From Paenibacillus donghaensis (GTDB lineage: Bacteria > Bacillota > Bacilli > Paenibacillales > Paenibacillaceae), in the NCBI RefSeq assembly GCF_002192415.1, contig NZ_CP021780.1, positions 3,906,001 to 3,970,000 of the forward strand: 64,000 nt of DNA, in the 5' to 3' direction. The notes beneath the pieces were generated by a model. It searched no databases. It had not been told where the DNA came from and was given only the letters and a program-made list of their open reading frames with translations. Position 1 is the first letter of the stretch. The number at the start of each line of letters is the position of its first letter. Positions 1 to 64,000 of the stretch are shown piece by piece. The position numbers and the translations under genes are program-made.

Positions 1-1265
1 TTAGTGAATACGGGCTGGAGATGCAGCTCCAAATCTTTTTTGAAAAAAGTGTTATACCTTGTCACCCTTTCCACCTGTGCTGTTATAGATCTAAGGGTTC
101 CTGCTTGCTGAATCTCCAGAAGGATTTCCGGATCTATGGTTAACTGTACTCGCTCTATCTCTATGTTATTTGGCTCCATGTGGTAAGATTTCTCAAACCT
201 ATCATAGAAAGGTCTAGCCGTTGATTTCATCTCTACAAACGGGCTGCTCAGGGTAGACAGCTTGGACTCAAGTTCATGGTAATCTGTTAAATCGAAATCA
301 CTACATTCTTTTGACACGGAGTAGAATATCGTTTCATAGAAATGATCCAGCAACACTTGTAACCTCTTCATACTTGCGAAGCTTGCGGTTGCAGCAATAA
401 CGAGGTTCTGGCGGGGCGCTACCAGGCACAGTTGCCCAAATGCCCCATTCCCCATATAACACCCTTCCCGGCAACGGAAGATCTGATAGCCATACCCCTG
501 GGCGAAGTCAATCCGGCCTTCATCCCTGCTGTTATCGCTTTGTTTGGAGATCGCCTGCTGAATAAATGTCGCAGACACGATTCGTTTCCCATTGTACATT
601 CCTTGCTGAAGCAGCATTTGGCCGAATTTGGCTACCGAGCTTGTGGATATATTGAGGCCCATTCCCCCGGCTGTAATGCCCAACGGACATTTTTCCCAGA
701 CAGGTCTTTCTATGTCAAGCGGTTCGAATAACCTCGGCATTAAATAATCAACCAAATTCTGACCTGTAACCTTCTCTATAATGGCCGAGAGCATATATGT
801 CGCGTGAGTGTTATACAGATAATAGGTTCCTGGCTCATGCGCTACCTCTAAGGATAAGAAGGCCCGAACCCAATCCTGCTGGCTGACAATATCAGGGTAA
901 GTGTTCATATGATGGCCTGTATTCATTGACAATAAGTGATGGACAGTCATCTTGGATAGATGCTCGGAAACGACCTCAGGTAATTGCTCTGGGAACAAAG
1001 AAACCACCGGATCACTCAGTTCCAGCACCCCCTCATCGATGGCAATACCTGTTGCGATAGCTGTAAACGTCTTACTTAAAGAGTATAATGCTTGTATCCC
1101 GTCTTTCTCAAAAGGTTCTCTATAGAACTCAACCACCCTTTGGTTGTTCCGCATTAGAATGAAGCTGTTAAGTTCCACGCTCGATTTCTCCAATCCCTGA
1201 AAAAACTCGAGTAATGCCCGGGAAGGAATCCCCTTATGCTCAGGATAACCACAGTCGTAATTCAC
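1..1265 (-). CDS. Serine hydrolase, beta-lactamase class C fold (3' end outside window)
   Basis: About 421 codons are visible, opening at GTG 1265 after an in-frame TGA, and the frame stays open past base 1, so the C-terminus is missing. The translation has the class C beta-lactamase/esterase pattern: SLSK (SxxK, nucleophile Ser at residue 62), a YNTH stretch matching the Y-x-N region, and a late GNGAFGQ segment in place of the usual KTG. Members are peptidases, esterases or D-aminopeptidases, usually secreted. No signal peptide is seen at this start. The ribosome binding site is poor, so the true start is uncertain. Family firm, substrate unknown. Confidence 0.8.
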   Translation of the reverse strand, partial: MNYDCGYPEHKGIPSRALLEFFQGLEKSSVELNSFILMRNNQRVVEFYREPFEKDGIQALYSLSKTFTAIATGIAIDEGVLELSDPVVSLFPEQLPEVVSEHLSKMTVHHLLSMNTGHHMNTYPDIVSQQDWVRAFLSLEVAHEPGTYYLYNTHATYMLSAIIEKVTGQNLVDYLMPRLFEPLDIERPVWEKCPLGITAGGMGLNISTSSVAKFGQMLLQQGMYNGKRIVSATFIQQAISKQSDNSRDEGRIDFAQGYGYQIFRCREGCYMGNGAFGQLCLVAPRQNLVIAATASFASMKRLQVLLDHFYETIFYSVSKECSDFDLTDYHELESKLSTLSSPFVEMKSTARPFYDRFEKSYHMEPNNIEIERVQLTIDPEILLEIQQAGTLRSITAQVERVTRYNTFFKKDLELHLQPVFT

Positions 1266-1282
1266 TTGTTCAACTCACATCC

Positions 1283-1427
1283 TCACACATCATACTTACT
1301 GATATTTCCGTTATCCAGCTGCTGCAGGCTATTCTCATAGAACGCCGAGAAGTGTTCATTCCATAGACCTTCCTCCGTCAAGCTAATCCGTTGTTCTTCC
1401 ATATATTTTTCTTTGGTACCATTTCTT
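1283..1427 (-). pseudogene. Decayed coding fragment of unknown family
   Basis: The roughly 400 bases between the serine hydrolase and the next gene hold no intact gene. On the minus strand an open stretch ends at TGA 1283 with a protein-like C-terminus (ending NGNISKYDV). About 1430-1500 another frame reads like coding sequence too (VNISIRLVNGAQHNIADIY). The two frames meet near 1430, which fits a frameshifted remnant. Family not recognised. Confidence 0.35.
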
Positions 1428-1575
1428 GGCCTCCAACCTGATTGTAAATATCAGCGATGTTGTGCTGAGCTCCATTCACCAAGCGTATGGAAATATTAAC
1501 CTGATGTCAACTTTATCCTGGCATATCATACATGCCGTGGCCGTCCATCATCCGCAGCACAAATGTGCACCAAAA

Positions 1576-1613
1576 AAGGCAGTCTAGGACTTTATAGGTC
1601 CCAGGGCTGCCTT
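1576..1613. terminator. Stem-loop terminator
   Basis: AAGGCAG pairs with CTGCCTT, with an inner GGAC/GTCC stem. A run of A precedes it on the plus strand, so it reads as stem plus U-tract on the minus strand, in the right place to end transcription of the SRPBCC gene. Confidence 0.6.
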
Positions 1614-1662
1614 CTACATTTCGTTATGTGGGAACCGTCAGCGGAAGATGACGCTGCAGCGG

Positions 1663-2169
1663 TTATATTTTGGCCAAATAGGCTTCTAGCTGGTCGAACG
1701 TTCCTCCGAAGCCTTGCTTCATGGATTCAAACATGCCCACGTAGAATTGCTGCTCTTCATCTGTAGCATGAATCGGCCCGCCGCGCAGAGTCATCGTTGT
1801 TGTACCGTTTGCTTCTGTAAACGTAACCTCGTTGCGTATTTCGAGCGGAAAAACGGCGCTAAACGGCGCGCGGATCGTGTTGCCCTCCGCATCGGCAAAG
1901 GAGTTGACGAATACGATCTTCTCCGGCTGCTCCATCTCAACATAGACGAACTTGCCCCACATCGTCTCGTCACCGTCTGGGGTTTGCATTCTGTAGTGGA
2001 ATACACCCCTTGGACGGAAATCCAGCTTCACAACGCTAAACTTGAAGCCTGTAGGCCCCCACCAGTTCTTCAGATGCTCAGCCTCAGACCATACCTTGAA
2101 CACCAGATCGCGCGGTGCCGCGAGCTCTCTGGTAATTACCAATTCATTGCTCTCCTCTTTCGTTGACAT
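1663..2169 (-). CDS. SRPBCC/AHSA1-family protein
   Basis: A 168-residue protein of the START-like (SRPBCC) fold, the family once named activator of Hsp90 ATPase homologue. The N-terminus (ITRELAAPRDLVFKVWS) followed by WWGPTGF and the C-terminal GGTFDQLEAYL are typical. The fold makes a hydrophobic pocket for small ligands; most bacterial members have no known ligand. The ATG is preceded by an AGGAGG-type site. It stands alone, with a terminator downstream. Confidence 0.85.
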   Translation of the reverse strand: MSTKEESNELVITRELAAPRDLVFKVWSEAEHLKNWWGPTGFKFSVVKLDFRPRGVFHYRMQTPDGDETMWGKFVYVEMEQPEKIVFVNSFADAEGNTIRAPFSAVFPLEIRNEVTFTEANGTTTMTLRGGPIHATDEEQQFYVGMFESMKQGFGGTFDQLEAYLAKI

Positions 2170-2245
2170 GCCGGATGTCCTCCTAAGCTGAATTTTTTAA
2201 TACATCTTTTGATTGTACACATATTCTTCCAAATAAGCGGAATTT

Positions 2246-2974
2246 TCATTCCGATTCCACTAATTCCACCTTGTCCCCAACGCTTATCTTCCCTGTTGTG
2301 ACAACTGAAGCATACACACCGAAGTGCAGGCCAAACTCGGTATTTACTTTTTTCAACAAGGAAGGGTCTCGTTCAAGTGTGTCAGGGTCCATCGTAATCA
2401 CAGTGCACCGGTTACAATAGCTGTCCACCCGGAGCTGCACATCTCCGATACAGAGCTGCTTCCCGATCCAATTCCCCTCATCCAGGGATTCGTCGTTCAG
2501 AGCCACCACAAAGTTGCCGCGGAACCGGCGCTGATCCAAAGATTTGCCCCACATGTCTTGCAGCTTGGCTAAGCTAGCATCGGTAATCAACAGAATACTG
2601 GCTCCATCTACGGATAACAGCTGCGGATGCTCGGGGTGGGTTGCTTTGATTCCAGACATGGACACATCCGTTGAGGTCTGACTCTGAATTTCTGCCAGCA
2701 GCTCCTTGTCCCAGCCGAATGTCCGCCCGTCTGCTGAGGTGACCCGGATCTCTCCATCTCTAAATTGCGCCTGATAAGAGAGCATATTGGGAATGTTTCT
2801 GGCTGTAACATAACGCTTCCAGCCTGTTTTGCTCTCATCATAGAAAGCGCAGAAGCGGTCACCCAGCATTCCATAAGCTTCTACCTCACAGACTTCCAAT
2901 CCTTCACCCGCAAATGACTTGACCGGATAGCGATTTATTTCACGGATGGTTCCCACCGTTTCTTGCACGATCAT
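2246..2974 (-). CDS. MOSC domain protein
   Basis: About 242 residues. An N-terminal MOSC beta-barrel domain (INRYPVKSFAGEGL) is followed by the MOSC domain with the conserved cysteine region YCNRCTVITMDPDTLERD. MOSC proteins use a persulfide or molybdenum cofactor-bound Cys, as in Mo-cofactor sulfurases and mARC/YiiM enzymes. I place the start at ATG 2974 because GGAGGAGT lies directly before it; an ATG nine codons upstream lacks such a site. The start lies 35 bases inside the 3' end of the upstream kinase gene, so the two are probably co-transcribed. Confidence 0.8.
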   Translation of the reverse strand: MIVQETVGTIREINRYPVKSFAGEGLEVCEVEAYGMLGDRFCAFYDESKTGWKRYVTARNIPNMLSYQAQFRDGEIRVTSADGRTFGWDKELLAEIQSQTSTDVSMSGIKATHPEHPQLLSVDGASILLITDASLAKLQDMWGKSLDQRRFRGNFVVALNDESLDEGNWIGKQLCIGDVQLRVDSYCNRCTVITMDPDTLERDPSLLKKVNTEFGLHFGVYASVVTTGKISVGDKVELVESE

Positions 2975-3500
2975 ACTCCTCCATTCTCTGGCTGCTGACA
3001 AGGCTTTGCACGAATTCGGCGACCTGTTTTCTTGTTCTTAAAATAATGACTTGCTGATGATCTTTAGCCTGATCAAGTTTCCTTAAGGTGTTCATTCTGC
3101 TTCTTTTTCTATAATTCCAGACCCATTTTATAAATTCCCAATCTAATTTCTCTGCACATTCACCATTCATATCCGGTCTGCTCTTCTTATGATATATCAC
3201 CCGCCGTTTGATAATCCGGTACATACATAGCAGTCGTGGCAGGTCCAGGAATATAATAACATCCGCCCTTTTGATTCGCGCATCCATCGTCCTTGAATAG
3301 TTACCATCTATGATCCAGCGGTCTTCGTTAGTCCATTGTTCAATCCTCTGATCCCACTCTTCATTGGGGGTAGGGACCCAATTAGCCTTCCAGAAATAGC
3401 TATCCAAATGGACCACCGGAAGCTCAACTATAGTACCAAGCTTGCCGGACAGCGTGGATTTGCCTGTTCCGCCTGATCCAATAACCAGTATTCGCTTCAT
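2940..3500 (-). CDS. P-loop NTPase, topology modulation protein / adenylate-kinase-like
   Basis: A 186-residue P-loop protein starting MKRILVIGSGGTGKST, with the Walker A motif at residues 8-16 and a WIIDGNYSRT segment typical of proteins annotated as topology modulation protein or FlaR-like kinases. These are small nucleotide-monophosphate-kinase-like proteins of unsettled substrate. A GGAGG site precedes the ATG. It overlaps the MOSC gene downstream by 35 bases and is probably in one operon with it. Confidence 0.75.
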   Translation of the reverse strand: MKRILVIGSGGTGKSTLSGKLGTIVELPVVHLDSYFWKANWVPTPNEEWDQRIEQWTNEDRWIIDGNYSRTMDARIKRADVIIFLDLPRLLCMYRIIKRRVIYHKKSRPDMNGECAEKLDWEFIKWVWNYRKRSRMNTLRKLDQAKDHQQVIILRTRKQVAEFVQSLVSSQRMEEYDRARNGGNHP

Positions 3501-3523
3501 ATTTCCTCCTATTTCATAACTGC

Positions 3524-3943
3524 CTAGACTCCATAATGAATAACGTATTTATTTTCAGAAATAGCTTGTCTTAACAGTGTCATTAGATCAAGCAGTTCCT
3601 GTGAGGTTCTTGCTCTATGATCCTTCGCTACAATATCATAAAAAGCTGCTAGAGAAGCGGGCGGAATCAGGGTAACTCCCCATCTAGCCAGCGCAAACTC
3701 GGGTCTGCTGTAACTATGGGAATACGTTTGGAGTAACGTCAGCTCCTCCCACCACTCGTTCAGATAATCATCATCTATCGCAACACAGTTATATTTCTCA
3801 GGTTCATAGTCAGAGTAATCCTTATCCTCTTCGAATATCTCTACTATGCCGAACTGGGCAACACAAGCCACAGGAACACCCTCTTTCCTGATTCTATTGG
3901 ATTCCGTCGTTTCTATGGGCAAATATAAGGCTTTTTTTGACAC
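3524..3943 (-). CDS. Hypothetical protein, acidic
   Basis: 139 residues beginning at GTG 3943; not recognised. It is rich in Glu and Asp (EEDKDYSDYEPE) and carries YLNEWWEELTLLQTY in the middle. The reading frame uses normal codons for the region, but no good ribosome binding site lies before the GTG and the first residues look abrupt, so the N-terminus may be lost. It sits between the kinase gene (24-base gap) and a divergent gene. Confidence 0.5.
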   Translation of the reverse strand: MSKKALYLPIETTESNRIRKEGVPVACVAQFGIVEIFEEDKDYSDYEPEKYNCVAIDDDYLNEWWEELTLLQTYSHSYSRPEFALARWGVTLIPPASLAAFYDIVAKDHRARTSQELLDLMTLLRQAISENKYVIHYGV

Positions 3944-4036
3944 AGCACTATCTGCAAGCTACATTTATAAAAAGAACCTGTTCTAAACATTCAGACCTAA
4001 ATTGTATCGTAAATTGCAGCCAGGAGGAATCCCCCT

Positions 4037-4906
4037 ATGGATAAAAAACTGATGAAGCTTCTAAAAAAGCTGTATCTTCATGCGAATTCCGTCTATGATG
4101 CCGAGCGCGCGGTCAGCACCTACCGCACCGACACGTTAAGTCCTCAGGAAACTGAACTACTGCAGCAGCATGGCTGGGAGCTGAATGCCATGGAACACCT
4201 GACACATGATGGAGTGAACCGGAAGCTGGTAGACTTGCAAGCAGATGAACGTCTGTCCTGGCCTGTCATTGCCGGAGCCTTCATCGCCGGTGTCGGTGGC
4301 AGCTTCCCCCGGGGAATCTCTGCACTTATGAGCTATCATATGATGATTCATATGCAGGAGCATCCCTATGACCAGGCCAAACATTTCATCTGCTGCCGCT
4401 ATTGTGCCCATCATAGAGACGGCTGGGAGCACCTCTCCTATATACAATACGCTCTTCATCAAGGCCATATTTATGGCAGCAGCAGTGTGGGCGCTTATGC
4501 TGACCTGAGTGAATTCGCCAAGCTGGCCGGGGAACAGAGAATCCTCCCTACAGCGGAGGACATCCAGCAGTTCAAGAGCCTGCTGCGGCTTCTTGAAGAG
4601 GCTGCCGAGGACGAGTCGCCGGGGCAATTCGAGAAACGCCTCACCACAGAGAAGCTGCTTAAGAGTGGTGCCGGCATCCGCCGGGGTATTCTACAATCCC
4701 TTGCCATGGTCGGTGTACTGCCGAACCGGGTGCTGGCGCTTGATCCCGGCCACTGGACTTATATGGAGGATATATTGGAAGGCGAGCCGCAGCTGAACAA
4801 TACCAAAGGCCGCTCCGATATGCAGATGCCTTGGGCCGGCTGGATCGGCAGCCTGGGTGTCGACCGCGACAAGGCTCAGCAGCTTTTTGGGGAATATTTG
4901 AATTAA
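4037..4906 (+). CDS. Conserved-looking hypothetical protein with a CCxxC motif
   Basis: 289 residues, ATG preceded by CAGGAGG. I do not recognise the family. Visible features: a charged N-terminal helix, a glycine-rich apolar segment (AGAFIAGVGGSFPRGIS, about residues 80-96) that could touch a membrane, a cluster of His and Cys (FICCRYCAHHRDGW, about 120-135) that could bind metal, and an acidic helix around 180-195. Codon use matches neighbouring housekeeping-type genes, so it is likely expressed. Single-gene unit. Confidence 0.6.
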   Translation: MDKKLMKLLKKLYLHANSVYDAERAVSTYRTDTLSPQETELLQQHGWELNAMEHLTHDGVNRKLVDLQADERLSWPVIAGAFIAGVGGSFPRGISALMSYHMMIHMQEHPYDQAKHFICCRYCAHHRDGWEHLSYIQYALHQGHIYGSSSVGAYADLSEFAKLAGEQRILPTAEDIQQFKSLLRLLEEAAEDESPGQFEKRLTTEKLLKSGAGIRRGILQSLAMVGVLPNRVLALDPGHWTYMEDILEGEPQLNNTKGRSDMQMPWAGWIGSLGVDRDKAQQLFGEYLN

Positions 4907-4907
4907 C

Positions 4908-5126
4908 TCACAGGACGCAACTGCAATTCGTGCATTTATATTTAGTTACCTGACAACCCAAAAAGGAATCCAACAAATGGATTCCCTCCTCCCATACATC
5001 GGTGAAGACGTCAAACAGGATGCATGCGTCGATTTTTTTCTCAAAAGCAGCGACTCTTCTCGCATAATATCCGCCTGAATCCGCACATGAATAAATAATA
5101 CTTAATAAACTCTCGCTTATGGTCAC
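4908..5126 (-). pseudogene. Remnant of an alpha/beta-hydrolase (acyl-peptidase type)
   Basis: A 72-codon open stretch whose middle (SGGYYARRVAAFEKKIDAC) resembles the nucleophile-elbow region of dipeptidyl-aminopeptidase/FrsA-like alpha/beta hydrolases, where GxSxGGYxA is followed by R-AAF-x-R/K-I-x-AC. Here the elbow is damaged (CADSGG) and nothing else of a 350-400 residue enzyme is present. Its 5' end overlaps a remnant of an unrelated gene on the other strand. Confidence 0.45.
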
Positions 5127-5304
5127 TCACCGATTCGTTAATACCCGTGTAGCGGATGATATCCTCGTACTGCAGTCTGGACAGTTAGTTGAACAAGGTA
5201 CTCACGCTAAATTGATAGGTCTAGGTAGAGTTTAGGCAGAGCTTTATCGTATACAAGCCGACTCTTATGATAGAAAGGAACTTGTCGTTAACGGAGCTTA
5301 TTAA
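5119..5304 (+). pseudogene. C-terminal remnant of an ABC exporter ATPase
   Basis: In frame from 5119 the plus strand gives MVTHRF, then VADDILVLQSGQLVEQGTHA and AELYRIQA. These match the switch (H-loop) histidine and the C-terminal end of MsbA/LmrA-type ABC exporter ATPase domains. The frame has an internal TAG at 5233-5235 and begins without any upstream ATPase sequence, so only the last roughly 60 codons survive. It lies just before an ABC-2 permease gene but belongs to a different transporter class. Confidence 0.7.
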
Positions 5305-5421
5305 ATATCCAATCATTTAAAGTTTGTTCGCAAAATATCCACATCCATTCTTCCTAAATTCCAATGAAAACATGTTAAACAAATTGAGAACGGAGGACTG
5401 TCAGTTATCCACAGGAAAGGA

Positions 5422-6681
5422 ATGAGATTATTGAATCTTTTAACTCGATTTGAACTGCGTAAAATACTGAGAAGAAAATCCACTTTAGTGGGAATTATTA
5501 TTATATTGGCTGTCGCTGTCTTTCTAGAATTCATGTCCGTTTCGGGAGAAAATGTTGTAGGCGAAGATGGTAATGATATCTCCGGCCTGTCTGCGATCAG
5601 CTTATCCAGACAGAATGCACATAGACTTGCAGGTGAATTAAACACTGAGAGTATTGCAGCAGCTATAGATCGGCACCTTTTAGCGACAAAAAAAACGGAA
5701 AATTTAAATAAGACCACAGAAGAGGGAATATCCCTTTCAAATAAGGCTTATGGGAAATATGAACAGAAAGACGTTGAGATCAATAATTTAATTCGTATAG
5801 CCTACTCCTCTTCAGATAAATATGATTACTATATTATGGACAAACTTTCTACTCATGATGCTTCTGCTTTCTACCAAAAAAGAATGGATAAGATCAATAA
5901 GTATCTCAACATGGAGTTTTCATACGGCAATTATTCTACTGATGAGAAGGATTACTTCAAAGCAATGAATGGTAAAATTAACGTTCCTTTCAAATTTGAT
6001 TATTCCAGCGGCTGGATGAACTTAATGCGCGATCTTGACCTCGTTATTTTAGTTACCGCCTTTGTCATTAGTCTAAGCGTATCCAGGGTTTTTGCCGGTG
6101 AGTACCAGTCTGGGGCAGATTCAATTATCCTCTCTTCACGGTACGGGCGTAGCAAACTGATCAGTGCAAAGCTAAGAGCCAGTTTTCTATTTTCGACGGG
6201 TTTGTATTTCGGAAGCATCCTATTTCTCACCGTAATCATGTTGAGTGTGTATGGACAATATGGGTCGGGTTCCAACATACAAATCATTTTATTTCAGTCC
6301 CCCTACCCATTAACTATATTCCAGACTTATCTCGCATCTGTCCTAATTGGATATATTGCATGTTTACTGATCATGTCTATTACTCTCCTTTTTTCTGCCA
6401 GAATGAAGTCACCATTCTCAGTGATCCTTTGCTCTGTAGTTCTCCTCCTGGCTCCTTTGTTTATTCCGGATAGTAAAAGCAGTCGATTGTTTAATAATCT
6501 TCTAAATTTGCTACCTAGCAAAATGTTAGATGGATATTCAGTTTTCGCGCGCTATGAAAGTTACCATGTATTTAATCGTATAATCGCAGAACCTTGGGTT
6601 ATAGGAGCAGTAGCCCTCACCTTCACATTGGCTTTCCTTCCATTTACCTATCACAGCTTTAAACATCATCAGGTAGTTTAA
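5422..6681 (+). CDS. ABC-2-type transporter permease (orphan)
   Basis: 419 residues. A membrane anchor at about 20-38 is followed by a roughly 160-residue Lys/Asp/Tyr-rich extracellular region, then about five more membrane segments (around 205-225, 255-280, 300-325, 332-352, 390-410). This is the layout of ABC-2 permeases such as those of bacteriocin or lipid export. No ATP-binding gene adjoins it; upstream is only a remnant of a different ABC exporter. The AT-rich codon use (many AAT, ATA, TTA) differs from genes at 2-5 kb, suggesting transfer. AGGAAAGG precedes the ATG. Confidence 0.75.
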   Translation: MRLLNLLTRFELRKILRRKSTLVGIIIILAVAVFLEFMSVSGENVVGEDGNDISGLSAISLSRQNAHRLAGELNTESIAAAIDRHLLATKKTENLNKTTEEGISLSNKAYGKYEQKDVEINNLIRIAYSSSDKYDYYIMDKLSTHDASAFYQKRMDKINKYLNMEFSYGNYSTDEKDYFKAMNGKINVPFKFDYSSGWMNLMRDLDLVILVTAFVISLSVSRVFAGEYQSGADSIILSSRYGRSKLISAKLRASFLFSTGLYFGSILFLTVIMLSVYGQYGSGSNIQIILFQSPYPLTIFQTYLASVLIGYIACLLIMSITLLFSARMKSPFSVILCSVVLLLAPLFIPDSKSSRLFNNLLNLLPSKMLDGYSVFARYESYHVFNRIIAEPWVIGAVALTFTLAFLPFTYHSFKHHQVV

Positions 6682-6827
6682 GGGACGAACGAATCAAATT
6701 ATGTACAGGGTTTGTTGTCCCATAGGCAATCTTCCTATCTACTCTATGAGTATGTTCTTGGGAAATTCAATCAATTTTAGTATAATAACTTCAGAATCTA
6801 AATTTAATATGGCAGGTGGAGACTCAG

Positions 6828-7112
6828 ATGGGCATACAAGCAATTATAGACTTTAGGAATACAATTGAAGAAATATCGATGTTAAAAGAGATTGATGAAC
6901 ATAAATTACTCGACCCCATTAAGGAAGGGAAATGGTCAATTAGGGAGATAGTTGGACACCTATACTATTGGGATAAATTCATCTTAGAACAGCATGTCCC
7001 TTCAATAGCTCAAGGGGCAAATCTAATTGCATTTCCAGACCACGACTTCCACAATAATGAAGCGATTCAGCATATCAGTAGCATTGAGAATGTCGTTGCC
7101 TTAATTGATTAG
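6828..7112 (+). pseudogene. DinB-family protein, truncated by a stop
   Basis: Begins at ATG 6828 after AGGTGGAG. The start MGIQAIIDFRNTI and the segment KWSIREIVGHLYYWDKFI are typical of DinB/YfiT four-helix proteins, in which the His of the GHL motif binds metal. The frame meets TAG at 7110-7112 after 94 residues, but coding-like sequence continues in the same frame (FIHTRNQLLEIINSIKSD) to about 7222, so a nonsense mutation or decay has cut a roughly 150-residue protein. It abuts the scrambled region that follows. Confidence 0.6.
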
Positions 7113-7205
7113 TTTATACATACACGTAACCAGTTACTTGAAATTATCAATAGTATCAAAAGTGATACCACAAATGACAAATTCTTCTACTCCCCTTCCC
7201 AAATT

Positions 7206-7371
7206 TTAATCACATTTTTTAACTTCGCCACGATAATTTGCCATTCTGAAACTAGCTCCACATCCACATGAAGCTTTTGCATTAGGGTTATTCAAGGTGA
7301 ACCCGCCTATCATACCGCCTTCTTCATAGTCAATTTGAAGACCTTCAATATATTTAATACTATTAGTGGAT
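7206..7371 (-). pseudogene. C-terminal half of a HesB/IscA-type Fe-S assembly protein
   Basis: Minus strand encodes SIKYIEGLQIDYEEGGM, GGFTLNNPNAKASCGCGASF and a short tail ending at TAA 7206. The CGCG segment supplies the two C-terminal iron-binding cysteines of A-type carriers. There is no start; the homology stops at about 7371, where unrelated plus-strand sequence begins. The matching N-terminal half lies on the same strand at 15098-15294, and the two halves add up to the usual length of about 118-120 residues. Confidence 0.8.
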
Positions 7372-7374
7372 GAA

Positions 7375-7446
7375 GATTGCAAACAACAGTTGACAATTGC
7401 CTTTATCCTGGCAGTTCGTCGCTTTGATCTTAGTCGTTACAAATAA
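7375..7446 (+). pseudogene. Last 23 codons of an HTH_16-type protein
   Basis: Encodes DCKQQLTIAFILAVRRF plus DLSRYK and stop, nearly identical to the end of the intact gene at 13923-14120. Only the C-terminus is present, joined directly to the broken Fe-S gene. This is the start of the left copy of the direct repeat. Confidence 0.75.
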
Positions 7447-7447
7447 T

Positions 7448-7493
7448 ACAAGGACAAGCCATGTGGAGTTTGCTTCACATGGCTTGTCCTTGT
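7448..7493. terminator. 18-bp perfect stem terminator
   Basis: ACAAGGACAAGCCATGTG pairs fully with its complement across a 10-base loop, directly after the stop codon of the HTH_16 remnant. The equivalent hairpin at 14122-14166 follows the intact gene. Confidence 0.7.
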
Positions 7494-7749
7494 ATTCACA
7501 TACTGTATTCTAAATTATTTATAGAGAAATATTCGAGGAAGCAGTTGCTCTTTTCTCTCTTCCTCCCCATTTATATAACAGGAAGCAATCATCAGATCTT
7601 AATGTTACCTTGATTGCCCCTCGATCTTTAGGAACTTCATATTAATTGTTTCAAGTACGTTCTTTTCTCTGCTGTCTGCCATATCGCCAAAAGGGGACAA
7701 GTCCAGAGAACGACTAACCGGCGATTGCCGGCGTTCGCCCTCCAAAGCA

Positions 7750-7869
7750 CTATCGTCGAGCAGATGGTTCCTCATAGCTTTGCAAGTCCGCGTCGCGCAA
7801 AGTTCTTCCGACATAGCCCAACTCTCGACGTGCAGCGGCATCGTTGACTGTGAACTCACGCCCGATCAT
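7750..7869 (-). pseudogene. C-terminal fragment of an NAD-dependent epimerase/SDR-like protein
   Basis: From ATG 7869 the minus strand gives GREFTVNDAAARRELGYVG then RTLRDADLQSYEE, resembling the C-terminal K/R-A-x-R-E-L-G-Y segment of extended short-chain dehydrogenases and NAD-dependent epimerases. Only 39 codons are present. It is butted against the broken end of an MFS gene, so it is a splice product of two decayed genes rather than a working small gene. Confidence 0.5.
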
Positions 7870-7874
7870 GCGTA

Positions 7875-8225
7875 TCATCGAGCTACCATTAATACTCCAT
7901 AGTTCGGTGCAAGAGCAGCCAATGCATTACCTGATATGAACAGAATCATAAGAAAAAGAAGCAACTGCTTTCGCTTCATTCGATGAGTGGCGACTGTGAT
8001 GATAGGAGCTCCTATAGCCACACCCAGTGCATATCCGGTAATGAGTAACCCTGCTGAGGGGATGGACACCTGCAAGCTTTTGGCCACTTCAGGAAGTAAC
8101 CCCATAATAATAAATTCAGTCATTCCAATCGCAAATGCCCCTATTGTCAGCGCTAATAGCGCCAAAGTCGGGCTTTTACTTTCTGGTTTATTTTCTATAT
8201 TCACTGCAACCAAATAAATAACCAC
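7875..8225 (-). pseudogene. N-terminal fragment of an MFS efflux transporter
   Basis: 116 codons beginning at GTG 8225. The segment ALLALTIGAFAIGMTEFIIM, then SIPSAGLLITGYALGVAIGA and THRMKRKQ, is the N-terminal third (about three membrane helices and the motif A loop) of drug/sugar-efflux MFS proteins of the AraJ/YdhP type, normally about 400 residues. Homology ends at LMVAR with an immediate TGA, where an unrelated dehydrogenase fragment begins. Transcribed away from the palindromic promoter at 8407-8463. Confidence 0.75.
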
Positions 8226-8406
8226 CTATCCGTTTTTTCAAAAAGAAAGCACTCGAAAGCCAGTAGCTTTAGCACCAGACTCGGGTGATTCCTGCATTAT
8301 TCATAAGCCCCATTCGACAAGCTCTTTTTGCTACTCCTTCGATATAGGTCACCAAACTCCCCAACCTTAATCCCGTCACGAAATAATCGAATATACGATT
8401 CCGGTC

Positions 8407-8463
8407 TTGCCTTTCACTAGAATCATGATACAATAAAAGCTACCGATCGGTATCTTTTATTGT
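8407..8463 (+). promoter_or_regulatory. Promoter with long palindromic operator (copy 1)
   Basis: TTGCCT (8407-8412), 16 bases, TACAAT (8429-8434) form a sigma-A-type promoter. From 8430 to 8463 runs a palindrome centred on TACCGATCGGTA with 16 of 17 arm positions paired. The same arrangement is found before the GAPDH gene (11425-11482). Downstream lies only a broken reading frame (GGAGG then ATG ACT GAA AAG TAG at 8561-8575), so its original target is lost. Confidence 0.75.
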
Positions 8464-8651
8464 ACAACAAGCTGTTCTAGAATAAAATAGCGCCGAGCCA
8501 TTTTGATTTCATGAGAGGTATTCTTTTTGGAATAACTAAAACTTATAGGAGGACTTGAGAATGACTGAAAAGTAGATTTTAAAGGCCTTGGGCTGATCTG
8601 ACCTTATTTTTCGCCGAATTAAAGAGTTGTCACATAATGAATATGTAGTGC
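8464..8651. other. Leader and lost gene after operator copy 1
   Basis: Contains AGGAGGACTTGAGA before ATG 8561, a normal translation start, but the frame stops after four codons. Nothing recognisable follows until the response-regulator fragment. The gene once driven by this promoter seems to have been deleted. Confidence 0.4.
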
Positions 8652-8900
8652 ATGCAAGGACAAGGAAGTGATTATATATTTCTTAAATACGGAACTGAAA
8701 TTCTCATTGTTGCTCGGGATAGACGCATTCAAATGCTTCTCAAATCAAATCTTGAGAAGCAAGACTGCATGGTCGATCAAGCGCATGATGATAAATCATC
8801 ATTTCTTAAAATACGACAGTTCGACTATAGTCCCGTTACATTGGATGCAGCAACTCCTTATCAGGATGAAATTACTCTTTGTTCTAAGATCAAGAAATGA
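8652..8900 (+). pseudogene. Decayed response-regulator receiver domain
   Basis: The segment EILIVARDRRIQMLLKSNLE followed by IRQFDYSPVTLDAATPYQDE keeps the outline of a CheY-like receiver domain (ILIVDDD-R-I near the start; FD-LV-LD-MP-DG around the phosphorylation site). The acidic residues are replaced (VARD for VDDD; TLDAATPYQD around the Asp), and no DNA-binding domain follows before stop at 8900. A non-functional remnant of an OmpR-type regulator. Confidence 0.6.
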
Positions 8901-8956
8901 AATTCAAAAAAGAAAGCTATTGGATAATCCACAACAACCAGGGGAGCTGAAGTAAG

Positions 8957-9910
8957 ATGAGTGAAGCAGCAGAAACAGACACCGGAGCAGGAAGAAGGAA
9001 ATTGATTATGAATAATGGGTTGATCAACGCTATTATCGCCTATATCATGTGGGGAGTTCTCCCGCTTTATTGGAAGTTGTTTAATGATGTGCCTGCAGGC
9101 GAGATTTTATCACATCGGGTTGTCTGGTCGTTTGTCTTCATGGGTATTCTCGTCACCGTCCAGCGCCGCTGGGGTGATATGAAGCGGATTGTGACTAGCC
9201 GTTCGCTCCTGCTATCGCTCACCGCCAGCGGACTATTGATCGCTGCTAATTGGCTCATCTTCATCTGGGCTGTCAACAACAACCATGTCGTTGAGACAAG
9301 CCTCGGCTATTATTTAAACCCGCTGCTGAACGTGTTACTAGCGATCGTCTTCCTTCGTGAGAAGCCGAATCGTGGCCAGTGGCTCGCGATTGCCGTCGCT
9401 GGCGCGGCGGTGCTCATCATCGCAATCGACTATGGGAGATTTCCGTGGGTCGCAATCTCGCTGGCTGCGTCGTTTGGCTTATACGGCCTTGCGAAAAAGA
9501 AGATTGTGCTAAACGCTTCTGTAGGCTTGTTGTCGGAGACAGTTGTAGTTCTACCCATTGCGCTCGGCTACTGGGTCTATTTGGCCTCCGTGGGCAAGGC
9601 GATGGCATGGACACTGCCTCCGTCCATGTTCATCGAACTACTCCTTTCGGGCGTAGTAACGGCACTGCCGCTGTTCTTCTTTGCACGAGCAGCCGCCCGC
9701 ATGGCGTTTTCCACACTCGGATTCGTACAATACATCGGGCCGACAATCATGCTGTTATTGAGCGTATTTGTGTTCAAGGAATCGGTTTCTTCTACTCTTC
9801 TCGTCGGTTTTGCACTCATTTGGACAGCGCTTGTTATATACGCTGTGGCATCAGTTCGTGGCACAAAAGTCACGAAGGTGAATGTGCACCATGATAAAAC
9901 CTATGTATGA
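8957..9910 (+). CDS. rarD: EamA-family transporter, RarD
   Basis: 317 residues from ATG 8957 (GGGGAG ten bases upstream); an ATG at 9008 with AAGGAAA upstream would give 300 residues and fits the usual RarD start NNGLINAIIAYIMWGVLPL. Ten hydrophobic segments and the sequence WKLFNDVPAGEILSHRVVWS identify the RarD branch of drug/metabolite transporters, inner-membrane proteins of unknown substrate, linked by name to chloramphenicol sensitivity. The only intact transporter inside the inserted block; not clearly in an operon. Confidence 0.85.
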   Translation: MSEAAETDTGAGRRKLIMNNGLINAIIAYIMWGVLPLYWKLFNDVPAGEILSHRVVWSFVFMGILVTVQRRWGDMKRIVTSRSLLLSLTASGLLIAANWLIFIWAVNNNHVVETSLGYYLNPLLNVLLAIVFLREKPNRGQWLAIAVAGAAVLIIAIDYGRFPWVAISLAASFGLYGLAKKKIVLNASVGLLSETVVVLPIALGYWVYLASVGKAMAWTLPPSMFIELLLSGVVTALPLFFFARAAARMAFSTLGFVQYIGPTIMLLLSVFVFKESVSSTLLVGFALIWTALVIYAVASVRGTKVTKVNVHHDKTYV

Positions 9911-9919
9911 CGAGGCCTT

Positions 9920-10125
9920 CAGGTGTCAGACAGTACAACATATTAATGAAAGCGTTCAAACGATGACAGATGTCACCCGAGAACTGAAGATTAACCATGA
10001 CACAGTGTATGGTTCTCTAATAATAAGCTGCCCGTTCAAGACAATGTGTTAAACCGCGGGTTCCAAGCGACGAAGCTCGAGGAGAAATGGGGCAGCGATA
10101 TCATCTATGTCTGGGCCGCGGAAAG
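9920..10125 (+). mobile_element. IS3-family transposase remnants
   Basis: Two short pieces: ESVQTMTDVTRELKINHDTV, like the helix-turn-helix of IS3 OrfA, and about 60 bases later NRGFQATKLEEKWGSDIIYV, like the start of the IS3 OrfB catalytic core (normally N-R-x-F-x-A..KW.-TDITY with the first catalytic Asp). Almost all of both orfs is missing. Confidence 0.6.
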
Positions 10126-10231
10126 ATGGATGTTTTGGGCCAAGCCTGTTAGTTAACCAAAAAAGGTAAAAAAGCCGCCTCATTCGGTAAAGTGTTTGTA
10201 CCCCTGCAATCTCCCGAAACGAGGCGGCCTC

Positions 10232-10500
10232 ATGAAAAAACCTACTTCAATATCCAGCATTCTTCAATATACTGATTTCGGAAGAAACCATCCTTCCCTA
10301 CTAAGCGAGATGCACTACGTCGATGTTGCGCGGAAATTCACCGTATATAAGTTATTTGTTTTTGGCGGAAGCTTCCTTCCAGCAATGGAAGGGATTTCGA
10401 GGATGGGGAGCAGCGGATGACGCGTAGCGGGCATGCAAGGTTGACCACTCCACCATTTCTTCAAGCGTTTGCCTACTCTCATGATCAGACTCTACAATCA
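10232..10500 (+). mobile_element. IS4-family transposase N-terminal remnant
   Basis: ATG 10232 opens MKKPTSISSILQ, HYVDVARKFTVYKLFVF, then frame changes, then a VDHSTIS-like segment near 10450. This matches the N-terminal domain of IS4-type DDE transposases (Y-A-x-K-x-T-x-x-K..; later S-T-I-S-K-R). GCCGCCTC and GAGGCGGC at about 10173 and 10219 form an inverted repeat before the ATG and may be part of the IS end. From 10501 to 10765 I see nothing recognisable. Confidence 0.5.
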
Positions 10501-10765
10501 AAAAAACGGCCTCCTACCTTGGGCTCCCCATAAGGGGCAAAAACAGGGGTATAGCTACATGTCGGACTTCTTGGCGACCGTGGAGAACTCTACAACGTTC
10601 CGAAACAACAGGATATAAGCCCGATTTAAAACGCTACCCTCATTTGCTGGACCTGGGGTAACATCCTGGTCGCAACAAATACTTTTATGTCGATAATATA
10701 CCTCCAAAATGATGAGAGAGATTATATAAGCATCTTATTCTCTCTACGCTTCCAAGCACAACTGA

Positions 10766-11365
10766 TTAACTATTTTTCAAACAACAATTCTGTAAATAGA
10801 ATGCAAAGCATGCTGTATTCATTTGCATATGCTTATTATCCCCATCTAACTTGCTGAGTAAAATGCCTCCTTCGAGCAAGGAAAAGGCAAATGAAGCAAG
10901 TGCATCCGCATTCAAATCCTCCTTAAACTCCCCACTATTTATCCCGTTAAGAATTATACTCTTTATCATATCCAAATGGTTATGCAGCCCTTGTCTTGCC
11001 CGATCTCGAAGCTCCGTATGAGTATCGTCACTTTCTACTGCTGTATTCTGCATAGGACATCCGCCAACAAATGGTGGATTACCAACAACATCTTCATAAA
11101 CACGAAAAAAAGCAAGTAACCTCCCTGACGCAGACTGCTCCCGATCGACCGCCTCAGCAAATTTGCTGATAACTATACTGGCAGCGTAGTTGTAGGCTTC
11201 AAGCGCAATCTCATCTTTATTTGTAAAATGTCGGTAGATGCCCCCCTTCTTAATCCCGGTGTCGGCAATAATATCGTTTAACGATGTACCAGCATAACCT
11301 CTTTGATTAAAGATTGCTGCCGATTTCATAATAATGTGCTCTCTTGTTCGATCTCCTTTTTTCAT
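10766..11365 (-). CDS. TetR-family regulator, NemR/YxaF-like
   Basis: 199 residues from ATG 11365, chosen because GGAGGAAACT lies directly before it. The N-terminal TetR helix-turn-helix (GYAGTSLNDIIADTGIKKGG, then IYRHFTNKDE) is intact. The ligand domain contains GGCPMQNTAVE, the conserved segment of TetR proteins of the NemR/AcnR/YxaF kind; in E. coli NemR cysteine chemistry senses electrophiles. It is divergent from the GAPDH gene, with a 36-bp palindrome overlapping the GAPDH promoter between them, so it is the likely repressor of that gene and perhaps of copy 1 at 8407. Confidence 0.85.
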   Translation of the reverse strand: MKKGDRTREHIIMKSAAIFNQRGYAGTSLNDIIADTGIKKGGIYRHFTNKDEIALEAYNYAASIVISKFAEAVDREQSASGRLLAFFRVYEDVVGNPPFVGGCPMQNTAVESDDTHTELRDRARQGLHNHLDMIKSIILNGINSGEFKEDLNADALASFAFSLLEGGILLSKLDGDNKHMQMNTACFAFYLQNCCLKNS

Positions 11366-11424
11366 AGTTTCCTCCAAATGATCTTATTCTAAACTAACAT
11401 TATATCAAATTTACGGCCGAAACC

Positions 11425-11482
11425 TTGCCAAAGTTTTAAATTCTGATATAATAAAAGATACCGATCGGTATTTTTTATTATA
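11425..11482 (+). promoter_or_regulatory. GAPDH promoter with long palindromic operator (copy 2)
   Basis: TTGCCA (11425-11430), a 16-base spacer and a perfect TATAAT (11447-11452). A palindrome runs from 11447 to 11482, centred on TACCGATCGGTA with 17 of 18 positions paired, so it covers the -10 element and the expected transcription start. That placement allows direct repression, most likely by the divergent TetR protein. Confidence 0.8.
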
Positions 11483-11595
11483 AAACAAACCCATTCCAAA
11501 GGCAAACTTGTTTGGCTTCGGCCCATTGTTTACCTTTAAGTTCTATGGACAAACTTATGTGGAATGGATTTAGAACGAAACAGGAGGACTATTCA

Positions 11596-12606
11596 ATGAG
11601 AATAAAAGTAGGCATTAATGGTTTTGGGCGAATTGGAAGACTCGCTTTCCGTCGTATTCAGGAAATGGAAAATATCGAAGTTGTAGCGATAAACGATTTA
11701 ACTGACGCAAAAATGCTGGCGCATCTGCTCAAATATGATACTACACAAGGCACTTTCCATGGTGACATTGAAGTTCATGATGGAGCTCTTACTGTTAACG
11801 GCCAAGAAATTAAAGTGCTGGCTAACCGCAACCCTGAAGAAATCCCTTGGGGCGAGCTTGGCGTAGCTATCGTACTCGAATGTACTGGTTTCTTCACCAC
11901 CAAAGAGAAGGCAGAGCTTCACCTGAAAGGCGGAGCAAAGAAGGTCGTTATTTCCGCTCCGGCAACAGGCGACATGAAGACCATCGTATATAACGTAAAC
12001 CATGAAACACTGGACGGAACGGAAACCGTCATTTCCGGTGCTTCTTGCACAACGAACTGTCTCGCTCCCATGGCTAAAGCTTTGAACGATAAATTTGGAA
12101 TTCAGTCCGGGTTGATGACCACCGTTCACGCCTATACAGGCAACCAGAATACTCTTGATGCGCCAGATTCAAAAGGAAACTTCCGCGCAGCACGGGCTGC
12201 AGCAGAGAACATTGTTCCTTACTCCACTGGTGCTGCTAAAGCCATTGGCCTCGTTCTTCCTGAATTGAAGGGTAAACTTGATGGTGCATCTCAGCGTGTA
12301 CCTGTAGCAACAGGCTCCGTAACAGAACTCGTAGCTGTTTTGAACACGAAGGTTACGGTTGAAGAAGTTAATGCCGTTATGAGAAAAGCATCAGATCCAG
12401 AAACATACGGATATACTGAGGACGAGATCGTATCTTCCGATGTTAGAGGAATGACATTGGGGTCTCTTTTTGATGCAACTCAAACAAAAGTTCTAACAGT
12501 TGGCGACCAGCAACTGGTGAAAACTGTAGCCTGGTACGATAATGAAATGTCTTACACCGCGCAACTGGTTAGAACATTAGAATACTTCGCAAAAATCGCC
12601 AAGTAA
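11596..12606 (+). CDS. gap: Glyceraldehyde-3-phosphate dehydrogenase, type I
   Basis: 336 residues, full length. Start ATG 11596 follows CAGGAGGACT; a longer upstream frame lacks such a site. NAD-binding [12 protein letters not shown] at the N-terminus, Asp in AINDLTD (fits NAD rather than NADP use), catalytic cysteine in [10 protein letters not shown], and the C-terminal WYDNEMSY. It oxidises glyceraldehyde-3-phosphate in glycolysis. Oddly it lies in a decayed inserted region, away from pgk/tpi/eno, and behind a TetR-type operator. A second, inducible GAPDH is more likely than the housekeeping copy; resistance to thiol-reactive compounds is an inference. Confidence 0.93.
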
Positions 12607-12826
12607 CATCATTGCAATTCTTCTTCACCCTAGCTGCAAGCATCAAAAGAGCAGGGTTTATATGTACTGTACGGAAAGCTGCATAAGCAGGAGCAAGATC
12701 GGCACTTCCGATTTCTAGAAAGTTACGCCAGGTGAAGAGTTAAGTTTTATCAAGACATGATTGATGAAATAAAGAAAATGCGAACGATGAAGCTGATAGC
12801 ACAGCCTTTATGAAAGGGGTCATGAA

Positions 12827-13065
12827 GTGGGAGATTCTGAGGAATTGTTCGAAGAAGTAGATGATGTATTGAGAAGACTGCGTCCTTTTTAAACCGCGAT
12901 GGCGGAGATGCCGAATTGGTTCAAGTTAAGGACGGAGTGGTTAAACTAAAATTCTTGGGAGCGTGCAACGGCTGTCCTAGTGCAACGATCACATTGAAGG
13001 CTGGAATTGAACGTGCCATTTTTGAAGAAGTGGATGGCATTCATGAAGTCGTTCAAGTCTTCTAG
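12827..13065 (+). pseudogene. Nfu-type Fe-S scaffold protein with a -1 frameshift
   Basis: GTG 12827 follows AAAGGGG and opens VLRRLRPF, then hits TAA because a T-run at 12886-12890 has five T where six would keep frame. In the shifted frame the protein continues [38 protein letters not shown] and ends VVQVF at 13065. The CNGCP motif gives the CxxC that binds the transferred Fe-S cluster. Total length would be about 79 residues, normal for a stand-alone Nfu domain. Sequencing error is possible. Between 12607 and 12826 there is only an unrecognised 26-codon tail-like stretch. Confidence 0.8.
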
Positions 13066-13241
13066 AGAAAGGGTGACCACACAAACTACTTCCTTGCTGA
13101 TATATGTTTGGATGCCTTTTCGCTACAATAAGAGCGTAAACTAACTTGAAAAACATACTGCTTCATGACGAAGATTGCTCTATATCCAACGAAAGTATGT
13201 GCTTCTGAAAAGATTGGCTTTTCCAAGTGCATGAAGTGATC

Positions 13242-13500
13242 GCGCTTCAAATTGGCCGCAGCACTCTGCCTCTGCCAGCCATATCGCTAGGTCTGCAGCA
13301 TAACTTTGAAAGGCAGCTCCATGGTCTCGCGAGCAGAAGATGTCCTAATTGGCCCTCTCCGGGGTGCTTCGTGGCAGTAGAGTGACCTCAGCATTGATCG
13401 GCGCTAGCTAAGTTAGTCAAGTTGAGGATGCGGTATCGTTAAATGTACCGGAGCTTAGCCGGAAGAACTGGAACGGATCGAAGCCATTTTGCTCGGATAA
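13242..13500 (+). pseudogene. Aldo/keto reductase with its centre deleted
   Basis: The start reads GRSTLPLPAISLGLQHNFE, like the N-terminal strand of aldo/keto reductases (R-S-G-L-x-L-P-A-I-S-L-G-L-W). About 100 bases later the frame resembles the C-terminus, TSALIGAS then VSQVEDAVSLNVPEL, with a stop inside and a frameshift before EELERIEAILLG and TAA 13500. About 250 residues of barrel, including the catalytic Tyr/Lys, are gone. From 13066 to 13241 nothing is recognised. Confidence 0.65.
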
Positions 13501-13519
13501 TTTACTTTCAATATAGGGG

Positions 13520-13539
13520 GCGGGGACAACAGTCCCCGC
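13520..13539. terminator. Short GC-rich hairpin
   Basis: GCGGGGAC and GTCCCCGC pair across a four-base loop, followed by TTATTCTATTCTAT. It directly follows the aldo/keto reductase remnant and may have been its terminator. Confidence 0.5.
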
Positions 13540-13654
13540 TTATTCTATTCTATCTACAGCCCATGCATGGGCTTGCGCTCTACTGAGCCTTTACACTCTA
13601 CTCCTTGTTCATCCCTTTTCATTACAGGTTTATTTTCCGGATCATGCTCTGGAG

Positions 13655-13891
13655 TTGTCAACAAAAGTGCAGTTTGAAAACACACACAACAAGCTGATGG
13701 CTGCTTGCGGCGTTATACTAGGTCCACTCTATGGCACACTGCAAAGCATTATCGGCGGGTTGACGCTGGTGCTGCTGATTGCTGTTGCCAGCAGTTTCCG
13801 TTTCGGCTTTCAAGTTGCTAAACAAACAGCATTGCCACTGGCTCCTTTTCTGGCTATTGGCGGCATCGCTGCTTTTTTTCTTTCGTATTAA
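13655..13891 (+). CDS. Small membrane protein resembling the C-terminal half of prepilin peptidase
   Basis: 78 residues from TTG 13655. KLMAACGVILGP near the start and PLAPFLAIGGIAAFF at the end match the second half of type IV prepilin peptidases (A24 family), which read GxGDxKLxAAxG and later P-F-G-P-F-L-A-x-G. The catalytic GxGD Asp is missing (FENTHNKLM) and there is no N-terminal half, so this is probably a fragment rather than an active protease. Two to three membrane segments. It lies 31 bases before the HTH_16 gene. Family match is from memory only. Confidence 0.4.
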   Translation: MSTKVQFENTHNKLMAACGVILGPLYGTLQSIIGGLTLVLLIAVASSFRFGFQVAKQTALPLAPFLAIGGIAAFFLSY

Positions 13892-13922
13892 AGCTATTTT
13901 TCATTTCGTATTAAGGATAAAT

Positions 13923-14120
13923 ATGAATAGCGTATCTAATCTGCTTCATTTAGCACAACAAGGTGACAAAGAAGCTGAAGCCAAATTGATTATCCGTTAT
14001 GAGCCTGTTATAAATAAATACGCTAAACGAAATGGAACCATTGATGCAGATTGCAAACAACATTTGACAATTGCCTTTATCCTGGCAGTTCGTCGCTTTG
14101 ATCTCAATCGTTATAAATAA
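13923..14120 (+). CDS. HTH_16-type helix-turn-helix protein of mobile elements
   Basis: 65 residues, ATG 13923 after TAAGGA. The sequence NLLHLAQQGDKEAEAKLIIR, later HLTIAFILAVRRFDL, is the helix-turn-helix domain type seen in small proteins of Tn916-like conjugative transposons and related elements, which resemble the N-terminal region of sigma factors. It probably regulates element genes. A strong hairpin terminator follows. A truncated duplicate lies at 7375-7446. Confidence 0.7.
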   Translation: MNSVSNLLHLAQQGDKEAEAKLIIRYEPVINKYAKRNGTIDADCKQHLTIAFILAVRRFDLNRYK

Positions 14121-14349
14121 TCACGGGCAAGGCCATGTGGATTTTCTTCACATGGCCTTGCCCGTGTTTTTAGCTAATTTTGTATTAGTGTATTGAGAAC
14201 ATTTTCATGGAGCAAGTTGCTTTTTTCGTTTCAAGTCCCCATTTATATTACAGGAAGCGATCAAGTAGATAATCATATCTACCTTGATTGATTCTTGCTC
14301 CTTGAAAACTTCATATTGCTTGTTTCAAGTACGTTCCTTTCTCTGCTGT
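14049..14349 (+). repeat. Right copy of the roughly 300-bp direct repeat
   Basis: Matches 7375-7673 (end of the HTH_16 gene, hairpin, and about 180 bases of non-coding sequence). It includes its own second hairpin, TCAAGTAGAT paired with ATATCTACCTTGA near 14263-14287. Confidence 0.7.
14122..14166. terminator. 18-bp perfect stem terminator
   Basis: CACGGGCAAGGCCATGTG pairs fully with its complement and is followed by TTTTT. It ends the HTH_16 transcription unit. The stem differs from the copy at 7448-7493 at several positions but pairing is kept in both. Confidence 0.85.
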
Positions 14350-14691
14350 GAAAACAGAAGCGACGAAGTGGAAGCGCCATGATAGCTCTCTATTAGGGCT
14401 TGAGCGACCACCTCTCCGGCTGTAATCATCCTGTGGTGGGATGAATCGCCATAACCAGAGTAAGGGATTATGATACTTCTGCCCGGCCAACGTCACGGTA
14501 TTGGGGGCAGCTCGCTCGGATGAGGGGGAGCTTCATCATAACGTTGGAGCTATGATGCTGACTTACCAGCAGCAGCTTGAAATAATTTATCCTTTACCCT
14601 ATGGAGATGAGTGCATTGTGATGTCTTCTTATTATGTGCGTAGCCCACGACTGCACAACTACATATCCTTTTGAAAAGGAGACTTTGTTAT
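14350..14691. other. Gene-less stretch inside the inserted block
   Basis: No intact gene. A short plus-strand piece near 14560-14640 (MMLTYQQQLEIIYPLP) looks protein-like but is not recognised and has no clear ribosome binding site. The AAAAGGAG before the next gene lies at the end of this stretch. Confidence 0.3.
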
Positions 14692-14934
14692 ATGCCAGAA
14701 CAATCTGTGCCATTACCTTCGGACACAAAGTATCTTCTTGCATCCATGTTTGAACAATATCCTGATGTTGTGAATGTTCCCCAACTATGCGAAATGCTTG
14801 GCGGAATTAGTCCCAAAAGTGTCTATAAACTTTTACAAGCAAATAGAGTTCCTCATTTTAAAATCGGACGAGCATACAAGATACCCAAAATTCAAGTTAT
14901 TACCTACCTCCAATCATTGATGCAGTCACAATAA
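14692..14934 (+). CDS. Excisionase-like helix-turn-helix protein (HTH_17)
   Basis: 80 residues from ATG 14692, placed there because AAAAGGAG lies ten bases upstream. The segment VNVPQLCEMLGGISPKSVY, then KLLQANRVPHFKIGRAYKIP, is the MerR-like winged HTH of excisionase-family DNA-binding proteins (HTH_17). Such proteins on integrative elements direct excision or regulate transfer genes. It is the last gene before the right border with the broken Fe-S gene; no integrase follows. Confidence 0.75.
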   Translation: MPEQSVPLPSDTKYLLASMFEQYPDVVNVPQLCEMLGGISPKSVYKLLQANRVPHFKIGRAYKIPKIQVITYLQSLMQSQ

Positions 14935-15097
14935 TTACATCCAACAGATAACTTTAACACTTTAACGCATTGAACCAATATTTTTACTATGATATAATTA
15001 TAGTGTCAATGGTAGAGATGTGGGCTGCTAACTATGAGGAGGATCGGGTATGATAGCAGGTCACCTACAAGAAAAAAAGGGCCTTTTTTATTTTTTT

Positions 15098-15294
15098 AGT
15101 ATCAACTAATATACTAAATTCACCTTTATTTAATAAGATATCACCTTCTGTGTTCTGCTCATCCACTATAAGAGTATAGGATAAACCACTGCAGCCCCCT
15201 CATCAACGCCTACTCTAAGGAAAGAATTCCGGGCATTAGCACTTGATAAGATTTCGACGATTTTTTCTGATGCTGCTTCACTGACCTGTATCAT
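15098..15294 (-). pseudogene. N-terminal half of a HesB/IscA-type Fe-S assembly protein
   Basis: ATG 15294 after AAGGAGGAATTACTACG opens MIQVSEAASEKIVEILSS, then RVGVDEG. At that point one G is missing from a G-run: with six instead of five the frame continues GCSGLSYTLIVDEQNTEGDI and GEFSILVDT, including the first iron-binding Cys of the family. Homology ends at about 15098. The missing C-terminal half is at 7206-7371 on the same strand. The gene therefore carries both a frameshift and an insertion. Confidence 0.8.
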
Positions 15295-15339
15295 CGTAGT
15301 AATTCCTCCTTGGAACGTCATTTTTAGTTAGCCATAACC

Positions 15340-15480
15340 TTATATGCTGAATTGCAGCATTCTAACCCAGTCCATTAAACAGGGTATGAATGTAACAAGA
15401 GCAGATCCTTTTGGTGTTAATTCATAAATGGTTTGTATGGGGCGTGTCAAACTTACAGTTCTTTTAACCAAATTATCATT
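15340..15480 (-). pseudogene. C-terminal remnant of an HxlR-family regulator
   Basis: Minus strand reads DNLVKRTVSLTRPIQTIYEL then TPKGSALVTFIPCLMDWV and stops at TAA 15340. This is the recognition-wing part of HxlR winged-helix regulators (D-G-L-V-x-R-x-V-Y..V-E-Y-x-L-T-x-x-G). The N-terminal two thirds are absent, replaced by the 3' end of the MFS gene. Confidence 0.6.
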
Positions 15481-16837
15481 TTGGAGCTGGTGTAATCCGA
15501 GTGCTAGCCAATAAACTCATTACGATTAACAAGAGATGAAAACCCATCGTTACAATTAATCCTGATTGCAGTGACATCCCTGCAGCTTGACAAACAACAA
15601 GAATCGAACCGCCTATTCCGATAACTACACCCGGTGTAAAAGAATCCGCAAATTGTAGATTTGCCGAAGTTTTGCCAACCCCTCCTTCCCCTGTTTGAGA
15701 AAATGCCACAACGCCGCTAATAGGATGCGCCAATCCGATTCCGATTCCAGCTATGATTTGACCAATAACCGCAACGGTAACTGTTACAACGGGTATCCAA
15801 AATACGAAGGCAATCCCAATGGCAAGCAGTAGCACACCCAGGATAATTCTTGTATGACGTCCACGCCCCTGGTCTGCTGAGTCCCAACGTCCTTGCAGAT
15901 AAGCAATGATGCACCAACTCAGTGCAGCACTCGCTACAATTAATCCAGCCTGTGAAGGAGTAATACCTTTCACATCTATTAAAGCCAATACCAAGAAATT
16001 CTGTGTGCTGGTATAGGCAGCGAAGAACAGCCCACGTGTTGCCAGAATTGCTGGCATACCTTTTCGGAAAGCAAGAGTTCCCTTGGGTAGCAGTTTGCGC
16101 AGCGGATACACCATTAGCACTAAACCAATAATGACTAAAACAAACCCTGTAATTATCGGCAGCATGCTAAGACCAACTAAGAAAATCCCCGTACCTATCG
16201 TTAATAGTAACGCCATCCATATAGATGCAGCCCCGTTGTCCTCTTGTATCTCCTCTGTTTTTAATTTCCTAAACGCAGGTAAACTAAGCAGTGCTGAAAC
16301 AATCAGGACCGGTAAGATTCCCCAGAAAACAAACCGCCAGGACCACTGATCTGCGATCAGACCTGCAACGTATGGACCGAGCATAGACGGAAGAACGTAG
16401 GCAGTACCGAATGCTCCGAGTATTTTGGCACGTAATTCATCGGGATAACTTAAGGATATTGCAGTGTACACGCAAGTCATTATAGCGCCGGCACCTAAAC
16501 CCTGCATGGCCCGTGACCCTATCATGGTATACATATCCCCTGCTGTTGCGGCAGCAATCAGCCCGACGATAAACAAAAGAAGTGCGATAGTGAATGGTGC
16601 TGCAAGTCCTTGTCTATCAATGATTCGACCGACGACCAAGGTACCGATAATCTGCGCAAGCAGATAAGTACTGAATATCCAACCAAATAGGTCAAGGCCG
16701 TTCAAGTCGCCAGCAATGGAAGGGGCAATAGTCGTTACCGATAGGCCTTCGAATCCAACTGCCATCACCGACAGTATAATTCCTATGGACAATGCAAAAT
16801 AATGTGGGCTGAAAATGCTTTGAGAATTAGACGACAT
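15476..16837 (-). CDS. MFS transporter, drug-export type
   Basis: 453 residues with 12-14 hydrophobic segments. The segment DLFGWIFSTYLLAQIIGTLV followed by GRIIDRQG carries MFS motif A, and RAMQGLGAGAI is the typical helix 4 region of drug:H+ antiporters (DHA-type). It is an inner-membrane exporter; substrate unknown. Divergent from a SufR-like regulator whose promoter is covered by a palindrome, so it is probably controlled by that protein. Its 3' end runs into a decayed HxlR gene. Confidence 0.85.
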   Translation of the reverse strand: MSSNSQSIFSPHYFALSIGIILSVMAVGFEGLSVTTIAPSIAGDLNGLDLFGWIFSTYLLAQIIGTLVVGRIIDRQGLAAPFTIALLLFIVGLIAAATAGDMYTMIGSRAMQGLGAGAIMTCVYTAISLSYPDELRAKILGAFGTAYVLPSMLGPYVAGLIADQWSWRFVFWGILPVLIVSALLSLPAFRKLKTEEIQEDNGAASIWMALLLTIGTGIFLVGLSMLPIITGFVLVIIGLVLMVYPLRKLLPKGTLAFRKGMPAILATRGLFFAAYTSTQNFLVLALIDVKGITPSQAGLIVASAALSWCIIAYLQGRWDSADQGRGRHTRIILGVLLLAIGIAFVFWIPVVTVTVAVIGQIIAGIGIGLAHPISGVVAFSQTGEGGVGKTSANLQFADSFTPGVVIGIGGSILVVCQAAGMSLQSGLIVTMGFHLLLIVMSLLASTRITPAPK

Positions 16838-16931
16838 GAAATGTGACCTCCAAGAAATTTTTTTATGTATACACCATATCCGGATACTTAGTAAACATTA
16901 TTGTTTATAAAGTCTAAGCTACAGTTCAACT

Positions 16932-16967
16932 TTGACTTTGTCAACATTTTTGTTTAAAATGTAGACA
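16932..16967 (+). promoter_or_regulatory. Promoter and palindrome of the SufR-like gene
   Basis: TTGACT (16932-16937), 17 bases, TAAAAT (16955-16960). A palindrome, TGTCAACATTTT and AAAATGTAGACA around five bases (16939-16967), covers the spacer and -10 element; arms match at 11 of 12 positions. This position fits autorepression and shared control of the divergent MFS gene. Confidence 0.65.
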
Positions 16968-17004
16968 ATGATGTAGAGCCAGTTGCTTAAAAAGGAGGTT
17001 CACC

Positions 17005-17670
17005 ATGAGCCGAAATCAAACGAATAAGGATGCCTCAACTAGTACCCGGAGAGCGATCATTGACCTGCTAAAGCAGCAAGGGGGAATGGATGTTGTGGCA
17101 CTATCCTCCAAATTTTCGCTATCTGGAATGGCTATTCGTCAACATTTAAATGCTCTGAAAGAAGAAGGGTTAGTTACTTACGAAGAAGAGGCCCGTCCCA
17201 TGGGTCGACCAACAAAGCTATGGAGATTAACTCCCGAGGCTAATCGGTTTTTTCCAAGCGGATATTCTGAGTTATCAGTCAGTCTGATCCATTCGATGAA
17301 AGAGGCTTTCGGAAACGAGGGGCTGGACAAGCTGCTGGCTGTCCGGAATAAGAATATGCAAGAGCAATATCTCCAACACCTTGGTGACGCATCTGGCGTA
17401 AGAGAGAAGCTGGAGAAACTAGCCGATATTCGAACAAACGAAGGCTATATGGCTGAGATCAAGGATCAAGACGATGGCAGTCTCTTGTTTATTGAGAAGC
17501 ATTGTCCGATCTGTGAAGCTGCTGCTACTTGTACCGGATTATGTAAGAATGAGTTACATTTATTTGCAACCATTCTGGGAGATAATGTTCATATCGAACG
17601 GGTAGAGTATATTTTGGCGGGGGGAAGAAACTGTGTATATAGGGTTAGGGAAGGCGAACAAGCGCATTGA
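17005..17670 (+). CDS. SufR-like winged-helix regulator with Fe-S-type cysteines
   Basis: 221 residues, ATG after AAAGGAGG. An N-terminal winged helix (VALSSKFSLSGMAIRQHLNA, about 30-70) is followed by a helical region and a C-terminal cysteine cluster: Cys 167, 170, 176, 180 and 210, in HCPICEAAATCTGLC and AGGRNC. Cys 167, 180 and 210 sit where SufR, the Fe-S cluster-binding repressor of suf genes, has its ligands, and the HCPI..C..EL pattern is the SufR hallmark. Here the neighbour is an MFS exporter rather than suf genes, so it may sense redox or iron to control export. Confidence 0.75.
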   Translation: MSRNQTNKDASTSTRRAIIDLLKQQGGMDVVALSSKFSLSGMAIRQHLNALKEEGLVTYEEEARPMGRPTKLWRLTPEANRFFPSGYSELSVSLIHSMKEAFGNEGLDKLLAVRNKNMQEQYLQHLGDASGVREKLEKLADIRTNEGYMAEIKDQDDGSLLFIEKHCPICEAAATCTGLCKNELHLFATILGDNVHIERVEYILAGGRNCVYRVREGEQAH

Positions 17671-17795
17671 TGCTGGCAGGCACATGGCGGCGTAATTGTG
17701 CCGATCCATCACTAACTGGAACTCTTTCCTTTCCCGTCAGGAGAATTCCGCAACTTCGTTGGAGCTGTCAGTCGGTTGAGCGAATAGCGGCACCA

Positions 17796-17843
17796 TCAGA
17801 AAGAACCTATGGCGAGCCTTAGCCCGCTATAGGTTCTTTCTGA
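17796..17843. terminator. Bidirectional-looking terminator hairpin
   Basis: TCAGAAAGAACCTAT pairs perfectly with ATAGGTTCTTTCTGA across an 18-base loop. It lies between the SufR-like gene and the convergent mraY gene. Around it (17671-17968) there is no gene. Confidence 0.8.
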
Positions 17844-17968
17844 TTCTCTCGTCAACGCTAAAAAGTCAGAAAGATAAAACAGGAAGAAAAAAGACAGGCC
17901 CGTTCAAGTCAAAATAGAAATAATGCACTCCTCATGATCTTCGCGAGCTTCACCGCAGAATTATGCGC

Positions 17969-18922
17969 TTAGTGCATGAGATATTTCCAGATCAACCAGC
18001 AGATCAGTACGGATGCCCACGAAATGAAACCGAAAATCATCACGATTTTGTTTTCGCTCCATCCGTATTTCAGGCTGAAATGGTAATGGATCGGGGCCAT
18101 CCGGAACAGCCGCAGCTTCGTCCGTTTGTAGTACCACACCTGCAAAATGACCGACAGCTGCTCCGCCAAATAGACGAAAAACAGAATCGGAATCAAAACC
18201 TCGACCTTCTCAATGACGGCCAAAACGGATAGGGAGCCTCCAATTGCCAGTGACCCCGTATCGCCCATAAACGCTCTTGCCGGATAGATGTTGTAAAGGA
18301 AAAGCCCAAGCAGACAGCCGATCATGACGAGTGAAAATGTCTGCACTTCAGGTTTGTCCGAAATCAAAAAAAAGAAAAAATACGTCGGAATGGCCACATT
18401 GATCAGCAACCCATCAAGACCGTCCGTAAAATTGATGGCATTCGCGGAGCCGACCACAAACAGCAGCATGACTGCCACATACACGTATACAGGCAAGTGC
18501 AGGTGGTACCCCTGAAATAACGCAATATCGCTCGTCAGGCCGAACGAATGGAGCAACACATACAAGATGGTTCCAGTAAAAATAAATTGAAGCACCAGCT
18601 TCGTGCGGCCGGAGATCCCGGACGGGTTTTGCCAGAAAGCCTTTTTGAAATCATCCAGAAATCCGACCAAGCTGAACAACAGAAACGTAGCGCATAAGAG
18701 CAACATTAGAGGCACGAGATGAAACTGCAGCGAAATCGCTATCCCGATAAGCAGGGTCAGCCCTGCCATAAGCGGTGTACCTTGTTTGGCCTGATGATCC
18801 GCTGGAAGCTCGGCGCGAATCGGCTGCGTTAGCCTCAGCCTGCGCAGCGTCCAGATCAACAGCGGCGTAAATACCGCCACCAGAAGGAAAGACAGGCCGG
18901 AAATAGCCATAATTCCGTACAT
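17969..18922 (-). CDS. mraY: Phospho-N-acetylmuramoyl-pentapeptide-transferase, stand-alone copy
   Basis: 317 residues from ATG 18922, chosen because GAGAGGAG lies eight bases upstream; an earlier in-frame start has no such site. About ten membrane helices with the catalytic loops NAINFTDGLDGL and AFMGDTGSLAIGG and the C-terminal APIHYHF. It moves phospho-MurNAc-pentapeptide from UDP to undecaprenyl phosphate, making lipid I. Normally this gene lies between murF and murD in the dcw cluster; here it is alone, flanked by terminators or gene-free DNA, so it is probably a second copy. Confidence 0.9.
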   Translation of the reverse strand: MYGIMAISGLSFLLVAVFTPLLIWTLRRLRLTQPIRAELPADHQAKQGTPLMAGLTLLIGIAISLQFHLVPLMLLLCATFLLFSLVGFLDDFKKAFWQNPSGISGRTKLVLQFIFTGTILYVLLHSFGLTSDIALFQGYHLHLPVYVYVAVMLLFVVGSANAINFTDGLDGLLINVAIPTYFFFFLISDKPEVQTFSLVMIGCLLGLFLYNIYPARAFMGDTGSLAIGGSLSVLAVIEKVEVLIPILFFVYLAEQLSVILQVWYYKRTKLRLFRMAPIHYHFSLKYGWSENKIVMIFGFISWASVLICWLIWKYLMH

Positions 18923-19143
18923 ATGACGAACTCCTCTCTTTTTTTGGTATGCCTCCAATCATTTGCGACAGCACCAATAATAATCCCAAACTGATCAATT
19001 AGATTATCTAGAAATGAACAGTATAATCCCCGATAAGGACATGGCAACCGTCAATTTCCCTAAACGCACACCTGTTAAACGAAGAGAATATGTAAGAGTT
19101 ACTGTACCGCATTTTCTGATAAAATATTTTAGATAAACGTCAA

Positions 19144-19155
19144 GTTACTACTTAG
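19144..19155 (+). repeat. GTTACTACTTAG interspersed motif
   Basis: One of four full copies in the window (others at 29894, 58022 and, inverted, 58379), here followed by AACC. All are outside intact genes. Confidence 0.55.
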
Positions 19156-19372
19156 AACCCTGCGAGGATAAAGCAGGTTACTCGAGAATCTTATGGGATC
19201 GCCCTACCTTAACCCAAACACTCCCCCCACCCGAACTTCAGGTAACCCACGTCCTAGCGGACCGTATAGCTCCTATCTCCTCATTCCTGCGATGGTTTGG
19301 AATGTAACGGACCGCATAGCCGCTATATCGGAAAAACAGACCCTAAATAGTAGGTTTTCGCCTCATTAAGAG

Positions 19373-19445
19373 CTCCTGAGTCCGTTAGACCTGCAAAATA
19401 GCCTGTTTACAGCAAATAGGGGCTCCTGAGTCCGCAATCGTCTGA
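19373..19445 (+). repeat. Two copies of GCTCCTGAGTCCG, 60 bp apart
   Basis: Copies at 19373-19385 and 19433-19445. A third, inverted copy at 41611-41623 extends the match with the second to AATAG-GGCTCCTGAGTCCGCAA. Confidence 0.6.
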
Positions 19446-19746
19446 AAGTTAAGCGCTAGTTACTGGCGACGGCCTTCATTTGTTATTTTTAGTCTCCTTG
19501 TTGCGCGGTGTGGTATGACTGGCTCGGACGAGTAACACATGGAAAAAAGACATCAAATTACTTATCGAAGAATCTTCTCAGTAACATGTAGTTTGATCTC
19601 ACTTGTCACCCCTCTTACTTTTCTCTCTAATAAAATGATAAAGGTAAAAACCCTTTTGAAAAAGAGAACTTATTCTGTTTTTATTTCCTATTTTCGATCC
19701 TCATTGAGCAATCCTGGTACTATATTTTGGCTAAGCACACATAAAC

Positions 19747-19781
19747 AAGCCGGAGCGCGTGATCCTCACATGCTCCGGCTT
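19747..19781. terminator. Terminator of the sulfur-amino-acid operon
   Basis: AAGCCGGAGC pairs with GCTCCGGCTT; on the minus strand the stem lies just after the stop codon of the VOC gene at 19799 and is followed by TTGTTTATGT. Confidence 0.75.
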
Positions 19782-19798
19782 ATTCTTACTCCTGCTAT

Positions 19799-20563
19799 TT
19801 ACACAAACACATACTCGCCTTCGCCGATCGCAATCGTCGAACCTTTCAGCTGGACAGAATCAGTCTGCAGAATGACCTGCTTAAAGAGGTTCTCGTCCCC
19901 GTGGACGAAATCATAGAACTTGCCGCCAATCTCAAGCGTGACCTTGGAAGCGTCAGCGGAAACCACTTCGAGTCCAAACAGCTCTGCCCAATGGGCTGCA
20001 GCCGCAGCGGGGTGGGAGACACGGAAGACAGCTCTGGTCATTTCGACATATCCGGCAGGATGAGGCTGGATGATGCCACTATTTGTCATGCTCTCCAGCC
20101 GCTCTTCATCGCTGCCTTTCCATTGAATAACGAACGGGTAGACCAGACCTTCGAAATCACCATCGATGGTCATCATGCGCCACTCGATTAACCTGCCGGT
20201 GTTATCCAGACGGTTGCCGTCAATGATCGGGGACAGGCTTAAACCTGCCGCGCCCAGCGAAGCGGCCATCTCTTCGATATCGTCCGTGCGGATCACCACT
20301 CGGCTCAGGATCTCACGCTCCGGCAGCAGGTCTACGGCATCCTTCACTACCCGGTTATGCTCCGTTGACGTTGCGAGCTCCAGATTCTCTATGCCCAGAA
20401 ACTCGATGTAGGTCAAGCCGAAATAACTTAATGTATTGAAGGTACCCCAGGCCTTATGAGAACCTCCGCGAAAAGCTACCAGGCCGTGCTCTCCAAACAC
20501 TTGCACGGCTTGATCCAAGTCATTCACATAATGCACGAGGTGGTCCCATTGTTTGGTTGCCAT
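19799..20563 (-). CDS. VOC-family (glyoxalase-like) protein
   Basis: 254 residues with two vicinal-oxygen-chelate-type halves: TKQWDHLVHYVNDLDQAVQV at the start (the metal His is in DHLVHYV) and RAVFRVSHPAAAAAHWAELF in the second half. The N-terminal half fits the Glyoxalase_3 type, often of unknown substrate. Last gene of a long leftward operon, two bases after the ProC-like gene, so expression with sulfur-compound uptake genes is likely. Could act on a dicarbonyl or thiol conjugate; this is inference. Confidence 0.8.
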   Translation of the reverse strand: MATKQWDHLVHYVNDLDQAVQVFGEHGLVAFRGGSHKAWGTFNTLSYFGLTYIEFLGIENLELATSTEHNRVVKDAVDLLPEREILSRVVIRTDDIEEMAASLGAAGLSLSPIIDGNRLDNTGRLIEWRMMTIDGDFEGLVYPFVIQWKGSDEERLESMTNSGIIQPHPAGYVEMTRAVFRVSHPAAAAAHWAELFGLEVVSADASKVTLEIGGKFYDFVHGDENLFKQVILQTDSVQLKGSTIAIGEGEYVFV

Positions 20564-20565
20564 CG

Positions 20566-21381
20566 TTATTTCGCTCCTAACTCGGTGGTCCGCTTCACGG
20601 CTGCCAGCACACTTCTCTGCAGGCCTGCCGCGAAATCGCTGTTGTTCAGCTCATATAAGCCATGAATGCCTACGCCGCCGGGGGAATTGTTGATGTCCAG
20701 CAGCTGTCTTGGATGCAATCCGGTCTGGCGAAGCATCGCTACTGAGCCAACCAGGTTCTCCAACGCCACATTCCAGGCTTGCTCCCGCGGGAGTCCGGCC
20801 AGTACACCAGCGTCTGCAAGGGATTCAATGAAATAATAGATATAATTGGGGCCGCATACGCCATATCCGGTGAAAATATCGATCAAGCGCTCCTCCAGAA
20901 CCTGCACCTTACCGAAGCCATGCAGGAAGTCATCCACCTGATCCACAGCCGCATGGTCATTTAAGGCTACGCCGCTATAACCATAACCCGTATCGGTAAG
21001 TGTATTAGGGATCACCCTAATAATCGGGCGCTCGGCACCGAAGAATCCGGCCAGCTTCTCAATCGTTACTCCGGCCACAATAGAAACAATGGCGGCTGCC
21101 GGCTGCGCGGACTGCTTTACCGCTTCACCGAGTGCAGCCAGATTATCCTGGGGCCGCACGGCGATCACAATCAAATCGGCTGCTGCAAGCAGCTTGCCTT
21201 GCGAGCTGTCCGTGATTACGCCATAAGTCTCGTTAAGATACTGGAGCCGCGCTTCGTGGATATCCGTCACAGTAAACTGCTCTGCAGCAACGCTCTTATT
21301 CGCGATGCAGGCACGAATCATGGCCTCGGCCATTTGTCCGCCGCCGATGAAGTGAATCCGCTTCTTCGTCAATCTCTCCAC
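20566..21381 (-). CDS. proC: Pyrroline-5-carboxylate reductase family protein
   Basis: 271 residues. Rossmann motif IHFIGGGQMAEAMI at 9-22, IAVRPQD, IIRVIPNT and the C-terminal GGVGIHGLYEL all fit ProC, which reduces pyrroline-5-carboxylate to proline with NAD(P)H. It starts at GTG 21381 after GAGG, eight bases after metQ. A proline gene inside a methionine-type transporter operon is odd; it may be a paralogue that reduces another cyclic imine. Confidence 0.85.
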   Translation of the reverse strand: MERLTKKRIHFIGGGQMAEAMIRACIANKSVAAEQFTVTDIHEARLQYLNETYGVITDSSQGKLLAAADLIVIAVRPQDNLAALGEAVKQSAQPAAAIVSIVAGVTIEKLAGFFGAERPIIRVIPNTLTDTGYGYSGVALNDHAAVDQVDDFLHGFGKVQVLEERLIDIFTGYGVCGPNYIYYFIESLADAGVLAGLPREQAWNVALENLVGSVAMLRQTGLHPRQLLDINNSPGGVGIHGLYELNNSDFAAGLQRSVLAAVKRTTELGAK

Positions 21382-21389
21382 ATCCTCAG

Positions 21390-22220
21390 TTAGTTATTGT
21401 CCCAAGCCTCAGGCAGAATGAACCCGTCGTATTTCTCGATACCCTTAATGTATTCTTCGAACTCCGGCGACTCGTAAGCTGCCTTCAGGTCCTTGGCCCA
21501 CTGGGTGTTCTCATCTTTTTTGTTCACCGACACAATGATTCTGTGCTCCATCGGCGTATTTTCGATTTTGAGCGCGTCGGTAATCTTCCGGTCCGAGTTC
21601 GCAATGTAATTGCCGTTGACCACACCATAATCCACATCCTGCAGCGAAACCAGAATCTGTGCAGGGTCCAGAATTTTGATATCAATATTATACTTATCCG
21701 GCTCCATGCTGTTGATGTTGAAATCGGCTACGCCCGCTCCATCCTTGATCTTAATCCAGCCCAGATCTTCTAGAATACGCAGTGCGCGCTCCTGGTTGAC
21801 CGGATCATTCGGAACCGCCACGGTGGTGCCGTCTTTCACATCATCCAGCGTGGTGTGATTCACAGAGTACAGACCCTGCGGCGCACCCGGCACGTAAGCA
21901 ATTCCCGTCATATCTGCATCGATTTCATCGTTGATTGCGTTCATGTAAGCTGTACTCTGGAAGATGCTTGCATCGATCGAGCCTTCCTTCATGGCCGGAT
22001 TAACCTGCATGTTCTGCGAGAAGGTTTTGATCTCGATCTTGTAGCCTTCTTTCTCCAGAATCGGCATAATCGACTGGCGGAACTGCTCTTCATAGGTGCC
22101 TACCCCGAAGCCGACCACAAGCTCTTTCTTATCTCCGGATGCTCCTGAATTATTGTTCTGACCACACGCTGCCAGCAGCACTACACTTGCTACTACAAGA
22201 ACCAGCCATAGTTTCTTCAT
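21390..22220 (-). CDS. metQ: MetQ-type substrate-binding lipoprotein
   Basis: 276 residues. Lipoprotein signal MKKLWLVLVVASVVLLAAC with the lipobox Cys at 19, then a NlpA/MetQ-type binding domain (KEGSIDASIFQSTAYMNA; GLYSVNHTTLDDVKDG; VAVPNDPVNQERALRIL). It binds the substrate outside the membrane and passes it to MetI. Unusually it is separated from metI and metN by a UroD-family gene. Known family substrates are methionine, its sulfoxide or related sulfur amino acids. Confidence 0.88.
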   Translation of the reverse strand: MKKLWLVLVVASVVLLAACGQNNNSGASGDKKELVVGFGVGTYEEQFRQSIMPILEKEGYKIEIKTFSQNMQVNPAMKEGSIDASIFQSTAYMNAINDEIDADMTGIAYVPGAPQGLYSVNHTTLDDVKDGTTVAVPNDPVNQERALRILEDLGWIKIKDGAGVADFNINSMEPDKYNIDIKILDPAQILVSLQDVDYGVVNGNYIANSDRKITDALKIENTPMEHRIIVSVNKKDENTQWAKDLKAAYESPEFEEYIKGIEKYDGFILPEAWDNN

Positions 22221-22223
22221 TGA

Positions 22224-23252
22224 TTACGACCTCTTTTCATGAATAGTTTGTTTGAACTCAGCCAAGGCCTCATCGGTTACACTAAGCGGAATCGCACAAT
22301 TGGGTGAGAGGATAAACGGCTGATCCTTCATTAAGCTCAGAGCTTCTTCAGCCTGCTGCTTGATTTGCGTGATGTCATTGGTGGCGAACAAAGCGTGATC
22401 CACGCCGCCTACCTTGGTGGCTGAGAGTGCCGCCGCCAGACCTGGATTGCCTTCAGCCTGGGTATCCCAGCTAATGCCGTCGATCCGGTAGTCATTGAAT
22501 TTCTCGGGTTGGGCATAGGTACCGCAGGTGTGCAGTACGTTTTTGCCATAACTTGCAGCCTCCAGCACAATGGAATCATAGGGTCTGGAGAACTCATCGA
22601 ACATCGCTTCATTAAACAAGCCCGGATTAGCCGTGCCTGTCACTGCGTAAAAGAGTCCATTCGAACCCGCCTGCTCCAGCTCCTGTACATAATCGGCCAA
22701 AGTCATGGAAATGGCATGCAGCGCATGATGGGCTGCAGCTCTGTGTTCCCGGAACAGCGACTCCAGGGTAACCGGATGTTCGATGCCAAATACGGTTTGG
22801 GTGACATAAGCGGAACGTCCCACAATAAACAGCAGCACGGTTAACGGAGAGAAGACCGTCTGGATCAACGGAGTATCCGGCAGACCCTGGCGAATCCGGC
22901 GCACCGCGTCCAGATGCTCCAGCAATGGAGCGGACTCAGCCGCCTTCTTCACTTCCAGATCCCACAGGCTTGCAGCCGTCGGGATGGCCGTCGTCTGCTG
23001 TCTCGGGAAAACCGCCCTATAGTCGGAGAAATCATATTCGTTGCCCCACGCTTCAGCCAGGTAGGTGGCTCTCGGGTTGATTTTGACCCAGTCCCAATCA
23101 TATTTGCGGGTAAACTCAATGGTGGTGTTCGCTAAATCCTCTGCATTCTGTTCCTTGTCGATGAAATGACGCCAGCCGCTGATAATGGCACGGTCTGCCC
23201 GCTCACCGGACAGAATGGCGTTAAACCGGTCTTGCTTCGTCCATTCACTCAC
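22224..23252 (-). CDS. Uroporphyrinogen-decarboxylase-family methyltransferase-like protein
   Basis: 342 residues with the UroD/MtaA TIM-barrel layout: ERADRAIISGWRHF near the N-terminus, LIQTVFSPLTVLLF in the middle, and NVLHTCGTYAQPEKF, where His and Cys of HxCG match zinc ligands of MtaA/MtbA corrinoid:thiol methyltransferases, followed by DGISWD. True HemE lacks that Cys. It lies between metI and metQ, four bases from metQ, so it likely acts on the imported sulfur compound, perhaps transferring a methyl group to or from a thiol. Function inferred from context. Confidence 0.75.
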   Translation of the reverse strand: MSEWTKQDRFNAILSGERADRAIISGWRHFIDKEQNAEDLANTTIEFTRKYDWDWVKINPRATYLAEAWGNEYDFSDYRAVFPRQQTTAIPTAASLWDLEVKKAAESAPLLEHLDAVRRIRQGLPDTPLIQTVFSPLTVLLFIVGRSAYVTQTVFGIEHPVTLESLFREHRAAAHHALHAISMTLADYVQELEQAGSNGLFYAVTGTANPGLFNEAMFDEFSRPYDSIVLEAASYGKNVLHTCGTYAQPEKFNDYRIDGISWDTQAEGNPGLAAALSATKVGGVDHALFATNDITQIKQQAEEALSLMKDQPFILSPNCAIPLSVTDEALAEFKQTIHEKRS

Positions 23253-23279
23253 TTGCCGATCCCTCCTGTATATGAATAA

Positions 23280-23939
23280 CTAGTAGCGGCGGATTCTTCT
23301 CGCCAGTGTATTTCCCAAAGACTGAATTCCCTGCACCAGAATAACCAGGATAACTACAGTTGCAACCACTACAACGGTGTCAAACCGCTGGTAGCCATAA
23401 ACAATGGCCAAATCCCCTACGCCGCCGCCGCCAACGGTTCCCGCCATCGCCGTCGCCCCGATCAAACCAATGGTCGCGGTGGTCAGTGACAGAATTAGCG
23501 ATCCAACTGCCTCTGGCAACAGGAAATACCAGATCACCTGAAACGGAGTAGCCCCCATGGCTTCAGCTGCCTCCAGAATACCCGGGTTCACCTCCAGCAG
23601 AGAGTTCTCTACCAGACGTCCGATATAAGGAGCAATATAGATGATCAGCGGCACAATCGCTGCGCTTGTCCCGATCGAAGTATGCACGATCAGTCGAGTG
23701 AACGGAATAATTGCAACAAGCAGAATAATGAAGGGCAGAGAACGGACAATGTTGATAATCGGGTTCAAGACCGCGTACAGCGTTTTGCTCTCCAATACCC
23801 CGCCTGGACGGGTGACTACCAGCAGGATGCCGAAGGGAATCCCAATCAGGGAACCCATAAACAAGGAAATCCCGACCATCTGGATCGTTTCGATGATAGC
23901 CTTCAGAAACTGCTCAGTTGTAACTGTAGTTGACAACAT
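23280..23939 (-). CDS. metI: MetI-type ABC transporter permease
   Basis: 219 residues from ATG 23939, chosen for GGAGGTGGAGTCAA directly upstream; it overlaps the end of metN by 26 bases. Five membrane segments and the coupling loop EAAEAMGATPFQVIWYFLLP that docks on the ATPase. Methionine-type (MUT family) importers have one such permease as a homodimer. Confidence 0.9.
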   Translation of the reverse strand: MLSTTVTTEQFLKAIIETIQMVGISLFMGSLIGIPFGILLVVTRPGGVLESKTLYAVLNPIINIVRSLPFIILLVAIIPFTRLIVHTSIGTSAAIVPLIIYIAPYIGRLVENSLLEVNPGILEAAEAMGATPFQVIWYFLLPEAVGSLILSLTTATIGLIGATAMAGTVGGGGVGDLAIVYGYQRFDTVVVVATVVILVILVQGIQSLGNTLARRIRRY

Positions 23940-24957
23940 TTGACTCCACCTCCTCCACACCAACTCCATTGTTTCTCAGGAAAGACAAAGCCTGATCCAC
24001 TACTGACGACTCACCTTTTAGCTGAATAATGATTGTCGCCAAGGTTGTCTCCTGAATTTCCGTAGTATTGGCAAACAGAATATTCACCTTCACATCGTAA
24101 GCGCGAATCATCTCATACAGTGTCGGCTCCGAGGCACTTGATCCCATATATTCAAGCTTGTACACCCGGCTTCCCGGCTCTGGCTTCAGTGACTTATACA
24201 CGCTGTCTGTAATGCTGTTCTGAATCACCGTCTTCACGAAATTCTGCGTTGTCAGATGCTGCGGATGCCCAAAGACTTCCAGCACACTGCCCTGCTCGAT
24301 GATTCTGCCTTCCTCCATCACCGCCACCTTGTTGCAGATCTCCTGAATAACCGACATTTCATGGGTGATGATCATCACGGTAATGTTGTATTCCGCGTTG
24401 ATCTTCTTCAGCAGCTGCAGAATGGAACGGGTCGTCTGCGGGTCCAGCGCCGAAGTCGCTTCATCACAGAGCAGAATGGAGGGGTTCGAGGCCAGCGCTC
24501 TGGCAATTCCGACCCGCTGCTTCTGTCCACCGGACAATTCACTCGGATAGCTGTTCGCTTTGTCGCTAAGACCAACGAAATCCAGCAGCTCCAGCACACG
24601 CTTACGGATTTCGTTCTTGTCCTTCTTCAGCAGCACAAGCGGAATCGCCACATTGTCGAACACCTTTTTGGATTCCAGCAGATTGAAATGCTGAAAGATC
24701 ATGCCGATGTTTTTCTTGGCAGCCCGCAGCTCCTTGACGTTGTACTCACCCAGATCCTTGCCCTCTACCAGGACTTGACCCTCCGTAGGGCGCTCCAGAT
24801 AGTTAACCAGCCGGATCAATGTACTCTTGCCCGCACCGCTGTATCCGATAACCCCGAAGATATCGCCCTTCTCCACCTTTAGGCTGATACCCTTCAGTGC
24901 CTCTATGGAGATGCCTTTGCGGGTGTATGTTTTGTAGATATTCTTTAGTTCAATCAT
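23914..24957 (-). CDS. metN: MetN-type ABC transporter ATP-binding protein
   Basis: 347 residues from the ATG at 24957, whose ATGA overlaps the stop of the M20 gene. Walker A GYSGAGKST, signature LSGGQKQRVGIARAL, Walker B LLCDEATSALD, H-loop ITHEM, and a C-terminal NIL domain (about 270-345) that in MetN binds the substrate and blocks transport when the cell is replete. This supports a methionine-like cargo. Confidence 0.9.
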   Translation of the reverse strand: MIELKNIYKTYTRKGISIEALKGISLKVEKGDIFGVIGYSGAGKSTLIRLVNYLERPTEGQVLVEGKDLGEYNVKELRAAKKNIGMIFQHFNLLESKKVFDNVAIPLVLLKKDKNEIRKRVLELLDFVGLSDKANSYPSELSGGQKQRVGIARALASNPSILLCDEATSALDPQTTRSILQLLKKINAEYNITVMIITHEMSVIQEICNKVAVMEEGRIIEQGSVLEVFGHPQHLTTQNFVKTVIQNSITDSVYKSLKPEPGSRVYKLEYMGSSASEPTLYEMIRAYDVKVNILFANTTEIQETTLATIIIQLKGESSVVDQALSFLRNNGVGVEEVESNVVNYSYN

Positions 24958-26126
24958 ATACATCCCTCTTTACTCAGTTTCTGCAGAGCCTGCTCTGCCA
25001 GTACGGCGAAATAGCGGGCCGCGGGCAGGATTGCGGCTTCATCAACGTCGAATTTCGGATGATGCAGGGCATAAGCCGGACCTGAGCCAATGTTCACAAA
25101 AGCGCCGGGGATGCTCTGCAAATACAACGAGAAATCCTCCCCGCCCATCTGCGGCGGAATATCATGCACCACGTATCCGGTCTGCGCGGCAACCTCCTTG
25201 GTGAAGTCGGCCCACTTCGCATCGTTGATCGTTGCCGAGGGACCAGGATACCAGTGAAGCTCGGCTTCCGCTCCGGCGGCGGCCGAAATGCCATTGATGA
25301 TCTGTGTCATCTGCTGCGGTATCCGGCTGCGGATCTCTTCATTATAAGTACGTACCGTCCCTTCCAGCTCGACTAGCTCCGGCAGTACATTCCAGGTGAA
25401 ACCTCCATTAATGCGGGTCACACTCAGTACAACCGGCTCTTGAGCTCCGGTCTGGCGGCTGACCACGGTCTGTAGTGCAGTTACAATCTGGGAGGCTGTA
25501 ACAATCGTATCCACCCCATTCTCCGGCATTGCGGCATGAGCACCAACCCCTTTGACGGTAATCTCAAACCGGTCTACGCCTGCGGTCAACGCGCCGCTGC
25601 GGGTGCCAAAGGTTCCGGTAGGCAATTCCGGCGAATTGTGCAAGCCGAAGATGGCTTCCACTCCTGCCAGCCCGCCCGAAGCGATTACACTTGCGGCACC
25701 GTGGCCAGTCTCTTCTGCCGGCTGGAACAATACCCGCACCTTGCCTGGCAGCTCTTGCTCACGTTCCTTCAATATATAAGCCGCACCAAGAATGACAGCG
25801 GTGTGGAAATCATGTCCGCAGGCATGCATCTTGCCAGGTATCTCTGAAGCGAAAGGCAGCCCAGTCTGTTCTTCAATCGGAAGTGCATCGATATCACAGC
25901 GGATCGCAACGACCGGGCCGCTGCCCTGTCCGATTTCCGCAATCAGCCCGGTTTCCAAAGGGATATCCAGGATGGAAATATTGGCATCTGTCAGCCACTT
26001 CCGCAGCTTCGCTGTCGTCTTGAACTCTTCATAGGACAATTCCGGTTCCCGGTGCAGATTTCTGCGGACTGCGATTAATTGACTGCTGAGCGTCTCTTCC
26101 TGTTCATCCGATGTTTGATTCAACAT
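24954..26126 (-). CDS. M20-family N-acyl amino acid deacylase/amidohydrolase
   Basis: 390 residues; ATG 26126 follows GGAGGATGCAC. Metal ligands are visible in HACGHDFHTA, and the family patterns VRVLFQPAEETGHGA and GAHAAMPE are present. This subgroup (IAA-amino acid hydrolase/N-acetyl-amino acid deacetylase, as in SndA and YxeP) removes acyl groups from amino acids in the cytoplasm. Translationally coupled to metN and overlapping the PLP-enzyme gene, it probably deacylates the imported substrate before the lyase acts. Confidence 0.88.
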   Translation of the reverse strand: MLNQTSDEQEETLSSQLIAVRRNLHREPELSYEEFKTTAKLRKWLTDANISILDIPLETGLIAEIGQGSGPVVAIRCDIDALPIEEQTGLPFASEIPGKMHACGHDFHTAVILGAAYILKEREQELPGKVRVLFQPAEETGHGAASVIASGGLAGVEAIFGLHNSPELPTGTFGTRSGALTAGVDRFEITVKGVGAHAAMPENGVDTIVTASQIVTALQTVVSRQTGAQEPVVLSVTRINGGFTWNVLPELVELEGTVRTYNEEIRSRIPQQMTQIINGISAAAGAEAELHWYPGPSATINDAKWADFTKEVAAQTGYVVHDIPPQMGGEDFSLYLQSIPGAFVNIGSGPAYALHHPKFDVDEAAILPAARYFAVLAEQALQKLSKEGCI

Positions 26127-27318
26127 GTGCATCCTCCCTTATATTCAACAGTGCCTGAGCGAAATCCGCGATAATATCCTCCGCATCCTCCAGCCCGACC
26201 GAGATTCGAATCAAACCGTCCGTAATGCCAAACTTCAATCGCTCTTCCTGGGGAATCGAAGCATGAGTCATGGAGGCGGGGTGCTGGACCAGTGTTTCCG
26301 GATCGCCCAGACTGAAGGAGATCATCGCCAGCTGCAAGGAATTGATTAATTTCTTCCCCTGCTGCAGGCCACCCTTCACTTCAAAAGAAACAATTCCGCC
26401 CATTCCCTTCATCTGCCGCTGCGCCAGCTGGTACTGCGGGTGGGACTCCAGTCCCGGATAGAAGACTTGTTCGATACTGGGATGAGACTCCAGAAATTCA
26501 GCAACTTTCTGCGCGTTGGCGCAATGTCGTTCCACCCGCAGACCCATCGTCTTCATGCCTCTCAGGATGAGGAAGGCATCCCAGGCATTCAGCTGCTGAC
26601 CGAGATCACCCATCAGTTTCTTGCGCATGAACTGGATCATGTCTTTCTTCCCGATGATGAAGCCGGCCAGCACATCGCCATGTCCATTAATGTATTTGGT
26701 TGCGCTATGCACCACCACATCCGCCCCAAGCGCCAGCGGATTCTGCAGGCAAGGACTCATAAAGGTATTGTCGACGATCACTGGTAGCTGGCGGGCTTGG
26801 CAGGCTTCTGTTATCGCTTCAATATCAAGAATGGTTAATTTGGGATTCGAAGGTGTTTCTATATATACAGCTTTGGTATTGGGCTTGATGGCTTCAATGA
26901 GACACTGAACATCCGTACAATCGACAAAATCAAACGTAATCCCGAACCGCGGCGCCAATGAAGTCAGGAAGCTGTAGGTTCCACCATAGACATCCTTGGT
27001 CACCAGTACATGGTCACCCTGCTGGAGAAATCCTAGCAGAGCAATCGAAATCGCCGCCATCCCGCTGGAAACACCAAGTGCATCCTCTCCGCCTTCCAGA
27101 GCGGCAATCTTCAGTTCCAGTGTACGGGAGGTAGGGTTGCCGTATCTTCCGTAATACACCCCTTCCGCTTCACCGCATACCACAGCTGCTGCCGTTTCAG
27201 TATCCGGGAAGGCATAAGCGACAGCGGGAATTATACTCTGTGAAATGGCTCCTGTCTGCGGGTCCGGACCTTGATTCCCATGAATAATGCGGGTATCGAT
27301 TCTCCACTCTGTGTTCAT
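26104..27318 (-). CDS. PLP-dependent trans-sulfuration enzyme (cystathionine gamma-synthase/lyase family)
   Basis: 404 residues. Family patterns: GYYGRYGNPTSRTLE-type substrate region near 50-65, VHSATKYINGHGDVLAG with the PLP-binding lysine, and SLGDPETLVQHPASMTHA near the C-terminus. Members make or split cystathionine, homocysteine or methionine. With a GntR regulator upstream and deacylase plus importer downstream, a degradative beta- or gamma-lyase role on an S-substituted amino acid is more likely than biosynthesis; the exact reaction is not readable. Confidence 0.88.
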   Translation of the reverse strand: MNTEWRIDTRIIHGNQGPDPQTGAISQSIIPAVAYAFPDTETAAAVVCGEAEGVYYGRYGNPTSRTLELKIAALEGGEDALGVSSGMAAISIALLGFLQQGDHVLVTKDVYGGTYSFLTSLAPRFGITFDFVDCTDVQCLIEAIKPNTKAVYIETPSNPKLTILDIEAITEACQARQLPVIVDNTFMSPCLQNPLALGADVVVHSATKYINGHGDVLAGFIIGKKDMIQFMRKKLMGDLGQQLNAWDAFLILRGMKTMGLRVERHCANAQKVAEFLESHPSIEQVFYPGLESHPQYQLAQRQMKGMGGIVSFEVKGGLQQGKKLINSLQLAMISFSLGDPETLVQHPASMTHASIPQEERLKFGITDGLIRISVGLEDAEDIIADFAQALLNIREDAHVESNIG

Positions 27319-27325
27319 CTGAACC

Positions 27326-28006
27326 TCAATCCTCTCTGGCTGTTTGAATGCCTCTGATTCTCTCCACTGCGGTAGTCAGGCTGCTTAGAATATGATCCTG
27401 CATCGCTCTCTCTGCGCCTTCTTCATTACGGTCGGCAATCATTTGCAGAATATAGTTATGCTCCTCATCTGCCTGTGTGTTCCAGTTCCCGTGCATCGTG
27501 ACATACCGGCAATAACGAAGCGCATGATCTCTTAGCTGATTAAGGATCTTCTCGAACGTCTTCAGTTGACTGATCTGGGACAAATAATCATGGAATTCGA
27601 AGCCATACGATACGAAATCCTGACTGGCACCCAGCTGAAAAGAATATTTGATCTTCTCAATCATCGCTTTCAGCTGATGAATATCCTGCTCGGTGGCATG
27701 TCTGGCCGCATTCTTGGCGATATAACCTTCCAGCATACTGCGGATCAGGAAGATTTCTTCGACCTCTTTAAGGGTTACGGAAGCTACCTTCAATCTGCCA
27801 TTCGGTTGACGGACAAGAAATTCCTCATTCTCCAGCCGCTGAATCGCCTCTCTTAATGGCGTCCGGCTGACTCCTAGCAAGGCTGCCAGATTCTCTTCAT
27901 GTACCACTTGATCCGGCTCCAGCTCACTGTCGATGATTTTCTGTTTCAGGGCGTAATAAGTGTTATCCTTGGACAACCTTCGGGTGCGCATCATAGAAGT
28001 GTTCAT
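27326..28006 (-). CDS. GntR-family regulator, FadR/FCD type
   Basis: 226 residues. N-terminal GntR winged helix (NLAALLGVSRTPLREAIQRL) and a C-terminal all-helical FCD ligand domain (about 85-215; SMLEGYIAKNAARHATEQDI). First gene of the leftward operon, eight bases before the PLP-enzyme gene. An 18-bp palindrome overlaps its predicted promoter, so it likely represses its own operon until the substrate is present. Confidence 0.88.
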   Translation of the reverse strand: MNTSMMRTRRLSKDNTYYALKQKIIDSELEPDQVVHEENLAALLGVSRTPLREAIQRLENEEFLVRQPNGRLKVASVTLKEVEEIFLIRSMLEGYIAKNAARHATEQDIHQLKAMIEKIKYSFQLGASQDFVSYGFEFHDYLSQISQLKTFEKILNQLRDHALRYCRYVTMHGNWNTQADEEHNYILQMIADRNEEGAERAMQDHILSSLTTAVERIRGIQTARED

Positions 28007-28064
28007 ACTGTATCAGCTCCTAATCGATAATCCAACGGGATTCTGCCTCTCATACCCTAACTGT

Positions 28065-28095
28065 ATAATTGTATACAATTATTTAAATCCGACAA
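28065..28095 (-). promoter_or_regulatory. Operon promoter with GntR-type palindrome
   Basis: On the minus strand TTGTCG (28095-28090), 16 bases, TACAAT (28073-28068). The perfect 18-bp palindrome ATAATTGTATACAATTAT (28065-28082) covers the -10. Its GTATAC core is like GntR/FadR-type sites. Confidence 0.65.
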
Positions 28096-28203
28096 CATAG
28101 CTTTCTTTTCTTTGATTTAGACCTATTTTACATACATATTTCGAGCTTGTAAATACTAAAATGTCATTTTCAATCACATTATGACACATTTTTCAGAAAA
28201 AAA

Positions 28204-28228
28204 AGAGTATATCATGAAAATATACTCT
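28204..28228 (-). terminator. Minus-strand terminator
   Basis: AGAGTATA pairs with TATACTCT; on the minus strand it is followed by a run of T. It ends the acetyltransferase transcription unit. The rest of 28096-28280 has no gene. Confidence 0.7.
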
Positions 28229-28280
28229 GGGAACGTCATATAAAATTACATACATCTTACACTTACCTATATATTTGATG

Positions 28281-28481
28281 TCAGTTCATCGCTTGCAGAG
28301 CAGCTGGCAACGAAAATAAACCGTCCGCATTTGGCTCAAACTCAACAATTCCAACCACCGCGCCCAGATTTAACACACCGTAAATAGGAGGGTACGCTTT
28401 GCCTTCATGATATAAATCTTCCCATCTGACCTCGGAGTTCACCCTGGACTGCTCAATACAGAGCAGAATTAAGCCCTTCAC
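28281..28481 (-). CDS. Small hypothetical protein
   Basis: 66 residues; not recognised. The start codon lies within the 3' end of the acetyltransferase gene (29-base overlap), suggesting coupling, but the first 15 residues may not belong. The body (RWEDLYHEGKAYPPIYGVL, then VVGIVEFEPNADGLFSLPAA) has normal codon use and looks like a real, perhaps truncated, domain. Confidence 0.45.
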   Translation of the reverse strand: MKGLILLCIEQSRVNSEVRWEDLYHEGKAYPPIYGVLNLGAVVGIVEFEPNADGLFSLPAALQAMN

Positions 28482-28938
28482 TCCCTAAAATTTCTTGTGT
28501 CAATCGAATCATATCCCGGCAGCGGATTCCATTCTCATAAATTTCTTCGGCGTAATTCCTGACGAAGAAATCCGGCTCAAACCCAGTGATTCGAAAGCCG
28601 CATTTCTGGTACAGAGCCAATTGTCCGATGCTTGAGTTCCCTGTGCCTACTTCTATAGTTCTATAACCGAGTGCCTTGGCGGCTTCCAGGGCGTGCTGGA
28701 CTAGCCGCTTTCCCAGCCCTCTCCCCTGCTTCTCTTCCGCTACTGCCACATTAACCAATTCAACCGTTTCAGGCTTCAGGCATAACAGCACATATACACC
28801 AATGATCTCATGATGCTCTTCTGCAACATAACAATCTCCTTGACGGACATAGTTCTCCACGAGTTCTTGCGATGGATCTGCCAGCAGCAGGAGCTTCATC
28901 GGATATGGCTCATTGGCTTGAAGTTGTCTGATCTTCAT
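28453..28938 (-). CDS. GNAT-family N-acetyltransferase
   Basis: 161 residues. The acetyl-CoA site VAEEKQGRGLGKRLVQHAL (R/Q-x-x-G-x-G/A) is at about 90-100, and LALYQKCGFRITGFEPDFF is the typical motif B end. Substrate unknown. It lies five bases after the histidine kinase gene, so co-transcription is likely. Confidence 0.85.
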   Translation of the reverse strand: MKIRQLQANEPYPMKLLLLADPSQELVENYVRQGDCYVAEEHHEIIGVYVLLCLKPETVELVNVAVAEEKQGRGLGKRLVQHALEAAKALGYRTIEVGTGNSSIGQLALYQKCGFRITGFEPDFFVRNYAEEIYENGIRCRDMIRLTQEILGSEGLNSALY

Positions 28939-28943
28939 AGTTT

Positions 28944-29864
28944 TCAGAAGACCACCTCCTTGTTTGAACTAGGTGACGCTACAGGAAGTTCCACCCTGAT
29001 CTCCAGTCTCCCGTCCTGTAAAGATGCGCTGGCGCTGCCGTCCAGCTGTTCAGCCAGCAGCTTAACAATCGAGAGACCCAGACCGGTACTCCCGTTCCGG
29101 GCCTGATTCCCTGTATAGAACCGCTCAAACAGCCGCCCGGTTTCAAGTTCAGCGACATTCGCCACTGGATTGCTAAAGAGAATCACGGCATGCTCTGCCG
29201 CTCCCCTTACCTCCACCTCAATATCTCCGGCAGCATGCGTAGCACCGTTGCGGATCAGGTTCTGAATGATACGAACCGTCAGTGCATGATCTACCATAGC
29301 ATATACCGGGGATGTATCTTCCATATGTACTGCCAGCTTGTTGGCTTCCAAGAGCGCAACGTCTTCTGCAAGACACTCCATAACAAGGTTCGTCAGATTG
29401 ATCCGCTGCAGCCGCAGCTTCGGCTCCGCGTTTACACGATACGAATATTCGAAGAAATGATCAATCAGAGTCCCCAGAGTATCGGCATGCTTCTGTGCTG
29501 TCTGCAGCTTCTGCCGCTGCTCATCCGTCAGCTCTCTGCGCTCCATTAGCTGCTGGTAACCCTTAATTGCCGTCAAGGGTGTGCGCAGGTCATGGGAGAT
29601 GTTGGCGATCAGCTCCTTGAAGCGTTTCTCTTCCCTAAGGACCTCCAGACGGAGGTTCTCCTCCGCCTGGAAACATCTGTTGATATTGGCGGTCAGCCGG
29701 CTCAGCTCGGAATTGATTAACTCCAGAGTCAGGGGCTGCCGTGTCCGTTCTTGCAGCCGCTTATCCATCTGCCGGTTCATATGGCGTAACTGCTGCTGAA
29801 GCAAGGCAATGTACGTTGTCAGCATTAGAACCAGAATTACCAATACGCCAACCGTAATGTTCAA
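28944..29864 (-). CDS. Sensor histidine kinase without an adjacent regulator
   Basis: 306 residues: one N-terminal membrane helix (about 5-24), a short coiled linker, dimerisation/H-box ELIANISHDLRTPLTAIKG with the phospho-His, N-box RIIQNLIRNGATHA, and G-box STGLGLSIV. No large extracellular sensor loop, as in intramembrane-sensing kinases linked to antibiotic-export ABC transporters. No response regulator is next to it; the nearest on the same strand is at 40221-40901, followed by ABC exporter genes. They may be partners. Confidence 0.88.
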   Translation of the reverse strand: MNITVGVLVILVLMLTTYIALLQQQLRHMNRQMDKRLQERTRQPLTLELINSELSRLTANINRCFQAEENLRLEVLREEKRFKELIANISHDLRTPLTAIKGYQQLMERRELTDEQRQKLQTAQKHADTLGTLIDHFFEYSYRVNAEPKLRLQRINLTNLVMECLAEDVALLEANKLAVHMEDTSPVYAMVDHALTVRIIQNLIRNGATHAAGDIEVEVRGAAEHAVILFSNPVANVAELETGRLFERFYTGNQARNGSTGLGLSIVKLLAEQLDGSASASLQDGRLEIRVELPVASPSSNKEVVF

Positions 29865-29893
29865 CTTCGCTCACCAGCCTTTTGGATAATATC

Positions 29894-29906
29894 GTTACTA
29901 CTTAGG
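29894..29906 (+). repeat. GTTACTACTTAGG interspersed motif
   Basis: Same motif as at 19144, 58022 and 58379 (inverted). Here it lies next to the decayed fragment at 29909-30025. Confidence 0.55.
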
Positions 29907-29908
29907 AC

Positions 29909-30025
29909 CCCGCCGAGCATTACTTTCCAGATAAGGCCACCCTTGCCGATCCCCGAAAGCTCGCGGAGCTGCAGGATGTTCACATAAAAAAAGAGTATCC
30001 ATTCTTATTCCCAAAAGATGTGTGA
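29909..30025 (+). pseudogene. Possible C-terminal gene fragment
   Basis: Open plus-strand stretch reading AEHYFPDKATLADPRKLAEL, then HIKKEYPFLFPKDV and TGA 30025. It looks like a protein C-terminus but has no start or upstream part. Family not recognised. Confidence 0.35.
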
Positions 30026-30111
30026 TGATTCGGTAAAGGATAACACACATGATTTTACAAAGAAATGGTTAAAGTAACTACACAGATTATAAACCTTAGG
30101 AGGGTACACAA

Positions 30112-30240
30112 ATGGACACCCATGAGTTTGTAGAAAAATTGCATGAAACCCAAAAGAAAGCGAAGAAGAACCAACAACATCAGGGCAAAGGAACTCCCAA
30201 TGAGAAGCTACCCACCAAGCAGCATGGAACTAACAAATAA
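30112..30240 (+). CDS. DUF4023-type small protein
   Basis: 42 residues, ATG 30112 after TTAGGAGGGTACACA. Sequence DTHEFVEKLHETQKKAKKNQ, then HQGKGTPNEKLPTKQH, matches the short DUF4023 family of Bacillus and Paenibacillus: a charged, Lys/Gln-rich protein of unknown role. Own terminator downstream. Very strong ribosome binding site. Confidence 0.75.
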   Translation: MDTHEFVEKLHETQKKAKKNQQHQGKGTPNEKLPTKQHGTNK

Positions 30241-30280
30241 CGCTCTGTAAACAACACTTTCTTCATATATACAAAGAACA

Positions 30281-30307
30281 AGCCCCTATTCATAATAATA
30301 GCGGGCT
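30281..30307. terminator. Terminator of the DUF4023 gene
   Basis: AGCCCCTATT pairs with AATAGCGGGCT-type sequence (one mismatch) and is followed by CTCTTATTGTTATT. Confidence 0.65.
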
Positions 30308-30346
30308 GCTCTTATTGTTATTGGACAGCATTATTCTTCAAATGGT

Positions 30347-31456
30347 TCAGGCCTGCTCTTCCACATAGATGCAATTCGTGAAGGCGAGCAAGCCTGTCTG
30401 TCCGTTCATCGAGCCGTACAGCTCCGCACGCAGCCAGAGCTCCCCGCTCAGATCGGGACAAGCTTCAACGGTAACCGATGCCGCCGGTATCCCCCACTCA
30501 GCCACGGTTCCCTTGCTGCCGACCAGACGCAACCGCAGCTCCTGCTCCGCTATCATCCACTGCCGCTTCCGCACCTCGAAGTCGGCTTCGATAGTGACGG
30601 ACCATCGGCTGCTCCCGTTGGACTGCATGCCCACAACTTCGCCGGTCTGATAGATCCGGCCGATTTCTGCTGTGCTGCTTTCAGCCGAGCCGCTATCCCG
30701 GACTTGCAGGGTTAGAAGCGGTCCCAGCGTAACCGAAGCCGAACCCTGCCGGATCGCCTCCAGCAGCTGCTGTTCACCCCAATCTGCTGCCGGGACATGT
30801 GGGGACAGCTCGGCATGCTCGGCATGTTGGCTCTGTCCAGCAAGCGCCCCCTCTCCGCCGATGCCCAGATAGGTAACCGCAATCGTCGTCTCCTTGGACA
30901 CCTGCGAGTGATGCCAGTCTCTTCCGCTCACCGCCGGAAGGCGGATACCCAGATTAAGCAGCTCCGTCCAGAACCGGTAAGCCCGCTCATTAAAAGCTTT
31001 CGTGTTGGGCGAGGTCCCGTTCCACACCTCGATGTAGTCGAGCGCTCTCCACTTTCCGATCGCGAACTCCCAGAAGCAGCCGGTGCAGATCGGACTGCCC
31101 ATCCGGAACGGGTGGGCTATACCTGCCAGACCGCCGGATTGATGAATCCCAGATATCCCTTCATCGATATCGTCCGGGCCGGTCAAGCGCCAATCAGCCT
31201 TGTGAAGCACATTCGCGCCCAGAGTCAGCATATGTCCATAGAAGGTGGTCCATTCCAGGCCTGGGAGAATGCGGATGCCCTGCTCCCGCTCCACCCTCTC
31301 CTTCCCGGCCCAGCCGCTGACGGTATTGTGATCGGTCAGGGCAATCCAGTCAAGCTCCAGCTCACGGGCCACTCCTGCCATTTCCTCAAGTGTATGCGCT
31401 GCGTCGCTGTGTATGGTGTGCGTATGCAGCTCGCAGGCCAGCCAACGGAGCGTCAT
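30347..31456 (-). CDS. PHP-domain metallohydrolase, CehA/McbA type
   Basis: 369 residues. Metal motifs of the PHP fold: HTHTIHSDA near the N-terminus, ALTDHNT, a Glu in LPGLEWTT, IAHPF, and SGRDWHHS. These form the usual trinuclear site of PHP phosphoesterases/esterases of the CehA/McbA group. The C-terminal part (about 250-365) looks like a beta-rich domain. Last gene of an importer operon, overlapping the gene before it by four bases. Probably hydrolyses an imported phosphoester or ester; substrate unknown. Confidence 0.82.
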   Translation of the reverse strand: MTLRWLACELHTHTIHSDAAHTLEEMAGVARELELDWIALTDHNTVSGWAGKERVEREQGIRILPGLEWTTFYGHMLTLGANVLHKADWRLTGPDDIDEGISGIHQSGGLAGIAHPFRMGSPICTGCFWEFAIGKWRALDYIEVWNGTSPNTKAFNERAYRFWTELLNLGIRLPAVSGRDWHHSQVSKETTIAVTYLGIGGEGALAGQSQHAEHAELSPHVPAADWGEQQLLEAIRQGSASVTLGPLLTLQVRDSGSAESSTAEIGRIYQTGEVVGMQSNGSSRWSVTIEADFEVRKRQWMIAEQELRLRLVGSKGTVAEWGIPAASVTVEACPDLSGELWLRAELYGSMNGQTGLLAFTNCIYVEEQA

Positions 31457-31929
31457 GAGCCGTCCCCTCCTTCTGCAGTTGCCTGAATCCGCAGGCTGAA
31501 TTGGCAGATATCCGTGACAATCTCATGCAGACTGATCGTCAGCTCCCAGAGTCCGGAAGCCAGCGGACCGGCCAGAAATCCCGGTGTGGCTTCCGTCTCC
31601 GACAAGAGAATCGTCTGCTCCGGATTCCCCCGATGGGCCGCCCCGCGAAAGCCTGCCGGATCATCCAGCGAGACTGTGAGCAGATTGTGCAGCACACGGT
31701 AATTCGGATCGGCATACCCCGCTGTGCGGTCTTCCGGCTCCAAATACCGGTCCACAGCGCTTAAGATCAGCTCATCGATTCTCGTCTCGTCTTCCAATGT
31801 TTTTGGGGCATAGTTAAAGGTGATCAGCAGCTGCCCGACCTTCTGCGGGACCACAAACCGGTGCACGAGATGAACATGCCTATTCGCAGGCGTCACCCGC
31901 GAGCTAATATCCAGCAGCGTTTTATTCAT
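31453..31929 (-). CDS. Beta-rich protein resembling the N-terminal domain of CehA-type hydrolases
   Basis: 158 residues. VHLVHRFVVPQKVGQLLITF, then LLTVSLDDPAGFRGAAHRGN and TPGFLAGPLASGLWELTISL. As I recall, larger CehA/McbA-type proteins carry a similar segment (V-P-x-G..; D-P-x-G-F-R-G; T-P-G-Y-L-P-G-P-I-P-x-G-x-W) before the PHP domain. Here it is a separate gene whose end overlaps the PHP gene by four bases, and whose start overlaps the previous gene by eight. It probably works with the PHP enzyme. Confidence 0.55.
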   Translation of the reverse strand: MNKTLLDISSRVTPANRHVHLVHRFVVPQKVGQLLITFNYAPKTLEDETRIDELILSAVDRYLEPEDRTAGYADPNYRVLHNLLTVSLDDPAGFRGAAHRGNPEQTILLSETEATPGFLAGPLASGLWELTISLHEIVTDICQFSLRIQATAEGGDGS

Positions 31930-33289
31930 AGGGTCCAGCGGCTTTCCAGAGGACTGCAGCAGGCTCTTGACCCGTCAGTATGAGGGTAGGCTCAGTCTCG
32001 ACAGCAGCTCCGGGCCTATATTGCTCATCCAGGTAAAAAAACTTCAGCCCCTTGACCGCAACGTTGTCCGCTCCGCCGGGAAGAAGAACTGCGCGGATCT
32101 CCTCCAGCTGCTCTACAGTGCACCCTTCCGGCATTTTGACGCTGGTAGCAAAATAATTATAGGGACCGTCATAAGCAGCCCGGTGTCCCGCTACACGAAA
32201 ATCATCGAAACAACTGGAATACCAGCGTTCCTCCCCAAACCGTTTGACCCGGAGATCGATGGAGGTCCGGCTGTCCGCTCCATGCTCTGCCTCATGACTT
32301 GAGGTCTGGATGTACAGGTAATGCCGCGGATCGGTAAACTTCATGGTATCCGGATTACAAGGATTCTCCCACGGCTCCTGTCTCTGCAGCTCCCAGGCCA
32401 TCATCTGGTAAGTAAAGGGGTGTTCGTCCATGGCACGCTCGCGCGGTTCACGATCCGGCTGCCAGTGATAGGCTGGGGGAAGCAGAAAACGGTAGGACGA
32501 AGTAGCAGCATCTGTCACATTTCCGTTGTCCGTGGCCGCCTGCAGTACCGGATGCCCACCGAGCGCATATCGACCCGCAAAAGACTTTGTTTCATGATGC
32601 GGAGCCTGATATTCCGCCTTCAATACCTCTCCAGCCTGATCAAGCGTCACGCGGTAGGTCCACTCGATATCGGTCAGCCGTCCCCACTTGCTCATCAGCA
32701 GCGGCGCCGGAGTTCCGGCATCCTCATGGCTGTACAGCATATGATATTCCAGCACCGTTCCGGCTGGAGAGTTCTCTACCCGATACAGCATCAGCAGCGG
32801 CGTATCCGTATAACGGCTCTCGAACGGATGCTGCAAATGGCGCCCATACAGCACCGGTGTGTGAAGGTAAATCAGAGCGAGCGGAGATTCCCTGGGAATT
32901 ACGGTGATCTGCACTTCCTTCAGCCAGGCACGCCGGACCAGCGGTGAGGAATCGCTGCTGAAGTCCAGCTTGAGCTGATGCTCCCCGGCCTCCAGCCAGC
33001 CAAGCAGCCGTGTATAAGGAAACGGCTCCTCTCCATAAAAAAGCACAAGTGTCTGATTATATGTTCCATCTACTTCAAGCGTAATTAATGACGACTCCTT
33101 ATCCGGCAGTCTCCAATGACTCTCGGAGTACGCCAGCAGCGTGATCTCCACATAACCCGGCTCCCCCATAAGGAACGTATCGAACCAATCGCTGTCTCCA
33201 GCAAGCTGTTCAGAATGGGCAAGCTGCCTGTCTACAATTATCGTTTTTTCCATCCTCTGTCCCATCGTATTCCCTAGCGTCTTCTCCAC
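31922..33289 (-). CDS. Unrecognised 455-residue protein of the importer operon
   Basis: GTG 33289 follows GGAGGCTTACA. Family not recognised. It appears beta-rich and soluble, without signal peptide or membrane helix. The N-terminal third (YVEITLLAYSESHWRLPDKE; LEAGEHQLKLDFSSDSSP) looks like a carbohydrate- or lectin-like beta domain; the middle has ALGGHPVLQAATDNGNVTD and EWTYRVTLD. It lies between the permease and the two CehA-type genes and may bind or process the imported compound. Confidence 0.6.
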   Translation of the reverse strand: MEKTLGNTMGQRMEKTIIVDRQLAHSEQLAGDSDWFDTFLMGEPGYVEITLLAYSESHWRLPDKESSLITLEVDGTYNQTLVLFYGEEPFPYTRLLGWLEAGEHQLKLDFSSDSSPLVRRAWLKEVQITVIPRESPLALIYLHTPVLYGRHLQHPFESRYTDTPLLMLYRVENSPAGTVLEYHMLYSHEDAGTPAPLLMSKWGRLTDIEWTYRVTLDQAGEVLKAEYQAPHHETKSFAGRYALGGHPVLQAATDNGNVTDAATSSYRFLLPPAYHWQPDREPRERAMDEHPFTYQMMAWELQRQEPWENPCNPDTMKFTDPRHYLYIQTSSHEAEHGADSRTSIDLRVKRFGEERWYSSCFDDFRVAGHRAAYDGPYNYFATSVKMPEGCTVEQLEEIRAVLLPGGADNVAVKGLKFFYLDEQYRPGAAVETEPTLILTGQEPAAVLWKAAGPYE

Positions 33290-33328
33290 TGTAAGCCTCC
33301 CTCACAAGCATACTGTTCAACCAGCCGG

Positions 33329-34228
33329 TCACCTTCCGGCCGGTTCTTCCTTAACCATACTGCGAATGTAGAAGTAGCCCATCCCTGAACAGAGCAGGAA
33401 CATGAACACGGCCATGGCGCTCGCGACTCCAACATCATGATAGATGGAGAAGGACTGCTGCATCGCGATGCCGAGCACCTGCGGAGCATTGGGTCCGATC
33501 AGGAACGGGGCCGTGAAGGCGCCGATAATCCCCATAAAAGTGAAGGTAGCTGCGACCAGAACCGTCTTGTACGTCATCGGAACAATAAATCTGGCAAAAA
33601 TGCTTAATTTCCCCGCGCCAACATCACGCGCACTCTCAATGATAGAATTCGGTATGCCCGCCAGCGCAGAGCTGAGCAGCATGGCCGTAAACGGAATATT
33701 AAACCACAGATTGGCTAACAGAAGTCCGTTATAATCATAAATAAAACGCGGGAAGCTCTCCGAGCCGAGCGCCAGCCCTATTCTCGCCAGCCAACCATGG
33801 TTTCCGTACATATTAATTATGCCGTAAGTCGCGATAACCCCAGGGATAAACATCGGGATATAATACAATTTCCGTATCCAGTCCGTAATCCAGCCCTGAT
33901 TGAACCTTAGATAGATGGCCAGCAAATACCCGACAATGAGCGTAAGGACCGTGCTGACAATCGTCAGATTCAAGGTGAAGAGTATGTTGCTTCTCATAGC
34001 TTTATCCGTAAAGAGGTACGTATAGTTCGCCAGCGAGAAAGCTCCGTCAGGATTAAGAAAGCTTTCCTTAACCGCCAGCGTAATCGGGATAATGACGGTA
34101 AAGACCAGCAGTAAAAATGAAGGAATGACCATAATCAAGCCTGTAATGGAAGCCTTCGTTTGGCTGCTGATGCCGGGTCGCCCCGTACGGCTCTTCATTT
34201 GTAACAAGCTGGCTTTGTCCATATTCAT
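33329..34228 (-). CDS. ABC importer permease
   Basis: 299 residues, six membrane helices, with coupling loop ESARDVGAGKLSIFARFIVP (EAA motif) near 210-230. Starts ATGA overlapping the stop of the binding-protein gene. Pairs with the second permease at 36470-37294. Of the spermidine/iron/2-aminoethylphosphonate permease type rather than sugar CUT1, judged by the company it keeps; inference only. Confidence 0.85.
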   Translation of the reverse strand: MNMDKASLLQMKSRTGRPGISSQTKASITGLIMVIPSFLLLVFTVIIPITLAVKESFLNPDGAFSLANYTYLFTDKAMRSNILFTLNLTIVSTVLTLIVGYLLAIYLRFNQGWITDWIRKLYYIPMFIPGVIATYGIINMYGNHGWLARIGLALGSESFPRFIYDYNGLLLANLWFNIPFTAMLLSSALAGIPNSIIESARDVGAGKLSIFARFIVPMTYKTVLVAATFTFMGIIGAFTAPFLIGPNAPQVLGIAMQQSFSIYHDVGVASAMAVFMFLLCSGMGYFYIRSMVKEEPAGR

Positions 34229-35400
34229 TGCGTGGCCACTTCTGCTTGCCAGCGTTGCGTAATTTCATTGCCCAGCTCGCCACCCTGGAACTGACGGTAT
34301 CCCTTCGCGACGCTCTCGAACTTCGTTTGCAGTTCAGCCGGCATTTCCGACCATTTGATTCCCGGGTATCCGAACATCACGTTGACTATCGTTTCCTGTG
34401 CCTCCTGGGATAACACATAATCAATGAACTTCTGCGCTGCTTCCTTTTTCACTGACATTGCGGGGATGGCCACCATTGCAGGTCCTCCCGTAAAAGCCGG
34501 TTCAATTTGTGTCAATTTGATATTCTCTGGCAGCAGACCTTTGTTCAGCTGCTCCAGCGCCATATCCGACCAAGCCGGAACCATGTCCACTTCGCCAGTA
34601 GCGAGGATATCGAGCGTTCCCTGGTTTTTCTTCGGATACACACCCTTTTGGTACATGAATGGATGCAGCTCCTTCAACAGGTCAAAGCCTGGCTTCCACT
34701 GCTCCATGATCGCCGGGTCCTGGCTGTGCATGGCTTCGTCCGGCAGGAAATTGTACAGCGCGGTTACCACAAAAGAATTGCCCGCGCCGCCAGTCGCCGG
34801 GTCGTTATAGGCAAAGCGGCCGGGGTTGCTGCGAATCCATTCGTACAATTCATCAGCGGTCTGCGGAGGGTTAGCCACAGTGTCACTGTTGTAGGCCAAT
34901 ACGACAGAGGAGGCACGATAAGGTACGGCCAGATTGTTCAGATCAGTTATATAGCTTGGTTCGATTTTGCTGATATTAGGGATCGTGTCAGTTCCTACAG
35001 TTTCGAAGATACCCTCTTTCTCGCCGAGCAGCACATCGCTGCCGGAGGCTTCAAATAAGTCGATATCTACTTTGGACTCACCCGCTTTTTTGGCTGCGAG
35101 CAACCGATCCATCGTGGATTGTCCACCTTGTCCCGACGGAATATGTGTAAGCTTAACGGTAATGTTATCGTTCTGCGCTTCGAACATCGGCACAATCTTT
35201 TCCCACATATCCTTCACATTCAATGAACCTGTAAAATAAAAATTCAGCTCTGTTTTCTCCGCCGTCTTCGTCGATCCCGAGTTATCGCCCGCTGCCGCCG
35301 CATTGCTGCTGCCCGCGCTGCCGTTTCCTGCCTTATTTCCACAAGCAGACAACACCAGCATAAGCATTAACAGGAGCAAACCTAAATTTTTTCTGGCCAT
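34225..35400 (-). CDS. Extracellular solute-binding lipoprotein
   Basis: 391 residues, ATG after GGGGGATTT. Lipoprotein signal LLLLMLMLVLSAC with lipobox Cys 20, a Gly/Ser/Ala linker (about 21-45), then a periplasmic-binding-protein type 2 domain (VDIDLFEASGSDVLLGEKEG; LAVPYRASSVVLAYN; FAYNDPATGGAGNSFV). The last pattern is seen in binding proteins for small anionic compounds or thiamine-like ligands. Ligand not predictable. Confidence 0.85.
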   Translation of the reverse strand: MARKNLGLLLLMLMLVLSACGNKAGNGSAGSSNAAAAGDNSGSTKTAEKTELNFYFTGSLNVKDMWEKIVPMFEAQNDNITVKLTHIPSGQGGQSTMDRLLAAKKAGESKVDIDLFEASGSDVLLGEKEGIFETVGTDTIPNISKIEPSYITDLNNLAVPYRASSVVLAYNSDTVANPPQTADELYEWIRSNPGRFAYNDPATGGAGNSFVVTALYNFLPDEAMHSQDPAIMEQWKPGFDLLKELHPFMYQKGVYPKKNQGTLDILATGEVDMVPAWSDMALEQLNKGLLPENIKLTQIEPAFTGGPAMVAIPAMSVKKEAAQKFIDYVLSQEAQETIVNVMFGYPGIKWSEMPAELQTKFESVAKGYRQFQGGELGNEITQRWQAEVATQ

Positions 35401-35419
35401 TTCATAAATCCCCCTTGGA

Positions 35420-36457
35420 TTAAGATGATTGTGGATAAGCGGTTGCCCGCGTAATACCGATGGTGACGGCTCCTCCGGAAGTTAATCCGCGCGCTTCTTC
35501 ACGCGGCAGGAACACCTTGGTCATTCCGGCCGGAGTTTCGATGGATACCTCGGCGTAATGCCCCAGCACCATGACCTGTTTGATTGTTCCGGACATTCCT
35601 TCTGCCAATCCGTCATGCATGACGATATCTTCCGGCCTGACCGCAACCGTCACTTCACCAGCAAGCCCCTTCTCATTGCCGAACCGGAAGGAATGTACCC
35701 GGATCCCGTCTCCGGCAGCCTGTCCCTTCAGAAAGTTCATACGTCCGATAAACTGGGCCACGAACAAGGTACTCGGCTGATCATAAATATCCTGCGGAGA
35801 AGCCACCTGTTCAATTCTGCCGCTGTTCATTACGACGATACGGTCGGAGATAGACAACGCCTCCTCCTGATCATGCGTGACGAAAACCATCGTCAGATTA
35901 CCCGCCGCCTGAATTTCACGCAGCTCCTCACGCATCTCCATTCTCAGCTTGGCATCCAGCGCGGAGAAGGGCTCGTCCAGCAGCAGCACCTTCGGCTCCA
36001 GCAACAACGCCCGGGCAACCGCGACACGCTGCTGCTGGCCCCCGGACAGCTGGGAGGGATATTTATTCTCCATACCCGGCAGCCGAACCAGCTTCAGCGC
36101 CGACTCCACCTTTTCGCGAATCTGCTGTTTGCCCGTCTTCCTCAGCTTCAGCCCAAAGGCGAGGTTGTCATATACTGTCATATGCGGCCACAGGTTATAG
36201 CTCTGGAACACCATGGCGGTCGGCCGCTTTTCCGGCGGCAGGTGGAGGATGCTCTGATTCTCAATCTTCACCTCACCTGCATCCGGGGACAGGAAGCCGC
36301 CGATCGTGCGCAGTACCGTGGTTTTCCCGCAGCCGGACGGGCCGAGCAGGGTAATAAGCTCCCCTTTGCGGATATCCAGATTAATGTCACGCACACCGTC
36401 GCCGGTCTTGTACGTTTTTTGCAAACCGCTGATCGATAATTGAATGTCTTGTTCCAT
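35420..36457 (-). CDS. ABC importer ATP-binding protein, PotA/FbpC type
   Basis: 345 residues from ATG 36457 (GAGGAGTGAAGG upstream). Walker A LGPSGCGKTT, Q-loop MVFQSYNLWPHM, signature LSGGQQQRVAVARAL, Walker B LLLDEPFSALD, H-loop VTHDQEEAL, and a C-terminal TOBE domain (about 240-345, VAVRPEDIVMHDG). It drives the two permeases; lies 20 bases before the binding-protein gene. Confidence 0.92.
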   Translation of the reverse strand: MEQDIQLSISGLQKTYKTGDGVRDINLDIRKGELITLLGPSGCGKTTVLRTIGGFLSPDAGEVKIENQSILHLPPEKRPTAMVFQSYNLWPHMTVYDNLAFGLKLRKTGKQQIREKVESALKLVRLPGMENKYPSQLSGGQQQRVAVARALLLEPKVLLLDEPFSALDAKLRMEMREELREIQAAGNLTMVFVTHDQEEALSISDRIVVMNSGRIEQVASPQDIYDQPSTLFVAQFIGRMNFLKGQAAGDGIRVHSFRFGNEKGLAGEVTVAVRPEDIVMHDGLAEGMSGTIKQVMVLGHYAEVSIETPAGMTKVFLPREEARGLTSGGAVTIGITRATAYPQSS

Positions 36458-36469
36458 CGCCTTCACTCC

Positions 36470-37294
36470 TCACTTCATCTGAAATCCGCTCGACATCACA
36501 TCGGCATTGACGAACCTTCTCGCGGCCAGCAGCAGAATAATCGTCGGGAGCGTCATAATAATCGAAAATACAGCGCCAGCCGTGCTGGGATAATCTTCTA
36601 CGATGGAATACATCACCAGCGGCATCGTCTTGAAATCGGGAATTCCAACCATAAATGTTCCTTGCGCCTCATCCAGTGAAGACAGGAATGTGAAGATGGA
36701 AGCGACCAGAATTCCCGGCAATGCCATCGGCAGCGTGATATGCCAGAAGACGCGAAACGGTCCGGCTCCGGCATCCCGTGCCGATTCCTCTTGAGCCTGA
36801 TGCACACTTTTGAAAGCTGCTGCCGGAATCCAGGTCATGAACATCAGCGTGTTGACGATGTGAATAAGTACAATACCAAGTAAGGTGTTCATCAGCCCAA
36901 CCTGGTAGAACAGCACCGCAATAGAGACATACAAGCCCATTTTCGGAAAAGCATTCGTCAGCAGAAAAGAAAACAAAAACCAGCGGCTGAGCGGAAAGCG
37001 GATACGGGCAAAGGCATAAGCCGCCGGAATACAAATTAGAATGGAAGCCATTGTAACGATGGTTGCAATTCCAAATGAAAGTGAGATCGAGGACAGCACC
37101 TCCTCCTTGGTCATTACGAAGGACCACCATTCAAGTGACCATACCTGAGGAAGCATGGCCGGATATTGCCATTTGCCCGAGAAAGCCAACAGTACCAGAT
37201 TAAGCAGCGGGCCCAGAAAAAAGAATACGAATACCAACAGCACAACAAACTCGATAATTTTCCGTTTGCCAAGCGATCTTACATACCACCCCAT
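36470..37294 (-). CDS. ABC importer permease (first gene of the operon)
   Basis: 274 residues, six membrane helices, coupling loop ESARDAGAGPFRVFWHITLP. Gene order permease, ATPase, binding protein, permease is that of 2-aminoethylphosphonate- or iron-type importers. Upstream is a terminator that separates it from the GntR gene, so a promoter should lie at 37295-37400. Confidence 0.87.
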   Translation of the reverse strand: MGWYVRSLGKRKIIEFVVLLVFVFFFLGPLLNLVLLAFSGKWQYPAMLPQVWSLEWWSFVMTKEEVLSSISLSFGIATIVTMASILICIPAAYAFARIRFPLSRWFLFSFLLTNAFPKMGLYVSIAVLFYQVGLMNTLLGIVLIHIVNTLMFMTWIPAAAFKSVHQAQEESARDAGAGPFRVFWHITLPMALPGILVASIFTFLSSLDEAQGTFMVGIPDFKTMPLVMYSIVEDYPSTAGAVFSIIMTLPTIILLLAARRFVNADVMSSGFQMK

Positions 37295-37405
37295 GAATGT
37301 TCTTCTTCCTCCTTATTCACTATAGATGTATAGACATCTCCTAGGAATAGAATAATGCAGTTCTTTAAAAAGCGATCAAGAAGTTTGTAAAAGCTGCAAC
37401 AAAAA

Positions 37406-37427
37406 AAGCCCCACAAGGGTGAGGCTT
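37406..37427 (-). terminator. Terminator after the GntR/UTRA gene
   Basis: AAGCC and GGCTT with inner CCAC/GTG pairing; on the minus strand a run of T follows. It separates regulator from importer genes. Confidence 0.75.
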
Positions 37428-37456
37428 GTTCTTCAAGGCGTATTCGTTTCGTCAAA

Positions 37457-38179
37457 TCAATCGCGGGTCCGACGGATTTGGAAGGAGAAGACATCGTCGC
37501 GCATGTAGTCCAACGAATAAAAAATGGCACGATGCTCCTCGTCATAATGCAGCTGCTTGAATAATAGCACCGTTGTAGTCGGATGCACCAACAGCTTCTG
37601 GCAATTACGGTCATTATGAAGCGGAACTGAGATCCCGGTGTCCGCCTTCACAATTCTGATCGACAGATGCAGCTCCAGAAATTCGAGCAGCGAGCCGGAG
37701 AAATCATACCGCTCAAACAGGTCTCCCACCCGCTGCGGGTGGAAATAGTTCACGGTCACCGCGACCGGCTCGCCATTGGCTGTACGGATTCGTTCCAAAA
37801 CCATAACCTGCTCCCCTGCCTTAATTCCCAGCTGCGCCGCAATCTCTTGGGAACCATCCAGCTTGCGCAGTGAGATCCGGCTTTCGCCTTCCTCCAGCCC
37901 CGCCGAACGAATCATCTCACCGGTGCTGGACAATCGGTCCAGGCTGCTGGGGATGGCAGGCAGCGGATGAATGACAAAGGTGCCTACCCCGTGCTTCACC
38001 AGCAGACGCCCCTCCGTTTCCATTTGCTTGACGGCATCACGGAACGTTTCCCGGCTGACGCCCAGGCTTTTGGACATTTCCAGCTCCGACGGCAGCCGTT
38101 CTCCGACCTTGTAGGTCCCTTCGCTGATCAACTTCTTCAACTGCAGTTTAATGATTGCCGTTTTTGACATCATATTCAT
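37457..38179 (-). CDS. GntR-family regulator, HutC/UTRA type
   Basis: About 240 residues. Winged helix LPSELEMSKSLGVSRETFRD, then UTRA ligand domain (about 90-235, MVLERIRTANGEPVAVTVNY; LEFLELHLSIRIVKADTGIS). The start is placed at ATG 38179; several ATGs are close together and an upstream frame opens at 38218. UTRA regulators sense small sugar- or phosphonate-like compounds, which fits control of the importer/PHP operon downstream. Confidence 0.82.
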   Translation of the reverse strand: MNMMSKTAIIKLQLKKLISEGTYKVGERLPSELEMSKSLGVSRETFRDAVKQMETEGRLLVKHGVGTFVIHPLPAIPSSLDRLSSTGEMIRSAGLEEGESRISLRKLDGSQEIAAQLGIKAGEQVMVLERIRTANGEPVAVTVNYFHPQRVGDLFERYDFSGSLLEFLELHLSIRIVKADTGISVPLHNDRNCQKLLVHPTTTVLLFKQLHYDEEHRAIFYSLDYMRDDVFSFQIRRTRD

Positions 38180-38264
38180 CTGTTCTTCATACTCCTCACA
38201 GCATACTCCTCTAGACAACTTACATATATTTTGAATCGTAACTTGTTTGGTGTCAACTGATTTT

Positions 38265-38403
38265 TCAGGGCTGCTGCACCCGGAGGTGCTGGCTCAGCGT
38301 TTCCCGTAATTCCTCGTCCCCCTGCACACTGGAATAGGTCCCCATCACCTTCGGGTACAGGTCGAATACTTTTTTCACATAATCGGAGAGGAACAGGTTT
38401 CTT
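38265..38403 (-). pseudogene. C-terminal fragment of an unknown protein
   Basis: Minus strand reads NLFLSDYVKKVFDLYPKVMG, YSSVQGDEELRETLSQHLRV and TGA 38265. No start, no upstream domain. Codon use is normal for the region. Family not recognised; lies between the GntR promoter region and an ABC permease gene. Confidence 0.4.
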
Positions 38404-38410
38404 TAGCCCC

Positions 38411-39208
38411 TCACTTCAATTCTGATCTTCTAAACGCCCCATAAGCAGCGGCAATCATAAGAATCATAAATCCCAGACTGACCAGGATCGACTGAAAAAG
38501 ATATCCCGGAGCAGTGTCCAGGTTAACCAAGGTATAGCTGGCCGCAAACGGAGTACAAGTATATATCCGATACATCAGCTGCGAGCTGTCTCCCATCCCC
38601 GATAGCTGCCCGCTGAGAATCGAGAAGCCGTAATAAATGGCGATGATAAGCACGGGCTTCTTCAGCATAAAAGCCAAAGGGATGGTGATGCTAAGCTGGG
38701 CAATATACACAATCATCAAGGTAAGCATAACTGCAAGCAGTTTCCCTGTATCCGCTGCAGCAAATCCGGCAGCCGTTTCTGTAGTCAACACATGCAGGAA
38801 ACCCAAAGCTACTGAACCCATACTGAATTCTAACCCAGCAACCAGGGCAATGGCGGTCAGAAGAGCATACGGAAGCAGGATTAATGCCAGAACACCACTC
38901 AGCACGATAGCCTTGCCAATAATGATTCCGCTTCGGTTTCGTCCGCTGGCAATGGCATCATGAATCGTTTTATGCTCCAGATCGCCGCAGATCAGCACAC
39001 TTGCCAGCACCGCGCCGAGAATACTGATCACGTTGATATCCGAGAACATAAACCCGATACCGGTCATGCTCTCACTCAGTTTGCCCTGAGGGATCAAGTA
39101 CGCAATTATGGCCATGGTCAGTGCACTTGCAGTCCCAATGCCGAGCAGAATCTTCACGGTCAGCGTACGGCGTAATTTGAACAAGTCCGCGCGAATCAGA
39201 TTAATCAT
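38411..39208 (-). CDS. ABC-2 permease, BcrB/lantibiotic-immunity type
   Basis: 265 residues from ATG 39208 (GGAGGTGGCAGCC upstream), overlapping the ATPase gene by eight bases. Six membrane segments; N-terminal INLIRADLFKLRRTLTVKIL and ICGDLEHKTIHDAIASGRNR are typical of permeases that, with BcrA-like ATPases, expel peptide antibiotics. Forms a set with the ATPase and response regulator upstream. Confidence 0.8.
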   Translation of the reverse strand: MINLIRADLFKLRRTLTVKILLGIGTASALTMAIIAYLIPQGKLSESMTGIGFMFSDINVISILGAVLASVLICGDLEHKTIHDAIASGRNRSGIIIGKAIVLSGVLALILLPYALLTAIALVAGLEFSMGSVALGFLHVLTTETAAGFAAADTGKLLAVMLTLMIVYIAQLSITIPLAFMLKKPVLIIAIYYGFSILSGQLSGMGDSSQLMYRIYTCTPFAASYTLVNLDTAPGYLFQSILVSLGFMILMIAAAYGAFRRSELK

Positions 39209-40124
39209 GGCTGCCACCTCCAATGACTGCAAGGAAATAATCCTCAAGCGTATCTCCCCCACTTGCCAGCTGGGTCACGACAATCCCATTCTCATATAGA
39301 ACTTCGGCTACGCGCTCCTTCTCATTCAGATAATCATAGAGCCTGACTGTCTGATCCGGCATCACCTTGTAATTCGTGGTCTGCAGCTTCGTCTCCAGGA
39401 CAGTCACCAATTGTTCAGGATGAGCACAGCTGATTAGAATATGGTGCTTGCAGCGTTCTTCCAGCTCTGCCAGCGTAAGTGTCTGCTTGACCTTGCCTTG
39501 GTGAATGATGATATAATCCGTCGCCGTCTGATACAGCTCTGGCAGATTGTGGCTGGAGATCAGAATCGTCATCTGCCGCTCCTCGCACAACCTCTTGAGC
39601 AGATTGCGGATCTCCACCACGCCGATGGGATCCAGACCGTTAATCGGCTCATCCAGAATGAGCAGTTCAGGATGACCAAGCAGTGCAATGGCAATCCCCA
39701 GACGCTGCTTCATGCCCTGCGAGAAATTCTGCGCTTTTTTGCGGCCTGTATTCGAAAGACCTACAAATGCCAGCAGTTCCTCTTCGACCTCCACATTGGG
39801 AATTCCCCGCAGAATCCGGTGGTGACGCAGATTATCCCTTGCCGTCATGCTCGGTGTAATACTGGGACTCTCGATCATACAGCCCAACCTTTTACGTTCA
39901 GCCTGCAGAGCTTTCTCGCCGGAGTGTCCGAACAGCTCCAAGCTTCCGCTTGTCGGGAAGCTCAGGCCTGCAGCCAGCCGCATCAGCGTTGTTTTGCCGG
40001 CACCGTTCTGTCCGATTAATCCATAGATTCTGCCGGGCGCAAGCCCCACAGATACCTCCTGCAGCGCATAGCTGCCCCGGTAGCTCTTGCTCAACCGGTC
40101 TGTTCTCAGCACATATTCTTTCAT
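39201..40124 (-). CDS. ABC transporter ATP-binding protein, BcrA type
   Basis: 307 residues. Walker A LIGQNGAGKTTLMRL, signature NFSQGMKQRLGIAIAL, Walker B LLILDEPINGLDP, H-loop SSHNLPEL, and an extra C-terminal region (about 215-305) as in BcrA-like ATPases. Lies 96 bases after the response regulator with possible regulator sites between, so it is probably induced by it. Confidence 0.9.
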   Translation of the reverse strand: MKEYVLRTDRLSKSYRGSYALQEVSVGLAPGRIYGLIGQNGAGKTTLMRLAAGLSFPTSGSLELFGHSGEKALQAERKRLGCMIESPSITPSMTARDNLRHHRILRGIPNVEVEEELLAFVGLSNTGRKKAQNFSQGMKQRLGIAIALLGHPELLILDEPINGLDPIGVVEIRNLLKRLCEERQMTILISSHNLPELYQTATDYIIIHQGKVKQTLTLAELEERCKHHILISCAHPEQLVTVLETKLQTTNYKVMPDQTVRLYDYLNEKERVAEVLYENGIVVTQLASGGDTLEDYFLAVIGGGSHD

Positions 40125-40140
40125 GATTCCACCTATCCTC

Positions 40141-40185
40141 TCTAAGTAGAAGTTTAGAAGCGAAAGGTTTAGAAAAGGTTAAGCG
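40141..40185 (-). promoter_or_regulatory. Candidate response-regulator binding repeats
   Basis: Minus strand reads CTTAACCTTTTCTAAACC then TTCGCTTCTAAAC: three related TTAAC/TAAAC units about 11 and 15 bases apart, upstream of the ABC genes. Direct repeats at such spacing are usual for OmpR-type regulators. Weak evidence. Confidence 0.4.
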
Positions 40186-40220
40186 CAGCACAAAAGAAAA
40201 TCCGCACAGCAACGCATGCA

Positions 40221-40901
40221 TCACTTGGAAGATAGCCTGTAGCCCAGCCCCCATACTGTCTCGATATAATCCTCCTGCGGATTGGCTTGTCTCAGCTTAT
40301 TGCGCAGGTTGCTGATATGGGTCTTGACCGCATTATCATCCCCTACATATTCATCCTGCCAGACGGATTCGTAGAGGTTGGATTTCGTAAATACTTTGCC
40401 GTCATGCTTCATAAGCAGCTCCAGAATCCGGTATTCCTTGGCCGTCAGCTCCAGGCTGGCCTGGTTCACCGTCACGCTCTGGGTGCTGTCGTTCAGCAGC
40501 AGATCTTTATAGCGGATGTTGTGTTGTTCCTTGTGCTGGATAGCAAAGCGCCGCAGATTGGATTCTACCCGCGCCGCCACCTCACCCAGGTCAAACGGCT
40601 TGGTCATATAATCATCCGCACCGAGCTTCAGCAGCTCAATTTTGGTGCCGATCAGGCCTTTGGCGGAAATGACAATCACCGGGACGTTGGAGAACTCCCG
40701 CAGCTCTTTGAGCAGTTCATCACCATTTTTAAAGGGAAGCATGATGTCCAGAATCACCAAATCATATGTACCTTCGCGGATCTCCTCTACACCCTCTGCG
40801 CCGTTATAGAGCGATTTCACTTCATAACCGGCATCACTCAAGGCTTCTGCCAGCATCAGGTTGACATCCTCATGATCTTCAATAATCAGTATGCTGTTCA
40901 C
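40221..40901 (-). CDS. OmpR-family response regulator
   Basis: 226 residues. Receiver domain with acidic pocket EDHED and phospho-Asp in DLVILDIMLPFKNG, signalling Lys in DDYMTKPFDLGE; C-terminal winged helix (AVKTHISNLRNKLRQANPQE, GLGYRL). Usually such regulators are followed by their kinase; here an ABC exporter set follows and the only kinase nearby is at 28944-29864. Confidence 0.92.
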   Translation of the reverse strand: MNSILIIEDHEDVNLMLAEALSDAGYEVKSLYNGAEGVEEIREGTYDLVILDIMLPFKNGDELLKELREFSNVPVIVISAKGLIGTKIELLKLGADDYMTKPFDLGEVAARVESNLRRFAIQHKEQHNIRYKDLLLNDSTQSVTVNQASLELTAKEYRILELLMKHDGKVFTKSNLYESVWQDEYVGDDNAVKTHISNLRNKLRQANPQEDYIETVWGLGYRLSSK

Positions 40902-40952
40902 TTATGACCCAGTCCTTTACTGTTGATTACTCTGCTGTTGATTGTTCTGCTG

Positions 40953-41486
40953 CTATACGCTTGCTCTTGCTCTTTTGCCGATCATTCTAATCTGGCCTCT
41001 GTGGTTGATTTCATCCTCAAAGACATGGAACCACTTGAAATAATGATTGGCCGGCTTGTCATGCCAGAACGGCTCTTCAATAGACAGCCAGTCATCACCC
41101 ACCGTTTTGAACAGCTCCAGGGTTACAGCTCTTACCTCGTTCATTTGGTCTATGTAATAATTCAGATCCTTGCCCTTGATATGCATCCGCCCTTCATCGC
41201 CTAAATTCAGAGCAGGTCCCCAGCGCTCATCCTCTTTCTCCGTCAAGTCCCTGCCCTCGAAGGTAAACGCCTGATACAGATACTCTACAGCTGCAAAATG
41301 GGATAAAAGCGCTCCAATTGAATTGCACTGCGGGTCCATCAGGTAATCGAGCTGCTCGATCGTCAGATCCTGGACGGTTTCAATAGTGGTACATCTCACA
41401 TAATTCATCATCGACAACAAACGGCTGATTTGTGCAGGATACCCCGGCATATCAGAAATGAGATAAATGCGGTTCAAGTCTATCAT
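40953..41486 (-). CDS. DinB-family protein
   Basis: 177 residues, four-helix DinB/DUF664-type fold. SIGALLSHFAAVEYLYQ carries the first metal His, and HVFEDEINHRGQIRMI the H-x-x-H-x-G-Q end typical of DinB/YfiT proteins, which bind metal and in some cases transfer thiols such as bacillithiol. Single gene; a GGAGG-like site precedes the ATG. Confidence 0.82.
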   Translation of the reverse strand: MIDLNRIYLISDMPGYPAQISRLLSMMNYVRCTTIETVQDLTIEQLDYLMDPQCNSIGALLSHFAAVEYLYQAFTFEGRDLTEKEDERWGPALNLGDEGRMHIKGKDLNYYIDQMNEVRAVTLELFKTVGDDWLSIEEPFWHDKPANHYFKWFHVFEDEINHRGQIRMIGKRARASV

Positions 41487-41610
41487 TTTAAAGTGCCTCC
41501 TTGCTTGATTGATTGGAATTTGTGGTTATATGAAAAAGTCTCTATCGTTACTCATTATACGATTTATGGAAATCCAAGGATAGAGTTAGTAGACGATCTA
41601 GCGAACCTTG

Positions 41611-41623
41611 CGGACTCAGGAGC
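41611..41623 (-). repeat. Inverted copy of the GCTCCTGAGTCCG motif
   Basis: Reads CGGACTCAGGAGC on the plus strand; extended match with the copy at 19433. It lies in the gene-free 41487-41690. Confidence 0.6.
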
Positions 41624-41690
41624 CTCTATTCGGCTTATTTATAGGCTTTTCGTGCAGCACATCCACAATTACCTTCCGCACCCACCGTAC

Positions 41691-42422
41691 CTACTCTTTT
41701 CCCTGCAAAGCCAGCGGCATCCGCACACCAGCAAATAACAACAGCACGAAATAAGCCGCCAGGATGCTCCAATGAATCGTGTAATTAGGCAAGAGACTCA
41801 TCACATCCATACCCAGCAAATGGTCCGACAATACGAAGGGGATAGCTGGCGGGATGAATTGAATAAATGTGGTGTTGTACAGCATCATGCAGATGCACAT
41901 ACTCACAATGCCAAGCATGACACTGGGCAGAGCCATTCGCGACAACATCGCTGCCAGGAAGGCCGCGGGAATAATCAGTACATGCATGAAGATGAGCTGA
42001 AGCAACACACGGATAAACAGCCACAGTATAGCGGAAGGCAGCGGCTCTGCGACCAGTCCCAGTCCGAAGCCAATCGTAAACAACGCGAATATAGCTACGG
42101 TAACGGCGATTACGACAACCATAATCATTAGCTTGGCAATCAGGAAATGATGTCGCGGATACGGATAACAGAGCGTCATTTCCATCGTATTCTCCTCATA
42201 TTCCCTGGCGCTCATCACTGCCGCGAAGGCGGAGAAGGTCAGCAAGGACTGCACATTGAAGATCAGCATCGCCACATGGAGGTACTCCCGCCAGACCAAA
42301 GTGCTCTCTTCCCAGAATGACAAGCAGGTAATCACTCCCGGCAGTACAGCGCCCGCGGCGATGATCCACCATATCCTGGCCGAGCGGAGCTTCAGCATTT
42401 CAACCTTAAGCAACGTCCGCAT
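41691..42422 (-). CDS. ABC-2 permease (second subunit)
   Basis: 243 residues, six membrane segments; N-terminal LLKVEMLKLRSARIWWIIAA and REYEENTMEMTLCYPYPRHH fit lantibiotic-immunity-like permeases. Follows a second permease gene by four bases; together with the ATPase they form a three-gene exporter under TetR control. Confidence 0.8.
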   Translation of the reverse strand: MRTLLKVEMLKLRSARIWWIIAAGAVLPGVITCLSFWEESTLVWREYLHVAMLIFNVQSLLTFSAFAAVMSAREYEENTMEMTLCYPYPRHHFLIAKLMIMVVVIAVTVAIFALFTIGFGLGLVAEPLPSAILWLFIRVLLQLIFMHVLIIPAAFLAAMLSRMALPSVMLGIVSMCICMMLYNTTFIQFIPPAIPFVLSDHLLGMDVMSLLPNYTIHWSILAAYFVLLLFAGVRMPLALQGKE

Positions 42423-42426
42423 ACGC

Positions 42427-43140
42427 TCACTCCTTCGAGTTGATTAAATGTATCGACAGGTACAGGAAGCCAGCGAAGACAGCCAGCAGAATCAGGCCTC
42501 CCCGCGCATAGCTGAGATGTGCATATTGCTCATACCCAAGGAGTTTGGAGACCAGGATAATCGGCAGCAGATGAGGCAGGAAAGCGCCAAAGTCCTTGAA
42601 GGCAAACGGGTACGTCAGCATAAACACCACAAGAAACAGCAACGCCGCAGCTGAAGCATTCCGCTTCCACAAGGCAACACATACAACCGCTGGGGTCAGC
42701 GCCATCAGGCAGAGAGTACTTAGCACACCAGCAGTCACATAATCAGCAGCCAGCTGCGGGTCAAACCCGGAAACTAGCGAATGGATAACAATCAGCAGGC
42801 CAAAAGTAAGCCCTTGCAAAACAGCGATTTCCAGAAACAATAGAATGTATTTGCTGAGCAGAATACGTGTGAGTGACTTCGGGGTGATCGCTAAATAGGA
42901 AATCAGCTGCTGCCGATATTCTCTGGCCACGATGTAACAACCCGTGATGACCACACTGGCAAAAGAAATCATCTGCATAAACACACTATTCTTCGTTATG
43001 ACTGCGGAGAAGGACTGCTGCGGATGAAATCCGTATTGAATCAGTACCAGCGCAAGGGGCACGAACAGCGCTAAGGGAAGCAGCAGAACCAGAAAGGTCC
43101 TTCTCAGCTTCATAAACTCCAGCTGCAGCAAGCTAGACAT
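42427..43140 (-). CDS. ABC-2 permease (first subunit)
   Basis: 237 residues from ATG 43140 (GGAGGTGCCGCTC upstream), overlapping the ATPase gene by eight bases. Six membrane segments; SSLLQLEFMKLRRTFLVLLL, then REYRQQLISYLAITPKSLTR. Two different permease genes after one ATPase is the BcrABC/LanFEG pattern of self-immunity or peptide-antibiotic exporters. Confidence 0.8.
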   Translation of the reverse strand: MSSLLQLEFMKLRRTFLVLLLPLALFVPLALVLIQYGFHPQQSFSAVITKNSVFMQMISFASVVITGCYIVAREYRQQLISYLAITPKSLTRILLSKYILLFLEIAVLQGLTFGLLIVIHSLVSGFDPQLAADYVTAGVLSTLCLMALTPAVVCVALWKRNASAAALLFLVVFMLTYPFAFKDFGAFLPHLLPIILVSKLLGYEQYAHLSYARGGLILLAVFAGFLYLSIHLINSKE

Positions 43141-43858
43141 GAGCGGCACCTCCTGTCAGTTGCATGAAATAATCCTCAAGCGAAGCACTCTTCTGCTTCA
43201 ATTCATCCCGGGTGATCTCCTCCAGCAGCTTGCCTTGATGCAGAATGCCAATTCGGCTGACCATCTTCTCGACCTCAGCCAGATTATGCGATGATACGAA
43301 CACCGTTTTGCCCTGCGCTGCCAGCCGGATTAATAGATCACGGATCTCCACCACCCCATGTGGATCAAGTCCATTGGTCGGCTCATCCAGGATCAGCAGC
43401 TGCGGGTCATGCAGCAAGGCTCTGGCCAGACCCAGCCGCTGCTTCATGCCGAGTGAATACTGGCGCGTTTTTTTATGCCTGTGATCAGATAAACCCACCA
43501 GGCTCAGCGCCCGGTCTATGCTGGATTTATGCTCCACACCCATCATTAGCCGGTGAATGTCCAGGTTCTCTTGTCCGGTAAGATTAAGATAGAACCCCGG
43601 CGTTTCAATAATCGCACCAATTCTGCGCAGATGGCGGGCCATACTCTGGTCCGTTACTTTCTCACCGAACAGCTCCACACTACCGCTGAGCGGTTGAATT
43701 AGATTCAGGATCATGCGGATGGTGGTTGTTTTGCCGGCCCCGTTGGGTCCGATGAAACCGTAAATTTCGCCTGGCTTCACCTGCAGATTTACTTTATCTA
43801 CTACCGGCACTTTTTTGAAGCTTTTGGATAAATCTGAGGTCTGCACAATATACGTCAT
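43133..43858 (-). CDS. ABC transporter ATP-binding protein
   Basis: 241 residues. Walker A FIGPNGAGKTTTIRM, signature QYSLGMKQRLGLARAL, Walker B LLILDEPTNGLDP, H-loop SSHNLAEV. Partner of the two permeases downstream. Lies 17 bases after the TetR gene and shares its transcript. Confidence 0.9.
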   Translation of the reverse strand: MTYIVQTSDLSKSFKKVPVVDKVNLQVKPGEIYGFIGPNGAGKTTTIRMILNLIQPLSGSVELFGEKVTDQSMARHLRRIGAIIETPGFYLNLTGQENLDIHRLMMGVEHKSSIDRALSLVGLSDHRHKKTRQYSLGMKQRLGLARALLHDPQLLILDEPTNGLDPHGVVEIRDLLIRLAAQGKTVFVSSHNLAEVEKMVSRIGILHQGKLLEEITRDELKQKSASLEDYFMQLTGGAAHV

Positions 43859-43875
43859 CTGTTCTCCCCCTTTAG

Positions 43876-44499
43876 TTACTCCACCGCTCGATACTGGGCC
43901 AGAAAGTGCTGCACATGCTCGATTAACTTCTGATTGGCCTCCGCCCGAATGACTTCAGTCAGTTCATCTGCCACCAGGTAACGGTGAAATAAATACACGA
44001 CCGGCGCATAATAATCCATTACCATTCCCGTAAGGTCTCCCGCCTTCAGAAATCCAATCCCCACCAGCCACTCGAAAATCAGCTTCTGACCCGCAAGCGC
44101 CTCATCGAATAATACCCTGTGGTACAGCGCCGCCGCTTCAGGATTGGTGCCCTGCTCCAGAATTAACATCCGGATAAAGCGGTTCACCTTGGGGTCCATC
44201 AGATAATCGTTCAGAAAGGATTGACAGACAAAGATGAATTCCTCAGCCTGCACGCTTGTCACCTGGGCCATCTGAACAGCAAATTCCTCCGGCATGGCAT
44301 AAGTTACCGCTGTAAACGATTCGCACAGCACATCGAAGATATCCTGCTTGTTCTTAAAGTGGTAATACACCGTGCTTTCCTTGATTCCCACTTCACCGCA
44401 GATATCGCGGATCGATACAGAGCTGTACCCTCTTCTGGAAAAGAGGTCTAACGAAACCTCCAGTATCCGGTTTTTGGTGTCTTGTTTGTTGTTGTTCAT
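43876..44499 (-). CDS. TetR-family regulator of the ABC exporter
   Basis: 207 residues. HTH GYSSVSIRDICGEVGIKEST, then VYYHFKNKQDI, followed by a helical ligand domain. First gene of the TetR-ATPase-permease-permease unit. Two 16-bp palindromes lie in and after its promoter, so it most likely represses its own operon and is released by the exported compound. Confidence 0.88.
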   Translation of the reverse strand: MNNNKQDTKNRILEVSLDLFSRRGYSSVSIRDICGEVGIKESTVYYHFKNKQDIFDVLCESFTAVTYAMPEEFAVQMAQVTSVQAEEFIFVCQSFLNDYLMDPKVNRFIRMLILEQGTNPEAAALYHRVLFDEALAGQKLIFEWLVGIGFLKAGDLTGMVMDYYAPVVYLFHRYLVADELTEVIRAEANQKLIEHVQHFLAQYRAVE

Positions 44500-44525
44500 C
44501 GTATGTAATCACCTTTCAGCATTTG

Positions 44526-44573
44526 TCTAACAGTCGTTAGATCAATACTATCTAACAGTTGTTAGATTGTCAA
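44526..44573 (-). promoter_or_regulatory. TetR operon promoter with two operators
   Basis: On the minus strand TTGACA (44573-44568), 17 bases, TAGTAT (44550-44545). TCTAACAGTTGTTAGA (44551-44566) fills the spacer and TCTAACAGTCGTTAGA (44526-44541) lies just after the -10; both are near-perfect palindromes, centres 25 bp apart. Two dimers could bind and block the polymerase. Confidence 0.8.
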
Positions 44574-44708
44574 CGGGTATTGTAGACAGCACGAAAAAAG
44601 TGCCCCTCCAGCCGTTGTTCATGGACTGTAGAGACACCCCCGAGGACAACTCTCCTAATCTTAAGCACAGATCGCTGCAGAGAGGCTTACTTGCAGTTCA
44701 ACAGCTCA

Positions 44709-45479
44709 TTAACGCCGCTTCACCCTCCGCGCTGCCATACCATCAAACATTCGGCCTGCCATTCTCTTAACGACTCCTAAACGAACGGGATAATAGTAGT
44801 CAGACTCAAACCAGCCTTGCTCCCGGTAGTACGGGTAATCCCGATATTTGTCATTGAGCATAGACTTGATGTGGGTGCGTGACATACGGAACATCATCAG
44901 TCTGAACAAGGAAGGCGTCTTCGGTGCAGAGCGCATCAGCTGCTTGTAGAATCGCTTCGAGCATTGCTCGATTTCCCGTGAGTTCTTAGCCTTCGCCGCC
45001 GCGGTTGCCGGTTCCAGCGTTTGCAGCACACAGCCTTTCGAGACCTGGAAACCGAAGTTTACGCCCATGTTATCGAGATATTTCACAATGGCGTTTCCTC
45101 CATAGATGCCTTGGGTCACTACAGAGGTGAAGGCTTTGTCGAAGAACTGCGGTCTGTGGAACATATAAGCCAGCCGATCCAGCAAGTTCTTCATCGAAGC
45201 CGATACATGAAAGGCATAATTAGGCGTCGCCCAAATAACCCCGTCTGCTTCGTTCAGCTTCTCCAGTAGCAGATCACGATCATCCTTCAAGGGGCAATAT
45301 TGCTCCCCTTTATTAAAGCACAGTTTGCAGCCCCGGCAATGCTTCAGCTCGTAATCCTTCAGGAAAACATATTCGAACTCGATATCAGCATAGGTCTTCA
45401 GCTGCTGCTCCATTTCGCGTACGGCCCGGTAGGTGGCCTGCTTTTGCTGTGTTCCGATAAACGCGGTGACTTTGGTCAT
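44709..45479 (-). CDS. Flavodoxin-fold (NADPH-dependent FMN reductase-like) protein
   Basis: 256 residues from ATG 45479 (GGAGGTTTCACTA upstream). KVTAFIGTQQKQATYRAVRE is the flavodoxin-like first strand with the phosphate loop, and IWATPNYAFHVSASMKNLLD the FMN-binding part. Between them CRGCKLCFNKGEQYC could bind an iron-sulfur or zinc centre, as in iron-sulfur flavoproteins. The C-terminal basic tail (about 190-256) is extra. A 12-bp inverted repeat lies upstream. Confidence 0.82.
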   Translation of the reverse strand: MTKVTAFIGTQQKQATYRAVREMEQQLKTYADIEFEYVFLKDYELKHCRGCKLCFNKGEQYCPLKDDRDLLLEKLNEADGVIWATPNYAFHVSASMKNLLDRLAYMFHRPQFFDKAFTSVVTQGIYGGNAIVKYLDNMGVNFGFQVSKGCVLQTLEPATAAAKAKNSREIEQCSKRFYKQLMRSAPKTPSLFRLMMFRMSRTHIKSMLNDKYRDYPYYREQGWFESDYYYPVRLGVVKRMAGRMFDGMAARRVKRR

Positions 45480-45535
45480 TAGTGAAACCTCCATACTCAG
45501 CTTGGATTGACGATTCATTGTTCAGTCATCAATCA

Positions 45536-45569
45536 AATATGAATGAATAATATTTCGTTCATTCATATT
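45536..45569 (-). promoter_or_regulatory. Inverted repeat upstream of the flavodoxin-fold gene
   Basis: AATATGAATGAA and TTCATTCATATT pair perfectly around ten bases. A typical size and position for a TetR-family or similar dimeric regulator site. No regulator gene is adjacent to this gene. Confidence 0.6.
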
Positions 45570-45597
45570 GTAGCATAGATAAGATAAATAACAACCG

Positions 45598-45641
45598 GAT
45601 ATCTGTTAACAGACCGCCTGATATCTGTTAACAGACCGCCT
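45598..45641. repeat. Two perfect 22-bp tandem copies holding a palindrome
   Basis: GATATCTGTTAACAGACCGC plus CT occurs twice in direct succession (45598-45619, 45620-45641). Each copy holds TCTGTTAACAGA, a perfect 12-bp palindrome, centres 22 bp apart (two helical turns). Confidence 0.75.
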
Positions 45642-45692
45642 TCACCGTGATCCGACAGTTGATGCCCCAGTTTAACGGGTCCCTCCAGACGC

Positions 45693-45845
45693 CTATAATC
45701 CAGCTACCGCTTTAATCTGCTGTCTCTGTGTCACGATAAGCTCTTTCAAGGTTTCGGTCCCGAATGCTCCTGCAGTAAAAGCATTGCCTTTCGGATAATA
45801 GACCATTTGGAACGAACTTCCATCCTCCAGATGCACCCGCAGGAA
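45693..45845 (-). pseudogene. C-terminal fragment of an unknown protein
   Basis: Minus strand opens after a TGA and reads FLRVHLEDGSSFQMVYYPKG, then TAGAFGTETLKELIVTQRQQ to TAG 45693. About 50 codons with normal codon use but no start. Family not recognised. The rest of 45846-46098 shows no gene. Confidence 0.4.
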
Positions 45846-46098
45846 TCACCCCGAATACACAGATAATGTTAATGCCATATACATCAGGATCAGGTCCATC
45901 GGCATACTCGTAAACCAGCTGAACGGATGTTGGCTAGATTAATTAAAAATAACCTCCATTCGTAAAAGCCAAAGTAAGTTGATTGTACCCTATTATGGTT
46001 GGGGGATTTAATTCTTCTTCCTTTCCTGCCATATCCTGTGTTACGCAGCAAAAAGACACTAGCCGGGGGCCAGTGTCTCTTAGTTAAGCTGTCTTCTT

Positions 46099-47391
46099 TT
46101 AGGAAAGCGCCAGCATAGCGTTCATATCCGCTTCGGCGGTGGTAATCAGCTTCAGCCCGAATAGCTCGACAAGCACATCGAGCACTCCGGTTGAGATAAA
46201 TTCCGGCGGCTTCGGACCAATGCGGATATCCTGAATACCCAGGCTGAACAAGCCCAGCAGAATAGCGACCGCTTTTTGCTCAAACCATGACAATACGATA
46301 CTGATCGGCAGTTCATTGACGCTGCAGTCGAAGGCTTCGGCGAGCGCAAGCGCAATTTTGACCGTAGAACCGGAATTATTACATTGGCCCAGGTCAATAT
46401 AACGCGGAATTCCCGTATCTCCAACCGTACCATAGTCTACATCATTGAAGCGGAATTTCCCGCAGGAGGTGGTCAGAATGACCGTATCATTAGGCAGCGA
46501 CGTGGCCAGCTCGCGGTAATATTCGCCCGCTTTGCCAGGGGCGTCACAGCCTGCAATCACGAAGAACCTGCGGATATGTCCATCCTTAATGGCCTGAATA
46601 ATCTCCGGGGCCAGGCCGATCACAGTCTCATGATGGTAACCGGTGGTCAGCACCTGCTCAGAGGTGACATCGGCCGCCGGCAGTGAAAGCGCGCGCTCGA
46701 TCAATGGGGAGAAATCGTCATGGGTGATTTTGCGGACACCTTCAAGCCCTGCTACTTCATAAGAGAAAAAGCGGTCGGCATACGTTCCCTTGATCGGCAT
46801 CACACAGTTCGTAGTCGCGAGGATCGCTCCAGGGAACTGTTCAAACAGCCTGCGCTGATCATACCAGGCCTTGCCGATATTGCCCTTCAGATGCGGATAC
46901 TTCTTCAGTGCCGGATACCCGTGGGCTGGCAGCATCTCCGAATGGGTGTAGATGTTAATGCCTTTGCCTTCCGTCTGCCGCAGCAACTCCTCCAGCGCAT
47001 ACAGATTATGTCCGGTGACTACGATACATTGGCCTTCAATCGCATTCTGGCTGACCGTAACCGGCTGCGGAATTCCGAAACGGTCAGTATGCGCACGGTC
47101 CAGCAGATCCATGATCCGCACTGCCGCATTTCCCACCTGCATCGCCATGTCCAGATGCTCTTGCACATTGAAATTGGAATTGGTCAGGGTCATATACAAG
47201 GCTTCGTGGGTAATCCGGTCCACTTCGGGGTCGGTATACCCCAGCTGACGGGCGTGGGTTGCATAAGCAGCAATGCCTTTAAGCGCAAAAATCATCGTAT
47301 CCTGCAGGCTGGCCACTGTCTCATCCTTGCCGCATACCCCAACCACCGTACATCCGCCGCTCGGCGTCTGCTCACATTGGTAACAAAACAT
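46099..47391 (-). CDS. hcp: Hybrid cluster protein (hydroxylamine reductase)
   Basis: 430 residues, ATG after GGAGGAGAAAAT. N-terminal cysteines 3, 6, 14 and 20 (CYQCEQT..GCTVVGVC) bind a cubane cluster; further ligands are in GQCIVVTGHNLYALEEL, TNCVMPIKG, FFVIAGCDAPGK and LTTSCGKFRFN. Hcp reduces hydroxylamine in vitro and acts in nitric oxide/nitrosative stress under low oxygen. At 430 residues it is about 100 shorter than class I enzymes, fitting the short class that lacks an internal helical bundle. Confidence 0.9.
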   Translation of the reverse strand: MFCYQCEQTPSGGCTVVGVCGKDETVASLQDTMIFALKGIAAYATHARQLGYTDPEVDRITHEALYMTLTNSNFNVQEHLDMAMQVGNAAVRIMDLLDRAHTDRFGIPQPVTVSQNAIEGQCIVVTGHNLYALEELLRQTEGKGINIYTHSEMLPAHGYPALKKYPHLKGNIGKAWYDQRRLFEQFPGAILATTNCVMPIKGTYADRFFSYEVAGLEGVRKITHDDFSPLIERALSLPAADVTSEQVLTTGYHHETVIGLAPEIIQAIKDGHIRRFFVIAGCDAPGKAGEYYRELATSLPNDTVILTTSCGKFRFNDVDYGTVGDTGIPRYIDLGQCNNSGSTVKIALALAEAFDCSVNELPISIVLSWFEQKAVAILLGLFSLGIQDIRIGPKPPEFISTGVLDVLVELFGLKLITTAEADMNAMLALS

Positions 47392-47456
47392 ATTTTCTCC
47401 TCCAGACCTTAAATAACTAAAATTATTCTCAGCCTAACAGAGCAATGCTCTTCGAG

Positions 47457-47470
47457 GTGTGATTGCACAC
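47457..47470. promoter_or_regulatory. Inverted repeat upstream of hcp
   Basis: GTGTGATTGCACAC, five-base perfect arms around four bases, 66-79 bases before the hcp start. Similar in outline to FNR/CRP/Rex-type sites but not a clean match to any. Confidence 0.35.
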
Positions 47471-47486
47471 ACATTTATCTCGCTAT

Positions 47487-47588
47487 ATAAGATGAACTTA
47501 AGAATGGAATAGTGTAGTGGCCAGAAATCCTGATGCATAGAGCTTTCTGTCCACTTCGTGTGTAACATTCTTCAGTTCACGTTCCATA
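47487..47588. repeat. 102-bp hairpin element (copy 1)
   Basis: About five of six bases match 63141-63242. The end sequence carries GAACTTAAGAATG as an inverted repeat (imperfect at the right end here, CATTCTTCAGTTC), and the centre pairs GTGGCCAGAAA with TTTCTGTCCAC. No coding capacity. It looks like a MITE or a conserved structured element. Confidence 0.7.
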
Positions 47589-47598
47589 TTCATAATAG

Positions 47599-48041
47599 AT
47601 GAAACTAAACCGATTATCTTTAGTATTACCTCTTGTTTTGGAATATCTTTGACCTCGGATGCCATTCAATCCCTGATTGATGAGCTTGAAGCAGAGGAAA
47701 ACAACAAAATGTTAACCGAAAATGCCGAAATAGATGCCATTAAAAAATTGCAGCAAGGGCCTGATCATTATCTGCTAACCGAGGTGGCTTATCCTGTAGT
47801 TGTCAACGGCAAGAAATATACCGATGCCAAGAACCCCATCCTTAATTATGAAGGCAGCACTTATATCCCGTTGGCTAAGATAGGCGAATTAACCGGAGTG
47901 AATTACAAATGGAATGCCGGACTGAAACAAGTCGAAATTGTCAGTGCACCTGCTGCAAGTTCAGACGTTTCTGCCCCTTCCGATGATTCGTTCAAGGACT
48001 TCCTTGAGGAATTGGAGAAAAGCGGGAATGTGTATCACTAG
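47599..48041 (+). pseudogene. Stalk-domain (copper amine oxidase N-terminal-like) protein with a frameshift in its signal peptide
   Basis: ATG 47599 opens MKLNRLSLVLPLVL, a signal peptide start, then runs into TGA. One extra G at about 47640 would join it to the open frame that continues GISLTSDAIQSLIDELEAEE and reaches TAA 48041. The body holds ADYPVVVNGKKY-like and STYIPLAKIGELTGV, the stalk/CuAO N-terminal repeat common in secreted Paenibacillus proteins. It begins 11 bases after the hairpin element. Sequencing error cannot be excluded. Confidence 0.6.
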
Positions 48042-48248
48042 TTAGCATTAAGCGCCGAGTCCGATAGCCTCCTCTTTCATACCCGTACTTATATTAAAGT
48101 CCCCTGTATGAGCCTTTAAACTTGCGGCTGAAGCGAGCGCTGCATGCACAAGCCTCAGATTGCAGTGATTCTCCTATGGGTGTCGTCTAATGGATTAAAC
48201 CTCACTAGTAACATCCATTATTTCCTAGGAGCTGAAGCTGCACCTATC

Positions 48249-49121
48249 ATGAAAAAGTCTAATTATTTGTCGATGTTGTTATTGCTGCTGACGTTAGTCT
48301 GCTGGGCCGGCACGCTGTGGGTTCATGGTATGACCGGCGTGTATGCCTGGCTGGCACTGAAATTCATTCTGCCGGCTGCCGGAGCCGTGTGGGCTGTGGT
48401 GAATCTGATCTGGCTGACCGTGAAGCTGGTGAAGCGAGCACGCCTGAACAGGCTACTGCTGAATCTGGGCTTGTCTGCCGTGCTGATCTGCCATTTTCTG
48501 CTGACGATCAATGTTATTCCACTGGCATACCCTGCTGCCATTGCCAATACCAAACCAGGGCTTACCGTGAAGTGGCCGCTGCATACAGCTGCGGTCGTCG
48601 GCTGGGGTGGAGATTCCGTCGAAGACAATGCACCGCATGCGGTGTGGTCCTCCGAACGCTGGGCTTACGATTTGGTGATGGAACCCTATAACACCGGGAG
48701 CAGCCGTGCGAAGGATTATGGGATCTGGAATCAGGAGGTATACGCACCGCTGGATGCCGTGGTCATTGCCGCCTATGACGAAGAGGCTGACATCACGCCC
48801 GGCTCGGAGGACGTTCTGTCTATGGAAGGCAATCATGTCTACCTGAAGGTTGCCGAGATGGGAACCTTCCTGCTGCTGAACCACCTGAAGCAGCACAGTG
48901 TTACCGTAGCCGTTGGAGACAAGGTACAAGCAGGCGATTTGCTGGGGCTTGTGGGCAACAGCGGCTCAACCTCCGAGCCTCATCTGCATATCCACCATCA
49001 GCGCCAGGATCCCACCCAGACCCGGATGCCTATCCTAGCTGAGGGGCTGCCGCTCTACTTCGAGGGTACGAATGGGGACCCCATGCCTGTAAAAGACGAT
49101 CTGATTACACCGCAACCATAG
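48249..49121 (+). CDS. Membrane-anchored M23-family peptidase
   Basis: 290 residues from ATG 48249. Three hydrophobic segments in the first 100 residues (about 5-23, 31-55, 70-90), then a LytM/M23 domain: ERWAYDLVM with the first zinc-site region, GNHVYLKVAEMGTFLLLNHL, and GNSGSTSEPHLHIHHQ with the HxH motif. M23 peptidases cut peptidoglycan peptide cross-links. The exact first zinc His is replaced or shifted (R-W-A-Y-D), so activity needs checking. An earlier start at 48144 is possible. Confidence 0.78.
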   Translation: MKKSNYLSMLLLLLTLVCWAGTLWVHGMTGVYAWLALKFILPAAGAVWAVVNLIWLTVKLVKRARLNRLLLNLGLSAVLICHFLLTINVIPLAYPAAIANTKPGLTVKWPLHTAAVVGWGGDSVEDNAPHAVWSSERWAYDLVMEPYNTGSSRAKDYGIWNQEVYAPLDAVVIAAYDEEADITPGSEDVLSMEGNHVYLKVAEMGTFLLLNHLKQHSVTVAVGDKVQAGDLLGLVGNSGSTSEPHLHIHHQRQDPTQTRMPILAEGLPLYFEGTNGDPMPVKDDLITPQP

Positions 49122-49130
49122 AATGAACAG

Positions 49131-49179
49131 AGAAAAGGCCGTGAAGACTGCTTATACAGCAGCTTTTCCGGCCTTTTCT
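49131..49179. terminator. Terminator between M23 and glycosyltransferase genes
   Basis: AGAAAAGGCCG pairs with CGGCCTTTTCT around an inner CTGC/GCAG stem; A-run and T-run on both sides suit both convergent genes. Confidence 0.8.
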
Positions 49180-49215
49180 AACGTCTGATCCAAGAATGAA
49201 ATCTGCTTCCGGCAT

Positions 49216-50313
49216 CTATAATATTCTCTCAATCGCCTGCTTCAAAAGCGCACCCGAGCGGCCCCAGGACTGCTTCTGTATATCCTTCCTGGCCTGAGCG
49301 CCTTTGGCTGCACAGAGCTGTGGATGCTCATAGGCTAATCTCATCTGCTTCCGCAAGCTGGTGATGTCCGGCTCTGCCCACAGCTGGCCCGGCTCTGCGA
49401 ACAGCTGGCAGAATTGGCGCGCGATTGAAGAGTGACGATTCATGCTCGCCACGGGCGGCTGCAGCCGGTATCGGACAAGGAAGGAATTATGGGCGGTCAC
49501 AAAATCCAACTGCCCACCCCAGCCGGTGGTAATTACAGGAACGCCGCTGGCCATCGACTCCATGAAGGGCAAGCCTACCCCTTCCCCCCGGGTAGGAAGT
49601 ACAAAGGCGTCCCCCTTCGCATAAACGGCTTTGAGGGCAGCCTTGCTCAGATGGGTTGAGACGAGCCGAATGGGTGCTGTGGATTTGCGGACATGGAGTC
49701 TGGCTTTATAAGCTTTGATCCGATTGTGTATCCACTGCTGATTCTCATAGGCTGCATAGCCATTGGTTTTGATGATTAGCTCCACATGATCACTGGCGGA
49801 GAATTCCTCCCAATACGCTCTTAGCAGTGCTTCAGGATTCTTGCGGTGCTGAAATCCGAATACCGAGATGAACGTGAATTTCCCCTTTGGCCTGCTGGCA
49901 GCACGTTTCTTCTTGGCTCTGTACTCCCGAATATTGACACCATGCGGAACAATGAAGATGGGAATGCGGATGCCGCTGTTGCGCAACGCCTGCTTGTTCT
50001 GCCGAGAAGGCACACAGACGGCATCCGCCTGGTTGATCTTTGCGATCCACCGCCGCGGAATTCTTGTCGTCTCCCAGACCGTATTAATCACAATCCTGTT
50101 GTACAGCTTACGTTCCTTCTTCACGTTAAGCGTATGAGGCGCGTGATGGTAGACCAGCACCTTGCGTGAACCAGACCCACCGGAGGCTGCGGGGGTTGTA
50201 GAGGTGGGAACTCCCTGGCGTCTTAACGCCTTCACATATTCTCTGCTGGCAATTCCAAGACCCGAGGACCTGTGGACAGGCCCTTTCCATACGACCCGAT
50301 AGGAGGAGGTCAT
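49216..50313 (-). CDS. Glycosyltransferase, family 4 type (GT-B)
   Basis: 365 residues, ATG after AAAGGAGTGATTAGCCG. N-terminal GPVHRSSGLGIASREYVKAL is the acceptor-side glycine loop; the C-terminal donor site shows GDAFVLPTRGEGVGLPFMES with the E-x-G-x-x-x-x-E motif and SGVPVITTGWGG. It transfers a sugar from a nucleotide donor; target unknown. Stand-alone gene. Confidence 0.85.
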   Translation of the reverse strand: MTSSYRVVWKGPVHRSSGLGIASREYVKALRRQGVPTSTTPAASGGSGSRKVLVYHHAPHTLNVKKERKLYNRIVINTVWETTRIPRRWIAKINQADAVCVPSRQNKQALRNSGIRIPIFIVPHGVNIREYRAKKKRAASRPKGKFTFISVFGFQHRKNPEALLRAYWEEFSASDHVELIIKTNGYAAYENQQWIHNRIKAYKARLHVRKSTAPIRLVSTHLSKAALKAVYAKGDAFVLPTRGEGVGLPFMESMASGVPVITTGWGGQLDFVTAHNSFLVRYRLQPPVASMNRHSSIARQFCQLFAEPGQLWAEPDITSLRKQMRLAYEHPQLCAAKGAQARKDIQKQSWGRSGALLKQAIERIL

Positions 50314-50415
50314 CGGCTAATCACTCCTTTTCCTGCTTGAAACTTTAATTAAGATATGCCGGCAGGAAGGGGATTGGTGCCTTATTTCCAGCGAAAATTG
50401 CTCGCAGAGATGATC

Positions 50416-51846
50416 CTATAAGATCAACTCTGCAAGACGATGAATCCCCTGCTCAATCGATGCTTCATCTACTTTTGCAAACCCCAACACCCATCCCTTG
50501 CGTTTGCTTTCCAGACAATAGGGTCCAAGAGGGTACACCCGTATTCCCTGTTGGAGAGCTAACTTAGTCACGGTTTCTTCGTCGTATGACTCTTCAGCTT
50601 CAAGTAACATATGTAATCCCGTTTCTACTCCACTTAGTGTGAATCGCTCCCCTAAGCCACTAGCCATAATAGCCTTTCTCATGACTTCGTGTCTTCGTCG
50701 GTACACATTTCTGACTCTTCTCATATGGCGCATAAAATGTCCATTCTTGATGAAGTGAGTCAGGGTTAGCTGATCCATAATCGGAAGATGACGGTAAGTC
50801 AACTCCTGTAACCTGGCTAGTTGAGCAATTGCCTCTACAGATCCAACGATAGCCGAAATACGAATGCCTGGAGCAATCATTTTAGAAAAACTCATGAGGT
50901 ACAAGGTATTATTAGGTTCCTGGCTAATCAGCGTTGGCAGCGGCTCCCCACGATATCGAAATTCACTATCATAATCGTCCTCAATGATCCAAAATTGTTC
51001 TTGAGCGGCCTTATGTAGCAATTGTTGCCTACGCGGCTCCGACATAACGACCCCAACCGCGCACTGGTGCGAAGGGGTCACAAAGATCAGTTTGGATTGG
51101 GGGTGAATACGCTCAACCACAAGACCATACTCATCGACGGGAACGGGCGCCACATTCATACGCCGATAGTTCATCGCCATCCAGGCAGCTGGAAAACCGG
51201 GATCTTCTACAGAGACAGTGTCCCCATCAGATAAAAGCGATTGTGCGATTAAGTCAATGCTATGCTGAGCTCCTGAGGTCAACAGAATCTGATTGGTTTG
51301 GATATGGATGCCTCGTTCAAGTGATAAATAACGCTGAATTTGTTCACGTAATGGTGTGAATCCATAGGGATTACCGTAAGCCCAGCTTGATAAATCCATT
51401 GCAGCGGATGCGTGGAGAAGCGATTGTCGCCAGTTTTTTTGAAATTGTCCATCTAAATAAGGTTCATGGGGACTAAAATCAATATCCACTTCTCGATGTT
51501 CTTTGCCTCTGAACCAGTCATGTAATTGATCGACCGCCGAGTTCAACAAGGGAAGTGAGGGCGGGATGGGACCATCTGTTATGATTTCCTTCGTTGACTC
51601 AGTGACTTGATTCCATTTACTAACTCGCGTTCCTCCTCGGCCAGATGTAACGGTGTAGCCTCGACTTAGCAATTCCTCATAGACGATCTGTATAGTTGAG
51701 CGAGAGACACCTACCTGATGAGCAAGTTCGCGGGAAGGAATCAGCAATTCTCCTGGGGGCCAGATTCCGCTTGTAATATTATGAATCGCTTGATCAAGCA
51801 ATTGCTGCCAGATTGGTCTGTTATCATTACGAATTACTTTCATCAT
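50416..51846 (-). CDS. MocR/PdxR-type regulator (GntR fused to aminotransferase)
   Basis: 476 residues from ATG 51846 (GGAGGTGTGCACG upstream). N-terminal GntR winged helix PSRELAHQVGVSRSTIQIVY, then an aminotransferase class I domain (about 120-470) with YGNPYGFTPLREQIQ, VEDPGFPAAW, and SFSKMIAPGIR holding the PLP lysine. MocR proteins sense PLP or an amino acid and control a neighbour, here most likely the divergent flavin-fold gene at 52064. Confidence 0.9.
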   Translation of the reverse strand: MMKVIRNDNRPIWQQLLDQAIHNITSGIWPPGELLIPSRELAHQVGVSRSTIQIVYEELLSRGYTVTSGRGGTRVSKWNQVTESTKEIITDGPIPPSLPLLNSAVDQLHDWFRGKEHREVDIDFSPHEPYLDGQFQKNWRQSLLHASAAMDLSSWAYGNPYGFTPLREQIQRYLSLERGIHIQTNQILLTSGAQHSIDLIAQSLLSDGDTVSVEDPGFPAAWMAMNYRRMNVAPVPVDEYGLVVERIHPQSKLIFVTPSHQCAVGVVMSEPRRQQLLHKAAQEQFWIIEDDYDSEFRYRGEPLPTLISQEPNNTLYLMSFSKMIAPGIRISAIVGSVEAIAQLARLQELTYRHLPIMDQLTLTHFIKNGHFMRHMRRVRNVYRRRHEVMRKAIMASGLGERFTLSGVETGLHMLLEAEESYDEETVTKLALQQGIRVYPLGPYCLESKRKGWVLGFAKVDEASIEQGIHRLAELIL

Positions 51847-52063
51847 CGTGCACACCTCCAAATAGAAGCTCTACCCTATCATATTAATTATGGATTGCTC
51901 ATAACTGTGATGTTTGGATATTTCAACACACTCCATTCACTGATATACTACCGGAATAACGCTGGTATTTGCAAGCTGGTCGTTGCTGCACTCTAGAAGA
52001 GTAGCGAAGTTAAGACAGTTGGAGTGGGATGAATATCTTATGAGTGAAAGGAGAGATTAGGAA

Positions 52064-52612
52064 ATGGATTCAGTTCGTTACAAGATCAGGGAATGCCAGA
52101 ATCAAGAGAAAATTGAAAGTTTCCTTCACCAAGCGAGAATTGGGTATCTTGGGTTGGTTGATGGGAACCTGCCTTATGTTGTACCGCTTAATTATGTATG
52201 GACTAAGGGGAAGCTCTATTTTCACGGGGCTGGAGATGGAAGACGTAATCAGGTCATGAGTGAAAATCCAGAGGTATGTTTTACGGTATGTGAGGAATAC
52301 GGAACCATTGCGGATCCGGTACCTGCCAAAACGGATACGGCTTATATGAGCGTAATGATATTTGGACAAGCGGAGCCGATCACAGATTTGGATGAAGCCA
52401 CCCATGTACTTCAGGAAATGATCAATAAATATGTACCTGGCTATTATAACCGCCCCTTGCCCAAGCAGCATGTGGAAAAGTATAGGTCGGCTGTATTCGG
52501 TGGGCCGGTTCAAGTTTATCGGGTAATTCCGAACCACATAACGGCAAAAGAAAGTCCTATTGAAGCAGAAAAAATGTATAGAGTGGGTATGAATGTCAAC
52601 CGAGAAATTTAA
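52064..52612 (+). CDS. Pyridoxamine 5'-phosphate oxidase-family (NimA-like) protein
   Basis: 182 residues, ATG after AAAGGAGAGATTAGGAA. IESFLHQARIGYLGLVDGNL, then YVVPLNYVWTKGKLYFHGA, is the start of the FMN-binding split barrel of the NimA/PNPOx-like group. Members bind FMN or heme and some reduce nitro-compounds. Divergent from the MocR gene with 217 bases between, the usual layout of a MocR regulator and its target. Confidence 0.82.
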   Translation: MDSVRYKIRECQNQEKIESFLHQARIGYLGLVDGNLPYVVPLNYVWTKGKLYFHGAGDGRRNQVMSENPEVCFTVCEEYGTIADPVPAKTDTAYMSVMIFGQAEPITDLDEATHVLQEMINKYVPGYYNRPLPKQHVEKYRSAVFGGPVQVYRVIPNHITAKESPIEAEKMYRVGMNVNREI

Positions 52613-52735
52613 CGACAACATACCGTTACGACCCGCACTACGCTGGTTCCGCTCTTCTTAGGAGAATACCGAACGTTATAATTTGAAACAGGGTGACTAC
52701 AGACCAACGTCATAGTCACCCTTGAAGGTTATTAG

Positions 52736-53374
52736 TTACACTGAATTACTATCTTGCAGCGTCTCCATCATCACTTGGAAATATTTGGGGTTTCCTGTAG
52801 TGAAGTAGTTATACCACGCTTCTAACGTTTCTTCCGCAAACAGGTCCAGCAGCGCAATAACCTCGCGCGCTAATAGTAGTGCGCCGGCCGAACCGGTTGT
52901 GATCAGGTTGTCTTCGGTCACGATCTTCTCGTCTTTATATCGGGCAGCGCCTTTGTATGCGGGGCTAAATAAGGTCAAATACTCCAAACTGTTGCTCGTA
53001 TGCTGACGATAATCCAACAACCCGGCATCCGCAAGCGCCATAGTCGCTCCGCATATGGCCGCAACATTGCCGCCAACGTCCAGCAATTGTTTTGTTTTTT
53101 CGACGATTGGCCCATGCGCAGGGTCTTTCCAGGTGTCTGCGCCCGGCAGGAGCAATACCGCAGATGCTTCGAGCGCGATCTCGTCTACCGTCAGGTCCGG
53201 CACGATCGTCATTCCACCCTTTGTTATGATAGGACGGGTGGAAGCCCCGACCGTTCGGACGGGAAGTCGACTCCCTCGTCTTTTGAAATATTGACCCGAG
53301 TTGAGCTCCGCAATGACAAAGCCTAGCTCCCAGTCCGCCATCGTATCCAGTACATAAACATAAGCGTATTTCAT
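52736..53374 (-). CDS. DJ-1/PfpI-family protein (class I glutamine amidotransferase-like)
   Basis: 212 residues. Nucleophile cysteine in VAAICGATMALADAGLLD and the preceding VLLPGADTWKD Glu/Asp region are typical for ThiJ/PfpI proteins of the YoaZ/YdeA sort. Family roles: deglycase/glyoxalase-like, protease-like, or unknown. Single gene, GAGG site before the ATG. Confidence 0.83.
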   Translation of the reverse strand: MKYAYVYVLDTMADWELGFVIAELNSGQYFKRRGSRLPVRTVGASTRPIITKGGMTIVPDLTVDEIALEASAVLLLPGADTWKDPAHGPIVEKTKQLLDVGGNVAAICGATMALADAGLLDYRQHTSNSLEYLTLFSPAYKGAARYKDEKIVTEDNLITTGSAGALLLAREVIALLDLFAEETLEAWYNYFTTGNPKYFQVMMETLQDSNSV

Positions 53375-53422
53375 AAGTTCCTCCTTGCTTATTTACTATT
53401 CCACCACTTGAACAGGATGTCG

Positions 53423-53965
53423 CTATTTCATGTAATAATCGGCAAACGGAAGAACAGCGTTATCCTGAACAGCGGTATAGCCGCTACGTAGCAGCGCATC
53501 TATCCTTACCGTGGCCTTGGGCACAGCCTTGGTCAGGATATGTTTCACATCAAAGGCAGTAAAGAAATGGCTGCTCGCCAGTTTGAGCAGTTCTGTCAGC
53601 AGCTCTGCCTTCTCCGCCTCCGATTTCAGATCGATCCGCATGACCCCTGTCTTCTGCAGCTGCGCGTGGGAGAACATCTCTACCGTTCCAACGGCAGTCT
53701 GCGTCTGCTTGTCAATCACACTAAAGCGCACAAACCCCCGGCCCGCGTATTCCTCCAGCCAATAGGTAATGTAGTTCGTCATCTCTTCTACCGTGTGGCA
53801 GATGAAATTATGCGGACAGTTGTCTGCGTTGAACAGCGCTGCAGCGTCAGGATCTGCATAACACTCGAGCAGTTCCTTCGCGTCACTTTCCTTTACCAAT
53901 CGGAGCAGCAGACGCTCCGTCTCATAACTTGGACATTGCTCGTAAGGACTCGTTAACTTGATCAT
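53423..53965 (-). CDS. GNAT-family N-acetyltransferase (RimJ/RimL-like)
   Basis: 180 residues. YETERLLLRLVKESDAKELL is the standard RimJ-type start, and RFSVIDKQTQTAVGTVEMF the central strand. The acetyl-CoA loop region is less canonical (KSEAEKAELLTELLKLASSH), so substrate and activity are open. AGGAGG-like site before the ATG. Confidence 0.8.
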   Translation of the reverse strand: MIKLTSPYEQCPSYETERLLLRLVKESDAKELLECYADPDAAALFNADNCPHNFICHTVEEMTNYITYWLEEYAGRGFVRFSVIDKQTQTAVGTVEMFSHAQLQKTGVMRIDLKSEAEKAELLTELLKLASSHFFTAFDVKHILTKAVPKATVRIDALLRSGYTAVQDNAVLPFADYYMK

Positions 53966-54030
53966 TCTAATTCCTCCAGTACAGGATGTTTAGCTCTTAC
54001 CCTTGTATTGTACGGAGGGAATAGTGACAG

Positions 54031-54963
54031 CTATATGTCGCCATTACAATAGGCCTGCATAATTTCCCTGGCTTGTTCACATAACCGTCGCTTCAGACTT
54101 GGCGGCTCCAGCACCTTGATCCGGTTGCCAAGCGCCAGCAGCGTGCCGAACCAGAGATGCTCTGACTCAGGCACATGTACTGCCAGTATGAAATCGCCAT
54201 TCTCATCTTCCTGCTCAATCACTCCGTTCAGATATTCCATGGCTTTCGTCTTAACCTCAGCTTTACAGAACAGTCTGAAATCGATGTAGGTACGGGAATC
54301 ATTAGCCTCCTGCTGATCCAGCAGCAGTCCCGCCTCCTCATGTGTGTGTGTGAATGTCCTTCCTGTGGCCCGTAGTCCACTCATCCGCAGCAGCTTGAAA
54401 TAACGGTAAGCCTGCTTCTCCAGACAGAATCCGTATATATACCAGGCATACCATTTATAGAGCAGAGTTACTGGCTCTACTGTACGCTGGCTTATTCTTC
54501 CTTCGGAATTGCAGTATGTGAAATCGACCTGCTCCCGCTCGGTTACGGCCCGCTCCAGAAGAGACAGCCGCTGCGGCACATCGATTCCCTCCCGCAGCAC
54601 ACCGAAGTCCAGCACCAGCTGCGGCTTAGCGGCGTGAATACCTGCCGCAGCAATCATTTTGTCCAACACAGTATCCAGCCTTGGATGGGGATAGGCCGTG
54701 AACAAGCCCTGAAGAGCCGCCACAATCAGTGAATAATCACTGCTGCTGGCGGGCTGCTTCTCCATGCGGAAGCTGTCTAGAATCTCATATCCTCCGCTTG
54801 AGCCAAACGTAGCCACAATGGGGATTCCTGCCTGATCCAGCGTCTCCATGTCGCGCTGGATCGTCCGGCGCGATACCTCAAACCGTTCAGCCAGCGCACT
54901 TGCGCTGACTCTGCCCCGGTTCAACAAATACACTGTGATGCCCAGCAGCCGGTCGATCCTCAC
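54031..54963 (-). CDS. YafY-family HTH and WYL-domain regulator
   Basis: 310 residues: N-terminal HTH_11 (RVSASALAERFEVSRRTIQR, D) and a WYL domain (about 140-215, VDFTYCNSEGRISQRTVEPV, then WYAWYIYGFC), with a C-terminal WCX extension. Such regulators often sense nucleic-acid ends or stress ligands. Its start overlaps the end of the SMI1 gene by four bases, so they form a pair. Confidence 0.87.
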   Translation of the reverse strand: MRIDRLLGITVYLLNRGRVSASALAERFEVSRRTIQRDMETLDQAGIPIVATFGSSGGYEILDSFRMEKQPASSSDYSLIVAALQGLFTAYPHPRLDTVLDKMIAAAGIHAAKPQLVLDFGVLREGIDVPQRLSLLERAVTEREQVDFTYCNSEGRISQRTVEPVTLLYKWYAWYIYGFCLEKQAYRYFKLLRMSGLRATGRTFTHTHEEAGLLLDQQEANDSRTYIDFRLFCKAEVKTKAMEYLNGVIEQEDENGDFILAVHVPESEHLWFGTLLALGNRIKVLEPPSLKRRLCEQAREIMQAYCNGDI

Positions 54964-55328
54964 AGTTCACGCTCATCTATAAGTTTCTCGAGAAATCCGG
55001 CAAATGTATCCGCATATATTTCCGTGATTCCATTCATTAATAGGGACAAGCGTCCTTCAGGGAACCAGCTGTTCTGTCTGTCCAGCCGATCGTTATAGAG
55101 CAGATCGCTGTCCGCATATTCACGAAATTCGGGCGGAGCCAAGGTAAGAATCTCCGCTCCGTCGAGCCTCGCATTGCCATATTCCCGCAGCCACCATTTG
55201 TATGATTCCGGCAGCGAGTAACCCAGCTCTTGTTCAGCTGCTGTAATCCATTCTTCCTTCACTCCGTGTCCACGATGCCATTTCAGGACTGCTGTGTGCT
55301 CCAATTTCTCTTGCAATGAACGATACAT
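54960..55328 (-). CDS. SMI1/KNR4-family protein
   Basis: 122 residues. WITAAEQELGYSLPESYKWW plus LREYGNARLDGAEIL is the SMI1/KNR4 (SUKH) core, and FAGFLEKLIDEREL the usual end. Many members neutralise contact-dependent or polymorphic toxins. No toxin gene adjoins it here; it is coupled to the WYL regulator. Either an orphan immunity gene or a domestic function. Confidence 0.8.
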   Translation of the reverse strand: MYRSLQEKLEHTAVLKWHRGHGVKEEWITAAEQELGYSLPESYKWWLREYGNARLDGAEILTLAPPEFREYADSDLLYNDRLDRQNSWFPEGRLSLLMNGITEIYADTFAGFLEKLIDEREL

Positions 55329-55340
55329 ACGTCATCCTCC

Positions 55341-55553
55341 TCAGCATATAGTTAGTTGCCGCCACCAGCTTATCCTGCTGATAAGCGGCGACGAGTTACT
55401 TATGTATATCGGAACGTAAAGGACTTGCTCAATCAGCTGGCGGGTTGAGGTGCCATACCTCTGGCCTTGCAGACCATATGGGCCAGCCACTACACTAAGC
55501 AGTCTGTTGCCCCCAAATACCAGATTAACTCTAAGATAGCGTTTCTTGTTCAT
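55341..55553 (-). CDS. Small hypothetical protein
   Basis: 70 residues from ATG 55553 (AAAAGGAGAAGATA upstream, a good site). Not recognised. NKKRYLRVNLVFGGNRLLSV, then YGTSTRQLIEQVLYVPIYIS; mostly beta/apolar, no clear membrane helix. Twelve bases before the SMI1 gene, so it may head a three-gene unit with SMI1 and the WYL regulator. Confidence 0.5.
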   Translation of the reverse strand: MNKKRYLRVNLVFGGNRLLSVVAGPYGLQGQRYGTSTRQLIEQVLYVPIYISNSSPLISRISWWRQLTIC

Positions 55554-55779
55554 TATCTTCTCCTTTTCCGATAAATGTCCGGGGGAACTTTCGGGAAGGT
55601 ATGCTGTCATTATTATATATGATCAGAGATTGTCATGGCCTCCTGAGCGTTGATTAAAGAATATACGGCACTCCTCCCTTATTTGAAACATTTTCTGTCA
55701 GGCAATCTTACCGTTGACTAGCTGGAGTCATCAATGTTAATCTTTGGAATATACCCATGGCAAGGGAGGAGGCCGCCGC

Positions 55780-56694
55780 TTGAAAAAGACAACCATGAAG
55801 GACATCGCCCAGCGCGCCCAAGTCTCCGTTGCAACCGTCAGTTATGTGCTGAACCGTGTCGGCAACCAAACCATACCGGTGAAGACGCGGCAGCAGATTC
55901 TGCAGATTGCCGAAGAACTGCAATACATTCCTAATCTGGCAGCCCGTTCGCTCGCCAAACAGAAGACAGGTCTGGTTGGCATACTGCTCCATGCTTCAGC
56001 AGTTCTACCCTACTGGAAGCAACAGGCACAGTTCTCCTTCATCCGTGATTTGGAGCTGCGGCTTACACAGGCGGGTTACCATACCGTGCTGCATACCCTG
56101 GATGCGGGGCACCCTTCGCTTGATATTATTGTGGAACGTAAGCTGGAGGCTGTGTTCCTGATCGATGCCCGCGAAGAGACCTTCTATTCGATCTCCAGAA
56201 ACTTCGGAGAGGGCACGCCGCTGATTCTGATCGACAGTATGATTGAAGATCTGCTGTTCAAGCAGGTGCTGTATAACTACCGTACAGCGCTGCAGCAGTT
56301 GTTGCCTGAGGAGTATTCGCAGGTATGTTTAATCATGGAGAACTTCAATAACATCCTCCTGACCCGCTATATCCGCGACAGTCTGCCGCTGGCTGATGAG
56401 GCGGTATTTCAGGTCTCTGACCAGGCCGAGCTGGACAGTGTGCTGCAGAGGAGTCAACGCTTCACACAGGCCATCGTGATCAACGAATGGATCGGCAATT
56501 CTGTTGAGAAGGCAGGAGTATTCGAACAGCTAAACGTCCTCTGCACCTGCAATTGTCCGGAGATTCTGCGCAAACAAACCAGACGATTTGTATTTGCAGG
56601 TGATAAAGCTGCCGCCGCTTTTGAACTCATGAAGAAGCTATTGCACCAGCCTGACTACAGCACCCAAGAGAATAATCGCATATTCATCAATTAA
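55780..56694 (+). CDS. LacI-family regulator of the MFS exporter
   Basis: 304 residues from TTG 55780; AAGGGAGGAGG lies upstream, while the earlier in-frame ATG at 55744 has no site. HTH KKTTMKDIAQRAQVSVATVS, then a periplasmic-binding-like domain from about 60. A 16-bp palindrome between this gene and the MFS gene is its probable operator. The C-terminus (from about 290) is rather short for the family. Confidence 0.85.
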   Translation: MKKTTMKDIAQRAQVSVATVSYVLNRVGNQTIPVKTRQQILQIAEELQYIPNLAARSLAKQKTGLVGILLHASAVLPYWKQQAQFSFIRDLELRLTQAGYHTVLHTLDAGHPSLDIIVERKLEAVFLIDAREETFYSISRNFGEGTPLILIDSMIEDLLFKQVLYNYRTALQQLLPEEYSQVCLIMENFNNILLTRYIRDSLPLADEAVFQVSDQAELDSVLQRSQRFTQAIVINEWIGNSVEKAGVFEQLNVLCTCNCPEILRKQTRRFVFAGDKAAAAFELMKKLLHQPDYSTQENNRIFIN

Positions 56695-56710
56695 TTTTTT
56701 TTGTAGTATA

Positions 56711-56726
56711 ACTTAAGCGCTTAAGT
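56711..56726. promoter_or_regulatory. LacI-type operator
   Basis: ACTTAAGCGCTTAAGT, a perfect 16-bp palindrome with the central CG pair usual for LacI/PurR-family sites, 19 bases before the MFS start codon and preceded by a T-rich tract. Confidence 0.75.
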
Positions 56727-56744
56727 CGAAAGGAGCTTGTAAGA

Positions 56745-58010
56745 ATGTCTGAACCGATTCCGGCCCCAAAAAACCCTGCCCCCCTTCCGCTTCCCCCCTC
56801 CATCTGGAGAAACCGCAGGTTCCTGCTGCTGCTTGGCTCCTTCTCCATTTCGCTGTTCGGCAATACCTTTCACAGCATCGCGCTGAATCTGTGGGTGCTG
56901 CAGACGACAGGAAGCGCCACGAAGGTTGCGCTGCTTACGATCATCAACTTGGTGCTCAGCACGCTGCTGGGCGCTGTCGGAGGCACGGTAGCCGACCGGT
57001 TCAACCGCAGAAGCATAATGCTGGTCACGGATCTGATCAGCTGCGGGCTGGTGCTGGCGCTGGCTCTGACGGTAGGCCTGCCTTCTGCCCCCTTCGCACT
57101 GGTGGCGGTGCTGACAGGTCTGACGACGGCTTCGTCCCTGTTCCAATCTCCGGCTTACCAGGCTTCCATTGTCACCGTGGTCGGCAAAGAACATGTTCAG
57201 CAGGCCGTCGGACTGCTCAATCTGTCCGAGAACCTCTGCCGTACACTCGGATTCTCGGCTGGCGGAATCTTCGTGGCCGCGTTCGGGGCAGCTGATGCCA
57301 TTCTGTTCGATGGCGTGACGTTTATCCTCTCCTTTCTGCTTGTGCTTGCCGTTCGCACCCTTCCGCTGCCGGTCCGTCTGGATGATGCACCAAGGGAGGA
57401 ACGAAACTTCACCCGTGAGCTGGCCGAGGGCGTGCGTTATATTTGGGAATTTCCGTTTGCCCGCGCCGTCATTGTCATGCTTCCTTCCCTTACGCTGTTC
57501 TTTATGCCTTCCCTGCTGCTGACCCAAGTGATGGCCGTCAAGGTCTGGAACGCAAGTCCATTCCAGTTCGGTCTGATGGAGGCCTGCATTCCGCTCGGCT
57601 ACATGCTGGGTTCGGGGTCGATTATGCTCTGGGGGGCCAGACTTAAGAAGCGGGGCCGTCTGATTACAGCAGGGCTGCTTGCTCTTGGTCCGCTCTACAT
57701 TCTCTTGTCAGGGGTAACCTCGGCAGCCGCCGCCATCCCGCTTATTCTGCTGATCGGCTTCATGTTCTCCTTCAGCACACTGCTGATCCATATCATCCTG
57801 CGGCTGGAGGTGTCCGAAGCCTTGCAGGGCAGAGTCTTCGGTGTGCTTGCGTCCATCATGAGCGTTGCGCCGCCCATTGGCCTTACTGCTGTCTCTTACC
57901 TGTCCGACCTGATCAGTCCCGGACCCGTGATGGGCTGCATAGGCGGGTTGCTACTGCTGTTTGGACTAATAGCCACTTTTAAATTAAAGGTGATCCGGGA
58001 GTATCGTTAA
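56745..58010 (+). CDS. MFS transporter, EntS/macrolide-efflux type
   Basis: 421 residues, ATG after AAAGGAGCTTGTAAG. RFLLLLGSFSISLFGNTFHS, then TVADRFNRRSIML (motif A) and QSPAYQASI-like segments, is the EntS/MefA group of 12-helix exporters for siderophores or macrolides. Starts 50 bases after the LacI-family gene, with a palindromic operator between, so probably repressed by it. Confidence 0.87.
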   Translation: MSEPIPAPKNPAPLPLPPSIWRNRRFLLLLGSFSISLFGNTFHSIALNLWVLQTTGSATKVALLTIINLVLSTLLGAVGGTVADRFNRRSIMLVTDLISCGLVLALALTVGLPSAPFALVAVLTGLTTASSLFQSPAYQASIVTVVGKEHVQQAVGLLNLSENLCRTLGFSAGGIFVAAFGAADAILFDGVTFILSFLLVLAVRTLPLPVRLDDAPREERNFTRELAEGVRYIWEFPFARAVIVMLPSLTLFFMPSLLLTQVMAVKVWNASPFQFGLMEACIPLGYMLGSGSIMLWGARLKKRGRLITAGLLALGPLYILLSGVTSAAAAIPLILLIGFMFSFSTLLIHIILRLEVSEALQGRVFGVLASIMSVAPPIGLTAVSYLSDLISPGPVMGCIGGLLLLFGLIATFKLKVIREYR

Positions 58011-58021
58011 ATGGATTCTAT

Positions 58022-58391
58022 GTTACTACTTAGGTCCAGCGACAAGTAACATATACCTCACCAAACAAGCCTCTTTTCCGCTATAGGAAGAGAGCCTTGT
58101 TCTCACATTTCTTACTGCTTAGGCTCCAGCCAGGATTTAGAGTGTTGCCCTGGAACCTTCAGAGTAATTAGATGCGAAACTGCAACTAATTTCAGCCGAA
58201 ACGCCCATTATTAGGATAATAAGTGCATATCTGCAACTAAATTCGAGTAGAGCAAGCTTATTACGCTCAAAATCCTAAATTAGGTGCGTTTTCGCATTTA
58301 TTTCCTCCAAAACAGAAAAAAACGGCTAAATAGATGCAGTTTCGCAACTAATTCGGAAGTGTTCTTATCATACGGAGTCCTAAGTAGTAAC
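58022..58391. repeat. 370-bp non-coding block with inverted ends and internal repeats
   Basis: Left end GTTACTACTTAGGTCC; right end is the inverse of GTTACTACTTAGGACTCC. Inside are four spaced variants of a TAGATGC-GAAACTGCAACTAA-type unit (about 58168, 58207, 58278, 58331; the third is mostly GTGCGTTTTCGCATTT). A decayed extra end copy, TACTGCTTAGGCTCC, is at about 58112. No open frame. It looks like a MITE-like or repeat-island element. Confidence 0.6.
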
Positions 58392-58450
58392 CAGTTTCAC
58401 ATCTATTTACACCGGAGGTTCCAGGGCAATTTCCAATTCCTCGCCGGAAC

Positions 58451-58990
58451 TTAATTGCTGCCGAGACCGAAGCTACTTGAATCAGGTCGTGCTGGCCTGG
58501 ATGCTCCAGAGCACTCCGGCAATCGTTCCGCTAGTGGCAGCAAGTACTTCCCGGCAGCTGGAGTAGAATCTGGGTTCACTGGATGTCGTTCCAGTATATA
58601 ATCCATTCCAACCTGAAGTCGTTCACCCTCTCCTTCCTGAAAGGCTTGATGGTTAAGCACAATAAACTGTGCTGCAGGAATTAAACTGTTATATTGGACT
58701 CCATATGCTTCAAAAGGCTGATGGCTCAGGGTCAGAACTGCCATCAGCCCATGCTCACCGTAGTCACCTAGGGTATCATCCGGTTGTTCCAAGGCAATAT
58801 CACGGCAGGTGACGGATAAATCAAAATCCACCTCTATATATTTAAGTCTTGAGCCTAAATGTCTAATCGCAGGATGGGATCGTATCGTGTCAATGATCAC
58901 TATCCCGATATTGCTGCCTGCATTCACAGCAGGCGGAGAGGTGAAGCCTACCCGCGCCCAGACAGGATCAATTATGTTCTTTTTCAACAT
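58451..58990 (-). CDS. Truncated subtilisin-like (S8) protein
   Basis: 179 residues; ATG 58990 overlaps the end of the TetR gene. SNIGIVIIDTIRSHPAIRHL has the S8-type catalytic Asp (residue 34), and DYGEHGLMAVLTLSHQP the catalytic His (80), followed by IPAAQFIVLNHQAFQEGE as in subtilisins. The frame ends before the oxyanion Asn and catalytic Ser, and there is no signal peptide. So it is either a truncated protease or a non-proteolytic relative. Operon position suggests expression with TetR and the esterase. Confidence 0.5.
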   Translation of the reverse strand: MLKKNIIDPVWARVGFTSPPAVNAGSNIGIVIIDTIRSHPAIRHLGSRLKYIEVDFDLSVTCRDIALEQPDDTLGDYGEHGLMAVLTLSHQPFEAYGVQYNSLIPAAQFIVLNHQAFQEGEGERLQVGMDYILERHPVNPDSTPAAGKYLLPLAERLPECSGASRPARPDSSSFGLGSN

Positions 58991-59607
58991 CTTCCCTTCC
59001 CTACAGCCTTTATGATAAACTCCTTGTACCTCAGATCCTCAGCCACATCCGCTTCGGTGACCTCCCCGCCCCGCTGATGCGCCGCAACAACGGACTTCTG
59101 CAGGTAGCTGAACCACAGATGCGTTGACATGAACAGCTTCTCACGCCACTGTGCCTGCTCTTCGGCAGACATGCCATCTGCTTCAAGCCGCATCAGCCGT
59201 TCGTAGCCTTGCGCCATCATGCTCCCGTAATCGGGTAGGTCAGCCGGATTCTTCGCAAGTGTGCTGTAATAGACGTTAAAAATGGCGTCGTAATACAACA
59301 GCGCTTCCGACTGCTGCTTCAGCAGCAAATACTTGTCCAGAATGGAGAGGATGGAGGACACCGGCTGGCGGTAATCAAAGTCCGGCACCAGCTGCCCAAA
59401 CATTTTCTGCAGATTCTCCAGGTAGATCTCTGCGGCCAGCTCTTCCTTATCTTTGAAGTGATGATACAAGGTCCGGCGGGACACCCCCGCCTGCTCGGCT
59501 ATTTGCGACATATCGGTAAGCTCAATCCCACCAGCGCAGAATAAGCCGAGCGCCGTTTGTTTGATTATCCCCCTGGTCATCAGGGTCTGCTTCTCGCGTA
59601 ATTTCAA
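58984..59607 (-). CDS. TetR-family regulator
   Basis: 207 residues. HTH MSQIAEQAGVSRRTLYHHF preceded by GIELTD, helical ligand domain after. Two bases after the esterase gene and overlapping the S8-like gene by seven, so middle gene of a three-gene unit. The upstream palindrome TACACAATGTGTA (60832-60844) is its likely site. Confidence 0.87.
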   Translation of the reverse strand: MKLREKQTLMTRGIIKQTALGLFCAGGIELTDMSQIAEQAGVSRRTLYHHFKDKEELAAEIYLENLQKMFGQLVPDFDYRQPVSSILSILDKYLLLKQQSEALLYYDAIFNVYYSTLAKNPADLPDYGSMMAQGYERLMRLEADGMSAEEQAQWREKLFMSTHLWFSYLQKSVVAAHQRGGEVTEADVAEDLRYKEFIIKAVGKGRC

Positions 59608-59609
59608 GA

Positions 59610-60791
59610 CTACTCCTCTCCTGTCTGTTCTATAAATTCATGGCCTACCGAATACATGCTCTGTTTGTTCACGATATCATCCAGCCAGTCGACCAATCGA
59701 ATACCATCCTGCTTGGTTGTATAGAAGACATCCCGCGTAGCAAATGTATGTGAGGTCGTGCCTGTCTGCGGATTCCGGCCATCGTCCGTCAGATAGTAAT
59801 AATAATTAGGCAGCGAGCTGTCCAGCTGTCTTACGGATTCCCGCATTTGCTGCGACCATGTGTTGATCATCTGTAGATCAAGCGGCCCATCCTCTCCGTT
59901 AATCCGGTTCTGGAAGCTGATCAGCACTTCATCATACAAGGAATAAGATTGAAGCAAGACTGCATTCTCAGGTAGCTTGCGGCGGTTGCCCTGAAAGGCC
60001 GCTCCAATTAAATCGGCTTGTGCCGGATAACCGAAATTCTCAGCGAAATCCGCCTGCCATTCCTTGTCTATAATATCCGGCCACTTATCGCTGTATAGAA
60101 AAGAGCTGTCCGAATATTGATAAATCTGCGCCTCCTTATAATGTTCGGCAATCGCTCCCGCCCAGAAGGATGAGCCGAAGCCACCCGCACTTTCACCGGC
60201 AATCAGCAGCTTCTCCGGGTTGTCCACATGAGCATAGATCCACTCCAGGCTGCTCTCCACATTACTCCTGCCGTTGTAGTTCATCGTAAAAGGGCTGCCG
60301 TCCTCCTTCGTATACTCAGCCTTGCGGCTGCCGATATGGAAATCTCCGGTTGAATACGGAATATAGACCACATTCCATTCTTTAAACGGATTATCTGCGT
60401 GTTCCGTATCGGTCATTCCACCTAGCAAATTCAGTAAGTAAAAGGGAATATTGGCGAAATAATTGCCTGCATCCTTACCTGTCAGGAAGTTCATGATCTT
60501 GATCGGGTGGGCGGCACTCTGCGCATCCCAGCTGACTCCGCCCCCGGAGAAGAAAATGATCCAGTTGCGGTTCTCTCCTGTCCGGGTTAGGAGATGATAC
60601 TTAGACCCGTCACTGGAACGGACCTGCTCTCCAAGCTCTACCTTATTCCATTGGTAGGGTCTGCTATCCGCTGCAACCGAAGGCGGAGTCGGCCGTTTGT
60701 TTACCAGTCCATAAACCGCGAGCGAACCTAAGATAACGACAACCGCTGTTCCAAGCAGGGTCACTTTAATCCATTTGCTTATTTTTTTCAT
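59610..60791 (-). CDS. Pectinacetylesterase/Notum-type hydrolase, membrane-anchored
   Basis: 393 residues from ATG 60791 (GAGGTGAGCGGT upstream). One N-terminal membrane helix (about 10-30, VTLLGTAVVVILGSLAVYGL). NWIIFFSGGGVSWD gives the oxyanion GGG, IAGESAGGFGS the nucleophile Ser, and TSHTFATRDVF the catalytic His of pectin acetylesterases. It probably removes acyl groups from a polysaccharide or other ester outside the cell. First gene of a TetR-controlled unit. Confidence 0.85.
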   Translation of the reverse strand: MKKISKWIKVTLLGTAVVVILGSLAVYGLVNKRPTPPSVAADSRPYQWNKVELGEQVRSSDGSKYHLLTRTGENRNWIIFFSGGGVSWDAQSAAHPIKIMNFLTGKDAGNYFANIPFYLLNLLGGMTDTEHADNPFKEWNVVYIPYSTGDFHIGSRKAEYTKEDGSPFTMNYNGRSNVESSLEWIYAHVDNPEKLLIAGESAGGFGSSFWAGAIAEHYKEAQIYQYSDSSFLYSDKWPDIIDKEWQADFAENFGYPAQADLIGAAFQGNRRKLPENAVLLQSYSLYDEVLISFQNRINGEDGPLDLQMINTWSQQMRESVRQLDSSLPNYYYYLTDDGRNPQTGTTSHTFATRDVFYTTKQDGIRLVDWLDDIVNKQSMYSVGHEFIEQTGEE

Positions 60792-60831
60792 ACCGCTCAC
60801 CTCGAATTCATTCTACACAAAGTGAACTCAT

Positions 60832-60844
60832 TACACAATGTGTA
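60832..60844. promoter_or_regulatory. Palindrome before the esterase operon
   Basis: TACACAATGTGTA; a half-like TACACAAAGTGA lies at 60814-60825. Spaced 18 bases apart and 40 bases before the start codon, a likely TetR-family operator region. Confidence 0.6.
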
Positions 60845-60859
60845 TACCAAACTCAAAGC

Positions 60860-61425
60860 CAAATCACACTTCATAAACTGGAAGGTCTACGCAAATAACA
60901 CGGGGCTACGACCCCACCAAATTACAGCCGAAGGGCTTTAACCTTGAAGGGCGTTATGAGCGAGTCGCCGTAAAGATCTCAATTGCTGCCCGGGCTTCTC
61001 TTACTTGAACACAAATTTGTATTTGGGTGCCACCTGGATAATCCTCTAACTGGTCACTCACCCCCTCGTCCCCGGTCTTTGATAAGCCCGGCCACCGATA
61101 CGATCAGCTCAGCCCCGATTACAATCCAAGTGATTACGTTCAGTATGATTCGTTCTTCCTTAGAGGGGTCGTAGCTCCCAGTTTATAGTTTTTTCACTGA
61201 AATGGTGTTCCCGTCGTTCTTTAATCGTTCAAACCCGGCATCATCCTTTACCCAAATCTTTTGAGTGCCGGGGTTATGCTTGATTCTGGATCATCTTCAC
61301 AGATTAAGGGTAAGCATGCAGGCAGGCAGCAACCAACCTATTAACAGAGGAGCTAGTGAACCTGTATACAACATGGTTTCAGCAAATCCATCTTGTTGGG
61401 CTTAAGCTATTCTCATAAAACAAAT
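60860..61425. other. Gene-poor stretch with tiny fragments
   Basis: No intact gene recognised. Minus-strand pieces look coding but lack starts: ERIILNVITWIVIGAELIVS, a membrane segment ending at TGA 61054; an overlapping 35-codon frame from GTG 61061 to 60954; and KDDAGFERLKNDGNTISVKK ending near 61185. GGGGCTACGACCCC-like sequences at 60903 and 61166 are partial repeats. It may be a decayed phage or plasmid end. Confidence 0.35.
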
Positions 61426-61462
61426 AAAAGACAACATGCTGTGACAAAGCATGTTGTCTTTT
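61426..61462. terminator. Strong hairpin terminator
   Basis: AAAAGACAACATGCT pairs with AGCATGTTGTCTTTT across seven bases, with A and T runs on either side, so it works both ways. Confidence 0.85.
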
Positions 61463-61693
61463 TATATTGCGTGTCGTTGCGTATTGTTATATATTGTATA
61501 TGAACTTGGTGAAATTAGTATGTAATAAGTTTCACAATTGTAACCTCTGATACTAGTAAAAAGCCGCAACATTCTCGTCAGTTATCGCTTAAAATATATA
61601 CAACTATGGAATTTAAACCCTTATAGAACGTATGTTCGGAATACCCTTTAAAACAAATAAAAGCTTTTGAAGATTTTGCTTCTAAGTCTTCTA

Positions 61694-61864
61694 TTATTTT
61701 TTAGGTGTATCCTTATTGTTTTTAACCCGTTCATATTCTTCCTCTATCGTTCGGGATAGCAATTCAGTTGCTGTTATATTAAGCTTTTTTGCTGCTTCTG
61801 CCAGTTGTTTTTTAATATAAGCCGGCACATCATAATGAAATTTCACCTTATTACCGTATGCCAA
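61694..61864 (-). CDS. Small ribbon-helix-helix-like protein
   Basis: 56 residues from TTG 61864 (GGGGGATCTACA upstream). KVKFHYDVPAYIKKQLAEAA, then KKLNITATELLSRTIEEEYE: a beta strand followed by two helices with the T-E-L-x-x-R pattern of ribbon-helix-helix DNA-binding proteins. It sits 11 bases after another small gene, with a third before that; all are AT-rich and look like plasmid or mobile-element regulators. Confidence 0.6.
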   Translation of the reverse strand: MAYGNKVKFHYDVPAYIKKQLAEAAKKLNITATELLSRTIEEEYERVKNNKDTPKK

Positions 61865-61875
61865 TGTAGATCCCC

Positions 61876-62241
61876 CTATCCAATAACTTCTTGGTATTTG
61901 TTTTCTATGATTCGTATCAGCAGCTGTGTAGCGGATATATCTTGTAATGATGCAGCTTCAATCAGCTTTTCTTTAATTTCCGGTTGAAATTCATAAGGCA
62001 ATTTAAGCTTAGGTTCTACCATCTTACCATCTAGTGTTTTTTCAGCATCTATGGCAAGTTCCACTAAAGATTGTAACGAAGATCCACTAGATGACTCTCT
62101 TCCATACTTAGGTAACACTCGAACAAGATATTGCTTCAAAGCTCGTTGACCTTCTTCTGGAATATCAACCTCGAACTTTTCACCTTCGATGTTAATCTCA
62201 CATTCCACTGTATAGCCAAACAAATTAATCGGATATTTCAT
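61876..62241 (-). CDS. Small protein of the AT-rich plasmid-like cluster
   Basis: 121 residues from ATG 62241 (AAGGAGGATTTGT upstream). Not firmly recognised. The C-terminal part (LPYEFQPEIKEKLIEAASLQ, then SATQLLIRIIENKYQEV) again resembles a ribbon-helix-helix dimerisation domain; the N-terminal 60 residues are a small beta-rich unit (KYPINLFGYTVECEINIEG). Possibly a fused regulator. Middle of three same-strand genes. Confidence 0.55.
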   Translation of the reverse strand: MKYPINLFGYTVECEINIEGEKFEVDIPEEGQRALKQYLVRVLPKYGRESSSGSSLQSLVELAIDAEKTLDGKMVEPKLKLPYEFQPEIKEKLIEAASLQDISATQLLIRIIENKYQEVIG

Positions 62242-62298
62242 ACAAATCCTCCTTATCATCTTTGGTATTATATAGTGATTTGTTACGTTACGCAATAT

Positions 62299-62520
62299 TC
62301 ATGACTCGTTTTGACTCGATTTCTCATTTAAATTTAGACCTATCAATTCTGTAAAAATGATATTCCCCTTAGCTTTATAGTTGGCTAACAAACTGTGGGT
62401 AGCCATGACTACAAGCTGTGTTTGTGAGAAACCTGTATTTTTGGACATTTTCTCCAGTTCTTTTTTTTCGGTATCTGGAAGGTATACGGTAAGTCTAGGT
62501 GGCTTCTCTTTTAATGGCAT
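62299..62520 (-). CDS. Ribbon-helix-helix (CopG-like) protein
   Basis: 73 residues. PPRLTVYLPDTEKKELEKMS, then KNTGFSQTQLVVMATHSLLA: first strand RLTVYLP and helices fit CopG/Arc-type repressors. First of three small same-strand genes. GTTACGTTACGCAAT lies just downstream of its stop and GCGTTGCGTTACG upstream of its start, possible binding sites. Confidence 0.7.
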   Translation of the reverse strand: MPLKEKPPRLTVYLPDTEKKELEKMSKNTGFSQTQLVVMATHSLLANYKAKGNIIFTELIGLNLNEKSSQNES

Positions 62521-62669
62521 ATCCCAATCCTCTATTTCCTTTTTTATTTATTATAACATAACAAATAAGTTTAGATAACATATATTTTATGTCACAAAAA
62601 ATATATAGCGTTGCGTTACGTATTATTGTAAAATATAGATATTCTACTACATGAAAGGAGGTTATTTCT

Positions 62670-62891
62670 ATGGACTTACAAGTCATTGTTCAGTTGATTG
62701 GCAATGTTGGCTTTCCAATTGCCATGTCACTTATACTTCTTCAAACTATCCTTATCAAATTCAATAAACAAATGGATGGATTGGAAAAGAGGCTGGCTCA
62801 GCTTGATAAAACCATGAATGTTTTGGTAAAGGCCTTTCATCAAAGCGATTCAAAAATACAAACCCGACAAGAAAAAAAAGTTGATGTTTAA
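62670..62891 (+). CDS. YvrJ-family small membrane protein
   Basis: 73 residues, ATG after AAAGGAGGTTATTTCT. One membrane helix (VQLIGNVGFPIAMSLILLQT, about 6-27) followed by an amphipathic coiled region (KQMDGLEKRLAQLDKTMNVL) fits YvrJ/holin-like small proteins. Divergent from the ribbon-helix-helix genes. Function unknown. Confidence 0.65.
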   Translation: MDLQVIVQLIGNVGFPIAMSLILLQTILIKFNKQMDGLEKRLAQLDKTMNVLVKAFHQSDSKIQTRQEKKVDV

Positions 62892-63140
62892 GCAAAAAGA
62901 TCACGCACTATTCTCTTTTATGCTAATTAATTTGGAGCATGAAGAGTAAATTCTAATGGCTTATTTTTATAATTCATAAAAAAGTATACACAATTATATT
63001 CCGTAATACAACGTATCAAGATATAATTAAAAAAACATTTACAGATCTATTTCACTGCAAGGATGATCCTAGTCCAGAATTTGAATGAGCTGCGTGATAC
63101 TTCGACCAACTTACAATGTTAAAATGAGACTTTTCTAAGG

Positions 63141-63242
63141 ATAAGATGAACTTAAGAATGGAGTAGTGGAGTTGTCAGAAAGCCTGATTCATAAGGCATC
63201 TTGGCAACTCCGTATGTAACATTCTTAAGTTCACGTTCTATA
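63141..63242. repeat. 102-bp hairpin element (copy 2)
   Basis: GAACTTAAGAATG near the left end and its inverse CATTCTTAAGTTC near the right; inner GTTGTCAGAAAGCC pairs with GGCATCTTGGCAAC with mismatches. Homologous over its whole length to 47487-47588. In the surrounding 62892-63432 the only other item is a 37-codon plus-strand piece at about 63287-63403 (ENGEASYKEIAKSLSAA), like a fragment of a transposase-type HTH. Confidence 0.7.
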
Positions 63243-63432
63243 GTATAACTTACTATTTCTTATTTCAGTAGTTCACCCTATCTTGAAATGCCTCCGTCCG
63301 CTTCTTATTTTTTGGCTGAAAATGGGGAGGCATCCTATAAGGAAATTGCAAAGTCATTAAGTGCTGCGCTCGATTTTGGGGGCAAAACGAGAAGAATGTA
63401 ACCTCATTACAAGGAACACGGCGTCCTCTCCA

Positions 63433-63852
63433 CTATATCCCTTTATTTTTCGGCACCGAATAAGAAGCCGTCTTCTCGGCATATAGGGGCCCTTCCCGCA
63501 AATCGGCAGCTATATAGGAAATCAGGTAATCCAGATGCTCCCGATTCAGTGCCCACACCGGCTTACCACTGACCGTTTCCAGATAATATAGCTCCAGGCC
63601 AAATACCGGATCTCGGCCGTTCCGAATTTCCTCCCAAGTGAAGACACATTCAGGCGTACGATCCACCTTTACCTGATTGGAGACGGAGCAATGGGGACAA
63701 GCCATATGAATATGGCTATGAGTAACCACCTTGGGATCGGTAAGCTTGACATTGAACCAGCGCTGACAGTCTTTGCATACCCCTTGGGAAGAGTATCTGT
63801 ACGTTGGAAGCTCACTCTGGTGATAGAAAAGAATAGCGAAACGCATATTCAT
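63433..63852 (-). CDS. Conserved-looking zinc-ribbon protein
   Basis: 139 residues (an ATG two codons later, 63846, is equally possible). Four cysteines in two CxxC knuckles, VCKDCQRWF and ACPHCSVSN, at about 26-29 and 52-55, form a zinc ribbon; the C-terminal half (FGLELYYLETVSGKPVWALN, then HLDYLISYIAADLREGP) is helical. Family not recognised by name. Codon use matches core genes, unlike the AT-rich cluster before it. Confidence 0.6.
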   Translation of the reverse strand: MNMRFAILFYHQSELPTYRYSSQGVCKDCQRWFNVKLTDPKVVTHSHIHMACPHCSVSNQVKVDRTPECVFTWEEIRNGRDPVFGLELYYLETVSGKPVWALNREHLDYLISYIAADLREGPLYAEKTASYSVPKNKGI

Positions 63853-63890
63853 CCACGAAACGCTGCATGGTGGTTCACTCCTTCCGTTTA

Positions 63891-64000
63891 TTATTTCTTC
63901 GACTGTAACTTCTTCTCACCCAGCTCCTTATTCTCGGCTACCCGAAACTCAACGATCCGGCGGATCAGGGCTTCCGGCAACGGCTGGCCCAGCGGGAACT
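63891..64000 (-). CDS. DUF1801/YdhG-like protein (C-terminus only)
   Basis: 36 codons enter from the right edge and stop at TAA 63891. FPLGQPLPEALIRRIVEFRV, then AENKELGEKK, matches the end of DUF1801 (YdhG/YdeI-like) proteins, which finish K-F-P-x-x-x-P-I/L-P-x-x-L-I-x-x-I-V-x-x-R-V. Gram-positive members are called iron chaperone Fra-like. Rest outside the window. Confidence 0.6.
   Translation of the reverse strand, partial: FPLGQPLPEALIRRIVEFRVAENKELGEKKLQSKK

Follow-up and report, generated by a model that had tools for sequence, protein, structure and literature searches.

We found that a gene of the IscA/HesB type in Paenibacillus donghaensis is a pseudogene of an accessory A-type Fe-S carrier (PF01521), whose two parts are separated by a 7.73 kb insert; the evidence supports the insert as foreign and as carrying part of an integrative island. 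Throughout, the window denotes the whole stretch of 64,000 nucleotides that was analyzed. We consider it probable that the insert is an island fragment, taken up through illegitimate joining and subject to decay thereafter. The kind of event, a gene killed by a stray insertion, is ordinary; here it is resolved at the level of single bases, both junctions being available along with intact relatives, which makes it a well-resolved case of an island piece in a protein gene. It also offers a caution, in that genes of an integrative element lying inside a split gene need not mean that this element integrated there by itself.

The minus-strand pieces at 15294-15096 and 7368-7206 were confirmed as two parts of one IscA/HesB-type gene. 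The N-terminal piece, when written past its frameshift, matches PF01521 with 33.6 bits over profile positions 3-72, and the C-terminal piece follows at positions 76-109 with 20.8 bits, which taken alone is below the cut-off of 26.3; strand and order are right for one gene, as the original prediction had held. That prediction had set an N-terminal half with ribosome-binding site and start at 15098-15294 and a C-terminal half with CGCG and stop at 7206-7371; the start at 15294, the AAGGAGG upstream of it, the CGCG and the stop codon (7208-7206) all stand, and the inner ends move to 15096 and 7368, respectively. Joined and compared with IscA-type proteins, the parts give a protein of 118 residues, whose best match in 100 genomes is one intact gene of G060 (91% identity over residues 1-118), with relatives at 63% identity or more in 16 of the 99 other genomes. 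The halves do not fall into different IscA-type subfamilies, an outcome that had been named as fatal to the one-gene reading: both match the same gene, that of an intact relative (L044:8001-8351), which scores 111.4 bits on the general A-type model TIGR00049 (cut-off 58.8) and does not reach the cut-off of any of the named equivalog models (SufA, ErpA and IscA). Unlike the A-type carriers (IscA/HesB/SufA/ErpA; PF01521, TIGR00049), the window gene is split and frameshifted, and so lacks the intact reading frame of a functional PF01521 carrier.

Table 1. Features of the split gene, its insert and its neighbors (positions in the window; a dot marks features with no strand)
Feature	Position	Strand	Remark
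C-terminal part, split IscA/HesB-type gene	7206..7368	-	carries CGCG and stop
Direct repeat TTAGT, left copy	7363..7367	.	exact 5-base
Insert	7369..15095	.	7727 bases; absent from uninterrupted genes of relatives; outermost base or two ambiguous
Element remnant: HTH_16 gene end and following non-coding DNA	7369..7675	+	79% identical to 14043-14349
MFS transporter gene, truncated	7875..8225	-	97% identity to residues 1-116 of a 403-residue G001 protein
CGAGC at internal deletion of ~2.5 kb relative to G001 (L076)	7879..7883	.	common to both sides
EamA-family (RarD-like) transporter gene	8957..9910	+	
TetR-family regulator gene	10766..11377	-	
Glyceraldehyde-3-phosphate dehydrogenase (GAPDH) gene	11512..12606	+	
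NifU-like remnant	12833..13062	+	matched in two frames
Aldo/keto reductase remnants with stops	13165..13459	+	
Small open frame, hydrophobic by eye	13655..13891	+	without Pfam match
HTH_16 (PF12645) element gene	13923..14120	+	
pemK RNA match (RF02913)	14467..14555	+	34.9 bits; gathering score 34.8
HTH_17 (PF12728) excisionase-like gene	14671..14934	+	
First 14 codons of tyrosine integrase gene	15050..15091	+	cut at right junction
Direct repeat TTAGT, right copy	15096..15100	.	exact 5-base
N-terminal part, split IscA/HesB-type gene	15096..15294	-	start codon at 15294
G run, frameshift of N-terminal part relative to relatives	15195..15199	-	comparison with relatives
MFS transporter gene beside split gene	15476..16837	-	conserved neighbor in P. 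terrae
SufR-like regulator gene	17005..17670	+	conserved neighbor

The empty site was read from 15 of 16 relatives (L044-L058) and from 28 loci of named genomes, 24 of which are Paenibacillus (L088-L111); the 39 loci compared include four pairs that are probably duplicate records. In 38 of them the gene is a single match from residue 1 or 2 to 117 (with an internal stop in L057), and only L111 gives two pieces. The relatives thus have one uninterrupted gene and not two independent truncated ones, and the insert is absent from it, which bears out the earlier claim that about 7.7 kb of foreign DNA interrupts one gene. In Paenibacillus terrae the uninterrupted copies have the same neighbors as the split gene: in P. 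terrae NRRL B-30644 (L088) the gene adjoins the same MFS transporter and regulator genes that lie next to it in the window, and L088 6320-8511 corresponds to window 17677-15486 at 93.7% identity. The regulator scores 123 bits against the SufR model TIGR02702, below its cut-off of 178.8. Further along the same locus, L088 8850-9220 corresponds to window 15488-15096 and L088 9215-9423 to window 7368-7164, so that the two window pieces abut on the DNA of relatives with an overlap of 6 bases that contains TTAGT. The halves had been described as free of overlap, which this corrects. To the left of 7164 the window has no further match to L088, L089, L090 or L044. In DNA, the host locus is 88-95% identical to P. 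terrae and G060, whereas identity to G060 falls to 78.6% at the rpoB locus; by this comparison of identities, the host locus itself seems to have been acquired horizontally.

The insert has a G+C content of 43.6% against 48.9% in the rest of the window, and several of its genes are decayed, with a truncated MFS transporter, a NifU-like gene in two frames and an aldo/keto reductase with stops. Its element genes belong with integrative elements of Paenibacillus that reside at tRNA-Leu genes. Among the 100 genomes, 15 carry the HTH_17 protein, at 21 places in all; one of these is the window, and all 20 others abut tRNA-Leu: 16 adjoin a tRNA-Leu gene recognized by ARAGORN, and four adjoin its 3' part, namely 57-62 bases of tRNA-Leu(taa) at 95-100% identity that start near the anticodon. 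The integrase is matched at 19 of these 20 places, several of the matches being broken into pieces or containing a stop, and is without a match at L165. The window insert shares with these tyrosine-integrase elements the HTH_16 gene, the pemK RNA match, the HTH_17 gene and the start of the integrase, in the same order; in contrast to them, it lies in a protein gene, and among the 21 places it alone has neither the integrase body nor the tRNA-Leu part. A tblastn search with the integrase gave no match in window 6500-16500, only about 14 codons being present at the junction, and the longest trace of the tRNA-Leu 3' sequence in the window is 11 bases (4603-4613 and 40322-40332), both outside the insert. 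In the genome G001, DNA related to the right part of the insert runs past the equivalent of window 15091 into integrase sequence (residues 1-401, in two frames) and eight tRNA genes starting with tRNA-Leu(caa), and the counterpart of the left part is on a different contig, preceded by a ParB gene, a weakly sigma-like gene and HTH_16. Insert genes are mostly 87-97% identical to these G001 pieces, with the rpoB locus at 85.7%. Much of the cargo is also found in the same order in G042 (88-94%), where the stretch fetched had no element-gene matches. The literature searched, which takes in little of the subscription journals, yielded no published name for this tRNA-Leu element family and no account of the split gene.

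Both junctions lie inside island genes: at the left within the HTH_16 remnant, at the right at about codon 14 of the integrase. Because the junctions are internal in this way, and because integrase body, tRNA-Leu sequence and terminal inverted repeats were not found, the island did not insert as a whole in the split gene. The original prediction had ascribed the insertion to an integrative element: the HTH_16 and HTH_17 genes of such an element are indeed there in order, but the self-insertion that this implied is not supported, in view of the internal ends, the integrase cut at about codon 14 and the missing tRNA-Leu. At the right junction there are in addition 4-5 T bases that fit neither the donor-like sequences nor the intact gene. 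The TTAGT repeat may be a fill-in duplication, a duplication made by a transposase or bases held in common with a donor. A search for the left-junction pattern in the 100 genomes, with up to 3 mismatches allowed, returned the window itself and, at 2 mismatches, a single place in G017. Of a fill-in duplication and bases in common with a donor, we tentatively infer the former.

The sequence of events that we favor would start with a single insertion, at least about 7.7 kb long, that disrupted an A-type Fe-S carrier gene. The inserted DNA would be the interior of a tRNA-Leu island, comprising the HTH_16 remnant, the cargo, a second HTH_16 gene, the pemK RNA, the HTH_17 gene and the start of the integrase, and this fragment with island-internal ends probably entered by illegitimate end-joining at a staggered break, a mechanism suggested by the form of the junctions. 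Such joining would have left the TTAGT repeat and, at the right junction, a small number of untemplated T bases. Later decay of the insert would account for the deletion in the MFS transporter gene and the breakage of the NifU and aldo/keto reductase genes; the host gene would have gained the frameshift in its N-terminal part, no order among these later steps being implied. That illegitimate joining occurs in the DNA of the insert follows from the MFS deletion, at which CGAGC is shared with both sides in L076. Pseudogenes are known to arise through the insertion of DNA fragments by illegitimate joining, and the present case resembles them in having ends unrelated to element ends, a short repeat, extra bases at a junction and later decay; we saw no difference from them in the window. 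Against the capture of a fragment, it may be observed that an exact 5-base duplication is also left by some transposases.

Transposition has to be weighed against fragment capture. A transposase from elsewhere could have cut at pseudo-ends, moved the island interior and left a 5-base target duplication, for which the exact 5-base direct repeat at the junctions speaks; we nevertheless regard this as unlikely. The insert ends have no terminal inverted repeat, their score being 5.0, whereas 2000 random pairs average 5.8 and 87% of them reach or exceed the score of the ends. Likewise, no transposase domain was found by Pfam in 13 of the 18 insert frames of at least 60 residues, while the remaining five frames overlap the EamA and GAPDH genes, and the extra T bases at the right junction count against transposition. 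More specifically, the interior of tRNA-Leu islands might move without its integrase into protein genes through an external transposition activity, again with a 5-base target duplication. This we hold to be very improbable; if true, such integrase-free transposition would amount to a second, unrecognized way in which island cargo spreads.

It is highly improbable that the whole island inserted itself at a secondary site by means of its tyrosine integrase and later lost both ends, although the insert does carry the HTH_17 gene and the integrase start. Had the whole island entered and then lost its ends, two deletions would have had to stop precisely at the gene junctions, with both gene parts left complete and with a 5-base repeat, and fragment capture is therefore preferred; moreover, all 20 other places are at tRNA-Leu, and the target gene here is no tRNA. 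The recurrence of element pieces in the genome could be taken to indicate an assembly artefact, with the insert wrongly joined into the gene. This is extremely improbable, as the genome assembles into a single contig of 8.54 Mb, its other copies of the element are only 67-85% identical to the window copy, and both gene parts are in the right order and orientation. Finally, programmed excision elements are known from skin in sigK of Bacillus and from the nif elements of cyanobacteria, which likewise leave a protein gene in two ordered parts with several kb of mobile-element DNA between them, here also with a short direct repeat; that the insert is such an element, restoring the gene in some cells, is scarcely credible, since it has no recombinase body and the gene would remain frameshifted in its N-terminal part.

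As to where the insert came from, a recent copy made within the own genome was rejected, the matches there being too divergent. They consist of a GAPDH gene at 76%, element pieces at 77-89%, two short pieces of 137 and 170 bases at 77% and 72%, and palindrome self-matches. In searches with the insert, the best 20 of 45 plasmid records and 15 of 15 phage matches are confined to the GAPDH stretch, and they are therefore uninformative on the island; two Paenibacillus records may be among the other 25 plasmid matches.

As read from its sequence, the host gene cannot give a carrier protein, because 7.7 kb separates its two parts and the N-terminal one is out of frame. The organism thereby loses one A-type Fe-S carrier gene. 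A PF01521 search of its genome gave six places, comprising two full genes above the family cut-off, two weak matches elsewhere and the two parts of the split gene (profile positions 37-73 with 14.9 bits and 73-109 with 18.6 bits). As the two full genes remain, the loss is probably tolerated.

The original prediction had also missed the frameshift at the G run 15199-15195, owing to which reading from the ATG at 15294 gives only 42 residues. This frameshift is possibly a sequencing error. With the G-run pattern, 31 of the 39 loci could be read, the remaining 8 not being readable with it. The run is also of a different length in Paenibacillus sp. OVF10 (L111), where the gene appears as two tblastn pieces, and it may be slippery.

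The gathering score of the pemK RNA family (RF02913) is reached within the element in the window, where the score lies barely above the threshold, as well as in 12 of the 20 element copies outside the window (loci L078, L148, L150, L154 and L156-L163); in every case, the HTH_17 and integrase genes lie downstream of the match. A gene with a weak resemblance to sigma factors is found inside the element in 14 of the 20 other copies, a count that includes the query's own gene and three genes with a stop. The HTH_16 protein, in turn, displays weak matches to the N-terminal parts of sigma factors. Together, the two genes look like a split sigma factor resembling SigO/RsoA. In four copies (L157, L160, L161 and L162), the tRNA-Leu(taa) sequence next to the element is confined to the 3′ part, which begins at tRNA positions 29-34, and this starting point suggests a crossover by the integrase close to the anticodon loop.

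Features discussed, with their coordinates
Feature	Window	Other locus
pemK RNA match (RF02913)	14467-14555	
Sigma-like/HTH_16 observation	13923-14120	L060:5237-5668 + 5757-5960
Conserved carrier, MFS and SufR-like locus	7164-17677	
50-base palindromic sites	8421-8470; 11439-11488	
Carrier-gene G run	15199-15195 (minus strand)	L111, near 10099
DinB-like open frame	6816-7112	

Within the insert, the MFS fragment and the TetR gene are each preceded by one of two palindromic sites, which are 86% identical to each other and are likely to be TetR operators. The host locus, comprising the carrier, MFS and SufR-like genes, is 88-95% identical to its counterparts in P. terrae and in G060, which has the closest intact carrier gene among 100 genomes. 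As rpoB is only 78.6% identical to that of G060, below the value for the locus, the latter seems to move between species. In Paenibacillus sp. OVF10 (L111), the carrier gene, whose insertion site is intact, was matched as two pieces, and its G run, at the position of the frameshift in the window copy, is likewise of a different length; accordingly, this run may mutate repeatedly. Immediately to the left of the split gene lies a DinB-like open frame (E = 0.00013, under the cut-off), which ends before the full length of the family.
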